A program made the translations under genes and the position numbers. From Bacteroidaceae bacterium (lineage in GTDB: Bacteria; Bacteroidota; Bacteroidia; Bacteroidales; Bacteroidaceae): 33,357 nucleotides of DNA. The first letter of the stretch is position 1; the number at the start of each line of letters is the position of its first letter. This document shows, one piece after another, positions 1-33,357 of this stretch. Under the pieces are notes generated by a model that worked only from the letters and a program-made list of their open reading frames with translations, did not search any database and was not told the DNA's origin. Location: NCBI GenBank assembly GCA_021443415.1, contig JABUTZ010000010.1, positions 94,140-127,496 on the forward strand, in the 5' to 3' direction.

Positions 1-1060
1 CGCGGCTGATGTATTGGTAGGTGTATCCGCCCGTGGCCTTCGAGAGGTTGTCATAGTGGTCGCCGTTGGTCATGTAGGTCCACATGCGACGGCGGTCGGT
101 GCTGTCGTAGAGTTTCTGCAAGGCGATGGTCGGGCCCTTGCCGGCTCCCCATGTCTGGTCGGCGATGACCGAGCTGCGGCTCCATGCGCAGTTGTGCGCG
201 TTGCCGAAGCCGTAGCCCTGTACGGCGCACTGGATGGCGAAGATCGACTCGGGTCCGTTGTTGCTCTCCACGTCGAACAGTGTGCCGTAGTCGATGTCGG
301 TCAGCCACGTGCGCGACTCGATGACGGCGAGTGCGTCGGCGGCGGCGCGGGCGTAGAGGTCGGCGCGGTCATATCCGTAGTCGGTGTGCGACGCCATGGT
401 GAGCAGCAGCTTGGCGCGGAAGGCGCGGGCTGTCGTCTTGGTGCATCGGTAGGCGTCGGCGTCGGTGTCGGGCAGGTGCCGCTCAGCGAAGTCCAGGTCG
501 TTGAGGGCGAACTGGTAGATGCTCTTCTGCGTGTTGCGGGGCAGGTCGATGTCGCCGTCGGCGATGTTCTGCGTGTTGTTGTGCACGATGGGGGCGTCGT
601 GCCACACCTCGGCAATGATATAGTAGCAGTATGCGCGCACGCAGCGGGCCTCGGCGATGGCCTTGTTCTTGTCCTCCTCGCTGACACCCTGGCACTTGCC
701 GGGCATGTCATTGATGACGGAGTTGGCGAACGCGATGACGTTGTAGAGTCCCTTCCATCCCTCGTTGATGTAGGGGTTGATGGAGGTGTAGCTGCCGAAG
801 AACCACTGTCCCTCGTCGCTGTATGTATAGAACATGTCGCCGTTGAGCATGTCCAGCTTCCACTGGAAGTTCATGTGGAAGTCACGCCATGTGCGCGACG
901 CATAGAGCGTGAGCGTGTTGCTGCGCACCATCGCCGTGTTGGTGAAGAAGTTGTCCTGCACCAGTTTGTCCTGCGGCTCGATGGTGAGGAAGTCGTTGCA
1001 CGAGGCGGCAGAGACGGCAAGCATTAGCGCAAGGGCTAATTTTGATATTGTCTTTTTCAT
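1..1060 (-). CDS. SusD/RagB-family outer-membrane nutrient-binding lipoprotein (3' end truncated by window edge)
   Basis: Minus-strand reading from cat at 1058-1060: MKKTISKLALALMLAVSAASCNDFLTIEPQDKLVQDNFFTN... has a lipoprotein signal with Cys followed by the SusD-like 'DFLTxEPQDxL' start. It lies immediately downstream of a SusC gene. No stop before the left edge. Confidence 0.93.
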   Translation of the reverse strand, partial: MKKTISKLALALMLAVSAASCNDFLTIEPQDKLVQDNFFTNTAMVRSNTLTLYASRTWRDFHMNFQWKLDMLNGDMFYTYSDEGQWFFGSYTSINPYINEGWKGLYNVIAFANSVINDMPGKCQGVSEEDKNKAIAEARCVRAYCYYIIAEVWHDAPIVHNNTQNIADGDIDLPRNTQKSIYQFALNDLDFAERHLPDTDADAYRCTKTTARAFRAKLLLTMASHTDYGYDRADLYARAAADALAVIESRTWLTDIDYGTLFDVESNNGPESIFAIQCAVQGYGFGNAHNCAWSRSSVIADQTWGAGKGPTIALQKLYDSTDRRRMWTYMTNGDHYDNLSKATGGYTYQYISR

Positions 1061-1078
1061 TTGGAATTCTTTATAAGG

Positions 1079-4000
1079 TTAGAAACCGAGATTGAGTCCG
1101 AGCGTGAACATGCGGGGCGACGGATAGCGTCCGCGGTCGATGTTCTGGAGCAATGCGCTCTGGTTGTAGGCGCCGATCTCGGGGTCGTAGCCGGTGTAGC
1201 TCGTGAAGGTATAGACATTCTGCACGTTGAAGTACAGCTTGGCGCGTGTCAGTCCCGCCTTTTTCGCCCATTTCTGCGGCAGGTTGTATGCCAGCGAGAT
1301 GTTCTGTATGCGCAGGTAGGTGCCGTCCTCTATCCATCGGTCGCTCATGCGGTTGTTGCCGTTGCCGTCGAGGTTCGAGAAGCGCGGCAGTCCGTTGCTG
1401 CCGTCGAGCAGGTAGACGTTGGAGATGTCGGTGCGGCTGCCGTTGGGGTCACGGAGTCCGATCTGTGCGCGGTTGAGCACGCGCTGGTCCTGGTTGTCCC
1501 AGATGGAGGTGAGGCCCTCGGTCTTGTAGCGCGCCCAGTTGAGTATGTCGCCGCCGACCTGTCCCGTGATGCCGATGTTGAGCTCCCATTCCCTCCAGGT
1601 GAACGTGTTGGTCCATCCGTAGGTGAGCGTTGGGTTGGGGTCGCCGATGACCACCTGGTCGGCGTCGTTGATCACGCCGTCGCCGTTCTGGTCGACGAAC
1701 TTGATGTCGCCCACCCAGGCTCCCGTCTCTCGGTCGATCTTGTTGGCGTAGGGTGTCGAGCCGCCTGTCTGCGTGGCGTGGCTGAGGATGTCAGCCTCGT
1801 TGGCGAAGAGTCCCTCGGTCTGGTAGCCGTAGAAGACGCCCATGGGTTGTCCGACCTTGAACATGGTGGCCGTCTGGAAGGGAGCCCACCAGTCGACGGC
1901 GCCGTAGAGCACCTGCGAGTCGTCGTTGAGGGCCACCACCTTGTTCTTGTTGTGCGAGAGGGTGACGGAGCTCAGCCAGGTGAAGTCCTTGGTGACCACG
2001 GGGCGTGCGGTGATCTGCAGGTCGACACCCATGTTCTCCGTCTTGCCTATGTTGGCGTAGGGGTTGAGGATGGTCTGATAGTCGTTGGAGGCTATCTGCG
2101 AGGGGGTGAACACCTGCATTAGCAGGTCCTTCGTCTGCTTCTTGTAGAAGTCGACGGTGATCTCCAGGCGGTTGTTGAAAGCCGCGAAGTCAAGTCCGAT
2201 GTTGAACTGCTCCGACGACTCCCACTTGAGCTTGGGGTTGGACAGGTTCTGGGGGAAGTAGGCTGTGCCGTGGGGTGTGAGCATGGACATCATGGCCGAC
2301 GCATAGCGGTAGGTGTCGATGTTCGAGTTGCCCACCTGGCCGTAGCCGAGGCGCAGCTTGAGGTTGTCGAGCCATCTGGCGTTCTCCATCCATTTCTCCT
2401 GCGAGATGCGCCAGGCGGCCGCCGCCGAGGGGAAGACGCCCCACTTGTTCGACGGGCCGAACTTTGATGAGCCGTCGGCACGTATGGTTGCGGTGACAAG
2501 ATAGCGGTTGTCGTAGCCATAGTTGACACGGCCGAAGAACGAGGTGTTGGACGCGGCGTCGCTCCAGCCCGTGTTGCTCACGAACTCGCCGTCCTCGGTC
2601 ATGACGTGGATGATGTCGGTGGTGAAGTTCTTCTTGATGAGCTGAGTGCCCTCCCACGACGACTTAGAAGCCTCGAAGCCGACCATGGCGGTGAGGTTGT
2701 GCTTGTCGGCGAAGGTCTGGTTGTAGGTGAGGTAGTCCTTCTGCATCCAGAACCACGAGTGCTCCTCGCGCTGCATCATCTGGTTGATGTCGTTGGAGAC
2801 GACGCCGAACTCGTAGCGCGGGATGTATGACTTGTTCTGGTTCTGCGAGCCGTCGAAGGCGAACTCGGCGCGGAAGGTCAGGTACTTGAGGAACTTGGCC
2901 TCGGCGTAGAAGTCGCCCATGATGCGCTGGCGCAGGAGCGTGTTGTTGGTCTGCAGGGCGAGGGCGACGGGGTTCCATGTCGAAGAGCCGTTGACCGTCG
3001 AGGGACCCGCCCAGTTGCCGTCGAAGTCGCGCACGGGCACCACGGGCATCATGGTCATCGCCTGCATGATGACACCGTCCGAACCATCGTTGCGCGTGAT
3101 GCGCTCGTTGGTGCGGGTGTAGGCGAGCGAGGCTCCCACCTTGAGCCACTTGGTGAAGTTGTTGTCGATGTTGAGGCGCGTATTGAAGCGGTTGAAGTCA
3201 GACCCGATGATGATACCCTCCTGGTTCATGTATCCCGCCGATGCGGCGAATGTTGTCTTGTCGTTGCCTCCGTTGACTCCCACCTGGTGGCTGTGCATGA
3301 CCGCCGTGCGGAAAATCTGGTCCTGCCAGTCGGTGCCTTTGCCGAGGAGGCTCACGTCTGAGTATGTCTTGTCGAACATGGTCTCGCTGATGATGCCGTC
3401 GTTGAAGAGCGACTGCTGGTACTGCGCGTACTGGCGCAGGTCCATCATTTCGAGGCGCTTGGCTGTCTTCTGCCAGGCGACATATCCGTCGTATGTGATG
3501 TTGGTGTGTCCGGCGCTGCCGCGGCGGGTGGTGACGATCACCACGCCGTTGGCGCCCGCGGCTCCGTAGATGGCGCACGCTGAGGCGTCCTTGAGCACGT
3601 CGATGCTCACGATGTCGCTCGGTGCGATGGCGGCGAGGGGGTTGACCGTTGTCTGTCCGTTGGTGCCTCCCGCCCAGTCGAAACCGCCGATCGACCCTGC
3701 GGCTCCCGACATGGGCACGCCGTCGATGACGTAGAGCGGCTCGTTGGAACTGTTGAGCGACGAGGCGCCGCGGATGCGGATCGAGGTGGCGCCGCCGGGG
3801 GCTCCCGAGTTCTGCGTCACCTGGACGCCGGCCACCTTGCCCTGGAGCATCTGGTCGGCGTTGGTCACGATGGTCTGCTTCATCTGGGCCTCGGAGAGCG
3901 ATGCCACCGAACCTGTGAGGTCGCTCTTCTTCTGGGTGCCGTAGCCCACGACCACCGTCTCTGCGAGGGCGATCGCCGACTCAGCCATCGTCACCTGGAG

Positions 4001-4288
4001 CTTGGTGCGTCCGTTGAGGGGAATCTCCTGGGTGTCCATGCCCACGTAGGAGAACACCAGTACGGATTTGGGGCTTTTCACCTCGAGGGTGAACTGACCA
4101 TCGATGTTGGTGGTGCAGCCGAGACTTGTCCCTTTCTCCATCACGGTGACGCCTATCAGGGTCTCACCCGCAGAGTCGAGGACAGTGCCGCTGACGGTCA
4201 CCTGCGCACGCATGCCTATTGATAGCATGGCAAGCAGCAGTACGACGAGCGGCTTAGCATTGAAGATTGTCTTGCATTTCATATGCAC
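1079..4288 (-). CDS. SusC/RagA-family TonB-dependent outer-membrane receptor
   Basis: 1069 aa: signal peptide, N-terminal carboxypeptidase-like domain (VSGTVLDSAGETLIGVTVMEKGTSLGCTTNIDGQFTL), plug domain (VVVGYGTQKKSDLTGSVASL...SIRIRGASSLNSSNEPLYVIDGVP) and C-terminal beta-barrel ending PSPRMFTLGLNLGF. Confidence 0.97.
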   Translation of the reverse strand: MHMKCKTIFNAKPLVVLLLAMLSIGMRAQVTVSGTVLDSAGETLIGVTVMEKGTSLGCTTNIDGQFTLEVKSPKSVLVFSYVGMDTQEIPLNGRTKLQVTMAESAIALAETVVVGYGTQKKSDLTGSVASLSEAQMKQTIVTNADQMLQGKVAGVQVTQNSGAPGGATSIRIRGASSLNSSNEPLYVIDGVPMSGAAGSIGGFDWAGGTNGQTTVNPLAAIAPSDIVSIDVLKDASACAIYGAAGANGVVIVTTRRGSAGHTNITYDGYVAWQKTAKRLEMMDLRQYAQYQQSLFNDGIISETMFDKTYSDVSLLGKGTDWQDQIFRTAVMHSHQVGVNGGNDKTTFAASAGYMNQEGIIIGSDFNRFNTRLNIDNNFTKWLKVGASLAYTRTNERITRNDGSDGVIMQAMTMMPVVPVRDFDGNWAGPSTVNGSSTWNPVALALQTNNTLLRQRIMGDFYAEAKFLKYLTFRAEFAFDGSQNQNKSYIPRYEFGVVSNDINQMMQREEHSWFWMQKDYLTYNQTFADKHNLTAMVGFEASKSSWEGTQLIKKNFTTDIIHVMTEDGEFVSNTGWSDAASNTSFFGRVNYGYDNRYLVTATIRADGSSKFGPSNKWGVFPSAAAAWRISQEKWMENARWLDNLKLRLGYGQVGNSNIDTYRYASAMMSMLTPHGTAYFPQNLSNPKLKWESSEQFNIGLDFAAFNNRLEITVDFYKKQTKDLLMQVFTPSQIASNDYQTILNPYANIGKTENMGVDLQITARPVVTKDFTWLSSVTLSHNKNKVVALNDDSQVLYGAVDWWAPFQTATMFKVGQPMGVFYGYQTEGLFANEADILSHATQTGGSTPYANKIDRETGAWVGDIKFVDQNGDGVINDADQVVIGDPNPTLTYGWTNTFTWREWELNIGITGQVGGDILNWARYKTEGLTSIWDNQDQRVLNRAQIGLRDPNGSRTDISNVYLLDGSNGLPRFSNLDGNGNNRMSDRWIEDGTYLRIQNISLAYNLPQKWAKKAGLTRAKLYFNVQNVYTFTSYTGYDPEIGAYNQSALLQNIDRGRYPSPRMFTLGLNLGF

Positions 4289-4364
4289 TGTCTGTTTATT
4301 GGTTAATTATAGGTTTATTGTCGTTTGGGAATACCGAACACGCAGAGTCCGGGGGATTTCTCTG

Positions 4365-4442
4365 CAAAGATATTCCCAAAACCGTCAATTATCCAAAAAA
4401 GACGCAGAAAACGACTAAAATGCGCTAAAAAAGTACCATTGC
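4365..4442 (-). promoter_or_regulatory. Promoter of the SusC/SusD operon: -7 TATCTTTG plus upstream GCAATGGTACTTTTTTAGCG box
   Basis: Minus-strand box at 4442-4423. TATCTTTG runs 4372-4365. The 'TAC' of the box begins at 4435, 63 bp upstream of the -7 start. The same layout occurs at 5900-5977 and 9863-9940. Confidence 0.7.
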
Positions 4443-4465
4443 GGGTGCCGACGATGCAAAAGCGG

Positions 4466-5344
4466 TCAGACGATGATGCGCGTCTTCAGGTAGTTTTCCC
4501 TGAATGTCTTGGGCGTGCATCCCTTCTTCGCCTTGAAGATGCGGTTGAAGCTCGTGATGTTGGTGAAGCCGCACTGGTAGCATATCTCCGACACCGCCAT
4601 CGAGGTGTCGACGAGCTGGCGCGAGGCGTGTCCGAGACGTATGTCGATGATGTATTCGGAGAGCGTGCGCCCCGTGCGCTGCTTGAAGAAGCGGCTGAAT
4701 GCCGTCGGTGTCATGCCCGCAATCCTGGCGAGATGGTCGAGGGTGAGTTCCTGGTCGTAGCGCTTGTTGATCTCCTCCTCGACGCGGTTGACGCGGCGCG
4801 ACTCGGTGGACATGCTTCCGCGCGAGAACGAGGTGGTGGCGAGCTGATGGCTGTCGGTCGAGAGCGACAGCTGGTACAGGAGGTCGAGGAAGCCGATGAT
4901 GCTGGAGAAGTCGGACTTGAGCGAGTTGGCGAGGCTGTCGAGCCGCGAATAGACACCCATGATCGTGCGCATGCCGAAAGCCACGCCCGTCTGCGCCTTC
5001 CTGAGCAGCTCGGCGATGGACCTCATCTGGTTCTTGGCGAGGAACTCGGGCGGCAGGAGGTCGGGGCGGAACTGTATGGTGATCTCGCGCTTGTCCGTCT
5101 TGTCGCAGTAGTGCTGGTCCCAGCAATGCTCTATGCCCGAGCCTATCAGCGCCAGGTCGTACTCGCCCAGCTCCTCGATTGAGTCGCCGACGATGCGCCG
5201 GGCTCCCGTGCAGTTGCTCACGAAGTTGAGCTCTATCTCGTCGTGGCGGTGGAGCGGGTAGTCAAACTCGGTCTTGTTGCGGTCCACGAGGTAGAAGCAG
5301 TCCCGGTCGGACAGAGGGGTTATCTCGGAGAGGATATGGCTCAT
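4466..5344 (-). CDS. AraC-family transcriptional regulator (N-terminal cupin-like sensor, C-terminal AraC HTH)
   Basis: Start MSHILSEITPLSDRDCFYLVDRNKTEFDYPLHRHDEIELNFV (cupin-like); C-terminus LTLDHLARIAGMTPTAFSRFFKQRTGRTLSEYIIDIRLGHASRQLVDTSMAVSEICYQCGFTNITSFNRIFKAKKGCTPKTFREN (AraC HTH signature). Confidence 0.95.
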   Translation of the reverse strand: MSHILSEITPLSDRDCFYLVDRNKTEFDYPLHRHDEIELNFVSNCTGARRIVGDSIEELGEYDLALIGSGIEHCWDQHYCDKTDKREITIQFRPDLLPPEFLAKNQMRSIAELLRKAQTGVAFGMRTIMGVYSRLDSLANSLKSDFSSIIGFLDLLYQLSLSTDSHQLATTSFSRGSMSTESRRVNRVEEEINKRYDQELTLDHLARIAGMTPTAFSRFFKQRTGRTLSEYIIDIRLGHASRQLVDTSMAVSEICYQCGFTNITSFNRIFKAKKGCTPKTFRENYLKTRIIV

Positions 5345-5460
5345 AATGCGCAGGCTTTGGGGGTGGTCGTTGGTGTGAATTCTGTGCAAATATAAGCTTT
5401 TAATTTGATATGGAGCGCATTTTGCCAATTATTTTTCGCCCCATCACCGATTTAGCCACC

Positions 5461-5870
5461 CTATTTCGCCTTCAGGTATATCACCCTGCTGTGATATGCC
5501 TCCGCCTTGTATTCGGGGGAGACGGTGTCGGGCAAGTCCAGTCCGTTGTTCATCAGATACTCGCCGCTGAACGCCTTGCCCTCCTGCGGAATGGGGCGAC
5601 TGTCGTCGAGGCGGTTGAGTTCCTCGCCCACATACATCCTGCCGGGGTCGAGTCCGTGCATGGCTATTCGCGGCACGCGGTGCTGATAGAGGTACTCGGT
5701 GCGCCACAGGTAGAACACCGCCTCGTCCTTGGTCGGCGAGACGTACATCAACGACGCCACGCCATCAGGCAGTTTGGCCCTGTCCGCCGTCCAGTCGCCG
5801 AGCGACGATGAGTCATTGCGCCGACAGACAAAGACAACATGCACAAAGGCATGAGCAGATACTTTTTCAT
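5461..5870 (-). pseudogene. Remnant of a secreted alpha-galactosidase-like enzyme (GH36-like C-terminal domain) with a frameshifted signal peptide
   Basis: ATG at 5870 encodes a signal peptide (MKKYLLMPLCMLSLSVGAM...) in one frame. Another frame carries DWTADRAKLPDGVASLMYVSPTKDEAVFYLWRTEYLYQHRVPRIAMHGLDPGRMYVGEELNRLDDSRPIPQEGKAFSGEYLMNNGLDLPD...YHSRVIYLKAK, which resembles the C-terminal beta domain of GH36 enzymes. No catalytic domain lies between them. Confidence 0.68.
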
Positions 5871-5899
5871 TTCCATGGTACGGTGAGGTTTATCGACCG

Positions 5900-5977
5900 C
5901 AAAGGTAACTCATCATCTCCAAAAATCCAAACAATGTGAGCAAATCATATCACGATAGGGCAAAAAAGTATCATCGC
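5900..5977 (-). promoter_or_regulatory. Promoter of the GH36-like remnant: -7 TACCTTTG plus GCGATGATACTTTTTTGCCC box
   Basis: Minus-strand TACCTTTG at 5907-5900; box 5977-5958; 'TAC' at 5970 is 63 bp upstream of the -7 start; TTTG-N20-TACCTTTG core. Confidence 0.68.
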
Positions 5978-6013
5978 ACGGCGCGCAATGGCGTTCGTCG
6001 CCATGGAAAAGCG

Positions 6014-6060
6014 CATGCTTGCAGAAGACCATGACCATAGTCCGGTCTTCTGCAAGCATG
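6014..6060 (-). terminator. Strong inverted repeat downstream of the 6084-9674 operon, candidate terminator
   Basis: CATGCTTGCAGAAGACC (6014-6030) and its exact reverse complement GGTCTTCTGCAAGCATG (6044-6060), 13-nt loop, just past the stop at 6084. Confidence 0.6.
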
Positions 6061-6083
6061 ATGAATGGTGTCAGGCGAGTCGG

Positions 6084-8189
6084 TCAGCGGTTGACGTACT
6101 TGCGTCCGTCCCTGATGACGATGCCGGGATGGTTGGCGCCTACCGCCTGTCCCATGAGGTTGTACGCGGCGCCGTCGGTCTGGGCCGTGTGGCGAATGGC
6201 AGAGACGCCGGTCTTGATGATGCGGTCCTCGAAGAACTTGAAGAAGACGTCCCACCAGTCGTTGCCCGTGGCGTGCATGCACTCGGGCTGATAGACGATC
6301 TGCTTCTCGGTGGTGAGGAGGTTGTTGTAGGGAGCCATGTTGGTGCGCGGAGGGCATACGTTGTCCTGCAGACCAATCGACGTGATGACGGGGCAGGAGA
6401 TGAGCGTGGCCAGGTTCTTGGTGTCGAAATACGAGAGGAATCCGTACATCTCCTCGTCGCTCAGTCCCAGCTCAGCCTGCTTGGCGAAGGCTACGCTCGC
6501 GGGCCATGCGCCCACCTGGAAGTAGTTGGGGAAGTCGCCCATGAACTGTATTGAGGGAGCGATGGCGCGGCACTTGCCGGTGAGCGCGGCGGCGGCGATG
6601 GTGAACGCACCGCCCTGGCTGCCGCCCTGCACGAAGATGTTCTCCTGGTCTACGGCCTCGCGCGAGCATACGAAGTCGATGGCACGCACGCAGTCCATGT
6701 ATGCGCCGCGGTAGTAATACTTGTCCTTGTCGCCGAAATTGTAGGCGAAATAGTCGCCATAGACGTCGTCCTCGGGGCTGTGGTGCTTGTTGTTGAGATA
6801 CTGTCCGCGGTTGAAGAAGATGAGGTCGCACCATCCGTCGTGGTCGTCGCCGCCCATGCACCAGGGTTCCACGCCCTCGATGCGGTTGTCGTAGCCCTGG
6901 AAGTGGACGCAGCAGGGATACTTGCCCTCGGCTACTGGCTCGATGTAGTAGGCGCGCACGGTCACGGGCACACCGTCGCCGTTGTCGATGCTCTTCATCT
7001 CGACGAGATAGACCTTGCGCTTCTCGGTGCTCTTGGCGGCTATCTCGGTCAGCTTGCAGTCCATGGCCACGGCGGCGAGTTGCGTCTTGGCGGTGTTCCA
7101 GAACTGCTCGAAGTCGGCCTTTGCGTCGGGAGCGGCGACGATGCCCTCGGGGTCGTAGCCGATGTTGAACGAGCGGACGAGCTCGTCGTTGACAGTCACG
7201 GTCACGACGTAGAAGCCCGCGGCGGTGATGTCGGCGAGAGCCACCGTCTCGGAGGCGGCGGCCGATGCGGCGATGCTGACAGACTTGGTGTATGTCTTCA
7301 CGGCCTCGCGCTTGTCGGTCTCCACGACGACCTCGATATTGGCGGTGGCGGCGGCGGAGCCGCTGTTGGTGACGTTGACGGTCAGCGCAGGAGTGGCGCC
7401 CTTGGCCCATACCCAGTCCTCGTCGGCGATGGAGATGGTGGTGTCAAACGAAGGCAGCAACGAGGGGTCGAACACCTCGATGCAGGTCAGCGTGTAGCCA
7501 ACGCCCGTGACCACCATTCCGCCCGTCTGCAGCTTGTCGAGCATGGCGGCGGTGATGGTGAACTCATAGTATTTGCCGCTGAGGGCTACGTAGTCCGTGG
7601 CGTCGGGCATGTCCTGCCAGTCGCCGGTGCTGATGTGGCCCTGCGCTCCGCTCTCGAGTCCGGTGAACTTGATGCGCAACAACTCACCTACCTTGGCATT
7701 GGTGAAGCTTGACTTGTCGATGGTGGCATAGGCACCATTGTTCCAGTCGATGGCTGTCTCGCCGATCCATACGGCATGCTCGTAGCCTGCGCCGCCGGCT
7801 CCCTTGACCAGCTCGACCGAAGTCAGCGTGTAGCCGGCACCGCACACGATCATGCCACCCTCCCGGAGCTCGCCGAGCATGGCGGCTGTGATGCCGTATT
7901 TCGTCGATGACGAGGCGGCTGTCAGCATGGCGTTGCCTGCGCAGGCCAGCTTCGACCAGTTGCCGTTGTTGAGTTGCACCTGCGGCCACTGGCACTCAGC
8001 CGTCACGGTCACGTCCTTTACGTTGAGCACGATGAAGTCGCCCACCTCGGCGGCGGCGAACTTGTCCTGTGCGATAATCTCGAACTCGCCCCACGAGGGA
8101 GAGAACTTCGTCTCGCCCGACCAGATGGTCTCACCCATCATTGTGGTGGCAAGGCATAGAAATAAGGTTAGGAAAACATTGCGTTTCAT
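6084..8189 (-). CDS. Secreted modular esterase: two N-terminal beta-sandwich-like modules plus acetyl xylan esterase (AXE1/CE7-like) domain plus C-terminal tail
   Basis: From MKRNVFLTLFLCLATTMMGETIWSGE. Duplicated modules; alpha/beta-hydrolase GGSQGG nucleophile motif in YYYRGAYMDCVRAIDFVCSREAVDQENIFVQGGSQGGAF; GLQDNVCPPRTN; CMHATG. C-terminal AYNLMGQAVGANHPGIVIRDGRKYVNR. Confidence 0.87.
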   Translation of the reverse strand: MKRNVFLTLFLCLATTMMGETIWSGETKFSPSWGEFEIIAQDKFAAAEVGDFIVLNVKDVTVTAECQWPQVQLNNGNWSKLACAGNAMLTAASSSTKYGITAAMLGELREGGMIVCGAGYTLTSVELVKGAGGAGYEHAVWIGETAIDWNNGAYATIDKSSFTNAKVGELLRIKFTGLESGAQGHISTGDWQDMPDATDYVALSGKYYEFTITAAMLDKLQTGGMVVTGVGYTLTCIEVFDPSLLPSFDTTISIADEDWVWAKGATPALTVNVTNSGSAAATANIEVVVETDKREAVKTYTKSVSIAASAAASETVALADITAAGFYVVTVTVNDELVRSFNIGYDPEGIVAAPDAKADFEQFWNTAKTQLAAVAMDCKLTEIAAKSTEKRKVYLVEMKSIDNGDGVPVTVRAYYIEPVAEGKYPCCVHFQGYDNRIEGVEPWCMGGDDHDGWCDLIFFNRGQYLNNKHHSPEDDVYGDYFAYNFGDKDKYYYRGAYMDCVRAIDFVCSREAVDQENIFVQGGSQGGAFTIAAAALTGKCRAIAPSIQFMGDFPNYFQVGAWPASVAFAKQAELGLSDEEMYGFLSYFDTKNLATLISCPVITSIGLQDNVCPPRTNMAPYNNLLTTEKQIVYQPECMHATGNDWWDVFFKFFEDRIIKTGVSAIRHTAQTDGAAYNLMGQAVGANHPGIVIRDGRKYVNR

Positions 8190-8247
8190 GTGTGTGTATA
8201 TAAATAATGTGTTGTTAATACCCGAAAATCCTTGGGAGCATATTTGA

Positions 8248-8385
8248 TTACAGGAACTCCTCCTCGTCGTCGATCTCATCGTCGTAGTACATATCGATGA
8301 CGATGTCGGACGGACTCGTTTGGAGCATCTGCTCCGCCTCGACGGCATAGACGTCGAGAGTCGGCTGCATGTATTCTTTTTTCAT
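8248..8385 (-). CDS. 45-aa acidic-tailed small protein of unknown function
   Basis: MKKEYMQPTLDVYAVEAEQMLQTSPSDIVIDMYYDDEIDDEEEFL; compactly placed between two genes on the same strand (15 nt after 8400, 58 nt before 8189). Confidence 0.6.
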   Translation of the reverse strand: MKKEYMQPTLDVYAVEAEQMLQTSPSDIVIDMYYDDEIDDEEEFL

Positions 8386-8399
8386 GGCTGGCGGACGAT

Positions 8400-9674
8400 T
8401 TACTTGTTGATGAATTTCCTGCCGTTCGCGATGACCAGTCCCCTGTGGCTGGCGCCCACGCGCTCGCCGCCGATGCCATACATCGCAGCTGCGTTCTGCC
8501 TGCCGGCCGCATTGACGGCGTCGATGGCTGTGGTCGTGCCGTCGGCGAGAGTGATGGTCAGCTGGGCCGCCACCTCGGAGATGCCTGCCGAGTAATAAGC
8601 CTTGCGCGAGGGTATGGCGGTGCCGTCCTTGATCTTGGCGAAGACGGGCTTGCCGCTTGCCGTCGTGAAGGCATAGTCGTTGGCTCCTGCCGTTGCACCC
8701 CTCACGACACCGATGAGTGTGTTCGTGCCGAGGGCGGCAGGCGCGTCGCTTGTGGCAAGGAACGTGTATGTCTGGCCTGCAGTGCCGCTGACAATCACGC
8801 CCTCGCCGGCGGGAATGACGCTGCACGAAGCCACCTTCGTAGCCTTCACGTTGGTACCCTCGGGAGAGCCGAGCGTATAGACAGACACACCCTCGGGCAC
8901 CGCCGCATTGAAGGGCAGGCAGAGAGTGGCGAGACCAGCCTCCGAGATGGCGACGTTGGCATAGATGTCGATGCTCGCGAGCGTGTAGCCGATGCCCGAC
9001 ACGATCATGCCTTTGTCCTTCATGGCCGCCAGCATGTCGGCGGTGATGGTGAACTCATAGCAGTCGCCGGCGATGGACACATATTCGGTTCCAGGCATCA
9101 GATTCCAGTCGCTCTTCAGTATGCCTCCCTGCGCTCCTCCCTGGACATCCTTGCAGTTGAGGCGAATCACGTCGCCCGCCTTGGCGCATGCGAAGCAAGA
9201 GGCGTCGATCGTCGCCCACTTGCTCACACCCGCGCTCCAGTCGATCGGGCTTTCGCCGATCCAGACGGCATTGCCCAGTTCGGCGGCCGAGGTGCCGGCA
9301 TTGATGTCGACGGCGGTGAGCGTATAGCCGGCGCCCGACAGTATCAGTCCGCCGTTCTTCAGCTCATGTAGCATCAGCGAGGTGAGCACATACTCGACAC
9401 TGGTGGTCGTGGCACTGAGGAGCGTGCTGCCGGCACCGAGGAGCAACGTCCAGCCGCTGTTGTTCAGCTGGATCTGCGGCCAGCCTTCCATAGCCACATC
9501 CTTTACCGTGAACACGAGGCGGTCGCCGACCTCGGCGGCGGCAAACCCCTCCTTGGCGATAGGTTCGAAATCGCCCCATGACGTAGAGAAGCTCTTCTCT
9601 CCCGTCCAGATTGTCTCTGCGCAGACCGTGGTGGCAAGCGAGAGGAACAAGGTTAAAAACAGATTGCGTTTCAT
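8400..9674 (-). CDS. Secreted non-catalytic protein with two beta-sandwich-like modules, paralogous to the N-terminus of the 6084-8189 protein
   Basis: MKRNLFLTLFLSLATTVCAETIWTGEKSFSTSWGDFEPIAKEGFAAAEVGDRLVFTVKDV closely matches the N-terminus of the downstream CE7 protein. C-terminal MYGIGGERVGASHRGLVIANGRKFINK tail. Confidence 0.8.
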   Translation of the reverse strand: MKRNLFLTLFLSLATTVCAETIWTGEKSFSTSWGDFEPIAKEGFAAAEVGDRLVFTVKDVAMEGWPQIQLNNSGWTLLLGAGSTLLSATTTSVEYVLTSLMLHELKNGGLILSGAGYTLTAVDINAGTSAAELGNAVWIGESPIDWSAGVSKWATIDASCFACAKAGDVIRLNCKDVQGGAQGGILKSDWNLMPGTEYVSIAGDCYEFTITADMLAAMKDKGMIVSGIGYTLASIDIYANVAISEAGLATLCLPFNAAVPEGVSVYTLGSPEGTNVKATKVASCSVIPAGEGVIVSGTAGQTYTFLATSDAPAALGTNTLIGVVRGATAGANDYAFTTASGKPVFAKIKDGTAIPSRKAYYSAGISEVAAQLTITLADGTTTAIDAVNAAGRQNAAAMYGIGGERVGASHRGLVIANGRKFINK

Positions 9675-9706
9675 TTGTTTTACAGTTAGTTTACGTTTTG
9701 ATGGTG

Positions 9707-9779
9707 CAAAAATATGCAGTGTCTGCGAAACAAAAAAATAAACGGACGTTTCTGCAAACAATCTGCTAAAATTGTATCA
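9707..9779 (-). promoter_or_regulatory. Putative promoter of the 9674-6084 operon: -7 TATTTTTG plus weaker GATACAATTTTAGC box
   Basis: Minus-strand TATTTTTG at 9714-9707; GATACAATTTTAGC box with 'TAC' at 9776, 62 bp upstream of the -7; 12/14 match to the stronger boxes. Confidence 0.45.
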
Positions 9780-9780
9780 A

Positions 9781-9817
9781 TTTGGGGTTTGGGGTTTGGG
9801 GTTATTGGGTTTAAGGG
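9781..9817 (+). repeat. G-rich (TTTGGGG)3 tract with G-quadruplex potential
   Basis: TTTGGGGTTTGGGGTTTGGGGTTATTGGGTTTAAGGG: three perfect 7-bp units followed by two GGG runs. Confidence 0.85.
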
Positions 9818-9862
9818 TTAGTATACCCGTAGTGAATGGCTATTATGTCCATGCACGAGCGC

Positions 9863-9940
9863 GCGATGGTACTTTTTTAGCCAATCATGACACATAAGTG
9901 CGGTTGCATTTGGAAGATGCGCATATAATGACTACCTTTG
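9863..9940 (+). promoter_or_regulatory. Promoter of the 9970-12804 esterase operon: GCGATGGTACTTTTTTAGCC box plus -7 TACCTTTG
   Basis: Box 9863-9882; TACCTTTG 9933-9940; 'TAC' at 9870 is 63 bp upstream of the -7 start; TTTG-N20-TACCTTTG core. Confidence 0.7.
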
Positions 9941-9969
9941 TACGGAACAAACCAACACCGTCCGAACAC

Positions 9970-11457
9970 ATGAAAAGATTTCTGCTCCCAATCGTCCTCA
10001 TGGCGGTGGCGACGAATGCCCTCGCCCTCGAACTGCCCGAGATCATCGGCTCGGACATGATGCTCCAGCAACAGACCGAGGCAAGGCTGTGGGGCTGGGC
10101 GAGCGCCGGCTCGCAGGTATGCGTCGCCACGTCGTGGGACAACGCCGTACATACGGCCACCGCCGACGCGAGGAGCGGTCGCTGGGAGGTGCGTGTGCGC
10201 ACACCAAAGGCATCGTACGACAGCCACTCCATCACCGTCACGGGCGACGGCGAGACGCGACGGATAGGGAATGTCCTCGTCGGCGAGGTGTGGTTCTGCT
10301 CCGGACAGTCGAACATGGAGATGCCCTTGGGCGGGTTCTGGAACTGCCCCGTCGAGGGGTCGAACGAGGCGATTGCCACAGCGGGCAAGTACCGCAGGGC
10401 AATCCGTATGGCCACGATAGCCAGGACGGCGGCGGCGACACCCGCCGACCGCGTGCGGGGCCGGTGGGAGACGTGCGAGCCGCAGCATGCCCAGCACTTC
10501 TCTGCCGTGGGATATTTCTTCGCACGCACGCTGACCGACCTGCTCGACGTGCCCGTGGGCATCATCAACTGCTCGTGGGGAGGCAGCGCCGTCGAGGGGT
10601 GGATGCCCAAGGAGATCCTCGAGACCTATCCCGACGGACTCACTCCGATGGACGACACCGAGTACCACCGCAAGATGGTGATGTACAACGGCATGCTCCA
10701 CCCTCTCGCCGGCTATACGGTCAAGGGATTTCTATGGAACCAGGGCGAGACCAACGTGGGGCGCGAGCAGGAGTATTTCGAGCGCTTCCAGACGATGGTG
10801 CGCCTGTGGCGGAAGCTGTGGGACCAGCCCGCCGACCGCCTGCCCATCTACACCGTCGAACTCCCGGGCTACAGCTACGGCGACCGGAACGGAGATGCCG
10901 CCGCCCGCTTCCGCGAGGTGCAGCACAGGATCGCCCACACGCTCGAGCACTGCGGCTGTGTCTCGACGAGCGACCTCGTCTATGACTATGAGGTGGAGCA
11001 GATCCACGCCACGAAGAAGCGCGAGATCGGCCAGCGACTGGCGTATATGGCCGCCACGCGCGACTATGGCATGAGCGGCTTCTGGGCTGAGAATCCCGAG
11101 TTCGAGCGCATGTGCGTCGTCGAGGCGAACGCCGGCGACAGGAAGGTGATTGCGGGCAGCTCCGTGGCAGACAATGCGAACCATCGGGGCAAGGTGGTGG
11201 AGATGTACTTCACCAACTGCCGCGACGGCTTCGACCGCATGCAGGACATCGAGGGCTTCGAGGCGGCCGGCGACGACGGCGTGTTCCACCCCGCCGTGGT
11301 CTGGGCGACCAGCAACGGCCAGAGTCCGCTCCTGCGCCTCGTCTGCCCCGCAGTGGCCGAGGTCAAGAGTGTGCGCTACTGCTTCAAGAACTTCGTCGTG
11401 GGCAGGCTCCACAACTCGCGCCAACAGCCCATCGTGCCTTTCCGAACAGACAAATAA
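9970..11457 (+). CDS. Sialate O-acetylesterase-like SGNH carbohydrate esterase
   Basis: Signal peptide MKRFLLPIVLMAVATNALA, then LELPEIIGSDMMLQQQTEARLWGWASAGSQV...VGEVWFCSGQSNMEMPLGGF (catalytic GQSNM motif)...WNQGETNV. Confidence 0.9.
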   Translation: MKRFLLPIVLMAVATNALALELPEIIGSDMMLQQQTEARLWGWASAGSQVCVATSWDNAVHTATADARSGRWEVRVRTPKASYDSHSITVTGDGETRRIGNVLVGEVWFCSGQSNMEMPLGGFWNCPVEGSNEAIATAGKYRRAIRMATIARTAAATPADRVRGRWETCEPQHAQHFSAVGYFFARTLTDLLDVPVGIINCSWGGSAVEGWMPKEILETYPDGLTPMDDTEYHRKMVMYNGMLHPLAGYTVKGFLWNQGETNVGREQEYFERFQTMVRLWRKLWDQPADRLPIYTVELPGYSYGDRNGDAAARFREVQHRIAHTLEHCGCVSTSDLVYDYEVEQIHATKKREIGQRLAYMAATRDYGMSGFWAENPEFERMCVVEANAGDRKVIAGSSVADNANHRGKVVEMYFTNCRDGFDRMQDIEGFEAAGDDGVFHPAVVWATSNGQSPLLRLVCPAVAEVKSVRYCFKNFVVGRLHNSRQQPIVPFRTDK

Positions 11458-11472
11458 AAATCCAACAACCGC

Positions 11473-12804
11473 ATGAAACGCATTTTTTCCTCCGTCCTTC
11501 TCGCCGCAGGCGTCAGTCTTGCCGCGGCGCAGGTGCAAGTGAGTGTTCATCCCGACAACCAATGGGTGTGGCATGCGCCCGAGACTCCCGTGGTGCGGAT
11601 AGTCGCCAAGGACGCCGCGCTGAAAGCCGTGTCGGCAGAAATAACGCTCGTCGTCACCACCGACACACAGACTCCCGTGTGCGAACTGGCGCAGAGTGTG
11701 CGCATCGCCGCCGGCGACAGTGCGGTGCTGACGTTCAAGCCGTCGGTCACCGTGCCGGGCATCTACAAGTGCCGTGTGATGGCCGACGGAGCCGACGTCC
11801 TTGACTTCCCCTTCCAGCAATATGCAGGCACGGCGAAGGCGAGCCACTTCAACATCGCCTTCGAGCCCGAGAACATCGTGTCGCTGCCCGACCACCAGCC
11901 CGACTTCGAGGCTTTCTGGAACGAGGCGCGCCGCGAACTCGCCCAGGTGGAACCCCACTACGAGATGACGGAGCTGAAGGAGAAGAGTTCGCGCTTCAAG
12001 CGTTTCTATCTCGTACGCATGCTCTCCCTCGGCGGCGACACCATCCAAGCCTATCTCACCATTCCCACCAAGGCGAGCAAGCCCCACCGGTCGTCCTATC
12101 TCGGCGAGCAGGCGCAGGGCAAGCTGTATCCCGTCCATATCGTCTATATGGGCTACGACAGCGGTGTGTGGGACTTGGACACGGGCGACAACGGCTGGAT
12201 CCAACTCCTGGTGAGCGTGCGCGGACAGGCTCTCAACAAGCCCACTAACAAGTACGGCGACTGGATTCGCCACGGGCTGCAGAGTCCGCAGACTTACTAC
12301 TACCGCGGGGCGTACATGGACTGCGTGAGGGCGATCGACTTCGTGTGCACCCTTCCCGAGGCGGACAAGAGCCGCATCTACGCCGAGGGTGGCAGCCAGG
12401 GCGGGGCGTTCACCACCGCCGCGGCGGCTCTCGACCATCGTCTTGCCGCCGTCGCCCCCTACATCACGTTCATGAGCGACTTCCCCGACTACTTCCGGAT
12501 CGTGGACTGGCCCGCGCGTCCCATCTTCGAGCAGCAGCACGCACTGGGGCTGAGCGACGGGGAGATGTACCGCACGATGTCCTATTTCGACATCAAGAAC
12601 CTGGCACGATGGGTCGAGTGCCCCGTCTTCCTTGGCATCGGACTCCAGGACCCCACCTGTCCGCCCCACACCAACCTCTCGGGCTACAACCTGATGAATG
12701 TCGCCAAGCGACTGACCGTCTATCCCCGCCACGGCCACCACGTCGACTACAGCCACTGGAACGCGGCCGTCATCGACTGGTTTGACCACTACAGGAGGGA
12801 ATAG
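11473..12804 (+). CDS. Acetyl xylan esterase-like (AXE1/CE7-like) secreted alpha/beta hydrolase
   Basis: Signal peptide MKRIFSSVLLAAGVSLAAAQ; FEAFWNEARRELAQ; YYYRGAYMDCVRAIDFVCTLPEADKSRIYAEGGSQGGAFTTAAAAL; GLQDPTCPPHTN; YPRHGHHVDYSHW. Starts 15 nt after the preceding stop. Confidence 0.9.
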   Translation: MKRIFSSVLLAAGVSLAAAQVQVSVHPDNQWVWHAPETPVVRIVAKDAALKAVSAEITLVVTTDTQTPVCELAQSVRIAAGDSAVLTFKPSVTVPGIYKCRVMADGADVLDFPFQQYAGTAKASHFNIAFEPENIVSLPDHQPDFEAFWNEARRELAQVEPHYEMTELKEKSSRFKRFYLVRMLSLGGDTIQAYLTIPTKASKPHRSSYLGEQAQGKLYPVHIVYMGYDSGVWDLDTGDNGWIQLLVSVRGQALNKPTNKYGDWIRHGLQSPQTYYYRGAYMDCVRAIDFVCTLPEADKSRIYAEGGSQGGAFTTAAAALDHRLAAVAPYITFMSDFPDYFRIVDWPARPIFEQQHALGLSDGEMYRTMSYFDIKNLARWVECPVFLGIGLQDPTCPPHTNLSGYNLMNVAKRLTVYPRHGHHVDYSHWNAAVIDWFDHYRRE

Positions 12805-12941
12805 CCGATTCTCTCCGCCATCATATTAAATCCTTGCCTTATATTATCAAAAACTTGCGCATGAGTTCAAAGATGTGTAATCTTGAACCCGAAAAATGGT
12901 CATTAGACAGCAAATTTTCGTTTGTATGGCCTCTCTATTCG

Positions 12942-15647
12942 CTACCTTACGACAAACTTCTTTCCGTTGCGGATGTATATTCCGGGGGCGGGATTGGTGG
13001 CTGTCACCTTGATGCCGTCGATTGTGTGGAGAGTGCCGGCGGCCTTTGCTCCGGCGGCCTCGATGGCCTCTATCGCCGACGTGCCGTCTGTGCGGATGAT
13101 GTATGCGCGGCTCTCCTGGGTTGATGAGGCGGGGATGTAGCAGCGCGAGGGCTTCACCATGGGCCTCACGTCAATCACGATGAAGAAGCCTGTGCCAGAC
13201 TCGTGCTTCTGGAGCACATAGTCGCCGGGCACGGTCTCGTAGTCCACGTATGTGCCGGTGAGGAAGTCCGACGAATAGTCGTCCTGAGCCGCGCAACCGT
13301 AGTTGCTGTATGTCTGACTCACCGAATTCTCGCTCTTGATGATATACGGAACATTGGCTTCGAGCTCGTTGCCCGTATGCTCCGTGACTACGATGCTGCC
13401 CGCTTCCACTGACTTGCAGGCGTAGGCTGTCACTCCGCTTGGCATCTGCACCTTGTAGGGTGCGATGAACGTGCCCCACTGCGCCTCCGCCTTGATTGAC
13501 AATGTGCAGTCGTACTTGCCTGCCTCGACGATGTCGCCCACGACGGTGCCGTCGACGGTTGCCTTCCACTTGCCGTTCTCCTTAATCGTTGTGACTGAGG
13601 AATAGAGGGTCTGCTCGGAGCCGGCCGCGTCGTCATACTTCACCGAATATGTGTTGGCACCCTGCTCCCCGAAAGCGAATGCCTGCAACAGATGGCTCTT
13701 CGGATTCATCAGTTCCGTGGCGCCTTCGCCGGTCACGGTCACATTGTCGCCGCCCGACTGCAGGCTGTAACGCTTGCCTGAGTCAGCCTTCCATTTCGTC
13801 ACGCCCGACACCGGGATCGCAAGGCTGTTCACATCGTTGTATACATATATGTGTCCGATGGCGGTGTTGGGGCTTCCCTCCGCCTCCTTGTAGCTAACGG
13901 TTACGGTGGTCGTTCCGTCGGCATTGTCACCGTTGCCGAAGCCTGCTGGCGAAACCGTGAAGTCAGGATGGTCGCTGCGGACCTTGATCTCGCCGCCGTT
14001 GCCGATGCTCCAATCCATGGTGAATGTCTGCTGCGCCTTCTCGCCCTCATAGACATTGAAGTCGAGTCTGCTTGCGGAAGCGTTGAGATAGATCTTGCGC
14101 GTCACCTTGATGTTCTTAAATGTTTTAGATAATGAGCCTGACATGACGAAGCGAATATACTTGGCTCCGGTGTTGCTGAGGTCGTAAGGGCCATAACTGC
14201 CGCTCTTCGTTACATCTGCGATCTGCGTCCAATTGGACCCATCGACAGAATACTGGGCTTTGATGTGTGGACTAATGGACGCACTGGGAATTTCCGCATC
14301 AAAATACAATTTATCCGCGGGACCACTCAATGCCATAGAACTGCTTGTATAATTTACCAACGCGCTGCTTCCTCCGTCCTCATCGTAATACACATAGGCA
14401 ACCGTTGGCGCCGCCTGTGCCACGGTAATCACCAAATTCGCCTCTGCGGCGCTGTATTTATAGTCCTCGGCCTGTGAGACCTTCAGCACGGCGGTACCGT
14501 CCTTGAAGTTTGACTGGATGTACGGAGAGCCGTTGTTCTCGTGGAAAGTGGCATACTCGCCCCCCGACAGCGGGGTGACCGTAAACCCGGGGCGTGTGGC
14601 GTCGTTGGTAGAGACGATGGGGAACTGCTTGCCGTAGGTTGTTGTCAGCGTGTAGCCAGTATAGCCCTGCAGACTGATGGTGTTCGCGTGTCTTGAGACG
14701 GTAATGTCAAAGGATTTCACCGCCTCCTCATATCTGTCTGTGGCATTCTGCACGAAGGTGATGGTGGCAGTGCCGGCATTATATCCCTTTATCGTGTTGC
14801 TGGCGGCATCGTAAACGATTATCTCGCTTGGATGGTCCGGGTGGCATTGCGCCCCCGCCGGCGTGTTGTTCGTGATGGTGTAGTAGAAGTTCGCGCCGTC
14901 GCTTGCCGCGGCGGGAACAGCGTTGCTGACATTGGCAAAGGAGAAGATGACCTTGCTCTCGTCAACTTTCATCGCATTCGTCCCGCACTTGATGCTTGGC
15001 TTCAGCTTGTCGGCGAAATAGGCATATACGATATGTACGTTGTCTGCGAGGTGTGCGGCTGTCAGGCTGTAAGTGTATGTGCTCGCATTGGATATGAGGT
15101 GTTCATGATCGGCATCGCTGTACCATCCCACAAAAACCTTCCCCTCGCTTGGTGTTGCAGACAATGTGTATGAATGGTTGGGGGACTCGTTGTTGGTGAT
15201 TGACGCATACGATGAACTGCCATTGACAGTGGCCGTGCCTCCAGCCGTTGAAACGATGGTAAGGGAAGAGTTATATACCCTTACGAATTTTCCATATCTG
15301 TCATAATAATTCGTTCCTGATCCTCCACCTTTGAGGCTCTCGCTATAATTCGCCGAACTGCTTATACTTTGTGTGCAATCCTCATCACTATACCAACCCT
15401 TGAAGGCATAACCCGTAGAGGCTTGAGCAAAGAAATAGAATGTGAAAGATTTGCTCACGTCAAAAAATCCTCCTTTCTGTATCAGGTTTGTCTCCCAACT
15501 AACTGTATTGGAAGAGTTGACGCCAACCTTTCCGCAGTTACTGTCGCCAATGACATGAACCGTAACATCTGCATTGCTGACTGCCCATGAGTTCATGCTT
15601 GCACAGAAAGCGATGAGCAGGAAAATATGTCTCAAAATTTGTTTCAT
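12942..15647 (-). CDS. Large secreted protein with InlB-type/Ig-like repeats and C-terminal tail motif
   Basis: Likely start MKQILRHIFLLIAFCASMNSWA. Repeats such as ASTGYAFKGWYSDEDC and ATPSEGKVFVGWYSDADHEHLIS; C-terminus LHTIDGIKVTATNPAPGIYIRNGKKFVVR. Confidence 0.8.
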   Translation of the reverse strand: MKQILRHIFLLIAFCASMNSWAVSNADVTVHVIGDSNCGKVGVNSSNTVSWETNLIQKGGFFDVSKSFTFYFFAQASTGYAFKGWYSDEDCTQSISSSANYSESLKGGGSGTNYYDRYGKFVRVYNSSLTIVSTAGGTATVNGSSSYASITNNESPNHSYTLSATPSEGKVFVGWYSDADHEHLISNASTYTYSLTAAHLADNVHIVYAYFADKLKPSIKCGTNAMKVDESKVIFSFANVSNAVPAAASDGANFYYTITNNTPAGAQCHPDHPSEIIVYDAASNTIKGYNAGTATITFVQNATDRYEEAVKSFDITVSRHANTISLQGYTGYTLTTTYGKQFPIVSTNDATRPGFTVTPLSGGEYATFHENNGSPYIQSNFKDGTAVLKVSQAEDYKYSAAEANLVITVAQAAPTVAYVYYDEDGGSSALVNYTSSSMALSGPADKLYFDAEIPSASISPHIKAQYSVDGSNWTQIADVTKSGSYGPYDLSNTGAKYIRFVMSGSLSKTFKNIKVTRKIYLNASASRLDFNVYEGEKAQQTFTMDWSIGNGGEIKVRSDHPDFTVSPAGFGNGDNADGTTTVTVSYKEAEGSPNTAIGHIYVYNDVNSLAIPVSGVTKWKADSGKRYSLQSGGDNVTVTGEGATELMNPKSHLLQAFAFGEQGANTYSVKYDDAAGSEQTLYSSVTTIKENGKWKATVDGTVVGDIVEAGKYDCTLSIKAEAQWGTFIAPYKVQMPSGVTAYACKSVEAGSIVVTEHTGNELEANVPYIIKSENSVSQTYSNYGCAAQDDYSSDFLTGTYVDYETVPGDYVLQKHESGTGFFIVIDVRPMVKPSRCYIPASSTQESRAYIIRTDGTSAIEAIEAAGAKAAGTLHTIDGIKVTATNPAPGIYIRNGKKFVVR

Positions 15648-15849
15648 TGTTATGTTTTTGTTTTCCATATTAGTGCTGTGGACTTTTCCACCAAATTCGT
15701 TGCAAAATTACCACTTTATTCCCATTCAGCCAAGAAATTTACCGAAATTGCCACAAAAAGACCGAATTTTATGCCGTACGTGGAACATGCCTTTGAGGAA
15801 AAATCACAAAATTGCCGCCTGAGTTGTTGCACGATTGAAATACATTCAC

Positions 15850-15857
15850 TAACTTTG
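15850..15857 (+). promoter_or_regulatory. -7 element TAACTTTG upstream of the GH53-like gene
   Basis: Matches the Bacteroidetes TAnnTTTG consensus about 100 bp upstream of the start at 15958. Confidence 0.5.
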
Positions 15858-15957
15858 TAGCGGAAATTTTTGTATATATATCGGAAAATATCCGCCAACA
15901 TGGAAATAAAACGAGACAGATACTAAAACCCCAAAATAACCTTTTATAAAAATACAC

Positions 15958-17211
15958 ATGAAACACATTTACACTATTTTGGTGGTGCTGGCGGTGGCCA
16001 TGGGAGCCAGGGCGCAGCACGGAGAGTATGTGGGCGGCGACGTATCGCTGCTGCCTGCCTATGAGGCTCACAACGAGGCTTATCTTGACGGCAACGGACA
16101 GCCGATTGACGACTTGCTCGTCTGGCTGACCAAGGAGTGCGGATGGAACACATTCCGCGTGCGACTCTTTGTCAAGCCGACCAACGCCGGGCACGACGGC
16201 GTGATCCAGGACCTCGACTACGTCAAGGAGTTCGGCAAGCGCATCAAGGACGCGGGGGCGAAGTTCGCCTTGGACATCCACTACAGCGACACGTGGGCGG
16301 ACCCCGTCACGCAGACACCGCCGGCTTCGTGGAGCGCATACTCGACCGTGGACGCGAAGGCGGAGAAGGTCTATTCCTACACCAAGGAGACACTCGAGGC
16401 ACTGGCGGCCTACGGAGCGACCCCCGACCTCGTGCAGGTGGGCAACGAGATCACGTCGGGCATCGTGGGCGTATGGCGGTCGACCGACCAGGCCGGCTTC
16501 AAGAAGATCGTGGAGCGCGGTTGCGACGCCGTGCGCGAAGCCTGTCCCGCGGCTAAGATTATCCTCCACGTGGAGCGTCCGCAGAACACGAACACGATCG
16601 TCGGCTTCTTCCAGGACATCGACGCCTCGAAGTTCGACGTCATGGGCCTCTCCTACTACCCCTTCTGGCACAGCACGCTGAGTGCCCTCGGCACCACCAT
16701 CAAGCGCCTCGGCGAGGTGTTCCCCGCCAAGAAGGTGCAGATCGTGGAGACAGCCTACAACTTCCAGTACGAGTTCAGCAAACCCACCACCGAGTCGGCA
16801 TGCATCTGGGGCCGCACCGCCGACGGACAGTACGGCTTCGTGAAGGCGCTCATCGCCGAGCTCGCCAAATACGAGAACTGCAACGGACTGATGTACTGGT
16901 TCCCCGAGGAGGCCGGTTGCGGCGACGACACCGACTGGGACCACCAGTCGTACGGCAATGTCATCACCAGCTGGATCAACCGCGGCCTGTGGTGGCCGAC
17001 GAGCAACGGCGGTCACTGGCCCGTGAAGGCCGAGGAGGGCATGGTGCACTACCTGCTCAAGACCTTCCTCTCGGACGAGGCGAGCGGTGTGAGTGCGGCG
17101 GCAGCCACGACCCAGTCGGACGCCATCTACAACCTCGCCGGACAGCGAGTGACCACCCCCAAGGCAAACGCCCTCTACATCATGGGTGGCAAGAAATTCG
17201 TGAGCAAGTAA
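15958..17211 (+). CDS. GH53-like arabinogalactan endo-beta-1,4-galactanase
   Basis: Signal peptide MKHIYTILVVLAVAMGARAQ; YVGGDVSLLPAYEAHNEAYLDGNGQ..LVWLTKECGWNTFRVRLFVKP; LDIHYSDTWADPVTQTPPASW; LVQVGNEITSGI (acid/base region); VQIVETAYNF (nucleophile region). C-terminal YNLAGQRVTTPKANALYIMGGKKFVSK tail. Confidence 0.93.
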   Translation: MKHIYTILVVLAVAMGARAQHGEYVGGDVSLLPAYEAHNEAYLDGNGQPIDDLLVWLTKECGWNTFRVRLFVKPTNAGHDGVIQDLDYVKEFGKRIKDAGAKFALDIHYSDTWADPVTQTPPASWSAYSTVDAKAEKVYSYTKETLEALAAYGATPDLVQVGNEITSGIVGVWRSTDQAGFKKIVERGCDAVREACPAAKIILHVERPQNTNTIVGFFQDIDASKFDVMGLSYYPFWHSTLSALGTTIKRLGEVFPAKKVQIVETAYNFQYEFSKPTTESACIWGRTADGQYGFVKALIAELAKYENCNGLMYWFPEEAGCGDDTDWDHQSYGNVITSWINRGLWWPTSNGGHWPVKAEEGMVHYLLKTFLSDEASGVSAAAATTQSDAIYNLAGQRVTTPKANALYIMGGKKFVSK

Positions 17212-17221
17212 GCGACGATAC

Positions 17222-17262
17222 AATCCGCCAGTCACCTCCACACGGGAAGTGGCTGGCGGATT
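17222..17262 (+). terminator. Hairpin between the GH53-like and first GH92-like genes
   Basis: AATCCGCCAGTCAC ... GTGGCTGGCGGATT, 14-bp stem with one G-T wobble, followed by TTAAAGTTTTAC. Confidence 0.6.
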
Positions 17263-17291
17263 AAAGTTTTACAAAAATCTATCACAAGTCC

Positions 17292-19481
17292 ATGAAGAAC
17301 ATATTCCGACTCAGCGCCTTCGCCCTCGCGCTGACCGCATTGTCAGCCTCCTGCGCCAATAAATCAGCAGAGGCCGAGGAGGTCGACTACACCCAGTACG
17401 TGAATCCGTTCATCGGCACCGAGGGGACGGGCCACACCTTCCCCGGAGCCTGCGTGCCCTTCGGCATGATACAGACCAGTCCCGTGACGGGAGCCGTGGG
17501 CTGGAACTACTGCGCCGAGTATGTCGGCACCGACAGGGAGATATGGGGCTTCACCCAGGACCACCTGAACGGCACGGGCTGCATGGACCTGGGCGATGTG
17601 CTCGTGATGCCCGTCACCGCTCGTCCCGACCGCACCAGCTACCGCAGCACCTACGTCAAGGAGACGGAGACGGCGCGACCGGGCTACTACAGCGTCGAGC
17701 TGGATCAGACAGGCGTGCGCGCCGAACTGACAGCGACGGGCCATGTCGCCTACCATCGCTATACATATAATAAGGTGGACTCGGCGGGTGTGCTCATCGA
17801 CCTCCAGCACGGACCCGTGTGGAACGAGGGGCAGTACCACTCGCACGTGCTCGCCTGCGAGGTGAGCAAGGACGACGAGACCACCATCTCGGGACATATC
17901 CAGAACTCGCTATGGGTGAAAAAGGACGTCTATTTCGTCATCACCTTCAGCAAGCCCATCGCCGCCCTCGCCGACCTGCCCCTCGCCGAAAAGGAGAAGG
18001 GCAACCGCATGGTCGCCTCGTTCGCGATGGACGAGGGCGAGCAGCTGGAGATGAAGGTCGCCCTCTCGTCAAGCTCCGTCGAGGGAGCGAGGAAGAACCT
18101 CGCGGCGGAGTTGCCGGCGTGGAACTTCGACGACGCCGCCGAGGACGCGAGGAAGACATGGAACTCGTATCTCTCGCGCATCCAGGTCACCGGCACCGAG
18201 GAGCAGAAGCAGAACTTCTACACCTGCTTCTACCACGCCCTCATCCAGCCCAACAACATCGCCGACGTCGATGGTCTCTACCGGAACGCCAACGGCGAGG
18301 TCGTCAAGGCGGACAACAACGTGTTCTACAGCACGTTCTCGTGTTGGGACACCTATCGCGCCGCCCATCCGTTCTACACGATTGTCATGGGCGACAAGGT
18401 GGACGGCATGGTGAGCTCGATGGTCAGCCAGGCGGAGGTGCAGGGCTTCCTGCCCATCTGGGGTCTGTGGGGCAAGGAGAACTACTGCATGATAGCTAAC
18501 CACGGCGTGTCGATCGTGGCGGAGGCCTACCACAAGGGATTCCGCGGCTTCGACGCCGAGCGCGCCTACAACGCCGTGAAGCGCACGCAGACCGTTTCGC
18601 ACGACCTCAAGTCCGACTGGGAGCAGTACATGCGCTACGGCTATTTCGCCACCGACTCGACCGAGGCTGAGTCGGTCTCTTCGACCCTCGAGTCGGTCTA
18701 CGACGACTATGCCGCCTGGGACATGGCGACACTGATGGGCAAGACGGAGGACACCGCCTACTTCGCCCGTCGCAAGGATTTCTACAAGAACCTCTTCGAC
18801 CCGGAGACGCGCTTCATGCGCCCGCGCCTGACCACGGGCGAATGGAAGTCGCCCTTCGACCCCGCCGGACTGGCGCACGCCGAGAGCAGCGGCGGCGACT
18901 ACACCGAGGGCAACGCATGGCAGTACACATGGCACGTGCAGCACGACGTGCCCGGACTGATCGAGCTGATGGGAGGCAAGGACGCGTTCACCGCCCGCCT
19001 CGACACTTTCTTCACCACCGAGCTGGTCAGCACGCTGAGCGACGTGAGCGGTCTCATCGGACAGTACGCCCACGGCAACGAGCCGAGCCACCATGTCGCC
19101 TACCTCTATGCGCTGGCTGGCAAGCCCGAGCGCACGCAGGAACTGATCCGCCAGATCTTCGACACCCAGTACGCCCCGCGTCCCGACGGACTCTGCGGCA
19201 ACGATGACTGCGGACAGATGTCGGCGTGGTTCATGCTCTCGGCAATGGGGTTCTATCCCGTCAACCCCGTGTCCGGGCAGTATGTATTCGGCGCCCCGCA
19301 GATGGAGCGCTTCGTGCTCAACCTGCCCAACGGCAACACGTTCACCATCGAGGCGGAGAACCTGAGCCGCGAGCATCTTTATGTCGATAAGATCTACCTC
19401 AACGGCGAGCCCTACGACAAGCCCTGCATCAACCACGAGGACATCATGCGGGGCGGCACGCTGCGCTACGTAATGAAATAA
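17292..19481 (+). CDS. GH92-like alpha-mannosidase, lipoprotein
   Basis: Lipoprotein signal LTALSASCANKS; YTQYVNPFIGTEGTGHTFPGACVPFGMIQTSPVTG; TEGNAWQYTWHVQHDVPGLIELMGG; HGNEPSHHVAYLYALAGKPERTQELIRQI; GLCGNDDCGQMSAWFMLSAMGFYPVNPVSGQYVFG. Confidence 0.95.
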   Translation: MKNIFRLSAFALALTALSASCANKSAEAEEVDYTQYVNPFIGTEGTGHTFPGACVPFGMIQTSPVTGAVGWNYCAEYVGTDREIWGFTQDHLNGTGCMDLGDVLVMPVTARPDRTSYRSTYVKETETARPGYYSVELDQTGVRAELTATGHVAYHRYTYNKVDSAGVLIDLQHGPVWNEGQYHSHVLACEVSKDDETTISGHIQNSLWVKKDVYFVITFSKPIAALADLPLAEKEKGNRMVASFAMDEGEQLEMKVALSSSSVEGARKNLAAELPAWNFDDAAEDARKTWNSYLSRIQVTGTEEQKQNFYTCFYHALIQPNNIADVDGLYRNANGEVVKADNNVFYSTFSCWDTYRAAHPFYTIVMGDKVDGMVSSMVSQAEVQGFLPIWGLWGKENYCMIANHGVSIVAEAYHKGFRGFDAERAYNAVKRTQTVSHDLKSDWEQYMRYGYFATDSTEAESVSSTLESVYDDYAAWDMATLMGKTEDTAYFARRKDFYKNLFDPETRFMRPRLTTGEWKSPFDPAGLAHAESSGGDYTEGNAWQYTWHVQHDVPGLIELMGGKDAFTARLDTFFTTELVSTLSDVSGLIGQYAHGNEPSHHVAYLYALAGKPERTQELIRQIFDTQYAPRPDGLCGNDDCGQMSAWFMLSAMGFYPVNPVSGQYVFGAPQMERFVLNLPNGNTFTIEAENLSREHLYVDKIYLNGEPYDKPCINHEDIMRGGTLRYVMK

Positions 19482-19488
19482 GAAGACT

Positions 19489-19615
19489 AAAGTTTCGCAA
19501 GCAGAGATTGCGAAGACTACAGACTACAAAGTACAGACTACAGACTTTGTAGGACAGAAAATCTCAAAAAAGTCTGTAGTCTCAAGTGAGATTGTGCAGC
19601 AAGCGAAACTTGAAT
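19489..19615. repeat. MITE-like palindromic element, copy 1
   Basis: Ends AAGTTTCGC / GCGAAACTT; internal stem AGACTACAGACTTT (19535-19548) / AAAGTCTGTAGTCT (19569-19582). The right 45 bp (19571-19615) match 21876-21920 with 3 mismatches. Confidence 0.75.
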
Positions 19616-19618
19616 AAT

Positions 19619-21790
19619 ATGAAAAAGATACTGCTTTTCGCCGCCGCCATGGCCATCATGGGCTGCGGGACGGCACAGGTGGACAGCGAGGAGTCGCTGA
19701 CCAGGTATGTCGACCCGAACATCGGCACCGACGACCACGGACACGTGTTCATGGGCGCCAACGTGCCCTTCGGATTCGTCCAGCTCGGCCCGAGCCAGAT
19801 TTGCCAGGGCTGGGACTGGTGCTCGGGCTACCACGCCCAGGACAGCACCATCTACGGCTTCGCCCACCAGCACCTCAGCGGCACGGGCATCGGCGACCTG
19901 GGCGACGTGCTGCTCATGCCCGTAGTCAGGGGCGGCGAACGCATGGAGACGCACGACAGGACGACCGCCATCGCGCGCCCGGGCTACTACTCCGTCACGC
20001 TGGACCACAGCCGGATACGCGTCGAGCTGACCGCCACGGCGCGGGCGGGCATGCACCGCTACACCTACCCCGCCGCCAACGACTCCATCCACATGCTCCT
20101 CGACCTCCGGTACGGCCTCTGCTGGGACGCGATGACGGGTAGCCGGATTACCGTGGAGAACGACTCGGTGGTGACTGGCTACCGCCTCTCGACGGGCTGG
20201 GCTAAGGACCAGCGCACGTATTTCGTCGCCGTCTTCGACCGCACGATCGCGGGCATCGACGGCGACTCGGCGGTCAGCACCCTCCACTTCGCCCCCTCGG
20301 ACGACCCGTCGCTGATGGTGCGCGTGGCCCTCTCGCCCGTGAGCGTCGCCAACGCCAAGGAGAACCTCGCGGCGGAGATGCCCGACTGGAACTTCGAGGC
20401 CGTGGCTGAGGCGGCTGACCGCGCGTGGAACGACGCCCTGCGCAAGATACGCATCGAGACGGCTGACGAGGACGCGAAGCGTGTCTTCTACACCGCCATG
20501 TACCACTCGATGACAGCCCCCTCGGTGTTCTGCGACGTGAATGGCGACTACCGCGGCGCCGACGGCGTGACGCGCCGGGGCGACTTCACCAACTACACCA
20601 CCCTCTCGCTCTGGGACACCTACCGCGCCGCCCATCCGCTGAGCACGCTCATTCACAGCGAGCGGCAGGCTGACTTCGCGCATACGTTCATAAACATATT
20701 CAAGCAGCAGGGCAAACTGCCCGTCTGGCACTTGATGGGCAACGAGACGGACTGCATGGTGGGCAACCCCGGTGTCATCGTGCTTGCCGACCTCCTGCTC
20801 AAGGGCTATGTGGACGAGCAGGATTATGAAGATGCTTATGAGGCCCTGCGCACGAGCGTGATGCTCGACGAGCGCGGCCTGGACATGCTCAAGACCTACG
20901 GCTACCTGCCCTACGACGGCGACGGCGAACCTGAGACGGTGGCGCGCGGCATGGAGTACGCCATCGCCGATTGGTGCGTCGCCCGGGTGGCGGAGCGTCT
21001 GGGCAAGGCTGACGATGCCGCCTATTTCGACGGGCGCGCACGCTCCTACACCCACTATTTCGACCCCGCGACGCGCTTCATGCGCGGCGTGAGCAAGGAG
21101 GGCAAGTTCCGCGAACCGTTCAGCCCCATCTACATCGAGCACCGCCGCGACGACTACACCGAGGGCAACGGCTGGCAGTATCTCTGGCTGGTGCCCCACG
21201 ACGCGCACAACCTCATCAGCCTGCTCGGCGGCGACGAGCCGTTCGCCACCAAGCTCGACTCGCTCTTCGTGGTGACGGGCGACCTGGGCACCGATGCCTC
21301 GCCCGACATCACGGGCCTCATCGGACAGTACGCCCACGGCAACGAGCCGAGCCACCACATCGCCTATCTCTACGACTATGCCGGCATGCCCTGGAAGACA
21401 GCCGCGCTCGCGCGCCGCATCATGACCACCCTCTACCACGCCGGGCCCGCCGGTCTCTGCGGCAACGAGGACGTGGGACAGATGTCATCGTGGTACATCC
21501 TCTCGTCGATGGGTCTCTACCAGGTGGAGCCCGCCGGCGGCAAGTACGTGTTCGGCTCGCCCCTCTTCGACTCTGCGACGATGGACGTGGGCAATGGCAA
21601 GGAGTTCACGATCAAGGCCATAAACAACAGCGCAACGAACATCTACGTCCAGTCGGCACGGCTCAACGGCAAGACCTACGACAAGTCGTACATCATGTTC
21701 GACGACATCAAGGCGGGCGGCACGCTCGAGTTCACGATGGGCGACCAGCCATCGGCGACCTTCGGCGTCGACCCCGCGGTGCGCCCGTAA
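19619..21790 (+). CDS. Second GH92-like alpha-mannosidase, lipoprotein
   Basis: MKKILLFAAAMAIMGCGTAQ lipoprotein signal; RYVDPNIGTDDHGHVFMGANVPFGFVQLGPSQ; TEGNGWQYLWLVPHDAHNLISLLGG; HGNEPSHHIAYLYDYAGMPWKTAALARRIM; GLCGNEDVGQMSSWYILSSMGLYQVEPAGGKYVFG. Confidence 0.95.
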   Translation: MKKILLFAAAMAIMGCGTAQVDSEESLTRYVDPNIGTDDHGHVFMGANVPFGFVQLGPSQICQGWDWCSGYHAQDSTIYGFAHQHLSGTGIGDLGDVLLMPVVRGGERMETHDRTTAIARPGYYSVTLDHSRIRVELTATARAGMHRYTYPAANDSIHMLLDLRYGLCWDAMTGSRITVENDSVVTGYRLSTGWAKDQRTYFVAVFDRTIAGIDGDSAVSTLHFAPSDDPSLMVRVALSPVSVANAKENLAAEMPDWNFEAVAEAADRAWNDALRKIRIETADEDAKRVFYTAMYHSMTAPSVFCDVNGDYRGADGVTRRGDFTNYTTLSLWDTYRAAHPLSTLIHSERQADFAHTFINIFKQQGKLPVWHLMGNETDCMVGNPGVIVLADLLLKGYVDEQDYEDAYEALRTSVMLDERGLDMLKTYGYLPYDGDGEPETVARGMEYAIADWCVARVAERLGKADDAAYFDGRARSYTHYFDPATRFMRGVSKEGKFREPFSPIYIEHRRDDYTEGNGWQYLWLVPHDAHNLISLLGGDEPFATKLDSLFVVTGDLGTDASPDITGLIGQYAHGNEPSHHIAYLYDYAGMPWKTAALARRIMTTLYHAGPAGLCGNEDVGQMSSWYILSSMGLYQVEPAGGKYVFGSPLFDSATMDVGNGKEFTIKAINNSATNIYVQSARLNGKTYDKSYIMFDDIKAGGTLEFTMGDQPSATFGVDPAVRP

Positions 21791-21803
21791 GACGGCACAT
21801 GAT

Positions 21804-21919
21804 TTCAAGTTTCACTACAGACTACAGACTATTTCAGGGTTTTCCGCCCAACAAAGTCTGTAGTCTGTAGTCAGAAGTCTGTAGTCTCAAGTGAGGTTGT
21901 GAAACAAGCGAAACTTGAA
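21804..21919. repeat. MITE-like palindromic element, copy 2
   Basis: Perfect 10-bp terminal inverted repeats TTCAAGTTTC (21804-21813) / GAAACTTGAA (21910-21919). Perfect 17-bp inner stem ACTACAGACTACAGACT (21814-21830) / AGTCTGTAGTCTGTAGT (21855-21871). Confidence 0.8.
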
Positions 21920-21925
21920 TCAGAT

Positions 21926-23035
21926 TTATTTATTGGTTAGTGCAAAAATTGCTTTTTGTTCCTCAATCTCTTTTCTCAATTCTTCCTCTGTGGGTAAATA
22001 TGTCAGATATTTCGCCGCAAAAATCTGTTTGCTTTCTTTCAGTATGCTGAAACGCGCCAAGTCTCTGCTTGTATCGGCGCATAGCACAAGACCAATGGTG
22101 GGATTGTCGCCCTCTGTGCATTTCAGTTCATCAAACATTCGCACATAAAGATCCATCTGCCCGACATCCTGATAGGTTATTTGCTCCGTTTTCAGGTCAA
22201 TAAGCAAGAAGAATTTAAGAATGTAGTTATAAAACACGAGGTCGATGTAATAATCGCCCATATCAGTTTTTATGTGTTTCTGCCGCGCCACAAAAGCATA
22301 GCCTTTTCCCATTTCAAGGATAAAATGCTGTAAATGAGAGATTATCACATCCTCTAAACGACTCTCTGTGAATGACTTGTCTGGCGGCAATCCAAGGAAT
22401 TCAGCCACAATCGGGTTTTTAAGATATTCCAGTTTATGCCGCTCATACTCTGCTGTCAGTTGGTGCATTTCCTGCTCCACCTCGCTTCGCACCTCGGATG
22501 GCGTTTGCATCATACGGTAATAGTATTGCGAGGAAATGTTGCGACCCAATGTGCGATAATCCCATTGTTCGCGAGCCGCCTCTTGCATATACCACATGCG
22601 TGCGGTGTCATCATGCACACGAATCAAGCGTTCGTAGTGAGACCAAGACAAATTAGTGGGTAGTACATAGGAAGATTGGTCAGGCATTGTCTGACCAATT
22701 TGTTCTCCAAATAAGTCAGGCAATGCCTGACCAATTCCCATCTCCTTGAACATCAGGAAGAAAGACCTGAAATTCTTTATGTTTGTCACTGAATACCCAG
22801 CTCCGAAATTCATTGTTAGAATCTGGGAGGCTATCTCGACGACCCTCTTGCCATAGTCGGCGCGGCCACGACCATTTTGCTCTTGCTCCACCACTTGCCG
22901 ACCTATCAACCAGCATGAAACCACATGCATAAGGTTTACGGAGCGACCAGCCGCTTGTCTTGCGGAAGATACGACGAGGACAAGAGATTGCTCAAATGCC
23001 ATCTCGTCATTAGTTGTTAAACCACTATCTGTCAT
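21926..23035 (-). CDS. DUF1016/YhcG-like PD-(D/E)XK nuclease-domain protein
   Basis: SARQAAGRSVNLMHVVSCWLIGRQVVEQEQNGRGRADYGKRVVEIASQIL...GAGYSVTNIKNFRSFFLMF...LSWSHYERLIRV...AREQWDYRTLGRNISSQYYYRM...NPIVAEFLGLPPDKSFTESRLEDVIISHLQHFILEMGKGYAFVARQKHIKTDMGDYYIDLVFYN. Confidence 0.92.
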   Translation of the reverse strand: MTDSGLTTNDEMAFEQSLVLVVSSARQAAGRSVNLMHVVSCWLIGRQVVEQEQNGRGRADYGKRVVEIASQILTMNFGAGYSVTNIKNFRSFFLMFKEMGIGQALPDLFGEQIGQTMPDQSSYVLPTNLSWSHYERLIRVHDDTARMWYMQEAAREQWDYRTLGRNISSQYYYRMMQTPSEVRSEVEQEMHQLTAEYERHKLEYLKNPIVAEFLGLPPDKSFTESRLEDVIISHLQHFILEMGKGYAFVARQKHIKTDMGDYYIDLVFYNYILKFFLLIDLKTEQITYQDVGQMDLYVRMFDELKCTEGDNPTIGLVLCADTSRDLARFSILKESKQIFAAKYLTYLPTEEELRKEIEEQKAIFALTNK

Positions 23036-23041
23036 AACTGA

Positions 23042-23342
23042 TTGATTTTATCTATGAGTGTTGCCTTAATGTCATCAATATTGCTTATCTCATCGAAGGC
23101 AAGAATGGAATCTTTACAAGTCCACTTTCAATGGCATTGCCTGTTTGTTCCTAAGGCATATCGGAGTTGTTGAATAACCCCACCTGAATATTACCATTGG
23201 GCAGTACGTTCAGATTGGTCATATATGGACAACGACCTTGCAATACCTTAGTGTAATCGAGGTTTCCATCTAATGTTGAATCGTAATGATATTGCGGTTC
23301 TTCATATGGGTTGTTTAGTAGGGCTGATATTCTTTTTTTCAT
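23042..23342 (-). pseudogene. Remnants of a type III restriction/DEAD-helicase-like gene
   Basis: MKKRISALLNNPYEEPQYHYDSTLDGNLDYTKVLQGRCPYMTNLNVLPNGNIQVGLFNNSDMP* resembles the N-terminus of Res-type proteins. Past the in-frame TAG the same frame reads EQTGNAIESGLVKIPFLPSMR*. A different frame then reads AFDEISNIDDIKATLIDKINQL* just before the next gene. Confidence 0.5.
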
Positions 23343-23393
23343 TAATATTATGCAATAGCGTTTAGGGTTATTTTTGGATCTATAGGTCAAGAT

Positions 23394-24350
23394 TTATTGC
23401 AATGACATTGAAGTCCGCTGTCTGTATTTCTTTACAAATTTCCTGCCCCAGACCAGCCCTATCGCCATCACCAGGCGGGGGGGTACAATCCATAGTCCGG
23501 GCACACCGAAGGCGGCAAACGAGAGGGTGTCGTCGATAATCGAGTGGCTCATTATCAAGTGATAAGACGCCGCCCGCGCCTCCTCCTGCGTGATGCGCCC
23601 CTCGTCGATGCACTCCTTGAGTACGCCCGCTCCGTAGCTGAGCCCCACGATGTTGCCCACGAGCCAGAGGTACGACGACTCGCCGCTCAGTCCGAACACC
23701 GCCATCAGGGGCTTGAACGGCTTGATGCACGTGTCCATGAGACCAGTCTTCGTGAGCACGTTCTTGAGCAGGATGAGCAGGAACATGATGGCAAGTATCA
23801 TCACCGCCAGTTGCAGGATTGACATCGCCGCGTCGGCCATCGCATGACCGAACGCGACCCACGTGATCTCCGCTGGGCGCGCCGCACCCGTGGCCATGCC
23901 CGAGGCGAACGGCTCGGACATCGCGGGCAGGAGGTGGCTGAGCGCCCATGCCGCCATGAAAGCCGCCACGATACGTATGCTCACCGTCTTGGCGAACGGC
24001 GGGCCTATCTTCTTCACCACCGCCCCCTCGAGGATGAGGGCATGGCAGAGGCATATCATGACGGTGATGATGGTCGCCTCGCGCAGGGTGAACGGCATCG
24101 AGACGAGAGCCGCCAGTCCGGCGTGGGTGCCCACGAGTCCGCCCGTGATGACCACGATGGCTGAGTGACCGGGCAGTCCGACGAAGTGCATCAGCGGTTC
24201 GAGCCACTGCGCCAGGATGTCCACGACACCGAAAAACCACAGCACCTTGACCGCCAGCGACACGGGAGCCATGATGCGCAGTATCCACAGCGACGTACCT
24301 ATCGACTTCGCCAGCGACTTGACTACTATGTCCTTGACTATCTCCTTCAT
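23394..24350 (-). CDS. Nucleoside-recognition (gate) domain membrane protein
   Basis: 318 aa, multiple hydrophobic segments: IMAPVSLAVKVLWFFGVVDILAQWLEPLMHFVGLPGHSAIVVITGGLVGTHAGLAAL... and SYGAGVLKECIDEGRITQEEARAASYHLIMSHSIIDDTLSFAAFGVPGLWI, as in gate-domain/SpmA-SpmB-like proteins. Confidence 0.8.
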   Translation of the reverse strand: MKEIVKDIVVKSLAKSIGTSLWILRIMAPVSLAVKVLWFFGVVDILAQWLEPLMHFVGLPGHSAIVVITGGLVGTHAGLAALVSMPFTLREATIITVMICLCHALILEGAVVKKIGPPFAKTVSIRIVAAFMAAWALSHLLPAMSEPFASGMATGAARPAEITWVAFGHAMADAAMSILQLAVMILAIMFLLILLKNVLTKTGLMDTCIKPFKPLMAVFGLSGESSYLWLVGNIVGLSYGAGVLKECIDEGRITQEEARAASYHLIMSHSIIDDTLSFAAFGVPGLWIVPPRLVMAIGLVWGRKFVKKYRQRTSMSLQ

Positions 24351-25138
24351 CAGTATGGCAGTCCCTCCAGTTTGTTCTCCACGTCCTGATAGGTGTCTAT
24401 CAGCGCCGAGAGTTTCTCCATGGTGATCTGTGCGGCGGCGCGCAGCGCCTTGCCCTTGGTGAGCAGGTGGATGAGCTTGGCGGAGAAGATGTCGCCCGTG
24501 CCCGAGAAGTCGACGGGCACCTCGCGGTAGGGCAGGCGCATGTACTCCTGCGTCCGCTCATCGTAACCCACGACGTGCGGCTCGCCGTCGATGCGCGACG
24601 AGGTGATCAGCACCGACTGCGCACCCACCGCCCGCAAGCGGTCAACTATCTGCGTCGCCTCGTCCTGCCGCAGTCCCTCCTTATGGTAGGGGAAGTCGGC
24701 GAGGAGGCACGCCTCGGTGTAGTTGGGCAGTGCGAGGTCGGCGATGCCCAGTAGTCGGCGCAGGCGGCTAACCGTCTCCTCACCCAGCCCCGAATAGAGG
24801 CTTCCGTTGTCGCCCATGATGGGGTCGAGGATCACCCTTGCCCCACCCTCCTTCTGCTCCGCGCAGAAGGCGGCGAGCATCTCCGCCTGCTCGTCGGAGG
24901 CTATGAACCCGATGCTTATGAGGTCGAAGCCGAAGCCTAACTGTCGCCACGTAGCGAGCGTCTGCCGCATATAGTCGGTAGTGTCGAGCATGGCATACCG
25001 CTTATAGCAGAAATTATTGGAAACAAGTGCCGTAGGCAGGTACGACACGCTATGTCCCTTCCCTGTCAGCACCGATGCCTGCGCCCCTATCGCGAGCCTA
25101 CCGTAGCCCACGAAGTCGCCCACCAGCAGTATCTTCAT
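24350..25138 (-). CDS. Pyridoxal/pyridoxamine kinase (ribokinase-like family)
   Basis: MKILLVGDFVGYGRLAIGAQASVLTGKGHSVSYLPTALVSNN...ISIGFIASDEQ...VILDPIMGDNGSLYSGLG...LALPNYTEACLL...VLITSS...VPVDFSGTGDIFSAKLIHLL. TGATG stop/start overlap with the next gene. Confidence 0.9.
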   Translation of the reverse strand: MKILLVGDFVGYGRLAIGAQASVLTGKGHSVSYLPTALVSNNFCYKRYAMLDTTDYMRQTLATWRQLGFGFDLISIGFIASDEQAEMLAAFCAEQKEGGARVILDPIMGDNGSLYSGLGEETVSRLRRLLGIADLALPNYTEACLLADFPYHKEGLRQDEATQIVDRLRAVGAQSVLITSSRIDGEPHVVGYDERTQEYMRLPYREVPVDFSGTGDIFSAKLIHLLTKGKALRAAAQITMEKLSALIDTYQDVENKLEGLPY

Positions 25139-25222
25139 ATTTGTCATTTCCTTGATGTCTTCGCGGACAGCCCCGCCGCCCCTTCCGAGCGTCCCATTGC
25201 GGCCATCCGCCCGTTCTGACTG

Positions 25223-25230
25223 CAAAGATA
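25223..25230 (-). promoter_or_regulatory. -7 element TATCTTTG upstream of the kinase gene
   Basis: CAAAGATA on + strand; divergent from TAACTTTG at 25330-25337. Confidence 0.5.
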
Positions 25231-25329
25231 ACACATATTATCCACATACCGTCCACCCAACCCCGATAATTCTGCGGTGGGGAGCGATAATTAGTGCGTG
25301 ATATGTTATCTTTTTGCAAAAAAAAAGAT

Positions 25330-25337
25330 TAACTTTG
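25330..25337 (+). promoter_or_regulatory. -7 element TAACTTTG upstream of the AlbA_2 gene
   Basis: Consensus TAnnTTTG about 35 bp upstream of the likely ATG at 25371. Confidence 0.5.
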
Positions 25338-25370
25338 CACCCACATATACTAAATCAATGTTATACGGTC

Positions 25371-27029
25371 ATGTCATCAAAAGATCAGGAATATGCAGAA
25401 TTATTGAAGGCGCAGATAGCAACATTCAAAAAGGAGAACCGCTTTTTGGAGTTCAAAAGCAACTATCAAGAAGTAGATAAACTTGGTAGATACATTTCTG
25501 CACTATCAAATGGAGCTTGCCTTGCCAACGAAGAGACGGCATATCTCTATTTCGGCGTGGAGGATGATACTCTTCATATAAAAGGAACGACTTTTGATGC
25601 AGCCAAGACAAAGGCGCAAGGCAATCAAGACTTGGAGTTGTACCTGCGTCAAATGATTTCACCAAAAATTGATTTCAAGATAGAAGAGTTCCAAGATGAG
25701 GACGATAATCGTCTTGTCGTTTTTATAATTCCCGCGGCAAGAGAAGAGCCGACATGTTATAAAAGCACCCCCTATATCCGTGTTGACAGCAGTCTTACGG
25801 ATATGCGTCCATACAATGACTGGATGCGTCAGGTGTATAATTCCCAATGTGATTGGAGCCGCGAGATTGTCGAAAAGGCAACGGTTGCAGACCTTGACAC
25901 GGAAGCTTTGAAGGTTGCATTGGACGGTTTCTGCCAGCGTTTCCCGCATTTGGAAGAAGAAGCAAGACAGTGGGATGTGGTGACATTCTTGGATAAAGCC
26001 AAGTTGACTTTGGGAGGTAGGATTACCAAGGCCGCCCTGCTGCTCGTGGGCAAAGAGGAGTCGTCTGCTTACCTCGGTGGAATGCGACAAATCAACTGGC
26101 GACTGCGTGCCCCCGGAGAACCTTTGGCAGGAGAGCCTTTCGGACTTCCGTTCATCATTTCCACAACGAAGGTAAAAGACCGCATCCGAAACTATCGCAT
26201 CAAAATTTACCCCGACAACAGTTTGATTCCGGCAGAAGTATGGAAGTACGACACGCGCACAATCCTCGAAGGACTGCATAATGCCATAGCTCATCAAGAT
26301 TACAGGCTGGGCAGCAGAATAATTGTCACAGAAGAACCCGAGCATCTGACTATAGAAAGTTGCGGCTCTTTCTTTGCCGGCAGTTATGAGGACTATGTGG
26401 AAGGGAAGAAAACGCCAGAGCGTTATCGCAATCCGTTTCTTGTGCAAGCTATGGTCAACCTAAAGATGATAGACACGCAGGGATATGGAATACACACGAT
26501 GTATCTCCATCAGAAGGAACGTTATCTGCCGATGCCCGACTATGACAAGAGCGATCCGAACAAGGTGGTGCTTAGCGTGCCTGGCTGTGTTATAGACAAG
26601 AATTACAGTCTCGCTTTGATGAACCGTTCGGACATCTCCCTGACAGAGGCGGTTCTGCTGGATAAGGTACAAAAGCAGAAACCCATACCAGACGATGCCG
26701 CCAAACTGTTGCGTAAGCGCAAACTGATCGAAGGCCGAAAACCGAACTATATTGTCGGGAAACTGCTGGCTCAGGTCGCAAACAAAGGAATGGAATACAC
26801 CAAGCTCAAAGGCTTGGATGACAAATACTATCAGGACCTGATACTGAAAGCACTTGAACAGCATGGCAGACTTCAAAGAGCAGATTTCAATCGACTTCTT
26901 GTAAGCAAACTACCTGACATTCTCTCCGACAAACAGAAACTGGCAAAGGTAGGCAACCTATTGACCGTACTGCGCAAGAAAGGGAAAATAGAGTTTATAG
27001 GCAAACAATTCTGGCAATTGAAGAAATAA
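25371..27029 (+). CDS. AlbA_2 (Schlafen-like) DNA-binding / RecG-C-like ATP-binding protein
   Basis: MSSKDQEYAELLKAQIATFKKENRFLEFKSNYQEVDKLGRYISALSNGACLANEETAYLYFGVEDDT (AlbA_2), RTILEGLHNAIAHQDYRLGSRIIVTEEPEHLTIESCGSFFAGS (GHKL-like N-box), C-terminal winged-helix-like region. Confidence 0.88.
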   Translation: MSSKDQEYAELLKAQIATFKKENRFLEFKSNYQEVDKLGRYISALSNGACLANEETAYLYFGVEDDTLHIKGTTFDAAKTKAQGNQDLELYLRQMISPKIDFKIEEFQDEDDNRLVVFIIPAAREEPTCYKSTPYIRVDSSLTDMRPYNDWMRQVYNSQCDWSREIVEKATVADLDTEALKVALDGFCQRFPHLEEEARQWDVVTFLDKAKLTLGGRITKAALLLVGKEESSAYLGGMRQINWRLRAPGEPLAGEPFGLPFIISTTKVKDRIRNYRIKIYPDNSLIPAEVWKYDTRTILEGLHNAIAHQDYRLGSRIIVTEEPEHLTIESCGSFFAGSYEDYVEGKKTPERYRNPFLVQAMVNLKMIDTQGYGIHTMYLHQKERYLPMPDYDKSDPNKVVLSVPGCVIDKNYSLALMNRSDISLTEAVLLDKVQKQKPIPDDAAKLLRKRKLIEGRKPNYIVGKLLAQVANKGMEYTKLKGLDDKYYQDLILKALEQHGRLQRADFNRLLVSKLPDILSDKQKLAKVGNLLTVLRKKGKIEFIGKQFWQLKK

Positions 27030-27031
27030 AA

Positions 27032-27075
27032 ATTTAAGTGAGATTTAAGTGAGATTTAAGTGAGATTTAAGTGAG
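27032..27075 (+). repeat. Four perfect tandem copies of the 11-mer ATTTAAGTGAG
   Basis: 27032-27042, 27043-27053, 27054-27064, 27065-27075. A degenerate fifth copy ATTTAAGCGAG at 27154-27164. Confidence 0.95.
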
Positions 27076-27128
27076 AACAGAGTCAATATATAGACACAAA
27101 TCCCTGTATATCAGCGATAAGAATAAAA

Positions 27129-27153
27129 TTTACTTAAATCTTTGTTAAGTAAA
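27129..27153. repeat. Inverted repeat TTTACTTAA-N7-TTAAGTAAA
   Basis: Perfect 9-bp arms, 7-nt loop, adjacent to the degenerate fifth 11-mer. Confidence 0.75.
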
Positions 27154-27285
27154 ATTTAAGCGAGTATTAATGGACATTACTTTGGGATTAAGCATCATCA
27201 GGTTATGATATGCTGAAACGCATCGGACCAAAGGCATAGCTATTACGAGCACAGCATACGACGTGGTTGCCGTAGGCGCAAACGG

Positions 27286-27322
27286 AAAAGCCCCCTGGGA
27301 GCATTTGCTCGCGGGGGGCTTT
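27286..27322 (-). terminator. Hairpin terminator downstream of the giant surface-protein gene
   Basis: AAAGCCCCC...GGGGGGCTTT stem with internal GAGCATTTGCTC; on the minus strand followed by a T-rich CTTTTCCG, just past the stop at 27343. Confidence 0.75.
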
Positions 27323-27342
27323 CATTGTTGGCGGCGGGAGGG

Positions 27343-30300
27343 TCAGCGCTGGGTGTTGAACTTCAAGCCGTTCATGATGTAGACGGCGGGGGCGAGGCGG
27401 CGGAGGTCGGCGAAGCGGCCCATGTAGCGGCCCGCGAGGTCGTAGACGGCGTCGTCGGCATGGCCGTCGGTGGCGGCGGGGAGGAGGAGGACGGGTGTCT
27501 CGACGGTGCCGTCGACGCGGTCGTCGGCGTACTGCAGGCGGGTGGTCGCGGCGCGCGAGTTGTCGTCGGTGTCGACGATGACGAACGTGAGCGAGCCCAT
27601 CGCGCCCTCGCCTCCCACGGTCAGGTAGACACGGCCGTCGGCATCGGCCACCGACTCGGTGCGCTGCTCGCCATTGACGAAGGCGCACACCTTGGCTCCG
27701 GGCAGCGTCTGTCCGATGACCACCATGTTGTGGGGATAGTCCGTTGAGCCTTCGCCCGAGGCGGAAGCCTGTCCGCTGGCCGTCATGCCGCGGGGATTGT
27801 CAGCGGTGGGTGCGGCGGGAGCCTGTGTGGCGGCGCCGATGTCGGCGGGGAAGTGGAACTCGAGAGTCTCGCCCGTGCCGAGGCTGTTGCCGTACATGTA
27901 GCCGCGTCCCGGACGGAGATAGCCAAGCGTGCCCTGCCAGTCCTGTCCGTCATAGACGGCGAACTCGGTCTGGCTCTTGATGATGTCGTTCTTGTGGGGG
28001 TTGAGGAACGAGAGGGCCTGGCGGAGCGTCATGGTGCGCTGGCAGGGATAGCCAATCCAGCCCCACGCCCAGCCCGTCTTCGAGCCCGGCACGGTAATGA
28101 TCGTCTCCTCGGAGACGGCCTTCTCGCCGCTGATGCTCAGACGGTCGATGGGGTCGTCGGTCTTGACGTGGATCATGTACATCGAGTTGGGACGTATGGT
28201 GATCCTGCCCATGGCGGCGGAGCCCGGGACGGCGGCGAGCGTGCGGTCCTTGACCATCGAGATGTGGCCCTGGACATCAGCCAGCAGGTCGCTTGCCTTC
28301 GGGGTGACCGCCTCGACATAGGTGCTCACCCAGTTCCAGCCGCTCGTCAGCGGCACGTCGTGCTGGACGACATCGACGGCGATGAGGTGCCACGGGCGGT
28401 CGTAGGCTCCGCAGAGCACCGACGAGTCAAACGTGACGTTCGCCACGTCCCGGCTGTCGCCGTCCTTGACGCGGAGCGCGTTGTAGATGACACCCTTGTT
28501 GGGGTCCCACGCCTTGAACGTCACCGTCTTGCCCTTGTCGCCACCCTTCGCCATGTCGTTGCCGAAGATGGTGAGATAGAGGAGCGAGCGGTTGGTATTC
28601 TCGTTGTACTTCAGTTGTCCCACGCCGCGGCACTCGCCGTCGATGAACGCCGCCACGCGTGCGTCCTCCGACACCCAGAGGCGGTCGTTGAGATGGAGGT
28701 CGGCGATGAGGTTCATGTTGGCGTTGAAACGGCTCGGGTCGACCTTCCAGCCCGGGTCCTTGCCCTTGACGGTGAGCTTGATAGTCTGCGGGATGGCCGC
28801 TCCCTCGTGGTTGGAGAGGCTGACCTGTGCGTAGTAGACGCCGGGCGAGAGATGGCGCGTGTCGACGAGGTAGACGACGAAGTAGTAGAAGCCCTCGTCG
28901 GTCATCGTACGCACGCTCATCCAGTCGGCCAGCTCGCTCAGGTGGAGGGAGCCCATGCGCGAGTACTTGACGAGTCCGGTCTCGATCTCAGCCACCGTGT
29001 CGACGGGCAGCGTGAGGTCGAGGAGCGAGGGCACCCACGTGCCCCAGTCCTGGTGGACGATGACATCCCACGTGTAGGGAGTCATTGTGTTCTCGTGGAC
29101 GTCCTGGATGCCCAGTGCGGTGATGTGCAGGGTCTTTCCCTCGAGACGGCGCGCCACGTCCTCGCTGATGTTGATGAGCACCTCGCGTTCGCTGGCGATG
29201 ACGCTGTACTCGGTCTTGCCCGCGAGCGGCCGGCGGAACGAGGCTGACTTCTGCATGGGAGCGTCGTCCTGCTCGACGACATCGGCGATTGCCGCCGCAC
29301 CGATGATTGCTCCCCGGTCGCTCTCGTCGATATACTCGTCGCCGTCCTTGACCTGAAGGATGTGGTTGTAGCCGCAGGGCTCCGCCACGACGGGGTCGTC
29401 GAGCTTACGTATGCGCTGGAAGGGATAGTAGATCTTCAGTCCCTCCTCGCGCCCCGTCAGACAGCGGTTGACGGCGTCGGTGATGATGTTCTGCGTGAAG
29501 CGTCCCTGCTGCACGCGCACGTCGTCGATACCGCCCTTGAAGAAGTCGGTCACGCGGCGTGTCGTGTCGGCGTCCTGGTAGACGGTGCGTCCGCCCATGG
29601 TCATCGTGTCGAAGGCGAAGCGCGGAATGCGGGTGCTCTCGACCTCGCGCACCACCTCGCCGTCGAGGTAGAAGCGCGTGTATCCGCCGCCCACATACTC
29701 CATGAAGAGGTTGTGCCAGACGTTCGGGGTCACCTTGGCTATGCTCAGTCCGCCGCCGGCGAACTCTGCCGTCACCTCGCCGCCGGCGCCTATCGTGAAG
29801 GCGTTGACGGCGGTGCCGTTGTCGAGCGAGCAGAGCGTGGCGTTCTGCCCTGCGGCAGTCGACTTGAACCAGAACGAGAGGCCGTAGCTCTCCTGCGGGG
29901 AGAAGACCACCTTCTGGGTCGGGATGCGGAATGCCTGGCTGCCGTCGAGGGCGAGCGAGTAGTTGGGGATGCGCGAGTACCACTCCGCCCCGTCGGGCAT
30001 CACGAGGTTGCGGTCGAAGCGAAGGTCGGTGACCACCGTGCCGCGTCCCTCGTTGGCGGGCCAGTAGGCGATGATGCGCTTGTCGAGGCCGATGAGCGCG
30101 TTCTCGAGGTTGGCCTCCATCTCCTCCTTGCTGACTATGCCGTCCCATAGCATCACGTCGTGCATCAGCACGTTGCCGTTTGTCCTGCCGGCATCGGCTC
30201 CCATGCGCAGGATGGCCTGTGTCTTCGGGATGGCGTTGAGCGTCATTGCGGGACCGGCGTATTCGTCATTGGTGGTGTAGAGCATCGACGAGATGGTGCC

Positions 30301-33300
30301 GTCGGTGGTGTCCTCGTCCTGCCGGTAGGTAACGACGAGTTGCATCCAGTCGGAGTTGTAGCCGCCCGTGGCGTCGAGGGCCTGGATCGGGCTCGCCATC
30401 ACCTTGTCGCCGTACTTGACGTAGACGCGGGCTGAGTCGTAGCTGACGCGGAAGTCGCCCACCTGGCCCATCTGCGAGAAGAGCACCGCCTCGCGCTTGG
30501 TGCTGATGGGCTTGAACTTCATGGCGAGCGTGAAGTCGCGATAGCCGAAGAGGCTGAACTCGTGCTTGGTCTCGGCGGGTCCGCATTCGTAGAACTTCAT
30601 CGCCACCGCATGCTCGCGCGCCACCTGTGCGTCGAGGTCGGTCACGATGGTGAAGTTGTCGGTCGTCACGCGCTCGTAGCGGATGTCCTCGTCGAAGGTC
30701 AGCTGGAGGTTCTCGCCGTAGAGCAGCTCGCCCGTGGGCTTGCCCATGACCATCGGCTTCTTGGTGTCGAGGGAGAAGCGGAGCGCCTCGCTCGCTGTCT
30801 CCAGTCCGGCGTCCTCGCGGCTCGCCTTCGACTGCGCCACGGCGCGTATCTCGTAGTCGCCGTCGGTGAACTGGTCGCCAAGCGTTATGGTGGCAAACGA
30901 CTTGCCCGCCTGCAGCTTGACGTTGGCTCCCTTCCAGTCCTTCTCGAGGTCGTACTTATCCTTATCTATATAGAAGAGGTAAATCGGCTTCCACGCGTTG
31001 GTGCCCACGAGGCGCGTCTGGATGACCACGCCGGCGAAGTTCTTGTACTCCATGTGGTAGTTGGACAGCGTCACACCGATCTCGCGTGCCGCCTGCTTGC
31101 CCTCGATCGCCTCGCCGTTGACTGTCACGCGGTCGGTCTCGAGTGTCACGGGCGACGCCATGGGTACGAAATTGAAGATGACGGGCTTCCTGACGGCGCG
31201 TCCGAGGTCGCCATCGGGATAGAGGATGAACGTCACGGTGTCGCGCGTCACGTCGGTGCGCGTCTGCTGTACGGTGAACGAGAGCTTGGTCGAAGTCTGG
31301 GGCTTGAGCCCGACGGCATACTGTCCGGTCATCACGCCGCGGTCAAACTGCAGACCGTGCTGGTTGGTCTTGGGGTCGATGCCGAAGACGAGCTTGGGGG
31401 CGGTCTCCGACACCGTGGGTGAGAAGGTGGCTACCGAGACGTTGCGCAACGTGGCCTCTATGTTCGATTTCTCGCCGGCGGGCAGCATGGCAAACTCCGA
31501 CGGCATGTCGAACTCGGGGATGACGAGAGCCACCGTGCCGTCGCTCAGCGGGAAGGCGTCGCCCGCCTTGCCCGTAGAGGTCTTGAACGACTCGGTCTGC
31601 TTGAAGTAGAGCGTCGAGTCGGGCTTCTCCCAAGGCACCTTCGACTGTCCGCCGCGGAGGTAGAACATGTAGGGCATGGAGGTGTTGCCCGTCACCTCGC
31701 CGTCGTCGCCGATCTTCGCGTCGGGCGAGATGGGCAGGTAGATATCCACCGACTCGTAGGTGCTCGCTCCCGAGGTCGAGAGCGTGTAGCCGAAGGTCGT
31801 GGTGCCCGTGGAGGCGGCGTCGACATTCTTGGTCGAGCCGTAGCGGAAGCCCGCCCACGACTTGGCCGACTCCTGGGTGGATGCGCCCATGACGGCAAGT
31901 TCGCTGTTGTCCACTCCTCCGAACTGGATATCATGCTGGTCGCTGAAGGCGCGTGTCGTCGTATAGGTCTGCGACGTCGTCATCGAGTTGGACATCGTCA
32001 TTCCTGCATCGAACGTGTTGGAGTCGATGTAGTGCAGGTTCTGCGTCATCTTGGCATCCTGTGTTTCCGTGTTCTTCACGACGGTGTATGCCACTTCCCA
32101 TACTGTTGCCAAGGCCTGTGAAGCGATGGCGAACGGATTGAAGACGGAGCTTGTTATCCTGCCGAAATCCTTGACCTTACCCATCAAATCCACCAACTTG
32201 ACAACATTGTTCGCCATGTTCAGCGCTCCTGTGACTGCATCCATGGCTATGATGCCGTCGCGCAGATTGAGGGCGTATTTCTCCGCTATCATCTCGGGAC
32301 TGATGTTCCTGATGAGCGACGACTGCTTGTACTTGCCTTTCGTCTGGCCGTCAAGCTTGTAGAGGTTGTACGCCTTGTTGCGCTCGTTGGCGGCGATGGT
32401 CGATTTCCATTTCGCTATGGCGTTGGAGTAGAGCGCCACCTTGTCGAACTTGTCCTTGGCGGTGTGCTGGAAGACATAGTCGGTGTCCCTGCGCCACACG
32501 TCCATGTTGTCGTCCATCTGGTCGAGCGGCCGCTTGGCGAAATAGCGGCACTCGCCTTCCGGCAGGACGGGCATGTCGGCTGACTTCTTCTGCGCGTATG
32601 CCGGGTCGTAGGTCACCAGCTGCGCGCGGCGCTTGCGCAGGTCGGGGATGAGCTCGGTGACGATGTGCTTCTGCGTGAAGCTGAACACCGACTCGTTGGT
32701 GGTGCCGCCGATGGGCTGCAGCCAGTTGGTCAGGTAGAACTTCGTGCCGCCCAGGAGCGTGTCGCCGCGCTGGACGTAATTCTCGCTCTCGACGCAGTAC
32801 ATCTCCTTGTCCAGTGCGGGAACGACACGCTCCGCCTCGGTGGTCATGTTGGTGTAGCGCGTGTCGGTGAAGAAGTAGTTGGTGGCGCGTCCGATATAGA
32901 CGTCGCCGTTGGCTCCCACGAAGTCGGGGCTGGAGCTGGTCTGTATGCGCTGGTTGAACGTGTAGGTCATCGACTTCTTGTCCGAGAAGGTCATCAGGTC
33001 GAAGCTGGCGTCCTTCTGGAGCGTGCCGACCAGTTTCTTGGTCACGTTGCTCTTGGTCATGATGCCCATGCCGGTCAATGTCGCTACGTCCGCACCGACA
33101 GCCCACTGGCTCTCGTCGCCCGTCACGTCGCCGAACGTCAAGCCGTTGGACACGCCGAGCGTCATGCTCGAGCCCTTGTCTATGTAGGCGAAGCTGTTGG
33201 AGCCGGGAGGGTCGTTGAGCACGAAATCTACCTTCGAGGGGCCGTCCGTCACGAACGAACTGCCGGGAATGCCGACCATGCCCATCACGATGCCCTCCAT

Positions 33301-33357
33301 CGGCTGCTCGGGCCATGTCATGGTGTTGCCGTGGAACTTGAACGAGAGCTGCATGGT
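27343..33357 (-). CDS. Giant secreted/surface protein with LamG-like (concanavalin-like) domains and C-terminal tail motif; 5' end probably beyond window
   Basis: At least 2003 aa with no signal peptide at the window edge. LamG-like segments (REAVLFSQMGQVGDFRVSYDSARVYVKYGD...WMQLVVTYRQD; YGLSFWFKSTAAGQNATLCSLDNGTAVNAFTIGAGGEVTAEF...WHNLFMEYVGGGYTRFYLDGEVV). C-terminus YDLAGRYMGRFADLRRLAPAVYIMNGLKFNTQR. Confidence 0.85.
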   Translation of the reverse strand, partial: TMQLSFKFHGNTMTWPEQPMEGIVMGMVGIPGSSFVTDGPSKVDFVLNDPPGSNSFAYIDKGSSMTLGVSNGLTFGDVTGDESQWAVGADVATLTGMGIMTKSNVTKKLVGTLQKDASFDLMTFSDKKSMTYTFNQRIQTSSSPDFVGANGDVYIGRATNYFFTDTRYTNMTTEAERVVPALDKEMYCVESENYVQRGDTLLGGTKFYLTNWLQPIGGTTNESVFSFTQKHIVTELIPDLRKRRAQLVTYDPAYAQKKSADMPVLPEGECRYFAKRPLDQMDDNMDVWRRDTDYVFQHTAKDKFDKVALYSNAIAKWKSTIAANERNKAYNLYKLDGQTKGKYKQSSLIRNISPEMIAEKYALNLRDGIIAMDAVTGALNMANNVVKLVDLMGKVKDFGRITSSVFNPFAIASQALATVWEVAYTVVKNTETQDAKMTQNLHYIDSNTFDAGMTMSNSMTTSQTYTTTRAFSDQHDIQFGGVDNSELAVMGASTQESAKSWAGFRYGSTKNVDAASTGTTTFGYTLSTSGASTYESVDIYLPISPDAKIGDDGEVTGNTSMPYMFYLRGGQSKVPWEKPDSTLYFKQTESFKTSTGKAGDAFPLSDGTVALVIPEFDMPSEFAMLPAGEKSNIEATLRNVSVATFSPTVSETAPKLVFGIDPKTNQHGLQFDRGVMTGQYAVGLKPQTSTKLSFTVQQTRTDVTRDTVTFILYPDGDLGRAVRKPVIFNFVPMASPVTLETDRVTVNGEAIEGKQAAREIGVTLSNYHMEYKNFAGVVIQTRLVGTNAWKPIYLFYIDKDKYDLEKDWKGANVKLQAGKSFATITLGDQFTDGDYEIRAVAQSKASREDAGLETASEALRFSLDTKKPMVMGKPTGELLYGENLQLTFDEDIRYERVTTDNFTIVTDLDAQVAREHAVAMKFYECGPAETKHEFSLFGYRDFTLAMKFKPISTKREAVLFSQMGQVGDFRVSYDSARVYVKYGDKVMASPIQALDATGGYNSDWMQLVVTYRQDEDTTDGTISSMLYTTNDEYAGPAMTLNAIPKTQAILRMGADAGRTNGNVLMHDVMLWDGIVSKEEMEANLENALIGLDKRIIAYWPANEGRGTVVTDLRFDRNLVMPDGAEWYSRIPNYSLALDGSQAFRIPTQKVVFSPQESYGLSFWFKSTAAGQNATLCSLDNGTAVNAFTIGAGGEVTAEFAGGGLSIAKVTPNVWHNLFMEYVGGGYTRFYLDGEVVREVESTRIPRFAFDTMTMGGRTVYQDADTTRRVTDFFKGGIDDVRVQQGRFTQNIITDAVNRCLTGREEGLKIYYPFQRIRKLDDPVVAEPCGYNHILQVKDGDEYIDESDRGAIIGAAAIADVVEQDDAPMQKSASFRRPLAGKTEYSVIASEREVLINISEDVARRLEGKTLHITALGIQDVHENTMTPYTWDVIVHQDWGTWVPSLLDLTLPVDTVAEIETGLVKYSRMGSLHLSELADWMSVRTMTDEGFYYFVVYLVDTRHLSPGVYYAQVSLSNHEGAAIPQTIKLTVKGKDPGWKVDPSRFNANMNLIADLHLNDRLWVSEDARVAAFIDGECRGVGQLKYNENTNRSLLYLTIFGNDMAKGGDKGKTVTFKAWDPNKGVIYNALRVKDGDSRDVANVTFDSSVLCGAYDRPWHLIAVDVVQHDVPLTSGWNWVSTYVEAVTPKASDLLADVQGHISMVKDRTLAAVPGSAAMGRITIRPNSMYMIHVKTDDPIDRLSISGEKAVSEETIITVPGSKTGWAWGWIGYPCQRTMTLRQALSFLNPHKNDIIKSQTEFAVYDGQDWQGTLGYLRPGRGYMYGNSLGTGETLEFHFPADIGAATQAPAAPTADNPRGMTASGQASASGEGSTDYPHNMVVIGQTLPGAKVCAFVNGEQRTESVADADGRVYLTVGGEGAMGSLTFVIVDTDDNSRAATTRLQYADDRVDGTVETPVLLLPAATDGHADDAVYDLAGRYMGRFADLRRLAPAVYIMNGLKFNTQR

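Follow-up and report, generated by a model that had tools for sequence, protein, structure and literature searches.

The locus and its genes

The window, by which we mean the whole stretch of 33,357 nt that was analysed, comes from Bacteroidaceae bacterium GCA_021443415.1 (contig JABUTZ010000010.1, positions 94,140-127,496, forward strand), an assembly of 2.86 Mb that is 86% complete. It carries a SusC/SusD pair, an AraC-family regulator, the remnant of a GH36 alpha-galactosidase and two esterase units (Table 1). The GH36 remnant is made of a signal peptide and a C-terminal domain that are mutually out of frame. Just outside the window (G000:C1:87587-89746), downstream of SusC and SusD and on the same strand, lie two GH26 genes, which are the only GH26 genes of the assembly. 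Homologous loci contain GH26/GH5 beta-mannanases, and also GH27 and AXE1 genes. Judged by these sequences, the substrate of the locus is best read as beta-mannan, probably an acetylated galacto(gluco)mannan.

The C-terminal domain of the regulator is recognised by the Pfam models HTH_18 (E 1e-23) and HTH_AraC (E 2e-15), matches the solved DNA-binding domains of AraC, SoxS and RamA, and is conserved across the homologs that we aligned. The N-terminal part has no Pfam match; its predicted model is a beta-barrel that matches the sensor domains of RhaR and AraC, and four of its residues (H32, H34, E38 and H73) are invariant in the homolog alignment.

Table 1. Genes and putative regulatory elements of the locus, in window coordinates
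Feature	Position	Strand	Remarks
SusD-like protein	2..1060	-	continues beyond window
SusC-like TonB-dependent transporter, first gene of P1 unit	1079..4282	-	TIGR04056, 1.9e-285
P1 -7 element TATCTTTG	4365..4372	-	63 bp from box TAC
Operator box P1 GCAATGGTACTTTTTTAGCG	4423..4442	-	24 bp past araC stop; faces SusC
AraC-family regulator, 292 aa, cupin-like sensor and two helix-turn-helix motifs	4466..5344	-	proposed binder
GH36 alpha-galactosidase remnant	5461..5876	-	PF16874, 1.7e-17
P2 -7 element TACCTTTG	5900..5907	-	63 bp from box TAC
P2 second half-site TGATAT	5947..5952	-	21 bp from first half-site
Operator box P2 GCGATGATACTTTTTTGCCC	5958..5977	-	faces GH36 remnant
AXE1-type esterase, second gene of P4 unit	6084..8189	-	PF05448, 3.9e-48
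Secreted protein of no known family, first gene of P4 unit	8400..9674	-	no Pfam/NCBIfam match
P4 -7 element TATTTTTG	9707..9714	-	62 bp from box TAC
Fourth operator box P4 TGATACAATTTTAGCA	9764..9779	-	faces second esterase unit
Operator box P3 GCGATGGTACTTTTTTAGCC	9863..9882	+	faces SASA/AXE1 operon
P3 second half-site TGACAC	9888..9893	+	21 bp from first half-site
P3 -7 element TACCTTTG	9933..9940	+	63 bp from box TAC
SASA-type carbohydrate esterase, first gene of P3 unit	9970..11457	+	PF03629, 2.6e-19
AXE1-type esterase, second gene of P3 unit	11473..12804	+	PF05448, 6.8e-49

Four boxes, confined to the locus

A preliminary description of this DNA had pointed out three 20-bp boxes (P1 to P3), each with a TAC placed 63 bp from a TAnnTTTG -7 element. 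All three are present at the positions and on the strands that it gave, and the distance measures exactly 63 bp at each of them. Its count of three was too low, however: a fourth site, P4, had been overlooked, which brings the total to four. P4 (TTGATACAATTTTAGCA, minus strand from 9779) is a weaker copy and precedes the 9674-8400 / 8189-6084 unit. As read from the sequence, P1 to P3 each have a -33-like TTTG 20-21 bp before the -7 element. A distance of 63 bp, that is 6 x 10.5, is compatible with helical phasing, but the values found at P4 (62), in L073 (60) and in the reversed sites described below (21 or 22) indicate that the spacing is not rigid to the base.

With up to three mismatches allowed, GCRATGRTACTTTTTTRSCS has exactly three matches in the window (P1 to P3), when 0.01 are expected from shuffled sequences. 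In the whole 2.86-Mb assembly, RATGRTACTTTTTT again finds these three and no others, and the relaxed 15-mer TGRYACWWTTTTRNC finds four, P1 to P4, all inside 5.4 kb of the window; the box is therefore not scattered over the assembly. The GH53 promoter (15850, plus strand) was said to lack the box, and our scans agree; the pdxK promoter was covered through the window-wide box scan only. At the promoter of araC itself (-7 element at 5394), no box was found at either the forward or the reversed geometry, and autoregulation through the box was rejected on this ground.

The putative operator is longer than the 20-bp box: it is a direct repeat of the unit TGRYAC with a 21-bp pitch, of which the box forms the better-conserved half. 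The repeat, which had no part in the search pattern, is plainly visible in 26 reversed sites from relatives. Of the four window sites, two show it, P2 and P3; at P1 and P4 the second half-site is weak, and over the eight forward sites it does not reach significance.

Conservation in relatives

Conservation at orthologous loci was found in three relatives, where the same box stands directly after araC and before SusC; in L079 and L232 the distance is exactly 63 bp, and in the third relative the -7 element is degenerate. Exact conservation of the window box is the wrong test, since a search for exact ATGRTACTTTTTT in 100 relatives returned mostly unrelated chance matches at other spacings. The forward gapped pattern, applied to 139 genomes of the same genus, also gave mostly matches with no AraC homolog nearby. 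On its own this pattern is therefore unspecific, and the specificity comes from the reversed one.

The reversed pattern describes a related box that faces the other way and stands 21-22 bp ahead of TAnnTTTG, in the place of the -33 element. It has 37 matches in the 139 genomes, 32 of which lie 10-142 bp from a homolog of the window AraC. The pattern was built on some of the genomes, and the remaining ones served as an independent check: there, 24 of 28 reversed boxes are near an araC homolog, with 0.03 expected. Among diverged homologs outside the genus, the box, searched as a 12-mer, occurs within 300 bp of araC in 8 of 45 loci (0.2 by shuffles), and boxes of a similar kind adjoin araC homologs in Tannerella and Chitinophaga.

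The distal (forward) and proximal (reversed) boxes are thus opposite in orientation, and the two arrangements, of which the forward one has few examples, are found in different AraC clades. No box can be recognised next to araC in a large clade of GH5-linked homologs. Sites resembling TGACACTATTTTGTCA at 64-66 bp (L158, L165 and L174) were set aside as probably belonging to another factor, given their quasi-palindromic look and their position away from this AraC family.

A putative operator of the adjacent AraC

The proposal that the box is the AraC operator and defines a small regulon is supported by the comparison of sequences, through the linkage to araC homologs, the conservation, and the restriction of matches to the locus. 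We consider it highly probable that the adjacent AraC has the box as the high-affinity half of its operator, and that this protein is a substrate-induced activator of the beta-mannan locus. In line with this, a 21-bp repeat form has been predicted for the sites of AraC-type domains in Bacteroides hybrid two-component systems (PMC3878776), and we count its match with the repeat found here in favour of an AraC operator. The conserved DNA-binding domain and the GH26 and other mannan-related genes of this and homologous loci speak for the same reading. Against it count the weak second half-site at P1 and P4, the GH5-linked clade in which araC has no box beside it, the many forward matches far from any araC in other genomes, and the lack of the box at the promoter of araC itself.

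Starting from the sites, their spacing, the repeat in relatives, the araC linkage and the locus content, a mechanism can be proposed, in which binding, activation and the nature of the inducer are what we infer. Each AraC protomer would read about 16 bp, its two helix-turn-helix motifs entering successive major grooves and contacting TGRYAC and RSC on either side of a T-tract. A dimer would bind two of these sites on the same face of the DNA, as a direct repeat with a 21-bp step. Counted from the TA of the -7 element in the window, the two sites of the pair span roughly 66-51 and 45-30 bp upstream, ahead of a -33 TTTG that is intact, and from this position above the -33 AraC may recruit RNA polymerase. 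P1 would then switch on SusC/SusD/GH26, P2 the former GH36 gene, P3 the SASA/AXE1 operon and P4 the second esterase unit. As inducer, the cupin domain would sense a sugar derived from mannan.

Alternative explanations

The box could be the operator of this AraC, while the protein acts chiefly by repression, or activates but represses by looping when the inducer is lacking. E. coli AraC without inducer represses by looping between distant sites, and repression is known for some AraC relatives. The P3 and P4 operators share a divergent intergenic region, at a distance of about 85 bp from each other, and the araC -7 element of one GH5-linked clade coincides in part with a box-like sequence. However, the window boxes stand upstream of the -33 and leave the core promoter free, and the reversed box of relatives replaces the -33 element, which is the usual position of an activator. 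We therefore hold this scenario to be unlikely.

Somewhat less probable still is that the box is bound by a regulator encoded elsewhere, for instance a hybrid two-component system, the nearness of araC being incidental. Operators of such systems share the 21-bp direct-repeat form (PMC3878776), and the galactomannan locus of B. ovatus is under a hybrid two-component regulator (PMC6556568). Against this stand the closeness of the reversed box to araC homologs in the genus and its enrichment beside araC outside it; moreover, no hybrid regulator was seen among the window genes or in the 16 kb to their left.

Chance similarity, or a recent duplication of the upstream sequences that plays no part in regulation, is hardly credible: P1 to P4 are close together and local copying is conceivable, but their surroundings are unlike apart from the box, the -33 and the -7, the number expected by chance is far too low, and the box is conserved at orthologous promoters in other species.

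Significance

Our best reading of the sequences is thus a one-component AraC activator with a local regulon of four operators, putatively devoted to acetylated galacto(gluco)mannan. Bacteroidota have many AraC-type regulators of glycan loci. The operators identified in a comparative study belonged mostly to hybrid two-component and SusR-like systems (PMC3878776), and we found no described operator for an AraC of this kind, in a search of the open-access literature alone, which is no proof of novelty.

A wider reading, to which we give even chances, is that a widespread uncharacterised clade of one-component AraC activators controls Bacteroidota beta-mannan loci by the 21-bp direct repeat, placed in either of two fixed arrangements: a distal one, some 63 bp from the -7 element in one orientation, and a proximal one, ending 21-22 bp before it in the other. 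If true, this would amount to a marbox-like orientation switch on the Bacteroidota -7/-33 promoter. A predicted operator can here be paired with its putative regulator, with four target units, with a probable substrate and with two geometries of promoter; the arrangement is found across the genus (139 genomes sampled), and traces of it occur in Tannerella and Chitinophaga. It may give a rule for sequence-based prediction of beta-mannan regulons, and a compact system for studying activator-polymerase contacts at promoters of the -7/-33 type.

Comparison with known systems

The AraC/XylS activators E. coli AraC, RhaS/RhaR and MelR resemble the window AraC in their cupin-like sensor and C-terminal double helix-turn-helix, and in their direct-repeat operator, of 21-bp pitch and upstream of the core promoter. 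Here, in contrast, the operator sequence is different and is set on a Bacteroidota -7/-33 promoter, and the inducer is presumed to be a mannan sugar.

Operators of Bacteroides hybrid two-component systems, which regulate SusC/D loci, are also direct repeats, at an average distance of 21 bp; the HTCS_Man motifs have 16-bp sites with a 5-bp spacer, and these systems respond to alpha-mannans (PMC3878776). The direct-repeat form is thus common to both, whereas the window AraC, of 292 aa, is a one-component protein without sensor kinase or receiver domain.

SusC/D, GH26 and alpha-galactosidase are features that the window locus has in common with two known beta-mannan loci, that of Muricauda (PMC9860051) and BoManPUL of B. 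ovatus (PMC6556568). BoManPUL differs in its hybrid two-component regulator. In Muricauda, the locus includes FG28_RS02325, an AraC-type regulator that is expressed and for which the sections of PMC9860051 consulted describe no operator.

Finally, the class I and II marboxes of MarA/SoxS/Rob (PMC12052159) are opposite in orientation when distal and when overlapping the core promoter, which the 63-bp and 21-22-bp boxes here recall, although forward examples are few. Marboxes are single sites for monomers, however, whereas the present operator is a repeat, and both marbox classes serve one protein, whereas the two arrangements found here belong to different AraC clades.

Candidate operator boxes in the window

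The three boxes of the preliminary description, with their strands and their exact 63-bp spacing to a TAnnTTTG -7 element, are all as described; as a set they were incomplete, for a fourth copy exists. Boxes at fixed spacing are thus confirmed and extended to four sites (P1 to P4, see table). In a window scan, the 20-mer consensus with at most 3 mismatches matched P1, P2 and P3 only (0.01 expected). A genome-wide scan, which had been proposed as a check, gave the same three sites for the 14-mer RATGRTACTTTTTT in the 2.86-Mb assembly, while a relaxed 15-mer, TGRYACWWTTTTRNC, had four matches in the whole assembly, all in the window (4438-9867). The P4 unit ends with a second AXE1 esterase gene, and its box means that all four transcription units around araC, the AraC-family regulator gene, carry one, except araC itself. 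As the assembly is 86% complete, more sites could sit in its missing parts. Exactly in the interval that separates the divergent P4 and P3 operators sits a G-rich tract, which could in principle form a G-quadruplex.

Positions of the boxes and neighboring features in the window
Feature	Position	Strand	Remark
P1 box	4423-4442	-	faces SusC
P2 box	5958-5977	-	faces GH36 remnant
P2 second half-site	5952-5947	-	TGATAT, plain 21-bp repeat
P3 box	9863-9882	+	faces SASA/AXE1 operon
P3 second half-site	9888-9893	+	TGACAC, plain 21-bp repeat
P4 box	start 9779	-	62 bp from -7 element TATTTTTG at 9714
Unit faced by P4	9674-8400 / 8189-6084		second esterase unit
G-rich tract TTTGGGGTTTGGGGTTTGGGGTTATTGGGTTTAAGGG	9782-9825	+	
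GH36 remnant	5461-5876	-	

Conservation among AraC homologs

Sequence comparison gives good support to the boxes as predicted operators of the window AraC. Identity to the closest homologs found reaches 58%. Phylogenetic footprinting, also proposed earlier, shows that two relatives (L079 and L232) keep the box a few bases past the araC stop and exactly 63 bp before the SusC -7 element, as at P1; a third (L080) retains the box, but its -7 element is TACCTTAG. A second clade has the box in reverse orientation, with its end 21 or 22 bp ahead of TAnnTTTG. A reversed pattern built from a few loci, with gaps of 19-23 allowed, had 37 matches in 139 same-genus genomes (control, 0); even so, the gap was 21 in 29 and 22 in 8. 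An AraC homolog lies 10-142 bp away in 32 of the 37. Two more are second sites in loci already counted, and for the other three a protein search found no homolog on the contig, although tblastn revealed a partial araC in two (G118 and G123). Among the 28 matches in genomes not used for deriving the pattern, 24 have a homolog within 1.5 kb (0.03 expected). The homolog tree places the forward boxes in a single large clade and the reversed boxes in a different one; a large GH5-linked clade has no recognizable box beside araC.

In L066 and L235, the second reversed operator precedes a gene for a secreted protein and is 3.4-3.5 kb away from araC; multi-promoter local regulons are therefore not unique to the window. 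In GH5-linked loci (L086-L092), a box-like AYAAAAAAGTGTAA upstream of araC extends into the gene's own -7 element and could be an autorepression site; its conservation alone proves little, because these loci are closely related. In L158, L165 and L174, TGACACTATTTTGTCA-like sites are spaced 64-66 bp from TAnnTTTG; none is beside a member of this AraC family, and one is upstream of a Crp-like regulator gene. They possibly belong to another factor with a similar site.

Outside the genus, we examined 45 araC homologs (Tannerella, Proteiniphilum, Chitinophaga, Sphingobacterium and other Bacteroidales). TGRYACWWTTTT occurs within 300 bp of araC in 8 loci, which include at least one close-species pair (two Chitinophaga loci), so that independent events are somewhat fewer. 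The mean from dinucleotide shuffling was 0.2 (maximum 2); among 288 other blocks on the same contigs, just 2 contain it.

Proposed operator form and regulator

Aligning 26 non-redundant reversed sites uncovered a second, TGRCAC-like hexamer, absent from the search pattern, at a distance of exactly 21 bp. The mean match there is 4.96 of 6 positions, and no other offset tested exceeds 3.4. This repeat does not stand out across the eight forward sites, nor is a second half-site plainly seen at 21 bp in P1 and P4.

The window AraC is a one-component protein with C-terminal HTH_18 and HTH_AraC domains and a cupin-like N-terminus, in which H32, H34, E38 and H73 are invariant. In a confident structure model (mean pLDDT 87), the sensor part matches the RhaR and AraC sensor domains, and the DNA-binding part those of MarA, SoxS and RamA. 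The DNA-binding domain is strongly conserved across homologs, in agreement with the likeness of their boxes.

Counted upstream from the TA of the -7 element, with -7 and -33 in their standard positions (PMC7366714), the window operators span about 66-51 and 45-30 bp, and a -33 TTTG remains intact downstream of them. Reversed boxes of relatives span about 37-22 bp, and so occupy the place of the -33 element. The window AraC is probably an activator rather than a repressor, and may sense a mannan sugar.

Locus content

Homolog loci encode GH26, GH5, GH27 alpha-galactosidase, AXE1 esterases (one fused to GH26) and an N-acylglucosamine-2-epimerase-like protein, a set expected for beta-mannan. The window holds SusC/SusD, a GH36 remnant and AXE1/SASA esterases, and the assembly's only GH26 genes lie just left of it, after SusD on the same strand. 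From these enzyme families, we infer an acetylated galacto- or glucomannan locus. The GH36 remnant, the sole GH36 C-terminal domain in the assembly, keeps only that domain and the signal peptide, in different frames; upstream, the P2 operator and promoter look intact, as if the promoter had outlived its gene.

Comparison with known systems

A Muricauda beta-mannan locus (PMC9860051) also has an AraC-type regulator, whereas the B. ovatus galactomannan locus (PMC6556568) uses a hybrid two-component regulator, unlike the one-component AraC of the window. Class I and class II marboxes (PMC12052159) likewise have opposite orientations at distal and proximal positions, a parallel that is suggestive only, because the two arrangements belong here to different AraC clades. 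The direct-repeat form is shared with Bacteroides hybrid two-component regulators with AraC-type domains, whose predicted operators are direct repeats in which 5 bp separate the 16-bp sites (PMC3878776).
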